Positions 1 to 48,841 of a stretch of 48,841 nt of DNA are shown in pieces (position 1 is the stretch's first letter; each line of letters opens with the position of its first letter). The notes below the pieces were generated by a model, which was not told the origin of the DNA, did not search any database, and saw only the letters and a program-made list of their open reading frames with translations. Source of the DNA: a virus. The translations under genes and the position numbers were made by a program. The stretch lies in the IMG/VR virus record IMGVR_UViG_3300005289_000005, positions 1 to 48,841 of that record; one strand, written 5' to 3'.

Positions 1-130
1 CTTGGGGTTACGGGCATACCCTAGTGAAATCGTGGCAAACCGGAGGGAGAAGCCCGCAGATCTGGAATGAGCCAGGGAGCGGGCGACTTTCTCACCACCC
101 CCCATCATTTAGATTTTCTTCCGCCCGCAA
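1..130. repeat. Left copy of 130-bp terminal direct repeat
   Basis: The first 130 bases are identical to the last 130. The repeat contains the last codons of the VirE-like ATPase gene, so the ends lie inside a gene. This is what a circular or circularly permuted molecule looks like when the assembly is opened at an arbitrary point. A genuine short terminal repeat is possible but less likely, because those normally lie between genes. Confidence 0.95.
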
Positions 131-1642
131 AGCCTCGTCGCTTGCGTTTGGGTTACGGAACGAGAGCCTATCGTTCCCATTCTCACGATCCCTGAATGTC
201 TCCCATCCAAGCTTCTTCATCACGCGCCCAACACGATCGGCGTGCAGGCGGCTTGCATCCTTGTGAGGTATGCCGAGTTCCTTGAAGACCTCCAGAAGCG
301 TTATCGTCACCCTCGCCTTGACAGCGGGGGCGATAACGCCCGTCCAGACATCAACGTCCGTGCGCTTCTCTTGCTCGACCCGCGCGGCAGTCTCGCCGTC
401 GTTTTCAAGCCACCAATGTTGTCCGGCGTTGAATTTGTGCACGGCTTCGGCCCATAACTGATCACGATCGCGCTTGATTTCATCCAGTTTGATCACGCCG
501 CATTCGAGCGGCCAGAACCGGCGAGCGCCAGTCGGGTCGCGCAGGTATGGATTGCCTTCCGGGTTGATCGTCCCTGCCAGCACGACGCGGCGCGGTGCGC
601 GGATGACCGTCTTGCCGTAGGGTGGGCGGAAGCGGTCTTCCTGTTGCGATAGGAATTTCTTCACGTCGCTCGTTTCAGCCTGATTGAGCTTGTGCATTTC
701 GGCGACTTCGAGCCCCCACACGCCCTGCATTTCCATCTTGGCATCCTTCGAGCCAATGTCGGACAGGCTGTCGGTGAAGAACCTCTCACCATAGAGGAAC
801 TTTAGAGCTGTCGATTTCTTCGCGCCCTGCGGACCCTCCAGAATTGGCATCGTGTCGACCTTGCAGCCAGGCCGCAGCCCGCGCGCCGCGCTTGAGATCA
901 GCCACCGCTCACTAACCAGCGGCGTATAGTTGTCGCCGGCACACCCGAGATAGTCACTCGCAAAACGGGCAATCCGTTCCTTGCCGTCCCATTCGAGCGA
1001 GGCGAGGTAATCGTTCAACGCATCGAACTTTGCGCGCTCAGCGATCGTCGCTATGACGCCAAGGATGTTTGAGGCCTTCGGCGTCATGTAAAAGGTTTCG
1101 AGCCATTGGACGGCTTCGTGCGTATCGCGATCTGACAGAGGGCGCGGCTCCCACGACGATCCCTCTCTTTCCCATGGGGGGCAATGCATGAGCATGATCT
1201 GCATTGAGAAAGCATCGAAGGAAAACACGCCTTTCGTCGCCGGCATATTCTCCAAAAACAGCGACCAGTTTTTCGTAACGCCCGGCTTTACCTTGCCTTC
1301 TTCGTTCGTGACGAGGCTTGATTTCCAACCGTCGTCCGACGTGAACGTTTGCCGGGAATGCAAGGTCGTGACCGTCGCCGGCTCCGGCTTGGCCTGTTCG
1401 ACCGTGCGCGCCTCTACAGCGGCCGTAGACGGCTCTAGCTTCGATCCTGTGTCATCGACAGCCCGAAGGGGCGCACGCGCTCCTGTGGTGCCGTCATGGG
1501 CAGGTGGGGACCACGGGCGCACCCTTGCCCGGAGGAACGCATCAATGTCGGCGTTGGACCATCCGTCGCGAAGCGCGTCGGACACGTCCCATCCCTTCGG
1601 CGGCCGAGATCCGCCTTGCCAGTCTTCAAATGTATACGGCAT
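92..1642 (-). CDS. VirE/VapE-type P-loop ATPase (putative replicative helicase)
   Basis: The protein of 516 residues has a Walker A motif (GPQGAKKST) in its middle. Downstream it has EMQGVWGLEVAEM and a GTINPEGNPYLRDPTGARR stretch typical of the VirE (virulence-associated E) family. Family knowledge: these AAA+-like ATPases sit beside phage primases and are thought to unwind DNA at initiation. The ATG at 1642 lies one base past the primase stop. An in-frame start 51 bases upstream (1693) would overlap the primase. The first 110 residues are low-complexity and probably a linker. The last 13 codons lie in the terminal repeat. Family assignment is firm; helicase activity is inferred. Confidence 0.85.
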   Translation of the reverse strand: MPYTFEDWQGGSRPPKGWDVSDALRDGWSNADIDAFLRARVRPWSPPAHDGTTGARAPLRAVDDTGSKLEPSTAAVEARTVEQAKPEPATVTTLHSRQTFTSDDGWKSSLVTNEEGKVKPGVTKNWSLFLENMPATKGVFSFDAFSMQIMLMHCPPWEREGSSWEPRPLSDRDTHEAVQWLETFYMTPKASNILGVIATIAERAKFDALNDYLASLEWDGKERIARFASDYLGCAGDNYTPLVSERWLISSAARGLRPGCKVDTMPILEGPQGAKKSTALKFLYGERFFTDSLSDIGSKDAKMEMQGVWGLEVAEMHKLNQAETSDVKKFLSQQEDRFRPPYGKTVIRAPRRVVLAGTINPEGNPYLRDPTGARRFWPLECGVIKLDEIKRDRDQLWAEAVHKFNAGQHWWLENDGETAARVEQEKRTDVDVWTGVIAPAVKARVTITLLEVFKELGIPHKDASRLHADRVGRVMKKLGWETFRDRENGNDRLSFRNPNASDEALRAEENLNDGGW

Positions 1643-1643
1643 G

Positions 1644-2513
1644 CTACCACGCGAGATCGATGACGCGCGGCCGAGCGCCGACGCCGTGGACAATCCCGGC
1701 GATATCTTCCGCCGTGGCGATCCCCGGCCCGTCGGCGTCGGGCCAGATTACGACATCGCGACCAGCCAGAGGCGTCCAGTCGACATGATTGATGCCATTC
1801 GACCCGCCCGGCCACGTCACGACATTGCGCTTTGTCTTGGCCCCATAGTCGTCGCGGCACTTCTCTCCCTCAACCACGATGACTTGCCCGTCGCCGAGCT
1901 TTTCCAAGCCGTATAGAGGCCGCGGCTTCGGGAACGGGAACCTCGACCAGCATTCACGCCCATCCGGCAGGCGAACGCGCATGACCATCGGCGTTTCCTT
2001 GCCGCCGTCAGGCAGATCGCGCCGCAACACATAGCCAACGAGCGAGCCATCGTGGCGACGATACGGGAACACGCGCGACGGCGTGAACGAACCCCACTCC
2101 CATTCATGGCCGGCGCGCTTCGGATTGTAGAGCCGCACCTTGCGCCCAACCGTGATTTCCTCTGCCGCTTCGATCGGGACGATGCCCGCATAAACATCGC
2201 GGCGCGCGATCGTCGCGGCAGGCTTGTTCGGCGCTGACTTCGCTCCGCCGAGGATACGAATGGCTTCCGGCAGATTTACGCCCTTGATCTTCTGGACGAA
2301 GTCGAGAACGTCGCCGGCTTCATTGCATCCGAAGCACTGGAAACGCTCGACATGATCGCGGCCGGTGAAGATCGTAAACGACGGCCCGTCTTCGTTGTGG
2401 AACGGGCAGCATCCAGCGAACTCATTCCCGTCGAATTCCAGCACAACGCCGTAAGCTACAGCCGTATCGGAGAGCTTATAGTCACGCCGAATTCGCTCGA
2501 TATCCGATGACAT
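1644..2513 (-). CDS. DNA primase, CHC2 zinc finger plus Toprim
   Basis: The protein has 289 residues. Residues about 30-60 hold a CHC2-type zinc-binding pattern (CCPFHNE, then CFGC), used for template recognition. Residues about 210-280 hold a Toprim fold with VVEGEK and a WPDADGPG metal-binding acid cluster. It would make RNA primers for phage replication. It is shorter than bacterial DnaG and has no helicase-interaction domain; the adjacent VirE-like ATPase probably supplies that function. The gene is preceded by a 74-bp gap holding its own operator and -10-like element, so it may be transcribed separately from the rest of the leftward operon. Confidence 0.88.
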   Translation of the reverse strand: MSSDIERIRRDYKLSDTAVAYGVVLEFDGNEFAGCCPFHNEDGPSFTIFTGRDHVERFQCFGCNEAGDVLDFVQKIKGVNLPEAIRILGGAKSAPNKPAATIARRDVYAGIVPIEAAEEITVGRKVRLYNPKRAGHEWEWGSFTPSRVFPYRRHDGSLVGYVLRRDLPDGGKETPMVMRVRLPDGRECWSRFPFPKPRPLYGLEKLGDGQVIVVEGEKCRDDYGAKTKRNVVTWPGGSNGINHVDWTPLAGRDVVIWPDADGPGIATAEDIAGIVHGVGARPRVIDLAW

Positions 2514-2530
2514 GATTTGCTCCCTTGTGC

Positions 2531-2547
2531 GTTGCGTATTTCACAAC
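2531..2547 (-). promoter_or_regulatory. Operator O1, before the primase gene
   Basis: The 17-bp site GTTGCGTATTTCACAAC is an imperfect palindrome of the dispersed operator family. On the minus strand it is directly preceded by ATAAGT (2553-2548), a -10-like element also seen before the site at 42382. The matching -35 is weak. It lies between the primase gene and the upstream nuclease gene. Confidence 0.75.
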
Positions 2548-2586
2548 ACTTATGCGACGGCTTTACAAGGGCCGTCCATAACGAAT

Positions 2587-2988
2587 TCACTTCAAATGCA
2601 GAATTTTCCGCAGATCGCTTTCGTCGCGCGCCACGCCCGCAAAGCCGCCAGCTTTGGCGACCGCATCAATCCAGGCCTTTTGCTCGCCAGTCGTGCGAGC
2701 GCCGGCCTTCACTTCGACTTGAGCGTAAACAGCAATGGTTGCCCCGACCATTTCAGGCGTCACCACTACCGGAGCCCACCCGCCCAGGTCGGACATTCCA
2801 GGCACGCCAGCGTGAAACGGGCGCGCATTCCTTACGACGACATCAGCAGGGCCGAGCGTCACGCGCTTGCCAGGAAAGCCACGCTCGACCTTGCCGGCCC
2901 AGGCCATGCCAGTGTTCTGCCGGAAAAGCCTCGCGCCCAATGTGGACGCGAGCTTTTGCAGCGAGCGGACAAGATCGATTTCCGACAT
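2587..2988 (-). CDS. VRR-NUC domain nuclease
   Basis: The protein has 133 residues. The C-terminal half carries the VRR-NUC core of the PD-(D/E)XK superfamily: QVEVKAGARTTGEQ, with catalytic E and K in the EVK motif and a following Q, then a GG..GVAR strand. Family knowledge: stand-alone phage VRR-NUC proteins are small, often Holliday-junction- or flap-directed nucleases. The ATG overlaps the SSB stop (TAATG), indicating translational coupling. Role in replication or recombination is inferred from the neighbours. Confidence 0.82.
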   Translation of the reverse strand: MSEIDLVRSLQKLASTLGARLFRQNTGMAWAGKVERGFPGKRVTLGPADVVVRNARPFHAGVPGMSDLGGWAPVVVTPEMVGATIAVYAQVEVKAGARTTGEQKAWIDAVAKAGGFAGVARDESDLRKILHLK

Positions 2989-3485
2989 TAGAACGGAATA
3001 TCGTCGTCAAGATCGCGCGACCCGCCACGGCTGATATTGCTGCCGTTGCCGCCCGAACGATCGTCGCGACCGCCGCCGCGCCCGAAGTCGCTGCCGCGAT
3101 CGTCATCCCGCGAGCCGTCGCCGTCGCCATCGCGATGCTTCGTTTGAAGCATCGTCATCGTGCCGTTGAACGCCTGCAACACGATCTCTGTCGAGTAGCG
3201 ATCGACCCCGTCCTTTTCCCATTTCCGCGTCTGTAACTGACCTTCGATGTAGACCTTGTCGCCTTTCGCAAGGTATTGCTCCGCGATCTTGCACAGCCCT
3301 TCCGCGAAGATGACGACGGTATGCCATTCAGTCTTTTCTTTCTTCTCGCCTGTCGCCTTGTCGCGCCAGCTTTCTGACGTGGCGATGCGCAGGTTGACGA
3401 CGGGATTGCCGCTGTTCAGTCGGCGCACTTCCGGATCAGCGCCGAGGTTGCCGATCAGGATGACCTTGTTGACGGAGCCGGCCAT
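2988..3485 (-). CDS. ssb: Single-stranded DNA-binding protein
   Basis: The protein has 165 residues. It opens with the SSB OB-fold signature ([16 protein letters not shown]) and later has [19 protein letters not shown] and [14 protein letters not shown] Gly/Arg/Asp-rich disordered linker leads to the acidic tip DDDIPF, the conserved peptide through which SSB binds partner proteins. It coats single strands during replication and RecT-type recombination. It lies between two overlapping genes in the leftward replication operon. Confidence 0.97.
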
Positions 3486-3652
3486 TATTCACCCGCCTTT
3501 CGCGCGGCGATCTTCGCTGCCTGTTTCTGACGGCGCGCGATTTCCTTCGCGCCTTGGTGCGGATTGGAGCCGTAAGCCTCCTTCGTCTTCCGCGTCCCGA
3601 ACCCGCCGATCAGGCGACGCCCGATCGTGGCTAGACTTCTCTCCAGTTTCAT
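3485..3652 (-). CDS. Small basic protein of unknown function
   Basis: The protein has 55 residues, is rich in Lys and Arg, and ends in a probable helix ([14 protein letters not shown]). The ATG at 3652 is chosen because GGAGAG lies just upstream; an in-frame TTG further up looks less likely. The stop overlaps the ssb start (TAATG), so translation is coupled. I do not recognise a family; basic charge and position suggest nucleic-acid binding. Confidence 0.6.
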
Positions 3653-3656
3653 TTCG

Positions 3657-3989
3657 TCACTCTCCAATCACGAGCCGGAACCCCCGGCGATAACCGACAT
3701 TCTCGACATTGATGCCGGAGCCTTCCAGGCGCGCACGGAGGCGGAACATCGCCGCCTTGAGCGCCGGATACATGCGCGATTGAGACGGCCCACCGTTGGG
3801 ATCGTCCGCATACATCGCGTCGAATATTCTTTCCGTCTGGACAGGCAGCCCCTTGCCGCGCCACACGGCGCGAAGGATCGACGCCTCCAGCTTGGAAATG
3901 CGGTATAGGTCGATCACCATGTCGATCGTCGGCATGACCACCGCTTGCTTGCAGCAAGGGCATTCCATCGGATGCATTGTCGGTTTCAT
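3657..3989 (-). CDS. Winged-helix DNA-binding protein with CxxC knuckle
   Basis: The protein has 110 residues. The N-terminus has CPCCK, a possible metal knuckle. The rest resembles the OmpR/PhoB-type winged helix: SKLEASILRAVWRGKG, a variable wing, then ALKAAMFRLRARLE and a VGYRRGFRL ending like the family's GYRL hairpin. The ATG overlaps the helicase stop (ATGA). It probably binds DNA in replication or regulation. There is no receiver domain, so it is not a two-component regulator. Confidence 0.65.
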   Translation of the reverse strand: MKPTMHPMECPCCKQAVVMPTIDMVIDLYRISKLEASILRAVWRGKGLPVQTERIFDAMYADDPNGGPSQSRMYPALKAAMFRLRARLEGSGINVENVGYRRGFRLVIGE

Positions 3990-5737
3990 GCTGCGATCCC
4001 CAATCTTTCCGGCTTGTTCTCCGCGACCCATTGCAAGGCCCCTTCCAGTGTATCGAGCGGCATACCTTCGACCCGCGCCCACCGCGCCACGACAGAGCGA
4101 TCAGCCCCGATCTCGCGCGCCACGTCAGCGCATTTGACGATCCGGCGCTCGGCTTCGGCCTTGATCTCGACCGTGGCCGCATCATAGGTCCGCGCCCTGA
4201 TGACGCCCGTCTTGAACCAGTATTCGAGGGTCTTCGCCCCGACGCCTGTGCGGCGTTCAAGCTCGCGCATCGACAGCACGCCGAGGCTTTCGGCCTCCGG
4301 CGAGACTTCGCCTTTCTTGGCGGCGCGCGCCGTGAAAATGTGGGCCGCCCATTTTTCCGGCGACTTGTATCCGCGAGCCGTCGCCAGAGCGATCAGGTCG
4401 TCAAGCGACTTTGCCATTTGCTGCTCGCGCTGGCGTTCGCGCTTGACCTTGGCAAGATCGATTTCCTCGACTTCGCCGTCGACTTCCGCCAGCACCCGGC
4501 CGCCGATCGAAACGGCCTCCTTCTTCGGCTCGACATGGCCGCACTCCGGACAGCGCGGCGCGGGATCGTGAGCGCAGAAGCATTCCCGGCAGATGACCAG
4601 CGAGCTTTCGGCCGCCGACTTCTTGCGGCCTTCGAGCGACCATTCGCGTTCTTCGTCAGGCAGACCGAGCCGCCCAAGGTTGCCGACCAGGTCGAGCAGG
4701 ATGGCCGGCTCCGGCTTCTTGCGCAGACCACGGCCAAGCTGTTGCAGATGCCGCGCGAGCGATTTCGTTGGCGAGTATTGAAGCACCGCCTCGATTGTCA
4801 CATCGCGGTCGACCTGCGCCGCCAGGTCGAAGCCCTCACAGAACAGGGAGCAATTCACGATCACATCGATTTGCCGATCGGCAAAGCCGAGGAAGGCCGC
4901 GCGGCGATCGACGCCAGGCGTGTTGGCGTCAAGCGAGACGGCGACGATACCGTTCGCGCGGAATTCTTCGGCGAGCTGTTCAGAGCGGGCGATCGACGGC
5001 GCGAATGCGATTGTGCGCTTTCCTCCCGCATATTTCCGCCAGTGCTTCACGGCATTGTTGAGAACGGCCTTGCCCGACATCAAGTCATCGAGGTCAGATG
5101 TCCGATAGTCGCCGCCGCTTGTGCGGACACCAGTCAGATCCAGCCCGGCCGGCGCGAATGCGCGGTATGTCGACAGGTGCCCGTTTTCGATCAGCCAGCG
5201 GACGGACGGCCCCATGACCATCACGTCCCAAACGTCGCCGAGCGGCTTGCCGTCTAGCCTTTCGGGCGAACCCGTCAGGCCGATCAGCTTCGCGCCGATA
5301 GCCGGCCGGCCGTCGACAGCCGGCGACACGCCTTCCGTCTTGTAGTGTAGCGCGACCGCAGCCCACCCCGCAGCGATCGACAGGTGCGCCTCGTCAACCA
5401 TGATGTAATGCGCAGGGATCTTGCCAAGACGGTTCTTGAGTGTGGCGATCGAGGCGATGTAGACGCGATGGTGAGGGCTGAACGGCAGGCCTGCCGCGAT
5501 GTAGGAAAACGGAATTCCGAACTTCTCGAATGTCTTGGCCGTTTGCGTGATCAGATCGACGCGATGGACACAGAAGATAATCCGCTTTCCTGCCTCGAAA
5601 ATCATCTTGATCAGAGCGGCAGCAAGCACCGTCTTGCCGAAGCCCGTCGGCGCAAAAACGAGGACAGAGACGCTCGACCTCAGCGCAACGCGCAGCTTCG
5701 TGCGGACATCCTCTTGATCGGGCCGGAGGCTGATCAA
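3986..5737 (-). CDS. Superfamily 2 DEAH-box helicase with C-terminal HTH
   Basis: The protein has 583 residues from a TTG start. Motif I is APTGFGKT and motif II VDEAH; a helicase C domain ends in QQLGRGLRKK (motif VI). A zinc ribbon (CRECFC...CPECG) follows, then about 100 residues with two HTH-like segments (RELERRTGVGAKTLEYWF; DVAREIGADRSVVARWA). TTG at 5737 is preferred because GGAGG sits ahead of it, it overlaps the upstream stop, and the protein then begins ISLRPDQE, typical of this family. It probably unwinds or remodels DNA at replication forks; the HTH tail may give site preference. Confidence 0.88.
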   Translation of the reverse strand: MISLRPDQEDVRTKLRVALRSSVSVLVFAPTGFGKTVLAAALIKMIFEAGKRIIFCVHRVDLITQTAKTFEKFGIPFSYIAAGLPFSPHHRVYIASIATLKNRLGKIPAHYIMVDEAHLSIAAGWAAVALHYKTEGVSPAVDGRPAIGAKLIGLTGSPERLDGKPLGDVWDVMVMGPSVRWLIENGHLSTYRAFAPAGLDLTGVRTSGGDYRTSDLDDLMSGKAVLNNAVKHWRKYAGGKRTIAFAPSIARSEQLAEEFRANGIVAVSLDANTPGVDRRAAFLGFADRQIDVIVNCSLFCEGFDLAAQVDRDVTIEAVLQYSPTKSLARHLQQLGRGLRKKPEPAILLDLVGNLGRLGLPDEEREWSLEGRKKSAAESSLVICRECFCAHDPAPRCPECGHVEPKKEAVSIGGRVLAEVDGEVEEIDLAKVKRERQREQQMAKSLDDLIALATARGYKSPEKWAAHIFTARAAKKGEVSPEAESLGVLSMRELERRTGVGAKTLEYWFKTGVIRARTYDAATVEIKAEAERRIVKCADVAREIGADRSVVARWARVEGMPLDTLEGALQWVAENKPERLGIAA

Positions 5738-6030
5738 CTCTCGGAGCCTCCGAGCAAGAGCAGGGCCTTCGGAGCTTCGAGCGCCTTCGAGCCAGATGTC
5801 CCCGGCAGACAGAGGCGGCCCATGTTGTCGCGATTGAGCGCGCCTGTCCAAGACATGAAATCGAGGCGCATCTTCGGCTTGGTTGTCGCGCCGTCCGCGA
5901 ACAAACGGACGAAGCCGCCCGCCGCCTTCGCGTAAACATAGCCGTCGCGCTCATAAAGATCGCACTGCTTATAGACGCCGTTGATTATGAGAACCGCCGC
6001 CTCGCCCTCTACGTGCTTGAAGAAGCCCAC
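5734..6030 (-). CDS. Conserved-looking hypothetical protein
   Basis: The protein has 98 residues and looks beta-rich (AVLIINGVYKQCDLYERDGYVYAKAAGGFVRLF). The GTG at 6030 has GGAG eight bases upstream; a GTG nine bases further up is too close to it. The stop overlaps the helicase TTG start, so the pair is probably translationally coupled and may work together. I recognise no family. Confidence 0.6.
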   Translation of the reverse strand: MGFFKHVEGEAAVLIINGVYKQCDLYERDGYVYAKAAGGFVRLFADGATTKPKMRLDFMSWTGALNRDNMGRLCLPGTSGSKALEAPKALLLLGGSES

Positions 6031-6061
6031 CCGCGTCACTCCGCTTGATTGGTTGTCGGGA

Positions 6062-6292
6062 TTAGCGCTTCGCCATCACAAGGCGCTTGATGCCGTGTTC
6101 GAGCGGAGCCATTAGGTAGAGCCGGCGAGCAAGGTCACGAAGTGCCTTCACGTCGTCGGGATAAAGAGTAAGATGCGCCTCGCCCGCGTCTGACTTGTCG
6201 AGCATCGAGCATCGGTCAGCGAGGCTATTGACAAGTTCGGCCTGTTCCAAAATGGACATTGGCTGAACGGTCTCTGTGGCGTCAGCCGGCAT
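6062..6292 (-). CDS. Hypothetical early protein
   Basis: The protein has 76 residues, predicted mostly helical (ILEQAELVNSLADRC; VKALRDLARRLYLMAP). Its ATG overlaps the end of the Cro-like gene in another frame, so it is the second gene of the leftward early operon. No family recognised. Confidence 0.6.
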   Translation of the reverse strand: MPADATETVQPMSILEQAELVNSLADRCSMLDKSDAGEAHLTLYPDDVKALRDLARRLYLMAPLEHGIKRLVMAKR

Positions 6293-6509
6293 TGGGCGTC
6301 ACGTCGTCGGGGGTAAGGGGAATGTTTCGAGCGCGAGCCAGGTCGAACAGCCGCGCTTGGTCGCGACCGCTGATCAGCCCGTCATCATCAGCGAGGACAC
6401 GACTGACCTTCGATCGGTGCTGGTTGAGAGCCTTCGCGAATTCAGACTGCGAAAGACCAAACCTTTCGAACACCCGTCGCCATGGCGTCGTCTTGCGTTC
6501 CTCACTCAC
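6282..6509 (-). CDS. Cro-like helix-turn-helix regulator
   Basis: The protein has 75 residues with an HTH (RFGLSQSEFAKALNQHRSKVSRVL). It starts at GTG and is the first gene of the leftward operon, divergent from the repressor gene across 187 bp with four operator-like sites. By analogy with lambdoid switches it is the likely Cro-type antagonist that favours lytic growth. The order (small HTH first in the replication operon, larger HTH protein opposite) supports this; binding to the same sites is untested. Confidence 0.78.
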   Translation of the reverse strand: MSEERKTTPWRRVFERFGLSQSEFAKALNQHRSKVSRVLADDDGLISGRDQARLFDLARARNIPLTPDDVTPNAG

Positions 6510-6529
6510 AATCCGTCCCTTTCAATGCC

Positions 6530-6546
6530 GATGCGAATATCGCAAC
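6530..6546 (-). promoter_or_regulatory. Operator O2 at the leftward early promoter
   Basis: The site GATGCGAATATCGCAAC overlaps the end of the -10 element (6551-6546) of the leftward promoter and covers the expected transcription start of the Cro-like operon. A bound repressor would block RNA polymerase directly. Confidence 0.8.
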
Positions 6547-6574
6547 ACATACGTTGCGAAAATCACATCGTCAA
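6546..6574 (-). promoter_or_regulatory. Leftward early promoter
   Basis: On the minus strand the -35 is TTGACG (6574-6569), followed by a 17-bp spacer and the -10 TATGTG (6551-6546). Operator O3 fills the spacer and O2 starts at the -10. It would drive the Cro-like gene and the replication genes. The same geometry recurs at 7354, 37841, 42350 and 43766. Confidence 0.75.
6553..6569 (-). promoter_or_regulatory. Operator O3 between -35 and -10 of the leftward promoter
   Basis: The site GTTGCGAAAATCACATC matches the dispersed operator consensus. Its centre is 23 bp from that of O2, about two helical turns, which would suit cooperative binding of two dimers on one DNA face. Confidence 0.78.
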
Positions 6575-6623
6575 TCGGGGATATCGCAAATTAACCAAAT
6601 AAACCGCGAGCCGCCTGAAAACT

Positions 6624-6640
6624 GGTGCCCGTATTGCAAC
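6624..6640 (+). promoter_or_regulatory. Weak operator O4 near the repressor gene
   Basis: The site GGTGCCCGTATTGCAAC has a good right half and a degenerate left half. It is 19 bp centre to centre from O5 and may form a second operator pair on the repressor side of the switch. Confidence 0.45.
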
Positions 6641-6642
6641 CT

Positions 6643-6659
6643 GTTGCGGAAGATGCAAC
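6643..6659 (+). promoter_or_regulatory. Operator O5, before the repressor gene
   Basis: The site GTTGCGGAAGATGCAAC lies 37 bp upstream of the repressor start and suggests autoregulation. I do not see a convincing -35/-10 pair for the repressor gene itself; TTAATA at 6675-6680 is a possible -10. Confidence 0.65.
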
Positions 6660-6696
6660 AAACCGCACTGCGCGTTAATAGTAAAGGGCGGTGTAA

Positions 6697-7323
6697 ATGC
6701 TAGCAGGCAGCATGGATAAGCAGTGGTTTTTAGATAAATTGTCTGAAAAAAGTAAATCAATTCGAGGGCTCGCAAGGCACCTTGATGTTGATGTTTCCGC
6801 CGTATCTCGGATGTTTTCAGGCCAGCGGAAAATGAAGCTTGAAGAAGCTAATTCGATAGCAGCTTTCCTAGGTGTTCCTGTTAGCGATGTTCTAATCCAT
6901 GCAGGCGTTGTTATTGACCGAGAAGGAACCCCGCCACGCATCCAGTTGGAGGCTATTATTGACGAGGGCGGGATACTGAACACGATCGCCACGCCAATTT
7001 TATTGCCAGCCTCATTCCTCGACGCGGCCAAGAGATACATTACACTTCGCGGCGGGGATACAATTAGAGCCGCTCAGGTCCGCGCCTCCTTCGGGCCGCT
7101 TTCTGCGATCGATGATGCGATAGTGCTCTTCTCTGTGTCTGCCGGCGTAGACCCGGCCGCTATCGGGTCGCTCTCCATTTGCCTCGCGCCGGACGGATCT
7201 CGGATTGTCGCCAGGATAGAGCGCGCAAGAAAGACTGGAGAAGCAACAATTGTCGGGTGCGATGGCGTCGCGCGGGACATGCTTATTTCAGGAGCCTGCC
7301 CTGTCCTGGCAATAATACCGTGA
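6697..7323 (+). CDS. CI-like phage repressor (XRE HTH)
   Basis: The protein has 208 residues. Residues about 15-65 form an XRE HTH (SIRGLARHLDVDVSAVSRMF). The C-terminal half resembles the shape of S24/LexA repressor domains, but I cannot place the Ser-Lys protease dyad, so self-cleavage is doubtful. It is the likely lysogeny repressor and the likely ligand of the 17-bp operators. ATG 6697 has AGGGCGG upstream; ATG 6712 is an alternative. The gene is clearly more AT-rich than its neighbours, suggesting separate acquisition. Confidence 0.8.
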   Translation: MLAGSMDKQWFLDKLSEKSKSIRGLARHLDVDVSAVSRMFSGQRKMKLEEANSIAAFLGVPVSDVLIHAGVVIDREGTPPRIQLEAIIDEGGILNTIATPILLPASFLDAAKRYITLRGGDTIRAAQVRASFGPLSAIDDAIVLFSVSAGVDPAAIGSLSICLAPDGSRIVARIERARKTGEATIVGCDGVARDMLISGACPVLAIIP

Positions 7324-7353
7324 GCGATTTCTGATTTTCTGAATTTCAGACGA

Positions 7354-7382
7354 TTGACATAAATCCGTTTTGCGCCTAGCGT
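7354..7382 (+). promoter_or_regulatory. Promoter of the rightward recombination operon
   Basis: The -35 TTGACA (7354-7359), a 17-bp spacer and a weak -10 TAGCGT (7377-7382) lead into operator O6. The transcript would start near 7389, leaving a leader of under 30 bases with no clear Shine-Dalgarno sequence before the RecE-like gene. Confidence 0.7.
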
Positions 7383-7397
7383 TGCGATTGTCACAAC
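7381..7397 (+). promoter_or_regulatory. Operator O6, before the RecE-like gene
   Basis: The site GTTGCGATTGTCACAAC is a strong match to the operator consensus and covers the expected transcription start. Extra half-sites (GCAAC, CACAAC) follow in the next 20 bases. Confidence 0.8.
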
Positions 7398-7405
7398 ATT
7401 GCAAC

Positions 7406-8269
7406 ATGGATCACAACATGAAACCCGGCATCTATTTCGACCTTCCCAACGAAACGTATCACGCTGGCCCAGGCGTATCGAAGTCGGGCCTCTGGACGTT
7501 GCAGACGCAATCTCCGGCTCACTACAAGTTCCCGCCTCCCAAGGATGACGACAGCACTCAGGCGCAGGCCGCGAAGAACTTCGGACAGGCGGCGCATACG
7601 GCCGTTCTTGAGCCGCAGCATTTCGAGGCGCGCGTCGTTCGCGGCCCCGCAGACCGGCGCGGGAATAAGTGGAGCGACCTTGCTGAAATGTGCAAGATCG
7701 ACCGCAAGACCCTCTTGACCGCCGACGAATACGATCGCGTCCTCGCCCTTCGCGACGCCGTGCATGCTGATGCGTGGATCAACTCCATCATCACTGGCGG
7801 CAAGCCGATGATCGAGCCGTCCGGCTACTTCATTGACGAAGTCACCGGCGAGCTTTGCCGCGTCCGCCCCGATCTCTATCGCGAAGACCTTTCCGTCATA
7901 GTGGATTTGAAGTCGGCGCTCAGCGCGCATCCTGACGCCTTCGCCCGCGCCGTCGTCAACTATGGCTATCACGCGCAGGAGGCTTTCTATTCGGACGGCT
8001 GGAACCAGATCGGCAAGCCGGTCGAGGCGTTCGTGTTCATCGCATGGGAGAAGAAGTCGCCCTACGCGCACGCGGTTTACGAGCTTCCGCCGTCGATCGT
8101 GGAGGAAGGTCGCGCCATCATGCGCAAGGCTCTCGACCGCTACCACGAGTGCAACAAGGCGAACCTCTGGCCTGGCTATGCCGAAGGCGTGCAGGAGCTT
8201 TCGTTCAAGCGGTGGGCATACCGCGAGACGGACGCGCCGAACGCGCTGGACGAGGAACTTGCGGCGTGA
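7406..8269 (+). CDS. RecE-like exonuclease, PD-(D/E)XK domain
   Basis: The protein has 287 residues. The nuclease core shows RVRPDLYREDLSVIVDLKSA (catalytic D and DLK) and YGYHAQEAFYSDGW, matching the exodeoxyribonuclease VIII-like family found with RecT. It would resect double-strand ends to give 3' tails for the annealase three genes downstream. ATG 7406 is used; ATG 7418 (MKPGIYFDL) is equally possible and neither has a clear ribosome site. First gene of the rightward recombination operon. Confidence 0.88.
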   Translation: MDHNMKPGIYFDLPNETYHAGPGVSKSGLWTLQTQSPAHYKFPPPKDDDSTQAQAAKNFGQAAHTAVLEPQHFEARVVRGPADRRGNKWSDLAEMCKIDRKTLLTADEYDRVLALRDAVHADAWINSIITGGKPMIEPSGYFIDEVTGELCRVRPDLYREDLSVIVDLKSALSAHPDAFARAVVNYGYHAQEAFYSDGWNQIGKPVEAFVFIAWEKKSPYAHAVYELPPSIVEEGRAIMRKALDRYHECNKANLWPGYAEGVQELSFKRWAYRETDAPNALDEELAA

Positions 8270-8448
8270 GGATCGACGTTTACCGAGCCTATCTGCATGC
8301 GCATGCCGCCGCCGAGGCGCTGCTTATCTCTCACACGTTCGAGGATGACAGGCATTACCTTGGCGTCGCCCGCGACAAGCTTCGCGTCGCGATGGAGCAG
8401 CTTGACGAGATCATGCACCCGCCCGTTGAAGCCGTCGCGGCAGAATGA
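8266..8448 (+). CDS. Small hypothetical protein, recombination operon
   Basis: The protein has 60 residues from a GTG that overlaps the RecE-like stop (GTGA), with GAGGAA upstream. It looks helical (AYLHAHAAAEALLISHTF; RDKLRVAMEQLDEIM). No family recognised. The tight coupling suggests co-expression with the exonuclease. Confidence 0.6.
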   Translation: MRIDVYRAYLHAHAAAEALLISHTFEDDRHYLGVARDKLRVAMEQLDEIMHPPVEAVAAE

Positions 8449-8645
8449 CAAGCCGCGAGGAATTCGCCCTGCAATTCTGGAGCGCCGCCTATTTCGTGCG
8501 GCGCTCTAAGGGCCGAGATCGCGCCACGGCGATCCGTGTTCTGGAAAGCGTCAGCACCAACGCAAAAGGCCCGGTCGCCGATCGAGCCGGCAAACTTCTA
8601 ACGGAGATCAACAATGTCTCAGGCATTACAAACGCAGACGGCTAA
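8445..8645 (+). CDS. Small hypothetical protein, recombination operon
   Basis: The protein has 66 residues, with an ATGA overlap to the gene before and a 32-bp overlap with the recT start. The N-terminus (EEFALQFWSAAYFVRRSKGRD) looks amphipathic helical. No family recognised. Confidence 0.55.
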   Translation: MTSREEFALQFWSAAYFVRRSKGRDRATAIRVLESVSTNAKGPVADRAGKLLTEINNVSGITNADG

Positions 8646-9543
8646 GCCCCCCACCTTGCGCAGCGAGCTTGCCAAGATGCAGGGCGAATTCGCCAAGGCC
8701 CTTCCCGGCCATATTACTGCCGAGCGGTTTGTTCGCACCGCACAGACTGCCGTTGCCTTAACGCGCAACATCGAGAAGGTGCGCAACCCTGCATCGCTCT
8801 TGGCGGCGTGTTCTAAGGCGGCAGCGGACGGCCTCATTCTGGACGGGCGCGAGGCGGCCCTTGTGGTCGATTATCAGGGCGACGTTCAGTATCGGCCGAT
8901 GATGCGAGGCCTGCTTAAGCTCGCCTACAACAGCGGCATGGTGAAAAGCATAGTAGTCGAGCCGGTTCATGACGCCGACCTTTTCGACTATCAGCCGACC
9001 AGATCGGATGAACCGATCATCCACAAGATCGACCTGAAAGCAGATCGCGGCGACTGGTATGCGGTCTATGCCAAGGCCGAATTCAAGGATGGCGGTATCG
9101 TCTTCGAGGTCATGACGAAGGCGGATGTATTCCGCATCCGCGACAGGTCAGACGCCTACAAGACGTTCAAGGCCAACAAGATCAAGTCAACGCCATGGTC
9201 GACCGACGAACTGGAAATGTCGCGCAAGACGGTTTTCCGCCGCCTGTCCAAATACCTGCCGGCCAGCGCCGACCGTGACGATAGGCTGCATCAGGCGGCT
9301 GAGCGGATCGATGAAGATTACACGTTCGACATCGACGCCGCGCCAGCATCGGCCGACGCCGCGCCTGCGGCGACCAAAAAGCGGGGAGCCGGCGCGGCGC
9401 TGTTGAAGAACGTCACTCCGAAAGATGAGGCGCGCGGCCGGCCCGACCGCCAGCCCGATCCCGAGCCGGTCCAGGACAATGACTACGACCCTGAAACTGG
9501 CGAGGTCTACGACGACGAGCAGCAGCCGGAGGACGACATCTAA
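8614..9543 (+). CDS. recT: RecT-family single-strand annealing protein
   Basis: The protein has 309 residues. The RecT core is plain: ELAKMQGEFAKALPGHI, then NPASLLAACSKAAADGLILD and GDVQYRPMMRGLLKLAYNSG. The last 80 residues are an acidic, Pro/Ala-rich tail (ending EVYDDEQQPEDDI), which in such proteins may contact SSB or the exonuclease. It anneals the 3' strands produced by the RecE-like enzyme. ATG 8614 has ACGGAGAT upstream. Confidence 0.95.
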   Translation: MSQALQTQTAKPPTLRSELAKMQGEFAKALPGHITAERFVRTAQTAVALTRNIEKVRNPASLLAACSKAAADGLILDGREAALVVDYQGDVQYRPMMRGLLKLAYNSGMVKSIVVEPVHDADLFDYQPTRSDEPIIHKIDLKADRGDWYAVYAKAEFKDGGIVFEVMTKADVFRIRDRSDAYKTFKANKIKSTPWSTDELEMSRKTVFRRLSKYLPASADRDDRLHQAAERIDEDYTFDIDAAPASADAAPAATKKRGAGAALLKNVTPKDEARGRPDRQPDPEPVQDNDYDPETGEVYDDEQQPEDDI

Positions 9544-9749
9544 TGTCCGACAGCCGCCCGTCATTCGCCCGCGTCGAGATCACCTTGCGCAGCCGTGGCG
9601 ACATCATTCGAGCCGCGACCGAAATTCAGCGCCTTGCCGGAGATCTGGCGTCGGTCGCAGCATCCCCCGACAGCGATGAAGCTGCCCACTTCATCGCCCT
9701 CGATAAGATCCGGGCGACATCGAAGAAACTGAGGAACCCCACAGCATGA
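9543..9749 (+). CDS. Hypothetical protein downstream of recT
   Basis: The protein has 68 residues. The start overlaps the recT stop (TAATG) and the end overlaps the next ATG. One long helix is likely (GDIIRAATEIQRLAGDLASVAA). I do not recognise it. Confidence 0.6.
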   Translation: MSDSRPSFARVEITLRSRGDIIRAATEIQRLAGDLASVAASPDSDEAAHFIALDKIRATSKKLRNPTA

Positions 9750-9988
9750 CGAACGGAATTCACCCGGCTCCGAAGGAGTTCACCCAGGAAGAAATCCGGC
9801 AGGACCATATCCTGCAATTCTTCCACTACGCGCATCTTCCGGAAGCCCTGCGCACCCGCTCGCGTCCGTTCTGCGATCTTGCTCGCGAGATCATCGACAC
9901 GACGCCCCGCAATCCGGAGCGCACCGTTGCGCTTCGCAAGCTCTTGGAAGCGAAGGACGCGAACGTCCGCGCCTTCGTAGCCAAGTAA
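9746..9988 (+). CDS. Acb2/Tad1-hairpin-like small protein (candidate nucleotide sponge)
   Basis: The protein has 80 residues and is helical. The core runs FFHYAHLPEALRTRSRPF, then LAREIIDTTPRNPERTVALR and LLEAKDANVRAF. From memory this resembles the short phage family now linked to the helical hairpin of Acb2 and Tad1, which bind cyclic nucleotides or glycocyclic ADP-ribose and blind CBASS or Thoeris defence. The match is by remembered pattern (Y..LPE.L, ER..AL.KLLEAKDA), not by search. Many family members have no tested function. Early expression beside recT would suit an anti-defence role. Confidence 0.5.
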   Translation: MTNGIHPAPKEFTQEEIRQDHILQFFHYAHLPEALRTRSRPFCDLAREIIDTTPRNPERTVALRKLLEAKDANVRAFVAK

Positions 9989-10017
9989 ACCCCGCGCCAG
10001 CAACGGAGATCATCCAC

Positions 10018-10380
10018 ATGGCAAATCAGACAGGCATTGCACTTTCGATCGTCGCCTTCCTCCCAACCGGCAAGTCTCTGGACGAGCAATTCGCGGCGCT
10101 GACCATCGTCAAGGCCGCGCACGAGAGCGGTGACTATGGCCCGCTCTTGGCTGCCGCCAAGGTCGAGAATGTGAAGACCGAGCAGAAGACCCGGCGCATC
10201 CCTGACGCGCAGTTGCCCGGAACGGAGCCGAACATGCCGCCCGCAGGCGACGACAAGAAGGACGAGCCCGGCGACGACGGACGCTCTCCCGAGCAGCAGT
10301 CGGCCGGCCTCATCGCCGACACCGATCCGGACATTCCGGCCTTCATCAAGAACGACAGCAAGAAATCGAAGGCCGCATAA
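10018..10380 (+). CDS. Hypothetical protein with acidic tail
   Basis: The protein has 120 residues. The first 60 look folded (IALSIVAFLPTGKSLDEQFA, then TIVKAAHESGDYGPLLAAAK). The rest is charged and disordered, ending in KNDSKKSKAA. GGAG precedes the ATG. It is the last gene before an operator and a strong hairpin. No family recognised. Confidence 0.6.
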   Translation: MANQTGIALSIVAFLPTGKSLDEQFAALTIVKAAHESGDYGPLLAAAKVENVKTEQKTRRIPDAQLPGTEPNMPPAGDDKKDEPGDDGRSPEQQSAGLIADTDPDIPAFIKNDSKKSKAA

Positions 10381-10387
10381 TATAAGT

Positions 10388-10404
10388 GTTGCGTTAATCG
10401 CATC
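10388..10404 (+). promoter_or_regulatory. Operator O7, before the zinc-finger gene
   Basis: The site GTTGCGTTAATCGCATC is preceded at one base by TATAAG (10381-10386), a -10-like element; the -35 is weak. It points to a separate repressed promoter for the zinc-finger gene. Confidence 0.7.
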
Positions 10405-10416
10405 ACTATGGAATAT

Positions 10417-10446
10417 CAGGGCGAGGCGTTTAAACGTCTCGCCCTG
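10417..10446 (+). terminator. 30-bp near-perfect hairpin in the leader
   Basis: CAGGGCGAG pairs with CTCGCCCTG, with an inner palindrome CGTTTAAACG and one G/T mismatch between. A short run TTTT follows nine bases later. It could end the recombination operon, attenuate the next gene, or be a DNA-level site. It lies between operator O7 and the zinc-finger gene. Confidence 0.5.
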
Positions 10447-10469
10447 GATGCGTTTTGGAGGACGGTATT

Positions 10470-10856
10470 ATGAAAGTAGCTAAAGGACAGTGCGCCGAGT
10501 GCGGACAGGCACTCGGTGAGGCCGGAAAGCCGAAGCTGTTCTGTTCATCTGTCTGCCGTCAGGCGTTCAACAATCGCCGCATGCAGCGCGGCGCTATGCT
10601 CTACGATCTGTTCATGACGATGCGCTACGAGCGCGGCCGGGCAAAGGTGCTTGGCATATGGGCGATCGTCTGTCGCATGGCGATGGAATGGCGCAGGGAA
10701 GACGATGCGAAGCGAGGCGGCCGGAAGTCGTGGCAGCGCGCCGGGTCCGTCCTCGACCGCCTGCCCCTGACCACCGTGTCCAGCGACGTGACGATCCTAT
10801 ACGACCGGACGGGAAAGTCTGGAGCGAGGCGGCCGGCTATCGACCGAGCCGCCTAG
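10470..10856 (+). CDS. Zinc-finger protein of unknown function
   Basis: The protein has 128 residues. The N-terminus holds a four-cysteine finger (CAECGQAL...FCSSVCRQAFNNRRMQRG), a pattern found in small phage DNA-associated proteins. The rest is basic and helical. ATG 10470 has GGAGG at 10457-10461. The 3' end overlaps the convergent holin gene by 20 bp. It has its own operator and hairpin leader, so it is regulated apart from recT. Function unknown. Confidence 0.7.
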   Translation: MKVAKGQCAECGQALGEAGKPKLFCSSVCRQAFNNRRMQRGAMLYDLFMTMRYERGRAKVLGIWAIVCRMAMEWRREDDAKRGGRKSWQRAGSVLDRLPLTTVSSDVTILYDRTGKSGARRPAIDRAA

Positions 10857-11232
10857 TGACAAGCGCCGTCGCGTCAGCGATCAGGATGGCGGGAACGAGA
10901 ACCAGGGCCATTTCACGGATATCAGCCGGAACCGCGTTGATGGTGAAGTTGGTTCCGAACAGCGGGTTGATGATCGAGACGGCATAGATCGCGGCCCACC
11001 AGATAGACCACGGCACCACGACAAGCCAGCGGCCGACGCGCGTTGCAGACCAGCGGTCAGAGGCTTCGATTACGGCTATGTCTCTTGCTGCTTCGATGCT
11101 CTTGATCTGCTGATCTGCAACGATGCGCTTTTCGTCATTGTCAGCCGCGAGCTTGGCCGCCCATGCCCGTTCAAGCGGCCCGGTGAACTTCTCTACCACG
11201 CCGCCAGTGAGAAGGCCTAGGAGCCAGTTCAT
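10837..11232 (-). CDS. GTA-type three-helix holin
   Basis: The protein has 131 residues. It opens MNWLLGLLTGGVVEKFTGPL and has a charged helical stretch with IEAARDIAVIEASDRWS, then hydrophobic segments around residues 65-90 and 106-124. This matches the 3TM holin family first described in alphaproteobacterial gene transfer agents. Its job would be timed membrane permeabilisation at lysis. It is the last gene of the late operon; the endolysin is encoded far away at 47.8-48.6 kb. Confidence 0.8.
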   Translation of the reverse strand: MNWLLGLLTGGVVEKFTGPLERAWAAKLAADNDEKRIVADQQIKSIEAARDIAVIEASDRWSATRVGRWLVVVPWSIWWAAIYAVSIINPLFGTNFTINAVPADIREMALVLVPAILIADATALVTRRLGR

Positions 11233-11462
11233 CGCTTCGCCTCATCATCAGTCGGCAGCACGGCCGGGCGCGGTCGCATCCAAAGATTGACGACGATGAT
11301 GGCGATCGTGACATACGGCATCCAGCCGGGCGGCAGAACGCCGCTCCAGTCGTAGCCGGCGAAGGCCGAAAGGATTTCCGGCAAGACGAGCAGGATCGAC
11401 GCGAGCGCGTTGAAAATCCAGGTGCGCCAACGGCGGACGGTGTTCCATGCTGATTTCAACAT
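11229..11462 (-). CDS. Small two-helix membrane protein, holin-like
   Basis: The protein has 77 residues. ATG 11462 is chosen because GAGGAAACGG lies upstream. Two hydrophobic segments (IFNALASILLVLPEILSAF; WMPYVTIAIIVVNLWM) flank a short polar loop. It is coupled to the 3TM holin by an overlap. A second holin or antiholin is the simplest reading, from context only. Confidence 0.6.
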   Translation of the reverse strand: MLKSAWNTVRRWRTWIFNALASILLVLPEILSAFAGYDWSGVLPPGWMPYVTIAIIVVNLWMRPRPAVLPTDDEAKR

Positions 11463-11472
11463 TTCCGTTTCC

Positions 11473-11859
11473 TCAGTTGATCTTGAGCCAATGGCGGATG
11501 GCCGCGACAACCGCGTCACCCACCCAAATCATGAGAGCGCCAGTCGTAAGCCCGGCGAACGCGATCAAGGTGGCAACGCCAGTGCCGAGCGCTTTCATGC
11601 GCCGCCATTCCTCAATGGAAGGCTCCGTCGCCGCCTTGTGCGATTTCAATTCTTCGCGGATTTGCGCGTCGATCTGGCCCGATATGCCGATGTCCTCGCG
11701 CAGTCCCGATATTTCCTTTGCGTGAGCGTCAAGCCTGGCATGAATGGCGGCGCGGCTCGATTGGGCGCTTTTCTTCTCGTCGCGGAAATCGGAGCGGAGA
11801 TTTTCAACGCCCTCTTGCACGCGCCCAAGGGCAAGCATCACATCTTCGAGAGAAGCCAT
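11473..11859 (-). CDS. Coiled-coil protein with one C-terminal membrane segment
   Basis: The protein has 128 residues. Residues 1-85 are heptad-like (MLALGRVQEGVENLRSDFRD; HARLDAHAKEISGLREDI). One hydrophobic helix (TGVATLIAFAGLTTGALMIW) lies near the end. Similar proteins occur in lysis or tail-end cassettes of rhizobial phages. There is no signal peptide or lipobox, so it is not a classic spanin pair. Role in lysis is inferred from position. Confidence 0.6.
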   Translation of the reverse strand: MASLEDVMLALGRVQEGVENLRSDFRDEKKSAQSSRAAIHARLDAHAKEISGLREDIGISGQIDAQIREELKSHKAATEPSIEEWRRMKALGTGVATLIAFAGLTTGALMIWVGDAVVAAIRHWLKIN

Positions 11860-11975
11860 TCGCGAGTTTGCCCGTCATTGCCGATCCTGTCGGCCATTTG
11901 CAGCGGACAAGGTTACGAGCAAAACCGGGACGTTGAACTACAACCAGAGACGTGCGGGACAACCCCATCCAAGTA

Positions 11976-14900
11976 TCACCCGCCTTTGAATGTAACATAG
12001 ACTGTCCGGGTTACGCCGCGTCTATTCGAGACGTAGAGCAGCCCGTTGTTGTTGACGGAGTAAGTCATCTTCGCGTCAGCTCCGCCAGCATCAGAAAGCG
12101 CGCCAGTCGTCAGATTAGCCTCAGTTCCAGCACTGTCACGGCCTCGAATTCCGCCAGCAGTATCGAAGTCAAACGAGGCATTTTCAACGATGGAGCCGCT
12201 GACAAACTCAACGGAGCCGCGAGCGAATGGCGGCGCGATGGCGACGGCCTTATCGTCGGCGAGCGTGATGCTCCCGCCGTTCATCTTCATCCCCTCTCCG
12301 CCGCCATGGGCTACATTGTAGCCCATGATGCCGGCCTGAATGTAGCCTTCCGCCGTGAGGTGGAGCGTGTCCTCCCAAAACGCAGCCGGGAGCGTTCTGA
12401 TTGGCACGTAGGAGCGCCGTGCCGGGTCTTTCGCCACCACGCCCTGGATGGTGACGTTCATCGCATCGTGACGAACGTCACCGCTATTGGCGGAGCCGGT
12501 AATGCCGAACACCGTCATATGCATAGCGTCGTTCCACCACGACTTTGCCTTGAGGGCCGCGACCATCAGCTCGAAATTCGCGGGCCAGGGGGCAGGTGCG
12601 CCGGCATCGTTCTCAGCCTCCCAGAACAGGAATTCCGTCGCCTTCGTCCCTGCCGGAAGCGTCGCAAGGGCCGCGACCATGTTGGCGTCAATGGCACCGA
12701 CCATATCGATGATCGCAAAGCTTGGCGTCCATTCAAGGATACCAGTTCCAGCGCGCGAGATATTCACGACATAGACATTCGCATCCGGATTTCTCCGCGC
12801 AACCTCGGCCGCGTAGGCCCAACTCGTATTCATACGGGAGGTGTCAGGCACGATCCACGCCGTGCCAACCGATGTTGGCGTGCCGTTCCAGACGCGGAGA
12901 TTGCGCGGCGGAACCCACGTTCCGGAACCGGCGAGTAAATCCTTGCGCTCCATATTCGATTGGCCGCTTGCCGGGATGACGATGTTGCCACCGGCTGCCG
13001 GCCATAGCTTATCGCCAAAGTTGTTCAGGCACACCGTGCCCGTGCCGGCATCACTCAGCGCATAGCCGGCCTCTGAACCCGTCGTGTAGTTCAGGGAGAT
13101 AACGTTCTGCGCGGAGCCGCTGTTGATCTTGATGATGTTGGCGCAGCCTTGGAAAATGTTTCCATTGATGATGCAGCTAGACCCAGTAAGTTCTATGCCG
13201 ATCACACCAAGGGACGCGGCGTCATCAGTGCTCGTCACGTAAAAATGGTTGTCGATGATGTGTGAGCGGATCATGTTGCCCTTTACGAAGCGGAATGGCT
13301 CACCATCCAAGACGTTATCCGCCGACGTTCCAGGGAACAGGAACATCAGGTTGCCCTTGATGAAATGCATCATGTAGGCGGCGGAACCCGTCGTCCCGTA
13401 ATCGACGCAACCCCAATAGCAGGACAGATGGCTATCGATCGTCTTGCAGTTGTTCGCGGCCCCGGCCGTGTCCCTGACCGTGATGCCATAGCCGCAGGCG
13501 GTAATGCCGCCGTGCTCGAACACGATGCCCTCGGACTGGCCCGAACCGAGCACGCCCCAGCACACGTATTGGATCTGCGTCTCTTCAATGAATAGCGCGG
13601 TCGTGTTGTGCGCGCGGATAGCTACAGCCCCCGCCCCGAACTTCGGGTTAGACACCGAATTGTTGTTCATCCACTGCTGCCAGGAGCCATGGATGCGGCA
13701 GTTCGTGACGTGCGTGTTGTCACTATCCTCAAGGTCGAACGACGTAAGCCACCCGCTGTTGCGAACAGCAAGGCTCTCGCTGATCACGACGCCAGAGAAA
13801 TTGAAGAACCCCTCACCCGCCGCATGGACGCCCTCTATCAGGCGCATGGTATGACCGCCACCAGACGACGCCTGCCCTGTATAATCAAACCCGACATAGA
13901 GGTTTTGTGACCATGCCAGCAGGCAGAAGTTCGTCAACTTGTAGCGCACGAAGGAACTGAGCGCCGACTGATTAAGGCGGATGCCGTCACAGCCATCAAA
14001 TACGAACCCGCTGAGACGGGACGTAGTGCCTTCGATGACGAGGCTGGAGCATGTAAAATCGAGCGGCGAGGCTGACCTGTAGATGGCCGTGAGGACAATC
14101 TTTGCATTGGTGGCGTTAACATAGGCCGCCATAGCGAGAAGCGCGGCGGTGCTAAAAACCGTCTGCACGCGACTTGCCCCGAACATTTCGGGTCGAACGG
14201 TTAGCTCGTTCAGTTCATACCACGCGGTCGATCCACCCGCGAGCGCGATGGAAAATTTGCCGCCATGTGATGGCTCTAAGGCAACTAATTTGTGATCTGC
14301 TCCGCCAAAATCTCCCGGAACTGCATATCCCATCGTGCGAATAGCAGCCGGAGCCGCAGCCGGGTGGAAATCCGCAGCGGCATAAGCGCGGCTAGGAAGA
14401 TCGATGCGGTTGTTGTCGACATACGCCTTGACGCTCTGCTGCGATGGGGCGTGCGATGCGCTGTTCGTCGTGAGCGCATCTTCATCAAGGAAGCCGGCCG
14501 TAGCTGCCGCCCCAAGCCCAAGCGTGGCCCGCCCGGCAGACTGAGAGGTATCGCCCAGCAGCGCCAAGCCGGTTGCTCCTGGCGTCACACCGAACAAAGA
14601 CGACGCGAGAGCAGTCCCGTTCAGGTAGTAGCCAGTCGCATTGAGCGTCCCGCTACCCTTGGCTGCGCCGGTAGCGCCGAGAAGGTAAGCGCCGTTCCCG
14701 ACGAAAAGCTGATTTAAGGTAACGCCCGCCACCGTTCCGGCTATCGCATATTCACCCGTTTCCGCGCCTGCCGTCGCGTTTAGAACGATAGCTTGCGTGC
14801 GGGCAAAGGTCATTTCGACGCCCGAACTGTTGTTCGCGCGGAAGCGATCCCAACTGATGACATCGTTCGGAGCCGTTGTCGCCTTGATCAGCGCGCGCTC

Positions 14901-16463
14901 GACGCGGGGGCCGATGGTGGCCGCATTGTTCGTGACCTGGTGGCGCTGGACGATCGCCCCGTTGGCTGTGGAATTGAAGTTTTGCGTATTCACGAACGCA
15001 TTTGCAGCGCTCAGGATGGCCGCGTCCGACAACTTGGTGCGCTCAGTATCGGTCATGATCTTTTTTGTCGAAGTTTCGATCATGTTCGACATCAGGAACG
15101 CACTGCCGCCGACACCGGTCGGATCATACATCGAGGCAACCATGTCGCCGGAACCGGAACCGGAAGCCCCGTCACTACCACGAGGGATGGTGATGTTTAG
15201 AATGGCTGCAGTAGATGTGCCGACATTGCTGACAATGACGGATGTGCCAGCCGCGCCGGTCGTAACGGTTCCAATCGTCAACGTCGCCGCCGCGCCATTC
15301 CCTCCCGCCGAACCACGGACATCCAGGGCGTCAAATAGATTGTCCACATATCCAGCAGCGCCGATGTAGACGTTTATCTCCGGCTTAGTTCCCGTCCCGT
15401 CCGTCCAGTCCGTAATTTTGAGCACTCGCCGATCGCCGTCGCTTTCGAGCGCGAGAACAGGAGCCCAACTCAAGCCCGCATCCCCGATGCTGACCATCAA
15501 CTCCCAGTAATCGTTTGATGTCGTCGGCAGCGTCGGCGGCGCTTGACCTATGGAGGGCTGGAGCGCTTTCCATGCCGACCCCTCATGCTGGACCGCGTCG
15601 CTAATTACGTAATTGGTGAGAGCGCTATACTCCCCCTTCCAATCGATCTTTGCGACAATCGCCGCCGATGCCGAAGCCGCCGCCGCAGCAGCCGAGCCCG
15701 ACGCGCCCGTCGCGGAAACCGCCGCCGCGTCGGCACTCTCGTCGGCCGCAGTCGCGGACAGCGCCGCCGCAGCAGCCGAGCCCGATGCGCCCGTCGCGGA
15801 AACCGCCGCCGCGCTCGCCGATGCGGCCGTGGCGGCAGCCACGGCCGGGGCTGCAACAATCTCATCCGAAATGCCGGCGACGGTTATTACGTCGGGAGAA
15901 ATCCCCGAAACGGTCGTAACTTCGTCCGATATGGCTGAGACGACAGCAACGTCAGCGGCGATACCGGCGACAACCGTAACGTCGGCTGAGATATTGGCGA
16001 CAGTATCGATTTCGTCCGCGCTTGCGCTAAGGCGAACGACATCCTCAATCAGATCCGCTAGCCCGGAGGCATCCGCAGACGCCGGCAGTTTCACAGCCCT
16101 GTCGACTTGCTCTCGCAAATAGCGATCCCGCATCGCAGCCAGGTCGAATGCGCGCTCGACACTTTCCGCAAAGTATGCGCCCTGATTTTCAAGATCGAGC
16201 GTTTGAGTGAACGGAACGGTGGGGATCAGCGTCACGGTCTGCCCATCAGCAGGAGCCACCGCAAGGACAACCGTTCCGGCATCTTCGCCAACACCCGTAA
16301 CCGTATAGTCGGCCGCGAGTGTCAAGGTTGTCTCTATCCCGCCCTCGGCGAGGATGACGACAATATGCGTCTCTTCAAAAATGCGAAAACCATAGTCGAA
16401 TTCGACCGTGACGCCGTTGCCGATGTAAGGCCCCGACTTGTTGACTTCGCTGGAAATCGTCAT
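11976..16463 (-). CDS. Tail fibre with SGNH esterase domain
   Basis: The protein has 1,495 residues. Residues 1-130 resemble the T7-type fibre anchor (GNGVTVEFDYGFRIFEE; VERAFDLAAMRDRYLREQVD). Then come ten-residue repeats (xDVxxVxxIx), an Ala/Ser-rich shaft, a W-GEY carbohydrate-module-like segment near 280, and a probable beta-helix at about 690-1130. An SGNH hydrolase follows at about 1155-1380, with GQSN (nucleophile Ser near 1166) and DTLH. It would adsorb to host polysaccharide and strip acetyl or similar esters. It is the distal virion gene of the late operon. Confidence 0.88.
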   Translation of the reverse strand: MTISSEVNKSGPYIGNGVTVEFDYGFRIFEETHIVVILAEGGIETTLTLAADYTVTGVGEDAGTVVLAVAPADGQTVTLIPTVPFTQTLDLENQGAYFAESVERAFDLAAMRDRYLREQVDRAVKLPASADASGLADLIEDVVRLSASADEIDTVANISADVTVVAGIAADVAVVSAISDEVTTVSGISPDVITVAGISDEIVAAPAVAAATAASASAAAVSATGASGSAAAAALSATAADESADAAAVSATGASGSAAAAAASASAAIVAKIDWKGEYSALTNYVISDAVQHEGSAWKALQPSIGQAPPTLPTTSNDYWELMVSIGDAGLSWAPVLALESDGDRRVLKITDWTDGTGTKPEINVYIGAAGYVDNLFDALDVRGSAGGNGAAATLTIGTVTTGAAGTSVIVSNVGTSTAAILNITIPRGSDGASGSGSGDMVASMYDPTGVGGSAFLMSNMIETSTKKIMTDTERTKLSDAAILSAANAFVNTQNFNSTANGAIVQRHQVTNNAATIGPRVERALIKATTAPNDVISWDRFRANNSSGVEMTFARTQAIVLNATAGAETGEYAIAGTVAGVTLNQLFVGNGAYLLGATGAAKGSGTLNATGYYLNGTALASSLFGVTPGATGLALLGDTSQSAGRATLGLGAAATAGFLDEDALTTNSASHAPSQQSVKAYVDNNRIDLPSRAYAAADFHPAAAPAAIRTMGYAVPGDFGGADHKLVALEPSHGGKFSIALAGGSTAWYELNELTVRPEMFGASRVQTVFSTAALLAMAAYVNATNAKIVLTAIYRSASPLDFTCSSLVIEGTTSRLSGFVFDGCDGIRLNQSALSSFVRYKLTNFCLLAWSQNLYVGFDYTGQASSGGGHTMRLIEGVHAAGEGFFNFSGVVISESLAVRNSGWLTSFDLEDSDNTHVTNCRIHGSWQQWMNNNSVSNPKFGAGAVAIRAHNTTALFIEETQIQYVCWGVLGSGQSEGIVFEHGGITACGYGITVRDTAGAANNCKTIDSHLSCYWGCVDYGTTGSAAYMMHFIKGNLMFLFPGTSADNVLDGEPFRFVKGNMIRSHIIDNHFYVTSTDDAASLGVIGIELTGSSCIINGNIFQGCANIIKINSGSAQNVISLNYTTGSEAGYALSDAGTGTVCLNNFGDKLWPAAGGNIVIPASGQSNMERKDLLAGSGTWVPPRNLRVWNGTPTSVGTAWIVPDTSRMNTSWAYAAEVARRNPDANVYVVNISRAGTGILEWTPSFAIIDMVGAIDANMVAALATLPAGTKATEFLFWEAENDAGAPAPWPANFELMVAALKAKSWWNDAMHMTVFGITGSANSGDVRHDAMNVTIQGVVAKDPARRSYVPIRTLPAAFWEDTLHLTAEGYIQAGIMGYNVAHGGGEGMKMNGGSITLADDKAVAIAPPFARGSVEFVSGSIVENASFDFDTAGGIRGRDSAGTEANLTTGALSDAGGADAKMTYSVNNNGLLYVSNRRGVTRTVYVTFKGG
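15679..15813 (-). repeat. Two 51-bp direct repeats in the fibre shaft
   Basis: Bases 15679-15729 and 15763-15813 are identical but for one transition (C/T). They encode Ala/Ser/Gly-rich shaft segments 28 residues apart. Such repeats allow in-frame lengthening or shortening of the fibre by recombination. Confidence 0.85.
15870..16020 (-). repeat. Tandem ten-residue repeats in the fibre
   Basis: About five consecutive 30-bp units encode the pattern xDVxxVxxI(S/A), for example ADVAVVSAIS and PDVITVAGIS. DNA identity between units is modest, so the repeat is kept at protein level, probably as a trimeric stalk. Confidence 0.7.
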
Positions 16464-16513
16464 TCGTTACCGCCTGTATTATCCCGATTTTCTCGGAACA
16501 TACGGGCGGACGG

Positions 16514-19500
16514 TTATCTGCCGCTCCTGCCGATGAGGTATTCGAGTGGGGATACCTCATCACCTTCGGCCTGCCTCCAGCCGGCATCAATGATGCGATT
16601 GGCCTGAGTAGCAGGCAGGCCGGTAATCAAACCGGTTGCGTTGATGATCGACTTGACGAACGCGCGGTCTACTTCGCCCTGCTTGACTTGGGCAAACGGC
16701 GCGGCAAAATCCTTGGTGATCGCGCCATATGCGCCGCCGCCTTCGAAGCCGCTCATGACGGAAGCAATATCTCGCAGACCGGGGATCGTTCCCATCACGC
16801 CAAAGGCCGTTTCCTTTGCCAGGAACGCCGTCCATCCCTCATCATCTTCATCGTCATCGTCTGGAAGGCGTCCCTTGATCGCGGCGTAAAGGACGGCCTC
16901 GAATGTGAACAGGAACGCCATATCGAGCGACCAGGATAGCGCCTCTTGCGCCGATCGCATCGACGCGCCTTCCGTCGCGATCGTCCGTTTGGCGCGTGCA
17001 GACCTCTCGTAAGCCACGTTGAATTTGGCGAACATATAAGAGCCGAGCGCAGTGAACAGCCGCACAACGTCGTTCTGCCGAGCAGTGCGCGACACGGACC
17101 CACGCTCGACCGCCGACCGATCAGGGAACAGGCCGGATGCTTGCGCGCGCTTCACGATGGCGTCGGCGTGAGCAATGGCCTTCGCCTCATCGTTGCCATT
17201 CCGGCGAAGACCCTGAATGTATCCCGCCTGCCAAGTTGGCACGTCGACAAGATGCCACTGGACTTTCGTCATCAACCAGAACGCGGCCGGGCCTATGACC
17301 TCTTTCTTGATCTCCCCCCATCGTGAGGCCGTCGGGCCCGTCGCCGGATCGTTATAGAAGTCATAAATGTCCTTGTTGAACGTCGTTTGACGTGTCGCCA
17401 TGTAGGGCGATTTTGCCGCGATTTCATCGGCTACGCCGGCCCGAAGCGACGCCATCACGCCGCGCGAGAAGTCCTTTTTCCCGACGACAACCATCGACTG
17501 CGCAAGGCCGGTGATCTGAACGGCCACAGTCGACAGATTGAACGCGAGCTTGGCTGCCGTAAAGTTGGATTTCAGCATCCGAGCGCCGCGCCCGACCAGA
17601 TCCGCCGACCGCAATTCACCTTCCGCCACATCTTTGAGCCAGATTTCCAGCGCGTCAAAATCGGCCTGCCGCCCGCTATCCGTAAACGCTGTCCGGATGC
17701 GACCGTCTTGCAGGATGCGCCATGAGTTCGCGACGGCCTCGCTAAGCTCCAGATCGTAGATGACCTGGTTGACGTGACGATGCAGAACGGACATGTCGAG
17801 TTCGACAGAGCGGCCGGACGACTTCGCGCGTTCCTTCGTATGGCCGTTGTGGGTTTGTGCCTTGCCGAACCGGCCAGCCGCGAGCGATTGCGCGATGTCT
17901 TGCGCCTGATCATCGCGAGCGAGAGCCGAGAGCCGCGCGTCATACTTGAGCGGGAAGTATCCGCCGCGAAGCGACTTCCCGGCAATCGTGACCGGCGAAG
18001 CTTCGACCCACTTCGGTTCAATGCCTGTCGTGCGGCGCTCACGGGCCGCCAGATCGCCACGGAAGCTTTCGAGGTAATCCCACACCGATTGAACAAAGTC
18101 AGCGTCACGGGCGTCAAGCGTGGCAAGCACGGCATCAATTTGAGCGTCCGTCAGATGACCGCGGACTTTAGTATCCGTCATGCGCTGGCGGTTGCCTTCA
18201 TTCCCCAGGTTGAGAGCGACCGCGATCCTCTCCCATTTCGAGAGCGCATAGCCGAGCGCAGGAAGATGTTCGCGAACGGCCATCGCCCGGCGATCCTCTT
18301 TCGAATAGACCGAATAGATGCTTTCCAGCGCCGCCGCCGCGTCCTGCTTGCGGACGATAAGCCGGTTCATCGCCGCGTCGATCGGAGCCTTGATGTTGGA
18401 ATAGGCCGCGCCTTCGTCCTTGAAACCGTCGATCTCGCGCAGGAGCGTGCCAGCGTTCAACACCAGGTCAAGGAACTGGCGACCGGCATTGCGCAGGGCC
18501 TCCACGCTCGACTTCACGCGAGACGGCGGGCGCTTCGGCATGTTGGCGTCGAATGCCTCTTCGATGTCGGCGACCGCTTCGTCAAGGTGGCGCTTGTTGA
18601 CCGCATCGACCAGATCATTCCAGCGACGCGCGGTATGCTCCAGGTTCTTGAGCGTGTCGACAACGCCGCGCATTTCCTCAACAGGCATCGTCTTGTATGG
18701 CTTGCGCGCCACGTCGGCGAGAACGCTTTCAGGTATGGCAAGCTCATTCTCGCGACCGGCCGCCGTCATAGCTTCGATGTATGCCTTGAGCGAGCCGCGC
18801 CGATCTTCCGCCTTGCCCGAGAGCTTGCGGAAATCGTAGCGGTCAAGGATTTCATCGATCGCGCCGAGATAGTCGATCCGCGCATTGTCGCGCCGGCCGG
18901 CACCTGCCAGCTTCTCGCGCACCGTCTTCTTGCCGAGCTTGGCGACATAGGTTTCCGCCTTGTCAACTTCATCGGCAACCGCGCGTGCTTCCATGTAGAG
19001 CGCATGATTGAGCAGTTGCCGGCGCTTCGCCTCGACCAGCTTGGCGACCGTCTCGTTATAGTTGCCGGCCGACTTCGTCGCCTTGTCGGTCTGTGCGATG
19101 GCCGCGTCGATCGTGCCGGCACCCTTGACGGCAGCGCGCGCCTTCGCCGTCATCCGGCGCTTGGCGTTGGCGAGCCAGATGCTATCCCGAGCGAGCATTG
19201 CACCCAGGCGGCCAGCCTCTTCCGCCGCTTTGCGTTCGGCCGTCAAGAACCGATTAGCCGCCACAGCGTCACGCACGCGCATGCGGGCGATCGTGGCGCG
19301 AGCTGTGGCGCGGGCTTCCTTCGCAGTCATGCCGGCGTCGGCCCCAGCAATCTCAGTGATGGCCTTGAGTTCGGCCGCGATCCATTCGCCGCGCCGCTCA
19401 GTGTGGACGGCGTCGAGCGCGATCGTTTCGATGTCGCCATCGTTCAAGGCGTCGCCGTGGCGTTCGCGCATGACGCGATCGGTTTCCGCGTCGATCGCTT

Positions 19501-22500
19501 CCGGCCGTTTCGGCGCGCGCTCCATTGCCCGCACCATTTCGTCGCCGGACCCGAAGCCGAACCAGCCCGCCGCTTCGTCGGGATCGATGCCGCCCTCGAC
19601 CGCATAGACGGTCTGCTTTCCGCGCGGCAGCGTTTTCAGGACGCCTTCGCCATAGCGCGCGACGAGAAGATCCTTTGACAGGCGAATGTCGGGCATGTCG
19701 ATAGGCTGGCCTTCGCCGATCCAGCGGCGATTACCCATCCATTCGATCGCGCGGAAATGCCGATGCGCGTTGACTTCGCGAGCGACTTCCTCGCGCACCT
19801 TGGCGCGCTCTTCCTTGAACCATTTCTCCCGCTCGCGCTTGAGCGGAGCCATGATCTCGCCAAGGAGCTTCGCCTTCGCGTCATCTTCGGCGCGAGCGCG
19901 CAGCTTCATGAAGGCGTCATAGTCGTCGGGCGACAGGCCCATCGCTTCCGCCGTGGCGAAGGTCGGACCAACCGGCCCGGCGCGATCGACGGCCGCCGCG
20001 ATCTCTTCGTCGGTCGCGAGCATGCGATCGAAGACGCCGCGCAATTCATCAGTCGGCTGGACGTTCAGCCCGGCGAGCTTGCGATAGATCGAGATCAGCC
20101 AGGCGCGAAACTTCTCGAATGCGGAGCGCAGTTCGACGTTCGGCGACTTGCCTTCCATCAAATAGGCTTCGAACGCGCGCGCCCACTGTTCTTGCATACC
20201 GACATCAACAGCCGCGTCTTTCAACACGTCGCCCGTCGTGCCGTTGTCGATCGCCGCAATCACGTCGTCGGCAGTCAGCGCAACGTCGGTCATCACGCGC
20301 GCGCCATCCTTGGCAACGTCCGAGGCGTTTAAACGCCACCACGCCTTGACAGCGCCGAAGTCGGCCGCCGCGTTCGCCTCGCCATTGTCGGCGAGGTCGC
20401 GCAAGACGGTCAGGAAGTAATGCCCGCTTTCGTGGAGCATGGTCGACAGGTCTGCCGACTGGAATAGCCGGATGATCGTGTCACCCTTGCCGACGCCGGC
20501 CGCAGGGAACTGGATTGAGCCGCGAGGGCCAGGGCCGGCAGACTGGAAAAGAAATTCGCCCTGCCCATACTGCCGGCCGGCGTCAGCCGCCTCGACAGCC
20601 GCGCGGATCGTCGCGTCATCGTCATCGAGCGTCACACCGAGCGTCGACAGATATTGCTCGATACCGTCAAGCGTTGCCTCTGTATCGACCACGGCGGCGT
20701 CAGGGGCGGCATTCGCCGACGACTGCACATCGCCGCGCAGTTCAGCGTCGATCGCCGCCCACAGGGCCGCCACCACGTCAGGCGAGGCCGCCCCGTCCTC
20801 TTGCGCCCGCTTCCATGCGATTACGGCCGGGTCGTTCGCCATGTATCCGGCGTCGATCGCCGCAAGCGCTACGTCATCGACGCCGAATTTCTTGCCATCA
20901 TTCGGGCCGCCGAAGAAATCCCTCACGCCGTCGAGCGTGCCGCGCGCGAGCTTGAGTGTCTTCTTGCCCTTGCCGCGCTTCACAGTCCGCGCGTCGCGGG
21001 ATTTCAGTTCGCCGCCGACATCATTGATGCCGCCATAGTCGGAAATGAACTCGAGAAGCGACGGGCCGCGCTTGCCTGCGCCGATAGCTTTCTGCGCACG
21101 GGCTTCCGCGAGCGTCCGATTAAGCGCGTCGACATCGCGATACTGAATTCCTTCCGGCCGCTCACCCTCGACTTGCGGCAGCGGATAGCGCGCCATGAAC
21201 TCGTCAACACCCATGACAGAGCGTTCCGCCATGACGCGGTAGAAGGCGGGGTAAAGCGTCGCCTCAGTCGTCGCAACATCTGTCGATCGCCCGGCAGAAC
21301 GCAACCGGGAAACCATCGTGTCGTAAATCTCTTGCTCGAATGTCCGAAGCTCTTCCTCTTGCAGCCGTAGGCGCTCGGAAAGCTCGAAAGCTTCATCCAT
21401 CGCGTCGGCGGCCTTGGCGTTGAATTCGGCCGCTTCCGTAGCGGTGAATTCGTCGGGATCGAACCGCATGTTTTCCATAAGGAACGCATCGTGTTCCGAG
21501 CCGGCGATCTTCGCCGCATAGGTGGCGGTCGGGATCTTCAGGTCGCCACCACCGGCTAGTGCGATTTCCAGATCGTCGCGCGACATGCCGTCGAATTCGT
21601 CAACCAGGGCGAACGGATCGACGCCCACCCCCTGAAAATAGGTCGCGAACTGTTCGGCCGGAACGAACACGTTTTCGACCGGGCCGCCCTCCGCAGCGCG
21701 CGCCACGAATTCGCGGAACTTGTCGGGCATGCGGTTGCGCAGCGGATCAGCCGCAGCCCGCGTCGACAGTTCACCGAGCTTTACCTTGTTGCCTTCCGCG
21801 ATGGCGGCCGACTGGCGTTGACCGATGAACTTGCGGCCGGCAATGCCCATGTCGATCGGAGCCGTGGCGAGTTCGCCGAAGCCTTCCGCCAGGACTTCGT
21901 TCCAGTCCATTTCCTGCCCGGCCGCCACGCGCGCCGTATACTCGCCAGACGAGCCGAGGATCATTTGCGACGCGCCTTGCGCCAGCGCCTCGACCATCGG
22001 ATTGCCAGCCAGTGACCGGCCGGCGACGCCCATCGACACCGCATCGAATGCGCCGATGATCAGGCCGCGAATGATGCCGCGCTCAGCCGCCTCGCGCATG
22101 ATTTCCGGGTCAGCAAGCATCCTGTGAACATCGTCAGGCTTGGAAAGGTCGAAGCCCTTTTCCTCGAAGAATTCAGCCGGAGAGCGATAGCGTTCCGTCG
22201 CATAGGAGCCGGCCGCGCCAACTGCTGCGCCGACCGCAGGGTTGCGCGTAACGATGGTTGCGCCGAGAGCCGCGCCAAGCTGCGGGGCGACTTCGCCGGC
22301 TGTCTCCAGCGCCCATGATATACCGCCGATCGGGTTGCCTACGAACGCTGCGCCGAAGTTGCTGACAGCTTGTCCGAGCGTAGCGCCCTCGACCATAGCC
22401 TCCGCCTCGAACGCCGACGCGATGCTTGATTTCGGCGTTGCCTTCATCGCATCGACATTGGCTTTCACTCGCCCGGCGAACTCGGCAGCCGCCGCCGCAT

Positions 22501-23113
22501 CATCGGTGCCGATTAGATCGGCATATCTCGCGTCGAGCCAGCGAGCGAACGCGCCGGCATACTCGACCGGGCCAGCGCCAGTATCGATCTTGTTGCCCTG
22601 CATGTCGCGCATGACGAGCTTTTGATCGTCCAGCAATTCGCCGAACGTCAGCTTGCGATCGGCCGCGCGTTCGGCCGTCTGTTCAAGCATGAATTGGTTG
22701 CCCATTTGGGCAAGGCCCTGTCCGGCGCGCGCAGCGGTGTTTGACGCGCCACGGCCGAAGCCTTCGAACCAGGATAGCCCTTCGATGTTATCACGGGCGA
22801 GCGCGGCGTTGTCCGTATTGACGAGCCACTCCGCCAGGCGCGGCGATGACGAAAGCGTCGTCTGATTGCGGGCTGCCTCAACCCTCCGCTGAAAGACGTT
22901 CCGGTATTCCTTGACCACAGGCAGCGGCGGGACCGGATTTCCAGTCGCTTTGCCGAAATCGTTCGCGAGATTGAGATCTCCGGCCACCTCGTCCGGCGAC
23001 GCGTCGACCGCACCAAGGACGACTTGGGCGGCCCCTACGCCGGTCTGTTGCCGCCTGGCTTTCCATTCGTTATATTCGGAGATTGTGTCCAAGGTGGAGA
23101 AGTCCTTATGCAA
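16514..23113 (-). CDS. Giant internal virion (polyvalent) protein with HExxH
   Basis: The protein has 2,199 residues. Gly/Ala-rich hydrophobic stretches at about 270-410 (VAPQLGAALGATIVTRNPAV) suit membrane insertion. A zincin-like motif HESGH lies near 893, followed by EQWARAFEAYL. Long helical coiled regions follow and the C-terminus has an acidic LPDDDDEDDEGW loop. It resembles the polyvalent ejection proteins of podovirus and N4-like virions, carried with the DNA into the host. The start is uncertain: TTG 23113 is the longest, and TTG 23092 has AAGGA ten bases upstream. Confidence 0.8.
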   Translation of the reverse strand: MHKDFSTLDTISEYNEWKARRQQTGVGAAQVVLGAVDASPDEVAGDLNLANDFGKATGNPVPPLPVVKEYRNVFQRRVEAARNQTTLSSSPRLAEWLVNTDNAALARDNIEGLSWFEGFGRGASNTAARAGQGLAQMGNQFMLEQTAERAADRKLTFGELLDDQKLVMRDMQGNKIDTGAGPVEYAGAFARWLDARYADLIGTDDAAAAAEFAGRVKANVDAMKATPKSSIASAFEAEAMVEGATLGQAVSNFGAAFVGNPIGGISWALETAGEVAPQLGAALGATIVTRNPAVGAAVGAAGSYATERYRSPAEFFEEKGFDLSKPDDVHRMLADPEIMREAAERGIIRGLIIGAFDAVSMGVAGRSLAGNPMVEALAQGASQMILGSSGEYTARVAAGQEMDWNEVLAEGFGELATAPIDMGIAGRKFIGQRQSAAIAEGNKVKLGELSTRAAADPLRNRMPDKFREFVARAAEGGPVENVFVPAEQFATYFQGVGVDPFALVDEFDGMSRDDLEIALAGGGDLKIPTATYAAKIAGSEHDAFLMENMRFDPDEFTATEAAEFNAKAADAMDEAFELSERLRLQEEELRTFEQEIYDTMVSRLRSAGRSTDVATTEATLYPAFYRVMAERSVMGVDEFMARYPLPQVEGERPEGIQYRDVDALNRTLAEARAQKAIGAGKRGPSLLEFISDYGGINDVGGELKSRDARTVKRGKGKKTLKLARGTLDGVRDFFGGPNDGKKFGVDDVALAAIDAGYMANDPAVIAWKRAQEDGAASPDVVAALWAAIDAELRGDVQSSANAAPDAAVVDTEATLDGIEQYLSTLGVTLDDDDATIRAAVEAADAGRQYGQGEFLFQSAGPGPRGSIQFPAAGVGKGDTIIRLFQSADLSTMLHESGHYFLTVLRDLADNGEANAAADFGAVKAWWRLNASDVAKDGARVMTDVALTADDVIAAIDNGTTGDVLKDAAVDVGMQEQWARAFEAYLMEGKSPNVELRSAFEKFRAWLISIYRKLAGLNVQPTDELRGVFDRMLATDEEIAAAVDRAGPVGPTFATAEAMGLSPDDYDAFMKLRARAEDDAKAKLLGEIMAPLKREREKWFKEERAKVREEVAREVNAHRHFRAIEWMGNRRWIGEGQPIDMPDIRLSKDLLVARYGEGVLKTLPRGKQTVYAVEGGIDPDEAAGWFGFGSGDEMVRAMERAPKRPEAIDAETDRVMRERHGDALNDGDIETIALDAVHTERRGEWIAAELKAITEIAGADAGMTAKEARATARATIARMRVRDAVAANRFLTAERKAAEEAGRLGAMLARDSIWLANAKRRMTAKARAAVKGAGTIDAAIAQTDKATKSAGNYNETVAKLVEAKRRQLLNHALYMEARAVADEVDKAETYVAKLGKKTVREKLAGAGRRDNARIDYLGAIDEILDRYDFRKLSGKAEDRRGSLKAYIEAMTAAGRENELAIPESVLADVARKPYKTMPVEEMRGVVDTLKNLEHTARRWNDLVDAVNKRHLDEAVADIEEAFDANMPKRPPSRVKSSVEALRNAGRQFLDLVLNAGTLLREIDGFKDEGAAYSNIKAPIDAAMNRLIVRKQDAAAALESIYSVYSKEDRRAMAVREHLPALGYALSKWERIAVALNLGNEGNRQRMTDTKVRGHLTDAQIDAVLATLDARDADFVQSVWDYLESFRGDLAARERRTTGIEPKWVEASPVTIAGKSLRGGYFPLKYDARLSALARDDQAQDIAQSLAAGRFGKAQTHNGHTKERAKSSGRSVELDMSVLHRHVNQVIYDLELSEAVANSWRILQDGRIRTAFTDSGRQADFDALEIWLKDVAEGELRSADLVGRGARMLKSNFTAAKLAFNLSTVAVQITGLAQSMVVVGKKDFSRGVMASLRAGVADEIAAKSPYMATRQTTFNKDIYDFYNDPATGPTASRWGEIKKEVIGPAAFWLMTKVQWHLVDVPTWQAGYIQGLRRNGNDEAKAIAHADAIVKRAQASGLFPDRSAVERGSVSRTARQNDVVRLFTALGSYMFAKFNVAYERSARAKRTIATEGASMRSAQEALSWSLDMAFLFTFEAVLYAAIKGRLPDDDDEDDEGWTAFLAKETAFGVMGTIPGLRDIASVMSGFEGGGAYGAITKDFAAPFAQVKQGEVDRAFVKSIINATGLITGLPATQANRIIDAGWRQAEGDEVSPLEYLIGRSGR
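23048..23076 (+). promoter_or_regulatory. Promoter-like sequence antisense to the late operon
   Basis: TTGCCG (23048-23053), a 17-bp spacer and TATATT (23071-23076) lie on the plus strand inside the start of the giant virion gene. They are followed by GGAG (23096-23099) and the ATG of a 43-codon frame at 23108. No operator-family site is near. Confidence 0.5.
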
Positions 23114-23239
23114 GCCAAGCGGAAAAGCGGGCTGGCGTTAGCCGGCCGTCAATTGCTCTACATGTCTTCCCCGATTGCCCTTCTTGCGGTGGCGGCCGTT
23201 GTTATTGTTGCCCTTCGCGCCGTCGGGATCATCGATTAA
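23108..23239 (+). CDS. Small antisense single-pass membrane peptide
   Basis: The frame of 43 codons runs opposite to the late operon and fills almost exactly the 115-bp gap between two virion genes. The peptide has a basic N-terminus (MQAKRKSGLALAGRQ) and one hydrophobic helix (SPIALLAVAAVVIVALRAVG). GGAG sits eight bases before the ATG and a TTGCCG/TATATT promoter-like pair lies upstream. It could be a lysogeny-expressed accessory gene such as a superinfection-exclusion peptide or a small toxin. Function is unknown; coding status rests on signals, not homology. Confidence 0.5.
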   Translation: MQAKRKSGLALAGRQLLYMSSPIALLAVAAVVIVALRAVGIID

Positions 23240-25511
23240 GAATGTAGTCCTCGTATCGCTGGACAACCTCATCTTCCGAAGGCTTGCGGCCGAGTTCCCT
23301 TTCCAGGTCCATCGATATGCCTCGCCGAAGGTCGATCGGGATGTCAGAGTAACCGACTGCCACGTCAACGGTTGTCCCGTCGTCTCGTGACGCCGCCTCG
23401 AACAGGAAGCCTTTCGTTTCCGCCGTCGCTGACCACGGCGTTTTCGTCGGGTTCCATGCGGATTTTTCCGACTTCAATACGATCGGCAGAAGCATCTTGT
23501 TAACCATCGACTGGATATCCAGTTGCGAAGGATTTTTCCCCGCATTCGCCTGTTTGAACGCCTCCATTTCGGCCGCGAGAGAATTTTGGAACGCAGCAAT
23601 GCGCTTAGCCGCAGCCTCGCGCGCCGCCCCGTCCTTGCCCGTTGTCGTGAGCCCGATAGCTTCCAGCTGATCCGACGCCTGCGAAAACGCCGTCGTAAGT
23701 GACAGCCCGTCCTCGCGCGCCTTGCGGATATCCGTGAGCGCGCCCGTCTGGAGCCCGGTCAATTCCTTGATCGCGTCTTTCGACAGACGATCGCGATAGT
23801 CGTTCAGATCGATGTCGGCGAACTGCCCCGGCTCTAACGCCGCGTAACGGCGCATGTCGTAGAGCAACGTTTCATCGCTGTCGACCGCGCGACCCTTCGA
23901 CGCCGTTTCCATATAGGACCAGGCCGACGATACGGCCGCCATGCCGGCCGCTTGCCGGACCTCCATCGGCACTTGATCCGGCGTCGCGCCTTGGTCGATG
24001 TATTCCCAAAGTTCGGCCTTCGCGGCTTTCTCCTGCGCTTCCGACGCCTTGTTCTGCGCTTCGAGAGCGGTGTAGAGGCGCTTGCGCGTCAGGTCGCGCA
24101 CGTCGGGATCTGCGATGCTGGAGAGCTTGGCTTCGATGTCATCGAACGACGGCATGGCAGAGCGTGGAGCAACATTGTTGCTTCGCGGCGCGATCGTGCT
24201 GGACGCATCCGCGCCGCCTCGCGTCCCGATCGGCTCAATGTGCCAGGGCTCCCACCCCATCGGGAAATACATGCCGTATTTCTTGGCGTTGGAATGCACC
24301 CAATCCAAGACCTCTTTCGGCGCGTGCTTGAGAGATCGCCCGTTGTAAGACAGATCGACCGCCTTCGCCGTGCCGTCCGATCGAACCTCATGGTTCGAGT
24401 GACCCGGCCGCGCCACCATCCGGCCCGACTTGTTCGACTTGTTGAATAGTTGGGTTTGATGCTCGAATGAGCGATGGCCGCTCATGATGCCAAGGCCCTC
24501 GCGGATGCTAGGCGGCGCATCCTGCATCATGGCCGCGAGGTTCGTGCCAAAGGCTTCGTCCAGGTTGTCGACGGAGTATGCCCCGCGCGGGGCCTTCGAG
24601 GTTAGGAAGGCGCGCACGCGAGACGGGCCGGATGATTTCAGAGTTCGGCCAGCCTGCGAAACCCCGGCAGGGGCGATTGGTTCTCCGCCGACTTCCGCGC
24701 GGCCGCCAGAGAGGATGGCGTCAGCCTCCCGCTTCGATTGCTCGACCTTGATTTCTGTATCGAGCGCGCCCTTGAGCGCGTATTGATCCGCGCCCGAAAT
24801 CCGTTCGGAGTTCGCCTTGATGTAGCTATCAGCAGCGAGAGGATCATCCTGAGCCAGGCGAAGCGCAATGTTGCGGTGGACGCCCGACACATAGGTTACT
24901 TCACGCTGTCTGAGCGTGTCCGCGTCCCATCCTTCGAGCGCGCCTTTCTGGCGAAGCTCCAGAACGCCGGCCGCGATGTTCTTGTTTACGAGCTTGGTAT
25001 CGCGGTAGCTCACAAGAGCATCATCGGCGAAGGTCGACGCGCGCGCGTCCGACGCCTCTTTGAACCAGGTCTTGCGCTGGTTTGCCGTATGAACGATCGA
25101 CTGTTCATAGGCCGACTGCTGCCGCGCCTGCGAAGCGCGGTCATACATCCGCGCCGCGCCACCTGAGAGCTTAGACCCGAATTCCTTCCGCTTCGCCTCG
25201 AATTGCTGTTCGTATGCCGCCCGGCCTTCGACCGCGGATTTCCCCTCCAGCGTCAGAAAACCATTCTCGCCATACTTGGCTTCACGATCCCACCCGGCCA
25301 GGGCGTTATCGGCCTCCTTCGCCTTCGCTGCGTCCTCCAATTCCTTGACCTGTGCAAAGCTCTCGCCAAGCTGCGATACACCGCGCGCCGCATCCTGCAT
25401 GCCGCGACCAATGCCAGCGCCGAACGCTTCCGGCGAAGCGCGGACATCGACACCAGACTGCAGTATCGGCCGAAGCGAGACATTGCGGTCATAAGCTGGA
25501 ACTTTCACCAT
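23229..25511 (-). CDS. Internal virion protein with M15 peptidase domain
   Basis: The protein has 760 residues. Residues 1-270 and 440-760 are helical and charged, like podovirus inner-core proteins. Residues about 310-430 form a VanY-like M15 peptidase: SGHRSFEHQ, then HSNHEV...AKAVD (zinc ligands His374, Asp386) and WEPWH (Glu421, His424). Carried in the virion, it would cut peptidoglycan cross-links during DNA entry. It follows the coiled-coil core protein and precedes the giant ejection protein. Confidence 0.87.
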   Translation of the reverse strand: MVKVPAYDRNVSLRPILQSGVDVRASPEAFGAGIGRGMQDAARGVSQLGESFAQVKELEDAAKAKEADNALAGWDREAKYGENGFLTLEGKSAVEGRAAYEQQFEAKRKEFGSKLSGGAARMYDRASQARQQSAYEQSIVHTANQRKTWFKEASDARASTFADDALVSYRDTKLVNKNIAAGVLELRQKGALEGWDADTLRQREVTYVSGVHRNIALRLAQDDPLAADSYIKANSERISGADQYALKGALDTEIKVEQSKREADAILSGGRAEVGGEPIAPAGVSQAGRTLKSSGPSRVRAFLTSKAPRGAYSVDNLDEAFGTNLAAMMQDAPPSIREGLGIMSGHRSFEHQTQLFNKSNKSGRMVARPGHSNHEVRSDGTAKAVDLSYNGRSLKHAPKEVLDWVHSNAKKYGMYFPMGWEPWHIEPIGTRGGADASSTIAPRSNNVAPRSAMPSFDDIEAKLSSIADPDVRDLTRKRLYTALEAQNKASEAQEKAAKAELWEYIDQGATPDQVPMEVRQAAGMAAVSSAWSYMETASKGRAVDSDETLLYDMRRYAALEPGQFADIDLNDYRDRLSKDAIKELTGLQTGALTDIRKAREDGLSLTTAFSQASDQLEAIGLTTTGKDGAAREAAAKRIAAFQNSLAAEMEAFKQANAGKNPSQLDIQSMVNKMLLPIVLKSEKSAWNPTKTPWSATAETKGFLFEAASRDDGTTVDVAVGYSDIPIDLRRGISMDLERELGRKPSEDEVVQRYEDYILNR

Positions 25512-25521
25512 GTCGGCCGCC

Positions 25522-26040
25522 TCACTCTATTCTTCCGATCCGCGTTGACTTGTATTGGCCGTAGGCCTTGCCAGCGCCGCCAAGGATCGTGCCGGCCGCC
25601 GATAGATAGCTTCCGGTCTTGGCGGCCCGTCCTTCCATGCGATTGAGTTCCGCGCCTGCCCTCTGGTTCGCAGCGTCCACTCGCCTGTCATATGCCTCGC
25701 GATAGGTATTCGTGCGGATAGTCAGGGCATCAAGCTCGCCGAGCATGGCCGTGTCCATGAGGGTATCGAGCGGCGACCCGAAGGTCAGATCGACACCGTT
25801 GGCCGCGCTTGCCGCGCGCTGCTCCCCAAGGATCTGCTGGACTTCCGTGCGCTTCTTCTGCTCTTCCGCAGCGCCGCGTTCTATTGCGTCACGCGCGCGA
25901 CGTTCCGATAGGCGAGCGTTCATGTCGCCAACTTTGGCGTTGTATTCGGACGCCGCCGCCGTCGCCTGTCCCTGCTGTATCGTCCCGGCCGCGCCGAGCA
26001 GCGTCGCGCCGAGGGTTAGGGCAAGAGTAATGTCGCACAT
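25522..26040 (-). CDS. Internal virion core protein, coiled coil
   Basis: The protein has 172 residues. A short hydrophobic N-terminus (ALTLGATLLGAAGTI) precedes a long Ala/Glu/Arg helix and a Gly-rich C-terminus. Size, composition and order (GNAT-like protein, this, peptidase, giant protein) match the T7 gp13-gp14-gp15-gp16 series, so it is the likely gp14 counterpart. Its start abuts the stop of the preceding gene. Confidence 0.72.
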   Translation of the reverse strand: MCDITLALTLGATLLGAAGTIQQGQATAAASEYNAKVGDMNARLSERRARDAIERGAAEEQKKRTEVQQILGEQRAASAANGVDLTFGSPLDTLMDTAMLGELDALTIRTNTYREAYDRRVDAANQRAGAELNRMEGRAAKTGSYLSAAGTILGGAGKAYGQYKSTRIGRIE

Positions 26041-26501
26041 CAGCCCGACCTCAATTCGAACATGCGGAAGTCATGCCCGTTCAAATGCACCGGTTCCGAG
26101 ATCGTGAAGCCAAGCCAGCGAAGCCAGCGGATCGACACGACGTTCCGATCGTCAACGAAGTTCCTCAGGATGGGATACCGCGCAGATAGTTGCGCCAGAC
26201 ACCCGGCCGACTGGCGCAAGAAGGCGACGTAATGCCGGTCGATCGCATCAGTGCCGAGAAGCCACGGAATTCCGGTATCAGTCAGCACGCTCATGTTGCA
26301 GACACCGAACATGACTTCCGGCCGGCCGTTCACCAGGACGGCCCAGGAGAATGCCGACTTTCGCATCGAGTATCGCAGCGCTTCCAGCGGCGTTTTGCCG
26401 GATGACGCCAACACTTCATCGCGATCGGCCTGGCGCATCCGCTTGGCGATCGTCCGAATGTGCAGAGCACGAGCGGGAACGATTTCGATCTTAACGGCCA
26501 A
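26040..26501 (-). CDS. GNAT-like internal virion protein (T7 gp13-like)
   Basis: The protein has 153 residues and an acetyltransferase-like fold pattern: SFSWAVLV-type strands, PEVMFGVCNMS, then FVDDRNVVSIRWLRWLGFTI. It fits the DUF2833/gp13-like family found beside podovirus tail genes, where it aids virion assembly rather than acetylating a known substrate. It starts at TTG inside the end of the tail tube B gene; no ATG is available near. Confidence 0.75.
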   Translation of the reverse strand: MAVKIEIVPARALHIRTIAKRMRQADRDEVLASSGKTPLEALRYSMRKSAFSWAVLVNGRPEVMFGVCNMSVLTDTGIPWLLGTDAIDRHYVAFLRQSAGCLAQLSARYPILRNFVDDRNVVSIRWLRWLGFTISEPVHLNGHDFRMFELRSG

Positions 26502-28905
26502 TTGTCGGTTCCGGCATCAGCGCCAAGATCGTCATTGGCAGGGGGTCGAATTGCTTGACCCACATATTGCCGCCCGTCGACCAGTCCCATTGCGGTGTCA
26601 TGGTGATGTCGCCGGTATAAACCTGCGTCGCTTCGTTCCATGCCTCAATCGTTCTTTGGCGATATTCGACAAGATGGTCGCTGCCTCGGTCGCCGTCTCT
26701 CGGCCCGATGAAAATACCCCTCGTATTTTCCACCCGCAGCGTCAGGCCGCTGATTGACTTCATCCTGCCTTGGACTGTGCCGAGCCCCTGGACCATGCCA
26801 AGGTCAAGATCGAGCGTCTGGAGGCTCGCAACCATAGGCAGTCCGATATGGACCTTGCTTGCCGCATTCGGCAGCGTCACCATGCCCGTTCCGGCCGCCG
26901 CCGTGAGATTGCGGACGACATTGCCATCAGCCAGCGCGACGACCTGTTGCCCGGCAAGATGAGGGACGTGGAAAACGGTAGCAGGAGCGCCGTCGTAAGA
27001 AAGGCCGCTGTCGACAAAGAACGCATCTTCGATTGAGGCGAACTGACGGCTGTGCAGGCGCTCGATATAGCGCCGCTGGACGCCCTCGATTGTGCGGCGG
27101 ACGATAAAGTAAGGAACGTCCTCCTTCCCTTCGGCGATGACGGTTACGTCCTCGAATTTTGCCTCTCCGCCCGGCCCGCTCTGATGCCTGGTCCAGGCCC
27201 AAACATCATGCTCTTTCATATAGGTCAGAGTGTTGAGTGAGCCGTCATCCATGACGACCCACACCATTGAGTAAGGCGCTTGCGCATAGGCCCATGCGGC
27301 GATTTCGCGATTGATGAACAGATGCCTGGCAAGCACCGTAAGGTCGTTACCGGTGAAGGCGTCACTCGCGAACTCGTATGAGAAATCCCGAATGACGCCG
27401 CCGCGAGCCTGAGCAAAAAGAACGGTATTACCGACGACGATCGGCTGCACTCGCGCCGCGCCGCGATATCCCTGCGGCTCAATCTTGATCGATCCGGGCT
27501 TGATTACCTCGCCAGATGCCCCGCCGTTTACGATCCATTCCGCGCCGGAAGTAAGGGCCATCATGCCACGAAGGGCGAGGATGGCCCGGATCTCGTTCGC
27601 CTGTCTGGCCTTGATGCGGAAGGTGACGGCATCGCTCGCTTTCGCGGGGCTGGCGACGCCGAAATTCTCATAGCTCGCAGATTGGGACATCCAAACGCCC
27701 TGCGGCTCATTCTTGGTTGAGGCCAGCACGAGGCGTTGATCAACAAACGCAGACACGCGGGGATAATTTCCAGCGCCGACGAACGGGTTTCTCGCGGTCT
27801 GCGGGCCGTCAGCTATGTCAGCGACGATATTCTCATCCACAAACGATGTCGTAACAGCCCGGCCGATATAGCCGTATAGGCCGTTTTCTTCCTTGTAGAC
27901 CCGATACTCCGAGCCCGCGACGGCCGACCACGACAGCGTGTTCTTGTTGCCGGAATAGGCAAGATCGTTGCGCAAGGTAAAGGCCGCAGAAGGCAATCCC
28001 TCTTCGCCCGTGCTGTTCGAAACAGCGGAGACCTTGTATTTGATTTCCTTGCCGAAGATCTGCACAACAGCAACGCCCGTTGGCGCGGCCGGAGCGCCAA
28101 CGTCTCCCGTTCCCAGGAGCGTCCCGTCACCAAAGACGCCGGTTTGGCTGATCTCGATTGAGAGCCCCGATGTCTCGGCAATAAACCCGTCAGTGACGGA
28201 CGTGCCCGAATTGTAGAGCTTGTAAGAAACAGCCCCCGCCACGGCGTTCCATGTGAACCGCAGGCGGCGGCCGTCGTCGTTCTGGTATTGTGCGCGGTGG
28301 GTAACCTGTGCAGACGGCGCGCTCTCCAGCCCCGCCGCATTGACGGCCGTTACCTTGAACGTCGCCGGGTTCAGGGTGCTGCCGGACGCGAACTTGAAAT
28401 AGGCCGAACCGGTCAAGCCCGCCGGAACGGCTGTCGCGGGGGTAAATGTGAGGTTCGAGATAGTCCAGCTCGTCTCGGAAAGGCGCGATAGCTTGGCCGG
28501 AGCGTGGTTCTCATGCGTAACATAGGCGATGTCATTCTCTTGATTGAGGATGAGCCTCGCAAGCGACGCCTCCGAATACGGCGTGACCATTTCATACGGC
28601 GATGGACCGGAAAGGATGACGCCGCCATCCTTGAAAACGCGCATATAGTTGTGCCCCATTTCCAGCGCGTAGGTCTGCTCAGTGTTGAACTGGAAAGGGA
28701 GTAGGCGCGTGAACTTGGTGCTGTCCTTAACCTCTCGAACAAATTCGAAACCGGCCCGGTTCGAAACGCCGCCGTGCGGATGGATGAACAGGTTGATTGC
28801 TGTCTTGAGCCCGGAACTGAACTTCGACAGGTCGACACGAGCCCACAGCGCGGGGGAGAGTTCCCCGGCAGTGAAGGACGGCTGAAACGTGCGGAGTTCG
28901 GCCAT
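26491..28905 (-). CDS. Tail tubular protein B-like (tail nozzle)
   Basis: The protein has 804 residues. It opens FQPSFTAGELSPALWARVDL, a hallmark of podovirus stabilisation or nozzle proteins related to T7 gp12, with LEMGHNYMRVFKDGG soon after. The middle third is Val/Ser/Thr-rich and looks like fibronectin-type folds. It would form the distal tube to which the fibre attaches. It lies three bases from the tail tube A stop, matching the T7-like order. Confidence 0.9.
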   Translation of the reverse strand: MAELRTFQPSFTAGELSPALWARVDLSKFSSGLKTAINLFIHPHGGVSNRAGFEFVREVKDSTKFTRLLPFQFNTEQTYALEMGHNYMRVFKDGGVILSGPSPYEMVTPYSEASLARLILNQENDIAYVTHENHAPAKLSRLSETSWTISNLTFTPATAVPAGLTGSAYFKFASGSTLNPATFKVTAVNAAGLESAPSAQVTHRAQYQNDDGRRLRFTWNAVAGAVSYKLYNSGTSVTDGFIAETSGLSIEISQTGVFGDGTLLGTGDVGAPAAPTGVAVVQIFGKEIKYKVSAVSNSTGEEGLPSAAFTLRNDLAYSGNKNTLSWSAVAGSEYRVYKEENGLYGYIGRAVTTSFVDENIVADIADGPQTARNPFVGAGNYPRVSAFVDQRLVLASTKNEPQGVWMSQSASYENFGVASPAKASDAVTFRIKARQANEIRAILALRGMMALTSGAEWIVNGGASGEVIKPGSIKIEPQGYRGAARVQPIVVGNTVLFAQARGGVIRDFSYEFASDAFTGNDLTVLARHLFINREIAAWAYAQAPYSMVWVVMDDGSLNTLTYMKEHDVWAWTRHQSGPGGEAKFEDVTVIAEGKEDVPYFIVRRTIEGVQRRYIERLHSRQFASIEDAFFVDSGLSYDGAPATVFHVPHLAGQQVVALADGNVVRNLTAAAGTGMVTLPNAASKVHIGLPMVASLQTLDLDLGMVQGLGTVQGRMKSISGLTLRVENTRGIFIGPRDGDRGSDHLVEYRQRTIEAWNEATQVYTGDITMTPQWDWSTGGNMWVKQFDPLPMTILALMPEPTIGR

Positions 28906-28908
28906 CGG

Positions 28909-29490
28909 TCAGGCTCCCGCGTAGGCGTCAGGCGCGAAGTCGGTTTCATGGTCCGACGTTTCGCTAACCTCGTTCGCGTCAGCCGAGGCAGCCTCGCCTT
29001 GCAGTCGAATGGCGAGCTGATAGGCGTCAGCGCGCACCTTAGGATCGCGCGTCAGAGGCATCGCCAGACGCACAGCCAGGTGCCAGGACAGGGCTTCGAT
29101 GAATAGCGGAGGATAGCGCGTCGGGTCCGTCAGGCGCTTCGTGTAGCGCAGATAGGCCGGAGAGAGGTTGCAGTAGATCTTGCCGTCTTCCGCGTCATGC
29201 GGGTAGAGGACGCCGCGCCGGCCGCCCTCCGGCTCAACCCACAGGATCTTGAGACAGTCGGCCGGACGCGTATAGGCGTGGCTCCATTCCGATCGGTCGT
29301 TCGAGATTTCAGCGAGCGACTTACGCCCCCCGGCGAAGCGCCACGGATAGGACTGCAACAGCGTATCGCGGACCTGGTCATAAAACAGGTTGCAAGCTCG
29401 CGCTTCGGCTGTCGGCTCGGATAGATCGTTGATCGTATCCTTTCCGATATTGGTAAGCGCGAGCTTGCAGATGGATACGATCGAAGTCAT
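28909..29490 (-). CDS. Tail tubular protein A-like
   Basis: The protein has 193 residues. It begins with helix LALTNIGKDTINDLSEP and has the typical ACNLFYDQVRDTLLQSYPWR of the T7 gp11/P22 gp4-like adaptor family. It would ring the portal and join it to the nozzle. ATG 29490 is preferred over the TTG just before it because GAGGGC is then well placed. A strong terminator-like hairpin lies just upstream. Confidence 0.9.
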   Translation of the reverse strand: MTSIVSICKLALTNIGKDTINDLSEPTAEARACNLFYDQVRDTLLQSYPWRFAGGRKSLAEISNDRSEWSHAYTRPADCLKILWVEPEGGRRGVLYPHDAEDGKIYCNLSPAYLRYTKRLTDPTRYPPLFIEALSWHLAVRLAMPLTRDPKVRADAYQLAIRLQGEAASADANEVSETSDHETDFAPDAYAGA

Positions 29491-29501
29491 CAAGCGCCCT
29501 C

Positions 29502-29532
29502 AGAAGGAGAAAGGGGCGGCCGAAGCCGCCCC
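29502..29532 (-). terminator. Intrinsic terminator or attenuator between head and tail genes
   Basis: On the minus strand GGGGCGGC pairs perfectly with GCCGCCCC around a TTCG tetraloop (29532-29513), followed by TTTCTCCTTCT. This very stable hairpin with a T-rich tail sits in the 47-bp gap after the head genes and would lower expression of the tail genes relative to capsid. Confidence 0.6.
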
Positions 29533-29537
29533 GCTGT

Positions 29538-29963
29538 TCAGATGGCGACGGGCTTGGCGACCCAATCGGGATCAGCGCCCAAGGCTTCCGCCATACCGTT
29601 CCCCTTCGGCCCGGCATCGGCCGGCGCAGGCGCGTCGCCGAACGGTTCGGCCGCTTCCGGCTGGACGGTTTCGGCCTTGGGCCGGCCCTTGCCCTTGCCC
29701 TTGGCGACGGTGCTGGCGTCGCCGGGCAGCGAGCCGCCCAGCTTGCCGTCGCTGTCGTGATCGCCCTTGCCGGCGAACGGTTCGGCCGTGGCGGCGTCGG
29801 CCTCGACTTCGGCCATCCACTTCGGCATCGGGCCAGGCCCGTCGAAGGGGAAGGGCTTCGAGCCTTCGTCGCGGATCATGCCCTTGTAGAAGCCTCGCTC
29901 CAGGGCGACCACCATGACGGTGGCGGCGGCGGTGGCGGCGGCGGCGAGTGCAGCCTTAGCCAT
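29538..29963 (-). CDS. Hypothetical head-region protein, Ala/Pro/Gly-rich
   Basis: The protein has 141 residues. The Ala-rich N-terminus (MAKAALAAAATAAATVMVVA) is encoded by a GGTGGCGGC simple repeat. The rest is Pro/Gly/Asp-rich with KGKGKGRPK, probably disordered. It overlaps the cement gene by 8 bp. It may be a minor head or head-tail joining protein; no family recognised. Confidence 0.55.
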   Translation of the reverse strand: MAKAALAAAATAAATVMVVALERGFYKGMIRDEGSKPFPFDGPGPMPKWMAEVEADAATAEPFAGKGDHDSDGKLGGSLPGDASTVAKGKGKGRPKAETVQPEAAEPFGDAPAPADAGPKGNGMAEALGADPDWVAKPVAI

Positions 29964-30366
29964 GCGAGTTGTCCCCGCCGACGATGCCGGCCGTGATCTT
30001 GCCGGCCGAGGCCGCCGTGCCGGTCACGTCGTAGTAAAGCCGGATGTAGCGGAGCGCCTGGTTGCGCGGGATGACATCGAGCGAGGCGCGATAGCCGGCG
30101 ACGAGCGATGCGACCGGGATTGCGCCGGTCGTCGCGAGATCGACCACGCCGGAGCCGAAGCCTTCGACGGCGCATTCCTGCACCTTGATCTCCAGCGACG
30201 TGAGCGTTGCGAACGCCTCGACAACCTGAATGGCGAGCGGGATCTTGTCGCCATGGCCGATCTTGCGACTGTTCTTGATCGGTCCAAGATCGATGACGTT
30301 GGTGGAAGCCGCGTCGACCGTGATGGCCTGCGCTTCCGAGAAGAGGGACTGTCTGTCGAAAATCAT
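29956..30366 (-). CDS. Bbp16-like capsid cement protein
   Basis: The protein has 136 residues: MIFDRQSLFSEAQAITVDAA at the start, then a beta-rich body (SLEIKVQECAVEGFG; QALRYIRLYYDVTG). This fits the Bbp16 family of Bordetella phage BPP-1, whose members decorate and stabilise the capsid. It lies directly after the major capsid gene, as in BPP-1-like phages. Confidence 0.82.
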   Translation of the reverse strand: MIFDRQSLFSEAQAITVDAASTNVIDLGPIKNSRKIGHGDKIPLAIQVVEAFATLTSLEIKVQECAVEGFGSGVVDLATTGAIPVASLVAGYRASLDVIPRNQALRYIRLYYDVTGTAASAGKITAGIVGGDNSHG

Positions 30367-30403
30367 GGTGGGAGCCTTTCGATTGCTTGCCCAGGGAGTG
30401 AAG

Positions 30404-30426
30404 CCGGCCGCAGGTCATGCGGCCGG
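30404..30426 (-). terminator. Stem-loop between capsid and cement genes
   Basis: CCGGCCGC pairs perfectly with GCGGCCGG around a 7-base loop, eleven bases past the capsid stop. There is no T-run, so it more likely protects the 3' end of capsid mRNA than terminates. Confidence 0.4.
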
Positions 30427-30436
30427 TCAGCTATCG

Positions 30437-31450
30437 TCAGGCGGCCGGAACGTTGGCCTCAGTGTTCAGCAGCGCGTCGACTTCGCGGATCGGGATGTTG
30501 CGGAAGGTGAGGACTTCCTTGCCCTCGATTTCCTTCTGCGAAAGCTGGAGCGGCGAGCGGACAGCGGTGCCCTTGCCGGATGCCAGCTTGTCGAGAGCTT
30601 CGAGGACGCCGCCGTTGGCGTAGATCGCGATGCGCGAAGACTTGGCGTCGCGGCGGCGCGAGTGCAGCCGGTAGTAAGCCGTCGTCATCAGATCGTAGAT
30701 GTCCGTCGAGCCGGCCAGCATCGCGGCCACATCGATATTCGCGATGCGTGCGTTGTAGCGCCAGTCGGTGACGGCGACGCCCATGTGCCAGGTCCAGAGG
30801 CTTTCCTTCACGAAGTAGGGATTGCCAGACGCGTCGAGAACGCGCTGTTCGCCCTTGTCCTCGTGCTGAACGCCGGCCTGCGTCCCTTCCGGGTAGAGCA
30901 GCGTCGTCGCGTGATCGCCCCAGGTGACGAACCAGATCGACGTGTTGGCGTTGCCCGAGCCGCCGCCGTCGATGACCTGCCGCGATGCGTCGGTCGACGC
31001 CCGCGTGCCATAGGCGGAGTAGCGATCGGCCAGACCCCGGAACTTCTCCGGCGTCGCCCTGGTCGAATGGTAGAACAGGCCGGTCGCCATTTCCTGCGAC
31101 ATGGCTTCCAGATACGGCATGGCCGACGTAAGCCGCGCCTTCGCCTTGTCCTTCGCCAGCTTGAGCAGGCGAACGTCGATCCCCGACATCGTTTCGAGGA
31201 AGCCGGTCGTATCCTTGACCTGCTGGAGCGTCGACTTTGACTGCGGAACGCCCTGATACAGCCGGCCCCAGGCGACGGACGGCAGGCCGGTGCGGATCGA
31301 GTGCATGTGTTCCATGCCCAAGTTGCACTCGGTCGCGACGGCGTCGTCCAAGACGGGGTTATACTGGTTCAGGACTTCGATGATTTCGCCAGCGCCCGAC
31401 GCCTTGTGAGCGTCGATCAGCGAAGGGAAGGTTGCGGAAATCGTAGCCAT
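30437..31450 (-). CDS. Major capsid protein (Bbp17-like)
   Basis: The protein has 337 residues. The N-terminal arm (TFPSLIDAHKASGAGEIIEV), WGRLYQGVPQSKST and the C-terminal IPIREVDALLNTEA fit the BPP-1-type major capsid protein, an HK97-fold subunit without a cleaved delta domain. The scaffold gene lies immediately upstream and the cement gene downstream. No protease gene is present, consistent with assembly on a separate scaffold. Confidence 0.88.
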   Translation of the reverse strand: MATISATFPSLIDAHKASGAGEIIEVLNQYNPVLDDAVATECNLGMEHMHSIRTGLPSVAWGRLYQGVPQSKSTLQQVKDTTGFLETMSGIDVRLLKLAKDKAKARLTSAMPYLEAMSQEMATGLFYHSTRATPEKFRGLADRYSAYGTRASTDASRQVIDGGGSGNANTSIWFVTWGDHATTLLYPEGTQAGVQHEDKGEQRVLDASGNPYFVKESLWTWHMGVAVTDWRYNARIANIDVAAMLAGSTDIYDLMTTAYYRLHSRRRDAKSSRIAIYANGGVLEALDKLASGKGTAVRSPLQLSQKEIEGKEVLTFRNIPIREVDALLNTEANVPAA

Positions 31451-31458
31451 GTTGCTTG

Positions 31459-32283
31459 TCAGCCTTTCGGTGCGTCGTCAGGGAAAAGTCTGTGCGCAGC
31501 TTCAACGGGTCTTCCGCTTCCACCTGCACCGCCAGCGGCCGGAATATCCTCTTTGATCATCGCCCCGACCTTCGCTGCGAAACGGATAAACTCCGGATGG
31601 TTACCTCCACCACTCGCCTCCAGATATTCGCGAAGGGCCGGCGTCCCGAGCGCAGCAATGGCGCGCTTGCCGTCCCTGACCGTGCCGTCCCATTTGACGC
31701 CGCCGATCTCCGGATCTTTGCTGGCAGTCTCCGCCCATCCCTCGACGGTCTTCACCCATCCAGCCGCACGCGCTTCTTCACGCGCCGTCTGAACCTTGAT
31801 GAATTCGTCGGCGAAGCCCTGAGCTTCGCGAGGCGTCATCTTCTTCGCGGCGAACTTCGGCCCGAGCGCATCGAGCAATTCCTGATCGACCGTCACGCCT
31901 TCCGGCATCGTCAGAACATACTTGCCATCGGCCGGCACGACATCGAGCGCGTCCGGTTCGGCAGGCTTCGTCTTGTCATGCTCCGCCTTGGCAGCGGCAT
32001 TTTCTTCGTCGGTCTTGGTCGCGTCCGGCTCGAACTCTTTCCACTCGACGGCGGCGGGCTTATCCCCGGCAGGGTCGACAGGGGCGGGCTTATCGCCTTC
32101 CTTCGGCGGCTCATTCTCCGAGGCGAACAGGACGCTTTTCGGCTCGACCACAGCCGGAGTAACAACGGGCGGCGTCACGACAGGCGGCGTCACGACAGGC
32201 GGAGCGCCCGCACCCGCTCCCGATCCGCCCTCGTTATCAGCGCCGCGCGCCGGGCGGATGTATCGTTCAAGCATCCTCTGCAT
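31459..32283 (-). CDS. Capsid scaffold protein
   Basis: The protein has 274 residues, acidic and Pro/Ala-rich with PPVVT repeats near residue 30 (15-bp DNA units at about 32165-32200). A helical C-terminal half has VDQELLDALGPKFAAKKMTP and FADEFIKVQ. Composition, size and position before the capsid gene match podovirus scaffolds. ATG 32283 has GAGGGA eight bases upstream; ATG 32289 is closer to it and less likely. Confidence 0.78.
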   Translation of the reverse strand: MQRMLERYIRPARGADNEGGSGAGAGAPPVVTPPVVTPPVVTPAVVEPKSVLFASENEPPKEGDKPAPVDPAGDKPAAVEWKEFEPDATKTDEENAAAKAEHDKTKPAEPDALDVVPADGKYVLTMPEGVTVDQELLDALGPKFAAKKMTPREAQGFADEFIKVQTAREEARAAGWVKTVEGWAETASKDPEIGGVKWDGTVRDGKRAIAALGTPALREYLEASGGGNHPEFIRFAAKVGAMIKEDIPAAGGAGGSGRPVEAAHRLFPDDAPKG

Positions 32284-32608
32284 CGTCATTTCCCTCTGTG
32301 AGTTTCGATCGGGTTTCAGCTTCGGCGGCGTCCGCCTCGCGGATCATCGCCATGTCGAGAAGCAGTTGCGGGTAAAGGCGAGGCTCGATCACATTGAGCC
32401 GTTCGATCAGCCGGCGCGTCGGTGCTTGACCGCCGATCGTGTAGTTCGTGATGCTGTCATTGCCCGCGAACGGATCGCTATAGATTGACCCTTGCTCCAT
32501 CATCCAGAAGACGACGCGCCGGCCGGCCTCGGTAGTGAGGATGTCACGGAACGCCGCGTCCAAGCGCTCGCGCTCGACATCCTGTTGTGCTGTTGCAGTG
32601 TCAGTCAT
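32267..32608 (-). CDS. Bbp19-like protein
   Basis: The protein has 113 residues: AAFRDILTTEAGRRVVFWMM, then SDPFAGNDSITNYTIGGQ and a helical RRLIERLNVIEP. This is the pattern I recall for the Bbp19 family, small conserved proteins lying between portal and scaffold genes in BPP-1-like phages. Function unknown. Its start codon overlaps operator O8. Confidence 0.7.
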   Translation of the reverse strand: MTDTATAQQDVERERLDAAFRDILTTEAGRRVVFWMMEQGSIYSDPFAGNDSITNYTIGGQAPTRRLIERLNVIEPRLYPQLLLDMAMIREADAAEAETRSKLTEGNDDAEDA

Positions 32609-32622
32609 GTGATTTTCGCAAC
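32606..32622 (-). promoter_or_regulatory. Operator O8 inside the late operon
   Basis: On the minus strand the site reads GTTGCGAAAATCACATG, differing from O3 at one position. It lies in the 26-bp gap between portal and Bbp19-like genes and covers the latter's start codon. No clear promoter is adjacent, so it may act as a roadblock to silence stray late transcription. Confidence 0.65.
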
Positions 32623-32634
32623 ACTCCAGACGCG

Positions 32635-34323
32635 CTAACCGAGCCCGAGAGAGCGCAGTAGATCGCTCCCGCCAGGATTGTTCATTGCGCCAGATAGGAC
32701 AGACGCAGCCTCCGCACCGGCCTTAGCGGCCGGAGCCATTTCGGCCGCCATAGCCACACCTTCGGCTTGGGCTTGCTTTTGCGCGCGCCCTTCTCTGATT
32801 TTCGCAACCTCATCATCGGGAACGATGATCGACGGGTTGACGCCGAGCATGTCAAAATAGACATCGACGGCCTCGTCTGCGTCGATCTTATCCAGCACAT
32901 CAGGCTTGACCGCAGCCAACTGCCCAACGAAGCCCATGCCGCGCTCAATCCCGCCAGTGGCGACGGCCTTTTGAGCTTGTGCGAGCATCGAGACATATTC
33001 GATCTCCAGATCTTCATTTTCGAGTTCGGGCGGCGGCGGTGGCAGCATCCCGCGCTGGTTCATGATCTGATACGTCCGATCAATGACCGGCTCCAATTGG
33101 CCGCCGTAGATGTTCTCCAGGACCGGGCCAAGCTGGAGCAGCTTTTCCTCCTTGCGCTCAGCCAGTTCCATGACGTTGCGCGGCTGAATTCCATCCATGT
33201 TGGACAGCATCATGAACAGGTCGGCGAAGAAAGCGCGGTTGAGCCGTTCCGTCACATCGCGGATGTCAACCGACAACTCCGCCAGGCTCAAATTGACTTC
33301 CATGGCCGGACGGAAGCCCTTGCCGGTCGGATCGTCGGAATAGGTTATTGCTCCAGGCAGGAGTGAGGCCGGGTTATTCCGCATCGAAGTCGGCCCGGTC
33401 ATGGGCGGCCGGACCTTCTTGTCAATGCCTTCGAGCTTCCGAAGCTGTTCCTTCTGGAGCATGACGACATCCGAGAGCGCGATCGCTCCCGGCCCGGTCG
33501 CATAGGTGTCCTCGTCGGCAAGTTCCCAGGCCGGCGCGATGATCGGATTGCCGTCGAAGCCGCTTTCCTCCAGCAGATCGCGACCGTCCGCGATTTCCTC
33601 CCAATAGTTCGAGAGAAACGGCTTGTTTGCCTTGTCGATAAGGCTCGGATTGCGGTTCATTCGCGGCTCAACCGCGTGCCAGATGTTGAACGTCTGGTCA
33701 TAGCGCGACTGATCATAGAGGCGCTGGATAGTGCCGCTGCACTTGGCATAGCCGAACCGGCCGACGATGCGCTGCACAGACCAGCGGAACGTTCGATAGA
33801 GCGTTGTCGCGCGGCCGAATTCGTCGCGGGAGAGCCAGAAGCGGCCATGCATAAGCTGCTGCATGCGGATAACCTTGTCGTCATCCTCGACCAGGAGCGC
33901 GCACGATTGACCGAACAGCCCGGCATCGCCGTAACCGGTATGGAACGCCGGATAGAGATTGGTGCCCTGAAACACGCTGCGCATTTCGACTTCGACTTGC
34001 GACAGGTATTCCTTGACCGGCGCATAGTCGCGGAGCTTCGGGTCTTTCGTGCCCAGCCGGAACCACGGCCGGGCCGGCGACGTGACGCCGGAATGCATGC
34101 CCGACTTGAGCGTGCGGAATGCGAACGTGCCGCTGCTATCGAGGATCGCGGCGCGCGACACGGAGCTTTCGAGCCGGTTATCCATGCGCAAGCGCGTCGG
34201 CTCAATGAACTCCGCAGCCTTGCGCCAGCCGGGTTCCCAGGGCGTGCGGAAGCCTTTCAGTTCTTCCGCCCGACGCCGATGATAGGCGATCTGGCTTTCG
34301 TTGCGCGGCGCGTTGTCGGTCAT
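32635..34323 (-). CDS. Portal (head-tail connector) protein
   Basis: The protein has 562 residues, with features of T7 gp8-like connectors: SGMHSGVTSPARPWFRLGT, YGDAGLFGQSCALLVEDD, then AFFADLFMMLSN and a long C-terminal helix. It forms the dodecameric ring through which DNA passes. The start overlaps the stop of a 59-residue gene. The length is typical for the family. Confidence 0.92.
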   Translation of the reverse strand: MTDNAPRNESQIAYHRRRAEELKGFRTPWEPGWRKAAEFIEPTRLRMDNRLESSVSRAAILDSSGTFAFRTLKSGMHSGVTSPARPWFRLGTKDPKLRDYAPVKEYLSQVEVEMRSVFQGTNLYPAFHTGYGDAGLFGQSCALLVEDDDKVIRMQQLMHGRFWLSRDEFGRATTLYRTFRWSVQRIVGRFGYAKCSGTIQRLYDQSRYDQTFNIWHAVEPRMNRNPSLIDKANKPFLSNYWEEIADGRDLLEESGFDGNPIIAPAWELADEDTYATGPGAIALSDVVMLQKEQLRKLEGIDKKVRPPMTGPTSMRNNPASLLPGAITYSDDPTGKGFRPAMEVNLSLAELSVDIRDVTERLNRAFFADLFMMLSNMDGIQPRNVMELAERKEEKLLQLGPVLENIYGGQLEPVIDRTYQIMNQRGMLPPPPPELENEDLEIEYVSMLAQAQKAVATGGIERGMGFVGQLAAVKPDVLDKIDADEAVDVYFDMLGVNPSIIVPDDEVAKIREGRAQKQAQAEGVAMAAEMAPAAKAGAEAASVLSGAMNNPGGSDLLRSLGLG

Positions 34324-34499
34324 CGAAATTCGCCGATCCTGAATGCCTCGACCTCGCGATAGGTGGCGGCGGCGTCGGGCGACGCCGCCTTGACGAACGC
34401 CCGGCTCCCCCAGGTGACAACATCAGGCGCTTTCACGCGAGGCATGATGCCTTCGTGCACCGTCTTCTTGCCATCCATGTCGGTCAGCCGGAATTTCAT
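34320..34499 (-). CDS. 59-residue protein upstream of portal
   Basis: This short frame (MKFRLTDMDGKKTVHEGIMP, then RVKAPDVVTWGSRAFVKAAS) fills the gap before the portal gene. Its stop overlaps the portal ATG by four bases (ATGA), a strong sign of real translation and coupling. The N-terminus looks like a beta hairpin. No family recognised. Confidence 0.65.
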   Translation of the reverse strand: MKFRLTDMDGKKTVHEGIMPRVKAPDVVTWGSRAFVKAASPDAAATYREVEAFRIGEFR

Positions 34500-34500
34500 G

Positions 34501-34704
34501 TCAGGCCCCGAGCAGCGTCTTCTTTTCCGTCGACGCGAAATCCTTGACGCCAGAGCCAGACGTGAGGATCGAAGACGCCGAGCGCATCTTGTCTGTCATC
34601 CGCGCCGCCGCGTCGCTGCGCACCTTGCCTTCGTCGGGCTGTTTCATCTGCGCATACTCGCGAGGCATCTGCGGATCTTTGGTCTTCGGCATAGGCATGC
34701 ACAT
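34501..34704 (-). CDS. 67-residue charged protein in the packaging cluster
   Basis: The protein is basic and probably mostly disordered (PKTKDPQMPREYAQMKQPDE, then SSILTSGSGVKDFASTEKKT, ending LLGA). ATG 34704 follows the previous stop by six bases; ATG 34692 is also possible. Small adaptor-like proteins are common between TerL and portal in this phage type. Function unknown. Confidence 0.55.
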   Translation of the reverse strand: MCMPMPKTKDPQMPREYAQMKQPDEGKVRSDAAARMTDKMRSASSILTSGSGVKDFASTEKKTLLGA

Positions 34705-34710
34705 ATGAGA

Positions 34711-34980
34711 TCACCCCGCGATCATGGAAATGGCAGTGAGGACGGCGACGGCCACCGTGAGCAGCATGACTAACCATGCGATGACGACGCCGAGAATGTG
34801 GCCCGAGAAGCCCATTGGGATATCCGACAGGTAGGCGAGGCCCATGATGACGACGCACGCCACGGCGAGAAACAGCGACCCGCCTGGCACAACCAGGTTG
34901 AGCGCGAACAGCATCAGCACGATCGCACGGCCATTGTCGGCCGCGTTCTTCATCCGCATCAAATCGAGATTGCTATACAT
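34711..34980 (-). CDS. Two-helix membrane protein in the packaging cluster
   Basis: The protein has 89 residues. Two long hydrophobic segments (IVLMLFALNLVVPGGSLFLA onward, and ILGVVIAWLVMLLTVAVAVL) follow a polar N-terminus. GAGG sits eight bases before the ATG. Position between terminase and portal is unusual for a holin. It may be an extra holin, an exclusion protein, or an assembly factor at the membrane. Confidence 0.65.
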   Translation of the reverse strand: MYSNLDLMRMKNAADNGRAIVLMLFALNLVVPGGSLFLAVACVVIMGLAYLSDIPMGFSGHILGVVIAWLVMLLTVAVAVLTAISMIAG

Positions 34981-34989
34981 GGCTGGTCC

Positions 34990-35118
34990 TCACCAAAAAG
35001 GAGACGTGAACGCCACGACAAAAGCCGCCGCGAGCAACAGCGCGAACATGCCCGACCCGAAGACGGGCGAGACGTAGGCGGAGAATGCGGACAGGCGACG
35101 TTCACGCGAGCGGATCAT
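34990..35118 (-). CDS. 42-residue single-pass membrane protein
   Basis: The frame starts at ATG 35118 inside the end of the terminase gene, with GAGG six bases upstream, and ends just before the ribosome site of the next gene. The N-terminus is basic (MIRSRERRLSAFSAYV), followed by a hydrophobic helix (GSGMFALLLAAAFVVAF). The overlap and ribosome site make it a likely real gene. It pairs with the neighbouring two-helix protein. Function unknown. Confidence 0.6.
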   Translation of the reverse strand: MIRSRERRLSAFSAYVSPVFGSGMFALLLAAAFVVAFTSPFW

Positions 35119-36592
35119 AGTCGACCTCTACCGCATGATAGTTGCTTGCAATTCCATGCCGAGGCCGCTTCGCCACCGGTTCGGCGAACGTGAGCGCGAG
35201 CGCGTCGCCCCGGTTTGGTGACGGCAGGCCGCGCTCTTTCATGTCTTCCTTGCTTTCGAGAAGGATCTTGCCGTCCAATCGCGGCACCGTTTCAGGCCCG
35301 ATGATGTCCTGATAAAGGCCTTCGTCCTTCGGATCGATCGCGCCGCCTGCCTTGATCCATTGTTTGAGCGTGCCCCACATTTCCGCGCGCTTGTTGGCGT
35401 AGCCCGGATCGATCGGCTTGCCTGAGAACCAGATAAGCCGCCACGCGCGCCCCATGACGGAGCCGGCCGAAACGATGCCTGTGCCGTAGCCCGCATCGAC
35501 AAAGACAGCGTCGGCCTGGTGCTCGTCTTCGAGCCGCGCGATCAAGTTGGCGACCTGGACATCGTTGTCATTGCGCGGGATCGTCGCGAGGCTCTTCGAG
35601 TAGAGCCCTTGCCTCAGGAAGATTTCGAGATTGTCGTCGCCGGTCCATGCCGGGTCGACGCCGATGATGACGGGCGCAAACGAATATTGGTCCTTGCGCA
35701 GATGCACATTGCGCGCACGATCTGCGTCGTCGGCTGATATGAACTGCATGGCGGATTGGCTCGGGAATTGGCCTCGCACGCGGATCTTGACGATGTCGCT
35801 GTCTTCACCGTTGTCGTCGGCCAGGCGTTGCAGATATTGCTTGTTGGTGCCGGGAACCGTGCGGCTATCGATCTGCCGCGTGATCCACCGATGCCGAAAG
35901 CGGCGAAAGCACTCACGGAACCTGCCGCTGTTGCGCGTCGGGTTCCCGAACACGATCCATATGATGACCGTGTTTTCGTCGGTCAGTGCGCCCTCGGCGA
36001 CCTCCCAAACCTTATCGTGGATTTTCGATGCCTCATCGAACAGGACGAGGATGATCTTGCCCTTATTGTGAAGGCCGGCGAACGCTTCCGTGTTGTGCTC
36101 GGACCATGGGATGAAATCCTGCCGCCAGCTTTCGGCGCGCGATCGGTCGCGGCTCTTGATCGAAGTCGTCTGGACATTGAACCAGTCGCGCGTGATCGAC
36201 GTGCGGAACCACTTGCCGATTTCAGGCGCGGTCTTGGTGCGCAACTGCCCATCGGTGTTGGCCGTGGTGACGATCTTCGCGTCAGGCCAACAGGAGAGCG
36301 CCCAATTCGACAGCATGCCCATTTCGGCCGACTTGCCGATACCGTGACCGGAGGCGACTGCAATCTGCAATGGCTGGTAGCGTTTAGACGGGTCGGACAG
36401 GTGATCGCGGATGACGCGGTTGATGTCGGCCTGCCACTCGCGCGGCGCATCGACATCTTCCAGCGCGCCAACACCCCAATCCCATGCGACGGTTGACCAT
36501 CGATCAGGATCGAACCGGCAGGACAGGGCCAGGTCGATCAAGTCATCATTCGGGTCACGGTTGGGGCCAATGCCGGCCGGGCGAGTGTTCAT
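35102..36592 (-). CDS. Terminase large subunit
   Basis: The protein has 496 residues. The ATPase has Walker A SGHGIGKS and Walker B VLFDEAS. The RNase H-like nuclease has acids in IGVDPAW, DAGYGTG and RGDALALTF. It pumps DNA into the prohead through the portal and cuts it. The upstream gene overlaps it by four bases (ATGA). The subfamily cannot be settled by eye, so packaging mode (headful or site-specific) is open. Confidence 0.95.
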   Translation of the reverse strand: MNTRPAGIGPNRDPNDDLIDLALSCRFDPDRWSTVAWDWGVGALEDVDAPREWQADINRVIRDHLSDPSKRYQPLQIAVASGHGIGKSAEMGMLSNWALSCWPDAKIVTTANTDGQLRTKTAPEIGKWFRTSITRDWFNVQTTSIKSRDRSRAESWRQDFIPWSEHNTEAFAGLHNKGKIILVLFDEASKIHDKVWEVAEGALTDENTVIIWIVFGNPTRNSGRFRECFRRFRHRWITRQIDSRTVPGTNKQYLQRLADDNGEDSDIVKIRVRGQFPSQSAMQFISADDADRARNVHLRKDQYSFAPVIIGVDPAWTGDDNLEIFLRQGLYSKSLATIPRNDNDVQVANLIARLEDEHQADAVFVDAGYGTGIVSAGSVMGRAWRLIWFSGKPIDPGYANKRAEMWGTLKQWIKAGGAIDPKDEGLYQDIIGPETVPRLDGKILLESKEDMKERGLPSPNRGDALALTFAEPVAKRPRHGIASNYHAVEVDYDPLA

Positions 36593-36774
36593 CGCGCCCC
36601 GAACCGGACGAAGATGCCAGACGCATGCCGCGCGGCCAGGACGGAAATGATGCGCGATCCATAAGGCGTCATCAGCCGGCCGCCGCTTGGAACATGCACA
36701 TATCCGACTTTCGTTATGTCTCGGATTTCACGGCGCGCGGCGAGGATCGATCGCGTGATCGGCGAGAGCTTCAT
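36589..36774 (-). CDS. Small basic protein between TerS and TerL
   Basis: The protein has 61 residues: MKLSPITRSILAARREIRDI, then KVGYVHVPSGGRLMTPYGSR. Both ends overlap their neighbours by four bases (ATGA). It may help DNA recognition in packaging, judged by basic charge and location alone. Confidence 0.6.
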   Translation of the reverse strand: MKLSPITRSILAARREIRDITKVGYVHVPSGGRLMTPYGSRIISVLAARHASGIFVRFGAR

Positions 36775-36968
36775 TTGCCCGGCTCCATATCCAGCCGATC
36801 TCGGCACGTCGGCGTCTCAGGTTCATCGCTCCAGCGGTTGCACACTTGGCAATTGTCAGCGCCAATCACGCCAGGACCGTTTCCAGTCCATTGATGCAGC
36901 GACATCGGCGGGCCGTCGTCATGTCCCTCGGCCTCGCCTATCGTCCCGAACCTATCTACGTCGCTCAT
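36771..36968 (-). CDS. Small Cys-containing protein after TerS
   Basis: The protein has 65 residues with CQVC and a further Cys near the end, a possible single metal site, and a SLHQWTGNGPGVIGADN stretch. ATGA overlaps at both ends tie it to the terminase operon. No family recognised. Confidence 0.55.
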   Translation of the reverse strand: MSDVDRFGTIGEAEGHDDGPPMSLHQWTGNGPGVIGADNCQVCNRWSDEPETPTCRDRLDMEPGK

Positions 36969-37507
36969 TTTCCCGCCCCTTCCAGCCGTCGCAACGCGCG
37001 CTCCATTCGATCGGCGAGCGCGTCAACGCCGTCGACTTTCACGACCTCTTGGAAGGCGTTCACCTTGATGTGCTTGCCGAGGGTCTGGAGGATCGACAGG
37101 GTGTCGACCGTCTTGACTTCCTTCGTATGCCCGATCTGGACGCGGTCCTTGCCAGTGCCGTCGAACAGAGCTTCGATCTTGATCCCGCCGACCATCCCCT
37201 TGCGCCAGACTTCCGGCCACTTTTTCACCGGCAGCAGGTCGCCGTTCGCGTCATACAAATCGGCGCGATCCGCCTCCGCCATTTCGAACAGGCGTTTGAG
37301 GACATAATCAGCGTCAACCTGGACGCGAGAGATCCTGCTATTGTTGGCGGCGGCAATCGCGGCTGCAACTTCAACATTGTCCAACAGTCGCGGACCCTGC
37401 GAATGCGCTGTTGCCTCGCTATATCCAGCGCGAATTGCCGCCTGAGTTGCGTTCAGGTCGATCAGATATTCCGCGACGAATGCCGCCTGCTTTGCCGTCA
37501 ATGCCAT
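36965..37507 (-). CDS. Terminase small subunit
   Basis: The protein has 180 residues. It opens MALTAKQAAFVAEYLIDLNA, then TQAAIRAGYSEATAHSQGPR, the Terminase_2 family HTH signature. Middle residues (FEMAEADRADLYD) and a helical C-terminus fit oligomerisation. It recognises phage DNA and loads TerL. ATG 37507 is chosen because the protein then starts at the usual family position; GTG-type starts upstream are possible. First gene of the late operon. Confidence 0.9.
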   Translation of the reverse strand: MALTAKQAAFVAEYLIDLNATQAAIRAGYSEATAHSQGPRLLDNVEVAAAIAAANNSRISRVQVDADYVLKRLFEMAEADRADLYDANGDLLPVKKWPEVWRKGMVGGIKIEALFDGTGKDRVQIGHTKEVKTVDTLSILQTLGKHIKVNAFQEVVKVDGVDALADRMERALRRLEGAGK

Positions 37508-37534
37508 TGCTCGAAATCTCACACGTCGTTTCGT

Positions 37535-37551
37535 GTTGAGAAATACGCATC
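37535..37551 (-). promoter_or_regulatory. Operator O9, before the terminase operon
   Basis: The site GTTGAGAAATACGCATC (minus strand GATGCGTATTTCTCAAC) lies 28 bp upstream of the TerS start. It is one of the weaker matches. No convincing -35/-10 pair is adjacent; the late promoter may need an activator. Confidence 0.55.
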
Positions 37552-37868
37552 AATGGTTACGGCAACCTCCCGCACGTTCGGAACAGCGTTCGTAAGAACG
37601 GGCAAACTTTTTTCAAATAGCGAGGGTCAGTCGGTTATATACCGGCTCATACTTATATAAACAGCCCTATCCCTACCGATTAGAAAGTTTGTGTGTTTTT
37701 ACTGACAATATCCCCATTATTAAGTTATTGATATATATAGGATTTCTTCGGGGTCATCGTTTGTAAGGCCGTCGTTCAATGATTTAACTATGGTTTTCGA
37801 TTGTCGTTCACACCGGTTTATATCTTTCTATAAATGAGGCTTGTGGACGGATGTGGGCTGGAGTATGT
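37552..37868. other. AT-rich intergenic island between divergent operons
   Basis: This is one of the two longest gene-free stretches and far more AT-rich than the rest of the genome (for example TTATTGATATATATAGGATT near 37724). It separates the late and accessory operons. It contains GTTCGTAAGAAC and a close CGTTCGGAAC palindrome, and two TTATATACCGG/CCGGTTTATAT-like segments in opposite orientation. It ends in a promoter, TTGTGG (37841-37846), 17-bp spacer, TATGTG (37864-37869). It may also hold late-promoter activator sites or a replication origin; I see no ORF with support. Confidence 0.6.
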
Positions 37869-37869
37869 G
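37841..37869 (+). promoter_or_regulatory. Promoter of the rightward accessory operon
   Basis: The -35 is TTGTGG, the spacer 17 bp and the -10 TATGTG. Operator O10 begins at the last base of the -10. The geometry matches the leftward early promoter exactly. Confidence 0.65.
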
Positions 37870-37885
37870 TTGTGTTCTTCGCAAC
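37869..37885 (+). promoter_or_regulatory. Operator O10, accessory operon
   Basis: The site GTTGTGTTCTTCGCAAC covers the expected transcription start of the accessory operon and ends five bases before the first GTG codon. Confidence 0.75.
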
Positions 37886-37890
37886 AGTGA

Positions 37891-38334
37891 GTGACAAATC
37901 ACGTGAGAGTAAGCGAGAAAATCATAAGGGCGGACGCTCTTACCGATGCCCTTCGAGCGATCCAGATCGCCATTGGCGACGCTGAGCCGCACGCGCAGAT
38001 CTATCAGGCCATCGGCGCGATCAAGACGCTGCGCGCCGGCTATGAGGTTCGCGTGCAGACGGCCGAGCGGATAGACTATCTGGACCGCGTGCAGCAGGCC
38101 GCGAGGCAGGCGTGGGCGGCAGATGGCGGGTCGCGCGACCACGATGCCACCGCAGCCGTCGACACGCCGCTAGGCACCCTCACGGCGACCGTATGGCGGA
38201 AGGAGACGACGCGCGGAGCGGAGTGGAAGTCATCCTACTCGCTGGACGGGAAGCCGATCGGCGTGCGCGACATAAAGCTTGCCGGACTGGCGCAAAGGCC
38301 GACCAGCAGAAACAGGAAAGGGAAAATCGCATGA
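37891..38334 (+). CDS. Hypothetical protein, first gene of accessory operon
   Basis: The protein has 147 residues. The N-terminal half is helical (ADALTDALRAIQIAIGDAEP; VQTAERIDYLDRVQQAARQA); the C-terminal half looks beta-rich and basic (GTLTATVWRKETTRG). GTG 37891 is used; GTG 37903 is an alternative. The short leader with no good ribosome site parallels the RecE-like gene. Not recognised. Confidence 0.6.
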   Translation: MTNHVRVSEKIIRADALTDALRAIQIAIGDAEPHAQIYQAIGAIKTLRAGYEVRVQTAERIDYLDRVQQAARQAWAADGGSRDHDATAAVDTPLGTLTATVWRKETTRGAEWKSSYSLDGKPIGVRDIKLAGLAQRPTSRNRKGKIA

Positions 38335-38588
38335 CCGATCGAGAGACTGGACTGCTGCACTTCCTCGTCGCCGAGGCTGGCGGCTACGGAGTAACCATCA
38401 TCCGAAATGGCGTCCGTATGACCGGCTGGAACACAGGCAGGAAGGCGGGCAGCTTCATCGCCATCGCCGACTTGATCAAAGCCGTCGAAAGCAGCGCCGC
38501 GACCGTCGAAAGCGTAAGCGCGGCAGATTTTGACGACCGCCGTGCGGTCGAGCTTGTTACCGGATACCGAGAGGAAGACTTGCCATGA
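38331..38588 (+). CDS. Hypothetical accessory protein
   Basis: The protein has 85 residues. ATG 38331 overlaps the previous stop (ATGA) and AGGG lies upstream. Features: LLHFLVAEAGGYGVTIIRNG and a helix KAVESSAATVESVSAADFDD. Not recognised. Confidence 0.55.
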   Translation: MTDRETGLLHFLVAEAGGYGVTIIRNGVRMTGWNTGRKAGSFIAIADLIKAVESSAATVESVSAADFDDRRAVELVTGYREEDLP

Positions 38589-38929
38589 GCTACGTCGTTC
38601 TAACTGTCGCGGACCATGAGCGGAACGGTTTCATCGCTCTCGCCAGATGGCCGACCATGTCCGAGGTCGATGCCAGAGCATTCATCCAGGCCGCCGACGA
38701 CGCCGTCACCGAGGAAAGCGAGCCCGACATCAAGACGGCGTCGTTTACATTCGTCCTCGACCTGATGGAGCTGAATGGAGATTGCATCGACACAGGCAAG
38801 AAGTGCCTCCCAACGCAGATTGCGATGAAGCTTGCGCCCGACCAGGTCAGGCAATGGCTGGACGAGCGCCCCGATCCGGACAGCGTCATGCACCGCCCCG
38901 TCCCCACCCTCTCCAAATCAGGAGCCTGA
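38585..38929 (+). CDS. Hypothetical accessory protein
   Basis: The protein has 114 residues, starting by an ATGA overlap. A probable alpha/beta N-terminus (YVVLTVADHERNGFIALARW) is followed by a mixed C-terminal part with two cysteines (DCIDTGKKC). Not recognised. Confidence 0.55.
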   Translation: MSYVVLTVADHERNGFIALARWPTMSEVDARAFIQAADDAVTEESEPDIKTASFTFVLDLMELNGDCIDTGKKCLPTQIAMKLAPDQVRQWLDERPDPDSVMHRPVPTLSKSGA

Positions 38930-38930
38930 C

Positions 38931-39305
38931 ATGCGCAATATCTCCTTTGCGCTGACCACGGAACAGTTCATCGCCGGAACAAAAGATGTCACCCGCAGGA
39001 TGGGATGGGCCAACCTTAAGGCCGGGGATCTTCTTTGTGGCGTCAAGAAAGGCATGGGTCTTCGACCCGGCGAACAGATCGAGCGCCTCGGAGTTATCGA
39101 GGTCGTCTCTGCGACTAAAGAGCCGCTCCGCCGCATGACAGACGATCTCGACTACGGTTTCGCCGAATGTATCCGCGAAGGCTTTCCGCCACCTCATCGA
39201 TGCTCGTGGCCGTCCGAGTTCGTCACGTTCTTCTGTGGCTCGCATATCGGGTGCACGCCGGAAAACGTCGTCACTCGCATCGAATTCCGAAAGGTGGTGT
39301 CCTGA
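38931..39305 (+). CDS. ASCH/PUA-like domain protein
   Basis: The protein has 124 residues. The start MRNISFALTTEQFIAGTKDV, then TRRMGWANLKAGDLLCGVKK and LGVIEVVSATKEPL follow the ASCH layout: a TRR after the first helix, a barrel strand with GD, and a VxEV-type strand. Family members bind RNA or act on modified nucleosides. ATG has AGGAG upstream. It also has a C-terminal Cys/His pair (CGSHIGC). Domain call is from pattern only. Confidence 0.6.
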   Translation: MRNISFALTTEQFIAGTKDVTRRMGWANLKAGDLLCGVKKGMGLRPGEQIERLGVIEVVSATKEPLRRMTDDLDYGFAECIREGFPPPHRCSWPSEFVTFFCGSHIGCTPENVVTRIEFRKVVS

Positions 39306-39306
39306 C

Positions 39307-40551
39307 ATGTCACACGAACCGAACCGGCAAGCGCCGGGCGTGAAGGTGAAGGCGCTGGAGTGGAAGCCGTTCTGTGACCTGATGGCCACTGCAACAGCAG
39401 ATCCGGTCGGCGTTTACGCGATAGACGCGGAGCGCAAAGAGGTGCGGTTAAACGGCGTGTTAGTCTTCGGCGGGGACGGCGAAGACCTGTATGTCGCCGC
39501 ACAGGCCGATTTCGAGCGCCGCATTTTCTCCGCCCTCGAACCGGTTGCCGTCCAGCCGGGCGAACTGGACCGGAAGGCGCTGGATGAGCGCGGTCTAAAG
39601 GCGGTTGAGGACTATATCAACAAGAAATGGTTCACCAACCGCCTCGCAGACGCAATCGGCTCTATCACCGCCTACCTCTCCGCCTTTGTCCCGTCCGCTC
39701 CGGCTCCTGTCGAGGGGGTGGTTTTCCGGTTGCGCAGCGTCGTTCATATCGACACGCCGCATGACCCCGATGACGGGAAGATTGCCTGGAATTGGGCGGT
39801 AGACGTTATGCACGAAGCCGCCTCCGCCATTGAGCGTCTCACGGCAGAGAGGGACATAGCGCGGGCTGCACTGGAACACGACCGAGCAACAGTCATCACT
39901 GCGGTAAACGAATTCAGAGATGCTTTCGCGCGCCGACGTTGGCTGCTGGAAAGCAGAGGCTCCTACGAGTGGGACGACGATAGGTATCGCGATGAATTCA
40001 GGGGTGCTTACGACGAGCTCTCCGCGCCCATCGAGAAGCTGACCAAGATCGGAAAAGATTGGTCGCACTGCCCTATCGACCACGACGCGATCATGCGGGC
40101 CAGACAGGACTGGCAGTCACGCGCCGAAGCCGCCGAAGCCGAAGTAGCTCGCCTCACGGCAGAGAGGAACGCGATAGCTGAATTACTCACCGGCGATCAG
40201 GGCGACGATGATGGCGCGCGCATCATGCCTGACTTCGATGACAACATGACGCTGGTTGCGAAGGTCGAGGCATGCGGCTTCCTGTTGGAGCGGCGGCGCG
40301 ATGCGATCGCCGGTTACGAGAATAGCGTCGCGGCCCTAAACACGGAAGTCACCCGCCTCACCGGGTTACTGGCAGAGGCGGACGAGGTGGTGAAGCCGTT
40401 TGCGGAGATATACGAACGATGCATACCGGAAGAGCCTGATCTTCGTGGGCCAGTAATCAATGCAAAGGCGGACGAAAAAGCCATATGCTTCCCGCTAGTG
40501 CATGATCTCCGCTCCGCCCACCGCTACCAGCAGAAGCGGGAGGCGAAGTGA
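39307..40551 (+). CDS. Large modular coiled-coil protein (Ea22-like)
   Basis: The protein has 414 residues. It is built from helical blocks that recur: AIERLTAERDIARAALEHDR and AEVARLTAERNAIAELL, matched at DNA level by CTCACGGCAGAGAGG at 39838 and 40153. A block with RSVVHIDTPHDPDDGKIAWN lies between. Such patchwork proteins of early phage operons vary by swapping modules. The C-terminal segment (HDLRSAHRYQQKREAK) is common to many. Function unknown. Confidence 0.6.
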   Translation: MSHEPNRQAPGVKVKALEWKPFCDLMATATADPVGVYAIDAERKEVRLNGVLVFGGDGEDLYVAAQADFERRIFSALEPVAVQPGELDRKALDERGLKAVEDYINKKWFTNRLADAIGSITAYLSAFVPSAPAPVEGVVFRLRSVVHIDTPHDPDDGKIAWNWAVDVMHEAASAIERLTAERDIARAALEHDRATVITAVNEFRDAFARRRWLLESRGSYEWDDDRYRDEFRGAYDELSAPIEKLTKIGKDWSHCPIDHDAIMRARQDWQSRAEAAEAEVARLTAERNAIAELLTGDQGDDDGARIMPDFDDNMTLVAKVEACGFLLERRRDAIAGYENSVAALNTEVTRLTGLLAEADEVVKPFAEIYERCIPEEPDLRGPVINAKADEKAICFPLVHDLRSAHRYQQKREAK

Positions 40552-41006
40552 TGGCTGAGCAACTGGATTTGCTATCGGATCAATCCAAACACGAAGCTGC
40601 CTTAGCGTTGATCCGTAGTGCACTCATCATCGCGGCTGAAGATGGATCATATGATCAGCTCAGCCAAGATGCCCGCCGGGTTCTTGCGCAGGCTCTTCTC
40701 CCCCCTCCTGGGGGCGTAGAAGCAATCATTGCTGGGTTGCAGAGCGACCTTGAGTGGAACAGGGCGGTTGCAAATGCCGGCGACAAAACGGCGGCAAAGT
40801 TAGCGATCATCGCCGCTGAGATCCGGCAATCAAACGGAATGCCTGCCCAGCGCCCGCGCTACAACCGCGCGGGGCATCAGGTCCCTGACACCGAAGACGA
40901 TTTGGCTGTGATCGAGGCGGAGTTCTGTGCTCGTCAAGGCAAGGTCGATGATGACGGTCAACCGGACGAACAACAGGAGTGGCACGATTATGACCCAGAC
41001 TGTTGA
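40551..41006 (+). CDS. Hypothetical accessory protein
   Basis: The protein has 151 residues. Two helical parts (KHEAALALIRSALIIAAEDG; AKLAIIAAEIRQSNG) are followed by an acidic tail (QPDEQQEWHDYDPDC). ATG 40551 overlaps the previous TGA and GGGAGG lies upstream. Not recognised. Confidence 0.55.
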   Translation: MAEQLDLLSDQSKHEAALALIRSALIIAAEDGSYDQLSQDARRVLAQALLPPPGGVEAIIAGLQSDLEWNRAVANAGDKTAAKLAIIAAEIRQSNGMPAQRPRYNRAGHQVPDTEDDLAVIEAEFCARQGKVDDDGQPDEQQEWHDYDPDC

Positions 41007-41460
41007 TGTAGACCGGCTGGCCCGACTGGCACATAGGCGGGAATTCGAGGGCAACTATACAGACGCAGCGTTGGTCAGGGGTTGCGCCGACGAACTCACC
41101 CGCCTCCGCACCGAGAACGACCAACTGCGCCAGATCGTGGCGGACTGTTGCTCGAAACTGCCCAACGGTGCGTTTTGCAGCCCGAAGGCCAGCCTCGAAT
41201 TCATGTCGGTAGTGCCTACTGAAATCGAGCTTGTTGTTGATCGCCTGCGCCGGGAGCGGGACGCCATCCGCGATGAGGCGTTCGAGGAGGCGGCGCGGGT
41301 GGCGGGTGCTGATGCTGGAATATCGGCCGTCGCGCGAAAGGGCTACGCAGATGCAGATCTTGCCGGAAAATACATCAGCAGCGGCAGCGAAGGCGCTGGC
41401 AAGCGCATCGCTGCCATCATCCGCGCCCTCAAATCCAAGGAGAAGACCTCTCATGGCTGA
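40990..41460 (+). CDS. Hypothetical coiled-coil protein
   Basis: The protein has 156 residues. It has TRLRTENDQLRQIVADCCSK and a second helix VDRLRRERDAIRDEAFEEAA, echoing the large modular protein two genes upstream. The C-terminal IAAIIRALKSKEK is a common phage ending. ATG 40990 has GGAG nine bases upstream. It probably shares modules with its neighbours. Confidence 0.55.
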   Translation: MTQTVDVDRLARLAHRREFEGNYTDAALVRGCADELTRLRTENDQLRQIVADCCSKLPNGAFCSPKASLEFMSVVPTEIELVVDRLRRERDAIRDEAFEEAARVAGADAGISAVARKGYADADLAGKYISSGSEGAGKRIAAIIRALKSKEKTSHG

Positions 41461-41800
41461 TACGCGCACTCGAAAGGGCACCTATCACGAATGGGAGTGG
41501 AACACCCTCCGCAAATGCTGGGAGGCCACAGTGCCGCTCCGCATCATTCCGCACGATGACGGCAAGTTCACCGTGTCAACGCACGAAGTCTGGCACGACG
41601 GCGAGTTTGATAGTTTCGAGACGGCAGAGACCGAGGCTGTCAACGGCGACGCAGATTTCCTCTCCGAACGAACCCGCCTGGAAGAACGGGTAAGGGTGCT
41701 GAAGGAGGCGCTGGAGAGGATTGCCGACCCCACATCGATGTGGAGTGAGCACGCAACGATCGCCCGCGCCGCCATTGCCAATGGAGGCCGCGATGCGTGA
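41453..41800 (+). CDS. Hypothetical accessory protein
   Basis: The protein has 115 residues. A beta-rich, Trp-rich N-terminus (YHEWEWNTLRKCWEATVPLR) and a helix (RTRLEERVRVLKEALERIAD) are visible. ATG 41453 has AAGGAGAAG upstream. The ending AARAAIANGG-type tail recurs in such operons. Not recognised. Confidence 0.55.
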   Translation: MADTRTRKGTYHEWEWNTLRKCWEATVPLRIIPHDDGKFTVSTHEVWHDGEFDSFETAETEAVNGDADFLSERTRLEERVRVLKEALERIADPTSMWSEHATIARAAIANGGRDA

Positions 41801-42065
41801 CGGCACGCGCCAGCGCCGCGAGCACGTCAAGAGCTTCCCTGTCCGCACCGCGTCGCCGACCGTGCGCGCGATCTTCGAGCACATGACCGAGGCCGGCATT
41901 ACACTGCATTCCGTCTCAATCGGCATCGACAGACATCCGAACAGGATTTCTGAATACCGCCGAGGCCGCGTCGAACCTGGCATCATGACTGTGGAGGAAT
42001 TGGCAGCGGCGGCAGGCCTCGAAATTGTTGTGCGGCCTGTTGCGAAAACCGCACAAGGCGATTGA
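41793..42065 (+). CDS. Small HTH protein
   Basis: The protein has 90 residues. An HTH-like stretch is ITLHSVSIGIDRHPNRISEY followed by RRGRVEPGIMTVEELAAAAG, as in XRE-type proteins where the last helix senses a neighbour. GGAGG precedes the ATG. It may be a third phage regulator besides the repressor and the Cro-like protein. Target unknown. Confidence 0.65.
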   Translation: MRDGTRQRREHVKSFPVRTASPTVRAIFEHMTEAGITLHSVSIGIDRHPNRISEYRRGRVEPGIMTVEELAAAAGLEIVVRPVAKTAQGD

Positions 42066-42118
42066 CCGGTCCATGCATCACCCATAGGGTTGACGTAGGG
42101 ACTTGAGGAAACAACCAA

Positions 42119-42301
42119 ATGAAGCACGAAAAAGACTTCGAGACGATCGCGGAGGCGGACGCGAACGCTTGCGATGTGATGAAATTCTACGCCGGCCATC
42201 TTGCCCATGCGGCAGGCTTGCCGCAGCCGGCCGATCCGATCGCGGCTGATGGATGGCAGAACAGGGCGGATGCGCTCCGAGAACTGGCTGTCAGCGTCTA
42301 A
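42119..42301 (+). CDS. Small hypothetical protein
   Basis: The protein has 60 residues, helical and acidic (KDFETIAEADANACDVMKFY). TGAGGAAAC sits before the ATG. It is the last gene before the operator-flanked promoter at 42.35 kb. Not recognised. Confidence 0.55.
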   Translation: MKHEKDFETIAEADANACDVMKFYAGHLAHAAGLPQPADPIAADGWQNRADALRELAVSV

Positions 42302-42326
42302 GCCATGGACTATCCCCGATAAATTT

Positions 42327-42343
42327 GTTGCGAATTTCGCAAC
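42327..42343 (+). promoter_or_regulatory. Operator O11, upstream of promoter 42350
   Basis: The site GTTGCGAATTTCGCAAC is a perfect palindrome, the most symmetric of the set. It lies just upstream of the -35. With O12 it brackets the promoter, centres 55 bp apart, about five helical turns. Confidence 0.82.
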
Positions 42344-42349
42344 ATCATG

Positions 42350-42378
42350 TTGACAGTAGTTTATAGGCGTGCATAAGT
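42350..42378 (+). promoter_or_regulatory. Internal accessory promoter
   Basis: The -35 is TTGACA (42350-42355), the spacer 17 bp and the -10 ATAAGT (42373-42378). It lies between two operators and would drive the 261-residue protein gene and those after it. Confidence 0.75.
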
Positions 42379-42381
42379 GAT

Positions 42382-42398
42382 GTTGCGATTTTCACAAC
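42382..42398 (+). promoter_or_regulatory. Operator O12, over the start of promoter 42350
   Basis: The site GTTGCGATTTTCACAAC begins four bases after the -10 and covers the likely transcription start. Confidence 0.82.
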
Positions 42399-42453
42399 GA
42401 AGCGCTCCGGGTCCACACCTTGGCCCGGTGCTTTGTGGAACGGAGAGAGACAG

Positions 42454-43239
42454 ATGGCGAACAGGAAAACACGATCTCAAGCGCAGCGAGCGCGAACACG
42501 GGACCGTCGCAGCGATGAGGAGCGCGCTCATGAACTGGAATACCTCCGCGCCAAACACGGGCGCTCGGAAGGGCAGGCAGCATTCGAGACGGCAATCGGA
42601 ATGCGTGGTTACGCAGGGTCCAATGCCGAAAAAGAGGACGCCGAACCGGTCACCGACGAAGACCGCATCGCCTACTGGAAAGGCGCTTACGAGCGCATGG
42701 CGGCGCGGAACAAGGATTTGGACGCTGCTCTGACTGAAATCCGAGACCGGCACATTCCAGATCAGCCGGCTGCTTACGGCGGCTCGGAATACGATTGGGT
42801 TGTCCGCCAGTATCGCGAACTGCGCTCCATCGCCACCGCCGCCTTCGCCCTTGTTGAGGACACAGAGGACAGGAAGATGACGCACACGCACACGCCTACG
42901 CCTTGGGAAGCAATCGAAGTGAGGACGCAGTGCGGGCGCGCATTCCGGATTGGTGCTGGCGAGATGCTCAAAGCCGGCGAGGGCGCTTGCATCATTTACG
43001 ACGATTATCCCGGCAATCCCGACAACGAACGTTCCGCCAACGCCGCCCTTATCGTCCACGCAGTGAACTCCCTCCCCGCTCTCGTGAAGGCGCTGGAGGC
43101 GATACTCGATTACGCCACCTTGGATGACGTTCTGTCGGACGCCACGAAGCACGACGACTCCGTGTTCGGCATTCGCCTTGGCGATCTTCGCGCTGCCCGC
43201 GCCGCCCTCGCCTCTCGCAAGACGGGTGCCGGGCAATGA
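42454..43239 (+). CDS. Hypothetical two-part protein
   Basis: The protein has 261 residues. The first 140 are helical and charged (RKTRSQAQRARTRDRRSDEE; GAYERMAARNKDLDAALTEI). From MTHTHTPTPW on, a second part has NAALIVHAVNSLPALVKALE, a motif I know as a separate small phage protein. It therefore looks like a fusion of two genes usually apart. GGAG sits eight bases before ATG 42454. Function unknown. Confidence 0.6.
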   Translation: MANRKTRSQAQRARTRDRRSDEERAHELEYLRAKHGRSEGQAAFETAIGMRGYAGSNAEKEDAEPVTDEDRIAYWKGAYERMAARNKDLDAALTEIRDRHIPDQPAAYGGSEYDWVVRQYRELRSIATAAFALVEDTEDRKMTHTHTPTPWEAIEVRTQCGRAFRIGAGEMLKAGEGACIIYDDYPGNPDNERSANAALIVHAVNSLPALVKALEAILDYATLDDVLSDATKHDDSVFGIRLGDLRAARAALASRKTGAGQ

Positions 43240-43454
43240 ACGCCGTTGACTACGATTTCGAAGATCTCGACAACGACGCGGCGATCGACCGCTACCATGA
43301 CGGTTACGGCATGTTCTTGGCTGGCGGCGCTTGCCCGATGGATGCCGACATGGCCGAAGGATGGCGCGATGCCGAGCGCGCGAGCCGCGTCCGCGTTGTC
43401 ATGCCGCGCCGGCCGGAAGGCTACTATCACGCACCGATCGGCGCTTTCGACTGA
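43236..43454 (+). CDS. Small acidic hypothetical protein
   Basis: The protein has 72 residues, rich in Asp and aromatic residues at the N-terminus (VDYDFEDLDNDAAIDRYHDG), with an ATGA overlap at its start. Such acidity can mimic DNA, but I have no family match. Confidence 0.55.
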   Translation: MNAVDYDFEDLDNDAAIDRYHDGYGMFLAGGACPMDADMAEGWRDAERASRVRVVMPRRPEGYYHAPIGAFD

Positions 43455-43511
43455 CACGTTCATCGACCGACGCCGAGCGCGCCGGTCCTTCAACTTGCCA
43501 GAGAGGACAGC

Positions 43512-43769
43512 ATGACAGAGATCATCATTCACACCAGCTATTCAGAGCCACCCGTAATCGAAGCGGAGAGCGGATCTTCCTGCCATTGGCTTAGCGTCAA
43601 GATCTACGGCGTCGAGATCACAATCTTCGCCGATCAACACCAGGTCGACATCCTCGCCGACGCCTTCCGCCGCGCGTTTCCCGATCCGACAATCGCCGCG
43701 TTGGACCCTGCCGGCGATCACTTCCATCATTGCGACATAGGTGTTGCGAAAAACACATCGAACGCTTGA
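43512..43769 (+). CDS. Hypothetical protein overlapping operator O13
   Basis: The protein has 85 residues, predicted alpha/beta (SVKIYGVEITIFADQHQVDI). AGAGAGGA lies before the ATG. Its last codons (VAKNTSNA) are encoded by operator O13, so operator sequence and protein tail are locked together. Not recognised. Confidence 0.55.
   Translation: MTEIIIHTSYSEPPVIEAESGSSCHWLSVKIYGVEITIFADQHQVDILADAFRRAFPDPTIAALDPAGDHFHHCDIGVAKNTSNA
43743..43759 (+). promoter_or_regulatory. Operator O13, upstream of promoter 43766
   Basis: The site GTTGCGAAAAACACATC lies within the end of a coding frame, seven bases ahead of a -35. With O14 it repeats the bracketed layout of the 42.35-kb promoter (centres 52 bp apart). 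Confidence 0.78.
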
Positions 43770-43794
43770 CGCTGTTTATATCCTCGCATAGTGT
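43766..43794 (+). promoter_or_regulatory. Internal accessory promoter before the gcrA cluster
   Basis: The -35 is TTGACG (43766-43771), the spacer 17 bp and the -10 TAGTGT (43789-43794), immediately followed by operator O14. It would drive the genes leading to the GcrA homologue and the excisionase. Confidence 0.72.
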
Positions 43795-43811
43795 GTTGCG
43801 AGAAACACAAC
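43795..43811 (+). promoter_or_regulatory. Operator O14, over the start of promoter 43766
   Basis: The site GTTGCGAGAAACACAAC directly adjoins the -10 and ends ten bases before the next ATG; GGAG lies between. Confidence 0.8.
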
Positions 43812-43821
43812 GGAGCCTCAC

Positions 43822-44076
43822 ATGTCCGACGCCGCATTCAAAACCGCCGCTTATCCCGCCTACTCGACGGCCGAGCTTCGCGATCGCATCGTCATGCTCG
43901 ACCGTCGCTATGAGAACCGCGCGCCGGCCGCGCATGACGATTACGCCCGCGACATGGCGACGATCGACCGCATGCGCGCCGAGATCGAACGCCGTGAGAA
44001 GGCGGCGGCCGGCGATCGCTCTGTCATGACGGACGGCGAGCGCCTGCGCCACTCGCGCCAGGAGCGGGTAGCATGA
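43822..44076 (+). CDS. Hypothetical helical protein
   Basis: The protein has 84 residues: YPAYSTAELRDRIVMLDRRY, then ARDMATIDRMRAEIERREKA. It is probably two charged helices. CGGAG precedes the ATG. First gene of the third accessory transcription unit. Not recognised. Confidence 0.6.
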   Translation: MSDAAFKTAAYPAYSTAELRDRIVMLDRRYENRAPAAHDDYARDMATIDRMRAEIERREKAAAGDRSVMTDGERLRHSRQERVA

Positions 44077-44198
44077 GCCGCGCTGTCATCCTCCAGATCG
44101 TCGCCGAGGGCGCGCGCGCTGCGCTTGAGCTTGCCGCCCTCGCCGCCTTCGCCCTTTCCATCCTGTGCATCGGCTACGCGATGGCGGCGCTGTCATGA
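44073..44198 (+). CDS. 41-residue single-pass membrane protein
   Basis: The short frame (MSRAVILQIVAEGARAALEL, then AALAAFALSILCIGYAMAAL) overlaps both neighbours by four bases (ATGA at each end), which argues strongly for real translation. One hydrophobic helix follows an amphipathic N-terminus. Function unknown; an exclusion or membrane-targeting role is possible. Confidence 0.6.
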   Translation: MSRAVILQIVAEGARAALELAALAAFALSILCIGYAMAALS

Positions 44199-44440
44199 CG
44201 CATACGATGCACGCCACTATCGAGCGCGACGGCGAAGAGATCGAAGTCGAAGTCGATTACACCGTCTCGCGCTTTTACCCGGCGCAGACATGGGGTCCGC
44301 CCGAGGACTGCTCCCCGGCAGAGGGTGGCGAGGTCGAGGAATTGACTGCCTACCACGACGGCAAGCCGATCGCCCTCACTGACGCCGAGATCGAGCGCGT
44401 CGAGACGCGGATCTACGAAACCCACGATTATTCGGAATGA
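44195..44440 (+). CDS. Hypothetical acidic protein
   Basis: The protein has 81 residues. THTMHATIERDGEEIEVEVD and VSRFYPAQTWGPPEDCSPAE suggest a small beta sheet like proteins seen elsewhere in early phage operons. ATGA overlaps at both ends. Not recognised. Confidence 0.6.
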   Translation: MTHTMHATIERDGEEIEVEVDYTVSRFYPAQTWGPPEDCSPAEGGEVEELTAYHDGKPIALTDAEIERVETRIYETHDYSE

Positions 44441-44982
44441 CCATGTCAATGCACCGGCCCACCCTCTTGCGAGACGAGAAGATCAAAGCCCTGTCGCGGC
44501 TAGCCGACGAAGGGCTGACAGCCTCACAGATCGCGGCGAGCTTCTCCGCAGGACCGTCGCGCAACGCCATTATCGGCCTCGCCGCCCGCGCTGGCGTAAA
44601 GCTGCAATCGGTTCATGCAAAGGTCGTCCAGGAGAACAAGGCGAGAGGCCCGAAGGCCCCGCGCGTGCCAGGAAAGCCGCGCGAATACAAGAAAACGATG
44701 AACTGGACGCGCGTTAGGTCCAACGCCCGCGTCGCGCCGACGCCGATGCCCGAGCCGGAACCGGAGCTTGACCTAAGCCATATCCGCACGTTCGCGGAGG
44801 CGCTGGCGAGCGGCTGCAAATGGCCGCTGTGGAGTCAGTTCGAGGGAGCGCACGTTTCCATGTGCTGCGGATCGCCGCGCTTCGGCACAGGCCCCTATTG
44901 CCAGCACCACACGCACAGATCGATCGGACGCGGGACCGAGAGCGAGAAGAGCGCCGAGCGGCTGTTGAGGAAATACGCATGA
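44437..44982 (+). CDS. GcrA-family cell cycle regulator homologue
   Basis: The protein has 181 residues. Residues about 12-55 match the GcrA DNA-binding part (LADEGLTASQIAASFSAG, then SRNAIIGLAARAG). The C-terminal sigma-factor-binding part is recognisable (CKWPLW...MCCGSPRF..GPYCQHH). Known biology: GcrA binds sigma70-RNA polymerase and activates promoters carrying CcrM-methylated GANTC. A phage copy could redirect host polymerase or alter cell cycle transcription. One of only two GANTC sites I found in the genome (44832) lies inside this gene. Confidence 0.85.
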   Translation: MTMSMHRPTLLRDEKIKALSRLADEGLTASQIAASFSAGPSRNAIIGLAARAGVKLQSVHAKVVQENKARGPKAPRVPGKPREYKKTMNWTRVRSNARVAPTPMPEPEPELDLSHIRTFAEALASGCKWPLWSQFEGAHVSMCCGSPRFGTGPYCQHHTHRSIGRGTESEKSAERLLRKYA

Positions 44983-45209
44983 GCAAGATCCCCGACGACA
45001 TCATGCGCCTGGCGATCGATATTTCGCTCAACCCGAAGACGCCTGCCGTCATGATAAACTCGTTTCCCGGCGCGTGCGCGATCGCCGAGGCCGTGCTTCG
45101 CGAGCGCGATCGTTGCGCCTCTATATGCGACACATGGGCGAAGAATTGCGGCTCCAGTCGCGAGATACCGGCGTCCATTGCCGCGGAAATCCGAGAGGGC
45201 AGCAAATGA
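44979..45209 (+). CDS. Hypothetical protein
   Basis: The protein has 76 residues: KIPDDIMRLAIDISLNPKTP, then AIAEAVLRERDRCASICDTW. The helix EAVLRERDRCAxI is a common ending in rhizobial phage accessory proteins. ATGA overlap with gcrA. Not assigned a function. Confidence 0.6.
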   Translation: MSKIPDDIMRLAIDISLNPKTPAVMINSFPGACAIAEAVLRERDRCASICDTWAKNCGSSREIPASIAAEIREGSK

Positions 45210-45580
45210 CCCCGTATGCATCCGTGGCGCTGATCAAGCGCGGCAACGCTATCGTCTTCAAGCCCCCGCGCAAGGAGCGCCCGACGACACCCACCCAGGC
45301 GCGCAAGGCAGCATCCCGCTTCTGGCGCGGTTCGCTGGACGAAGGCGACACCCTCGCGAAAATCTTCGTCGTGCGCGAGTTCGCCGGCCGGCTTGAGATC
45401 GCTGAGCAGACGCACGGACTGACGGGATGGACGCAATACATCACGGCCAGCCCCGACGCCGCGAAGCACTCGCACCTTGCCGCCTGCATGAAGGAGCTTG
45501 GCATCGAGCCGTCCGCCGCGCTGCCGCCCGTCCCTGATGTTCTGGAAATCAACGGCTTCATCTACAGGAGGGACATTTGA
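45206..45580 (+). CDS. Hypothetical protein
   Basis: The protein has 124 residues: PYASVALIKRGNAIVFKPPR, then ARKAASRFWRGSLDEGDTLA and FVVREFAGRLEIAEQT. It looks alpha/beta with a basic N-terminal part. ATGA overlap at its start. Not recognised. Confidence 0.55.
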   Translation: MTPYASVALIKRGNAIVFKPPRKERPTTPTQARKAASRFWRGSLDEGDTLAKIFVVREFAGRLEIAEQTHGLTGWTQYITASPDAAKHSHLAACMKELGIEPSAALPPVPDVLEINGFIYRRDI

Positions 45581-45759
45581 CCGACCGCCTCCTGAAACTC
45601 GCCGAGGTCAAGGAGATCGTCGGCATGGGCCACACATGGCTTTACGAGCAGATCAAGGCCGGCGCGTTCCCCGCACCCGTCAAGCTCTCCGAGAAGGCCT
45701 CCAGGTGGCGCGAGAGCGAAGTCAACGACTGGATTGCCGCTCTCGACCGGGCGGCGTAG
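45577..45759 (+). CDS. AlpA-family excisionase-like protein
   Basis: The protein has 60 residues from TTG with GGAGGG upstream. The pattern LKLAEVKEIVGMGHTWLYEQ, then IKAGAFPAPVKLS and WRESEVNDWI is the AlpA/MerR-like winged helix. AlpA-type proteins act as excision factors for P4-type integrases. The integrase lies two genes away on the other strand, which supports a Xis role. Confidence 0.85.
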   Translation: MTDRLLKLAEVKEIVGMGHTWLYEQIKAGAFPAPVKLSEKASRWRESEVNDWIAALDRAA

Positions 45760-45768
45760 GGTGATGAC

Positions 45769-46008
45769 ATGACCGACGACGATCAAATTCTAGACATTCG
45801 CGACGCTCTTGAACGCCTGTCACACGCGATCAGCAGGAGGACAGGCCACAATCCATTGATCGAAATCCATGTGGATCGTGAGACATATCAAGCGGTCGAA
45901 AGCCTGCGTCCGCGCGACATGATCGCAACCAACCTCTCAATCGCAGGCCGCATTGGCGACCCTATGATTGCCGGCGTTCCGTTCCGCAATTTGGCCCCGC
46001 GCACATGA
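45769..46008 (+). CDS. Hypothetical protein near the integrase
   Basis: The protein has 79 residues: DDQILDIRDALERLSHAISR, then IEIHVDRETYQAVESLRPRD and IAGRIGDPMIAGVPFRN. The last motif (G..IAGVPFR) resembles a beta hairpin common in small phage proteins. GGGTGA precedes the ATG. Not recognised. Confidence 0.55.
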   Translation: MTDDDQILDIRDALERLSHAISRRTGHNPLIEIHVDRETYQAVESLRPRDMIATNLSIAGRIGDPMIAGVPFRNLAPRT

Positions 46009-46205
46009 CCGACATCCCGAAAGTCGATAGCGCCGAAGGCATTGCCGAGCTTTTCCATTGGGCGCGAGGCAACCGCATGGTCTTTGACCCTGAGCACGAA
46101 CGGATCGCCCGCAAGTATGGCGTCGATACAAGTGGCGTCGTGATAGCGCGCAAAATCCCCGCAACCACCCCGCGCGCGTCTATCTACAAGACCATATTCC
46201 GCTAA
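46005..46205 (+). CDS. Hypothetical protein convergent with the integrase
   Basis: The protein has 66 residues: VDSAEGIAELFHWARGNRMV, then IARKYGVDTSGVVIARKIP. It starts by an ATGA overlap and its last four bases overlap the end of the integrase gene on the other strand. Last gene of the accessory operon. Not recognised. Confidence 0.55.
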   Translation: MTDIPKVDSAEGIAELFHWARGNRMVFDPEHERIARKYGVDTSGVVIARKIPATTPRASIYKTIFR

Positions 46206-47437
46206 AGCCGAGGCAGCGCCGCCAGATCCATCGGCGGCGGCAAGCCTTCCGTGATCAGATCCCCCCACAGCTGCGCGAGTTCTATCCGCCGCCCCAGGTG
46301 TTGAGCCCGGTTATATGCCGCCTCGACCGCGTCTTTCGGAACGTGCGCGAGCATCAGATCAATCACCGCCCTGTCGGCCGGGAACCGCTCGTTCATCACT
46401 GTTGAGAAGGTCGACCGCCACCCATGCGGAACGTGTCGATGGTGATACCCCGCCCGGTTCAGCATGTAACCCATGGCGTTCTCTGACATCGGCTTATGAG
46501 CATGCCGTGCGTTCGGGAAGACCAGAGGCCCGCGCCCGGTTATCGTCCGCAGCGCGCCGATCGTCTCAATCGCCTGCCGGGACAGCGGCACCATATGGTC
46601 GCGCCGATCGTCGTTTTTGAGATGCTTCCGCAATTTCATCCGCGCCGCAGGAACGATCCACATGTCAGAGCCAGGCGGGAGTTCGGTCCATGGCGTTTCC
46701 GCTAGAGTGCCAGGACGAACCGCAGTGAGCGCCAGAAGCCGGATCGCAAGTTTTGTCACGGCGTGTCCCGGCGTCGCCTCGACATGGCGCAGCATCGCCC
46801 GCGCGACCTCTAGATCAGTGATCGCCGGTTGCCGACCCTTGACCATAGGAGCCATCGCGCCGACCAAGAGCGCGGCCGGGTTGTGCTCCGCCCGGCTGGT
46901 CGCGATGGCGTATGTATAGACGGAGCCGATCCGTTGGCGCACACGCCGCGCCGTTTCCTTCGCGTCCCGCGCTTCTATCTTTCGCAACACCTCCAGAACA
47001 TCGCGAGGCGAAACCTCTCGCGTCGGCAACGACCCTATAGACGGGAAGACTTCCGCCTCCAGAGAGCGAATTACCTCGTCGGCGTGATGCTTCACCCAAT
47101 GGTCGCGGTTAAGATCGAACCATTCCCGCGCCAGGACCTCGAATGTTTCGGATGCCCCCTCGACTGCTTTGAACCGTTTGAGCCGCTTCGCCGTAGAAGG
47201 GTCTTTCCCGTCTCGTAGCAACTCCTTTGCTCGATCTCGACCGGCGCGCGCGTCCGACAGCGTCGTATCGGGATAGGGGCCGAGCGACAGCAGCTTTTCC
47301 TTGCCGCCGAACTCGTACCGGTAGCGCCAGAGCTTGCCTCCCGCAGGCGTGACGAACAGATGAAGACCAGAGCCATCCGATAGCTTATAGGCGCGCTCTT
47401 TCGGCGACGCCTTCCGTATCTGCATGTCAGTCAGCAT
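46202..47437 (-). CDS. int: P4-type tyrosine integrase
   Basis: The protein has 411 residues from ATG 47437 (MLTDMQIRKASPKERAYKLS). The N-terminal arm-binding domain (DGSGLHLFVTPAGGKLWRYR) is the DUF4102 type of P4-like integrases. Catalytic residues are visible: Arg in LTAVRPGT, Lys/His near RRDHMVPLS, HGWRST, the second His in LMLAHVP, and Tyr in EAAYNRA. The frame extends 35 codons further up, but that part is the ACCCGG repeat array and is unlikely to be coding. Such enzymes often insert at tRNA or ssrA 3' ends. Confidence 0.93.
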   Translation of the reverse strand: MLTDMQIRKASPKERAYKLSDGSGLHLFVTPAGGKLWRYRYEFGGKEKLLSLGPYPDTTLSDARAGRDRAKELLRDGKDPSTAKRLKRFKAVEGASETFEVLAREWFDLNRDHWVKHHADEVIRSLEAEVFPSIGSLPTREVSPRDVLEVLRKIEARDAKETARRVRQRIGSVYTYAIATSRAEHNPAALLVGAMAPMVKGRQPAITDLEVARAMLRHVEATPGHAVTKLAIRLLALTAVRPGTLAETPWTELPPGSDMWIVPAARMKLRKHLKNDDRRDHMVPLSRQAIETIGALRTITGRGPLVFPNARHAHKPMSENAMGYMLNRAGYHHRHVPHGWRSTFSTVMNERFPADRAVIDLMLAHVPKDAVEAAYNRAQHLGRRIELAQLWGDLITEGLPPPMDLAALPRL

Positions 47438-47456
47438 TCCGCACCCCGCTCTTTCG

Positions 47457-47727
47457 ATACCCGGTCGCCACCCGGCATACCCGGCTTTTCTCGCGCCGCT
47501 ACCCGGAAAAATACCCGGACATTCACCGGAACTACCCGGCAAGATGCGGACGAGCGCAGACGAACTTGGTGCAAAAAATGCAACAAGGCAAGACGTTCAG
47601 GATGGCGGCGGATGATGACGGAAAGGATGATGGCGGAGGGAGCGACGGCCGATCTGCCGTCGTAAGCAACTGATTTCGTGTGAATAAATTCAGGCGCGAT
47701 ACGGAAAACACCCGGTAAAATACCCGG
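47457..47727. repeat. ACCCGG repeat array upstream of the integrase
   Basis: Eight copies of (A/C)(T/A/C)ACCCGG or ACCCGG begin near 47457, 47468, 47477, 47499, 47511, 47532, 47708 and 47720, all in the same orientation. Several spacings are close to one or two helical turns (20, 22, 12 and 21 bp). The layout suits arm-type sites for integrase or a DNA-bending factor. Confidence 0.75.
47568..47584. promoter_or_regulatory. Weak operator-like site O15
   Basis: The site GGTGCAAAAAATGCAAC keeps the TGC/GCAAC core of the operator family but has imperfect half-sites. It lies 131 bp upstream of the integrase start and could link integrase to the repressor. Confidence 0.35.
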
Positions 47728-47786
47728 TCAGCGCGGCGGTTGAATTTTCCATTTCCGCCGCGCCGATCCGTCTAAACGGACGCTCG

Positions 47787-48560
47787 TTAGGCTACCGCAG
47801 CCGCCCGGTAGGCGTCGGAGCGATCCTTGTTGACGCGACCGCGCCAGACCAGGAAGGCGACGGCGGCGGCGACCGCGACGACAGCAAAGATGATCAGCGT
47901 CCAATTGAAGTCGGTCGCCGCCAATCCGCCGGCCCCGCCCGCGCCGACACCGCCCGCGCCAGTCGTCTGCTTCGTCGCCGTCTCCTTCGCCTTGGAACTT
48001 TCCTCGGAGAGTTCCTTTCGATGCGCAGTCGTGAGCGTCCCGCCCATCGACAGATACATCGCGACGCCCTTTGCCTCGACATTCGCGATCCGTTTCGACC
48101 AGCCCTTGCCAAAGGTCGACCAGGTCTTGAGCCCGCGAACGAAACTCAGCCGGCGCGCGCAGAGCTTCTGCACCACTGTCTTGCCGTTCGAGCGGTTGAC
48201 GGCCGAGATAGTGCCGGAACCGATCCGGCCGTCTCGCTCGACGCCGACGACGGCCTGCAATTCCTTCGCCGCGCGACCGACGCCGGAGTTGATCGCGTAG
48301 TCATTCGCCGCCAGATCGACGCCATAAGGGAGATCGTCGCCTCGGATAGGGTTCCAATAGCCCTTTCGATAGATCATTTGCAGATCGGCGTCCGAGATCG
48401 CGCGAAGATCCGCCTCGCTTGCGCCAGGCCGAAACTGTCGGAACGTCGCGAGCGTGACACCCTTCATCGTCGCGCCGCCAGGATCTTTCTTGTGCTTGGA
48501 CCATCCGCCTTCGTAGCTGAGGGAAACCTTGAGACAGGCAGGGAAATTGCCAGAAGCCAT
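47787..48560 (-). CDS. GH108 endolysin with C-terminal membrane anchor
   Basis: The protein has 257 residues from ATG 48560, which has GGAG nine bases upstream (a frame ten codons longer lacks this). Glu17 in SYEGGWSKHKKDPGG is the expected catalytic acid of GH108 muramidases; YAINSGVGRAAKELQAVVGV opens a peptidoglycan-binding domain. A Gly-rich linker leads to one membrane helix (TLIIFAVVAVAAAVAFLVW) at about 220-240 and a basic tail. It cleaves cell wall glycan at lysis. No N-terminal signal. The holins are encoded some 37 kb away along the map. Confidence 0.88.
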   Translation of the reverse strand: MASGNFPACLKVSLSYEGGWSKHKKDPGGATMKGVTLATFRQFRPGASEADLRAISDADLQMIYRKGYWNPIRGDDLPYGVDLAANDYAINSGVGRAAKELQAVVGVERDGRIGSGTISAVNRSNGKTVVQKLCARRLSFVRGLKTWSTFGKGWSKRIANVEAKGVAMYLSMGGTLTTAHRKELSEESSKAKETATKQTTGAGGVGAGGAGGLAATDFNWTLIIFAVVAVAAAVAFLVWRGRVNKDRSDAYRAAAVA

Positions 48561-48711
48561 ATCCGTTTTCTCCAGTGGAATACGGCGCAACCATCCGCCT
48601 GCAATGGTTCACCCGTCGAACACCCCGCGTCGCGATACTCCTGCCGATCACGCCAGGGAGATCGGTGATAAATGGCTGCGATCGACCGTGGAGAACGGCA
48701 CTAGGCGCGAC
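48561..48711. other. Gap between ATPase and endolysin across the circle junction
   Basis: With bases 1-91 this makes a gene-free gap of about 240 bp on the circle. It holds a CCGATC/GATCGG stem (48644-48665) and the start of the terminal repeat. I see no firm promoter for the endolysin. Confidence 0.4.
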
Positions 48712-48841
48712 CTTGGGGTTACGGGCATACCCTAGTGAAATCGTGGCAAACCGGAGGGAGAAGCCCGCAGATCTGGAATGAGCCAGGGAGCGGGCGACTT
48801 TCTCACCACCCCCCATCATTTAGATTTTCTTCCGCCCGCAA
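48712..48841. repeat. Right copy of 130-bp terminal direct repeat
   Basis: Identical to bases 1-130. It repeats the 3' end of the VirE-like ATPase gene, as expected for a circular sequence with an assembly overlap. Confidence 0.95.

Follow-up and report, generated by a model that had tools for sequence, protein, structure and literature searches.

A widespread family of phage accessory proteins with probable remote homology to the Acb2/Tad1 hairpins as candidate nucleotide-signal sponges

The window analysed here is an entire virus record of 48,841 bases and carries a gene for an 80-residue protein, P0001, with a predicted α-hairpin fold. P0001 belongs to a large phage family which is most probably a remote homologue of the Acb2/Tad1 hairpins and which is carried as dispensable accessory cargo. 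By analogy with these relatives we propose that the P0001 clade sequesters a messenger and so acts as a nucleotide-signal sponge, a reading to which we give a probability of about 0.5.

The open reading frame was confirmed on the plus strand with exactly the boundaries given in the original prediction (Table 1). Its product, MTNGIHPAPKEFTQEEIRQDHILQFFHYAHLPEALRTRSRPFCDLAREIIDTTPRNPERTVALRKLLEAKDANVRAFVAK, starts at an ATG codon behind a good ribosome-binding site (Table 1), and this start shares the sequence ATGA with the stop of the preceding open reading frame, which suggests that both are translationally coupled. Codon differences between P0001 and its nearest relatives are mostly synonymous, with 31 synonymous and 3 non-synonymous exchanges compared with L002 and ratios of 28:7 and 24:5 compared with L004 and L028. 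P0001 is therefore encoded by a protein-coding gene under purifying selection. Because this synonymous bias is accompanied by relatives in 315 phage records, the open reading frame is a true gene and did not arise by chance.

Table 1. Features of the window in and around the P0001 locus
Feature	Position	Strand	Remarks
Exonuclease VIII-like gene	7370..8269	+	DUF3799, phrog_412; recT partner
recT-like ssDNA-annealing gene	8614..9543	+	PF03837, phrog_148
Conserved 68-aa ORF of unknown function	9543..9749	+	Left border of variable slot
Shine-Dalgarno-like GAGGAA	9731..9736	+	9 nt 5′ of the P0001 ATG; read from sequence
80-aa α-hairpin protein P0001	9746..9988	+	phrog_1761 / phrog_5120; probable distant relative of Acb2/Tad1 hairpins
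Predicted long helix 1 (codons 33-52)	9842..9901	+	AlphaFold2 model and alignment; near-invariant S39, F42, A46
Predicted long helix 2 (codons 57-78)	9914..9979	+	AlphaFold2 model and alignment
Conserved 'MANQTGIA' 120-aa ORF of unknown function	10018..10380	+	Right border of variable slot
1495-aa tail-fibre-like protein	11976..16463	-	GQSNMER stretch resembles an SGNH/sialate-esterase-type module

In PHROGs, P0001 matched phrog_1761 (8.6e-26) and phrog_5120 (1e-15). Both represent its own family and neither has a functional label; such a label was absent from every family match listed. In addition to the 315 phage records, the family comprises at least 559 confirmed matches on viral contigs, 95 matches in the genomes of bacteria, with prophages from many phyla, and 24 records in a plasmid collection. 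Hosts of the phages include Vibrio, Acinetobacter, Erwinia, Gordonia, Mycobacterium and Ruegeria. An alignment of 84 members (A2) yielded the consensus ILQFFxYxHLPxxLQxVSxPFxxLAxxIVxxLPRNPERTVALRKLLEAKDAAVRA, in which F26, H30, L31, L63, L66, E68, K70 and R75 are invariant and S39, E58, R64, K65, L67, D71 and V74 are conserved in 99% of the members. Helix 2 thus holds the invariant or near-invariant residues E58, L63, R64, K65, L66, L67, E68, K70, D71, V74 and R75. Conservation of the ALRKLLE(A/S)K stretch is partly a matter of ascertainment, since the collection scans were baited with conserved peptides. Most of the conserved set was also present in phage members found by tblastn, among which a single Sulfitobacter phage protein was more divergent. 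Counter-defence proteins usually evolve fast, and conservation as strict as this among phages of different host phyla speaks against the sponge reading. A literature search with the family motif string retrieved no paper.

Several family members deviate from the compact form. Five of them (L150, L154, L145, L076 and L077) have an insertion of 10–20 residues in front of the helix turn, as in NPESGTITFGLI. In the Erwinia phage pEa_SNUABM_2 (L272:3758-4186) an N-terminal P-loop-like stretch (RIIGPVGVGKSAV...) is fused to the hairpin, and the best match of P0001 in BFVD is likewise a fusion, which is named Anti-TRAP (Ochrobactrum phage OH). An N-terminal GKFYxxRxG... module was seen in L254:4124-4519 and L255:4097-4486 and another module in L081 and L091, the second type observed being (Y/E)DGYxSW.... 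The occurrence of two N-terminal module types suggests a modular cargo family.

The original prediction had tentatively assigned the protein to the Acb2/Tad1 hairpin family and had relied on an ER..AL.KLLEAKDA pattern. The pattern is present in P0001 as PRNPERTVALRKLLEAKDANVRA, but KLLEAKDA is not the form found in Acb2/Tad1 proteins (KLEEAMFWANAAIAR). The profile search of the single protein did not bear out the assignment either: PF24729 (Acb2_Tad1_hairpin), which matches T4 Vs.4/Acb2 at 7e-20, gave no match to P0001 at E ≤ 1 nor at E ≤ 10, and searches of Pfam, NCBIfam and PDB sequences with P0001 alone returned no match at all. Among the 84 aligned members, 9 touched PF24729, more than any other model, yet all remained below threshold; the top score (L103, E 3e-4) was 21.4 bits compared with a curated cut-off of 27 bits, and the E-values were no better than that of an evidently spurious match to TetR_C_11. 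Some members also gave sub-threshold Pfam/NCBIfam matches to TetR_C_11, Occludin_ELL and Dps, which we attribute to helical composition and dismiss as noise. Membership of P0001 in PF24729 as currently defined is thus not supported.

What stands of the assignment is a relationship at the level of the superfamily. Using hhalign, A2 was compared with three differently composed sets of Acb2/Tad1 sequences, giving probabilities of 85.5%, 92.2–92.8% and 80.3% with P values from 1e-5 to 4e-7 (4e-7 to 6e-7 for the set at 92–93%). None of 300 column permutations exceeded 9.5% and reversed alignments reached at most 0.6%. Against a profile of the actinophage-type Acb2/Tad1 proteins, 25 clusters of real or shadow open reading frames from the same loci, of uneven depth (154 vs 6 members), ranked in the order hairpins (100%), P0001 family (80%) and PaMx/T4-type Acb2 (25%), with all remaining clusters at or below 1.7%. 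Reciprocal HMM searches were run among 30,819 six-frame open reading frames, a pool enriched in both families although each makes up less than 1% of it. The first 25 matches of the P0001-family HMM outside its own family were all Acb2/Tad1 hairpins, and the next-best matches of the Acb2/Tad1 HMMs nearly all belonged to the P0001 family. In both families an identical LA-x(6)-(L/V)-P arrangement leads up to the turn, and helix 2 opens with an ER/EK-(S/T) motif. A hairpin-like open reading frame (KLEELFFWIRAGMARG) directly 5′ of a family member (L142:5714-5980) was matched weakly by the Acb2/Tad1 HMM at an E-value of 0.006 and by no Pfam model; this is a single case.

The AlphaFold2 monomer model of P0001 (pLDDT 91.5) is all-helical, as the original prediction had expected, with helices at residues 14–19, 21–26, 33–52 and 57–78. 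The model of an actinophage-type hairpin has helices at residues 3–9, 18–41 and 46–68, and helix order and a 4-residue turn are common to both. The model of P0001 has the plan of Acb2, in which short N-terminal helices are followed by two long antiparallel helices. Using the P0001 model, Foldseek retrieved from BFVD its own relatives first and then proteins named Acb2/Tad1, which account for 10 of the 50 best matches. In the reverse search the actinophage-type model retrieved named Acb2/Tad1 proteins first, followed by P0001-family members (A0A6G6XYP8, A0A4Y6EL21, A0A384ZW89, A0A023NHU2 and A0A898KB81) at probabilities of 0.75–0.99. Neither Acb2 nor Tad1 occurred among the 50 PDB matches listed for the P0001 model, all of which had E > 2. 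Taken together, hhalign with its controls and the reciprocal HMM and fold rankings support a shared superfamily well and make remote homology to the Acb2/Tad1 hairpin highly probable. The P0001 family very probably forms a large and divergent sister clade of these hairpins that had not been described before.

The compact PF24729 type of actinophages and Streptomyces prophages (e.g. L211, Streptomyces phage KimJongPhill) resembles P0001 in its short N-terminal helix, an aromatic-x-H loop, two long helices, a 4-residue turn containing P and an (R/P)E(K/R)(S/T)xA motif opening helix 2; in both cases the genes are phage accessory genes for proteins of about 70–80 aa. Unlike this type, the P0001 family is without WANAAIAR and has R-K-L-L-E-(A/S)-K-D-A-x-V-R-A, carries Ser where 'VR' has R/K, and lies in sequence beyond detection by PF24729. 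Acb2 itself, a verified anti-CBASS sponge (T4 Vs.4, PDB 7uq2; Pseudomonas phage p26, PDB 8h2j/8ixz), has the helix order of P0001 and may also share with it an aromatic residue before helix 1 (Y28 of P0001, tentatively placed at Acb2 Y11), whereas P0001 has S39 in place of K26, shorter helices and a shorter turn, and shows no direct sequence similarity. The anti-Thoeris sponge Tad1 (PDB 7uav/8kbe) ends in an α-hairpin like that of P0001, but its N-terminal β-sheet domain is absent from P0001, whose model contains no strands. A few family members (L254/L255) carry an added N-terminal module, and the N-terminal modules of some relatives look unrelated. We considered whether the L254/L255 fusions of a GKFY module and a hairpin are Tad1-like; their N-terminal rows were misaligned, however, and in L263 a stretch of this kind stands in front of a different helical domain. 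Shared N-terminal modules were not seen in Acb2/Tad1 loci. The PDB chain closest in style to P0001 is 9ptq_A, a solved, compact protein of 76 aa named 'Acb2 homolog 43'. A literature search for a paper describing it found none, and the text 'Acb2 homolog' retrieved one review and nothing else.

In Acb2, Y11 and K26 are residues of the nucleotide pocket, with K26 contacting phosphate. In the profile alignment, the K26 position corresponds to S39, which is Ser in 99% of the P0001 family, and the Y11 position to Y28 (Y/F/W in 93%), a placement which depends on a gap. The helix 2 signature E-A-x-x-W-A/N-x-A-I/L-A-R of Acb2/Tad1 was not found in the family, which has LLEAKDAAVRA instead; MFWANAAIAR is replaced by KDAAVRA with the invariant residues K70, D71 and R75. 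These alignments are most naturally explained by a pocket that was re-built on a homologous scaffold. Because K26 is exchanged for Ser and helix 2 has an invariant charged set of its own (R64, K65, E68, K70, D71 and R75), the ligand of the P0001 family may differ from that of Acb2.

The gene was described as lying next to recT. The recT-like gene is indeed nearby, but the 68-aa open reading frame intervenes. In relatives of the recT locus of the window, the slot between this frame and the MANQTG open reading frame is variable: it holds a fused family member in L254 and L255 and is empty in L256. In L257 it is occupied by a different small protein of phrog_13898 (L257:4117-4461), a group without assigned function, and similar proteins occur in L258 and L261-L263; these may be alternative counter-defence cargo in sister phages. 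In the Gordonia phages Pimento and Brylie the flanks on either side agree to about 98%, and Pimento has exactly one additional gene, which lies between a conserved open reading frame and the head-to-tail adaptor and encodes a P0001-family member. The same single-gene presence/absence was found for DumpsterDude and Malibo (flanks 94% and 89%). In other phages the family gene is located among nucleotide-metabolism genes, near replication genes, in structural modules or, at a late position, next to a repressor-like gene. Known anti-defence genes were not seen beside family members in the phage neighbourhoods read. The gene behaves as optional phage accessory ('moron') cargo, and a dispensable single gene without fixed position is better explained by counter-defence than by a core function.

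A core role in recombination or virion assembly is very improbable for P0001. Although the gene is found near recT here and inside structural modules of Acinetobacter, Gordonia and Vibrio phages, its position varies between phages, the slot behind recT can be empty or otherwise filled, and near-identical viable phages of the same host genus exist with it (Pimento/DelRio) and without it (Brylie/Malibo). A structural or virion role of the family was rejected on this presence/absence pattern. We also consider it unlikely that the likeness to Acb2/Tad1 is convergent, arising from amphipathic helix periodicity and a P..(R/P)E turn with no homology. The hhalign score was reproduced neither by permuted or reversed alignments nor by real unrelated phage families, HMM and fold searches reciprocally put the other family first, and the two families agree in their distance to the turn and in the way helix 2 opens. 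Convergence would be favoured by the fact that helical hairpins are common, by the failure of single-sequence profile searches with P0001 and by the weak matches of some members to unrelated helical models.

It is possible, though it is not the reading we prefer, that the clade belongs to the same superfamily and has another job; its target would be a conserved protein of the host or a different small molecule, and no immune messenger would be sequestered. H30, E58, R64, K65, E68, K70, D71 and R75 are near-absolute and look like a constrained interaction site, and this charged surface is conserved across phages of Alphaproteobacteria, Actinobacteria, Planctomycetes and Cyanobacteria. Loss of the Acb2 K26, the missing W/N signature in helix 2 and the varied small modules fused N-terminally point in the same direction. 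On the other hand, a phosphate-binding pocket would equally show an invariant basic set, and the conservation is in part due to the peptide-baited scans, even if the members found by tblastn share most of it.

If P0001 is a nucleotide-signal sponge, its helical hairpins would, by homology, assemble into a small oligomer that may hold a nucleotide-derived defence messenger between its subunits during infection. Sequestration of the messenger would leave the host effector inactive. The Acb2 hexamer binds three CDNs at dimer interfaces and two CTNs in the central channel, and Tad1 ligands are gcADPR, CDNs and CTNs (PMC12043709). We infer that P0001 may have anti-CBASS or anti-Thoeris activity and may be expressed early, both of which the original prediction had put forward. 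A more specific proposal, which we regard as rather doubtful, is that the FFxYxHLP...PERTVALRKLLEAKDA family forms a new, phylum-spanning class of sponges on the Acb2/Tad1 hairpin, with an invariant basic pocket of its own for a messenger poorly bound by Acb2 and Tad1.

The P0001 family is present in hundreds of sequenced phages, and the near-identical pair Pimento/Brylie offers a natural comparison with and without the gene. If the family does act as a sponge, it would greatly enlarge the Acb2/Tad1 superfamily and predict counter-defence for phages not recognised to have any. The altered pocket of the family could in that case indicate a messenger outside the range of the known sponges.
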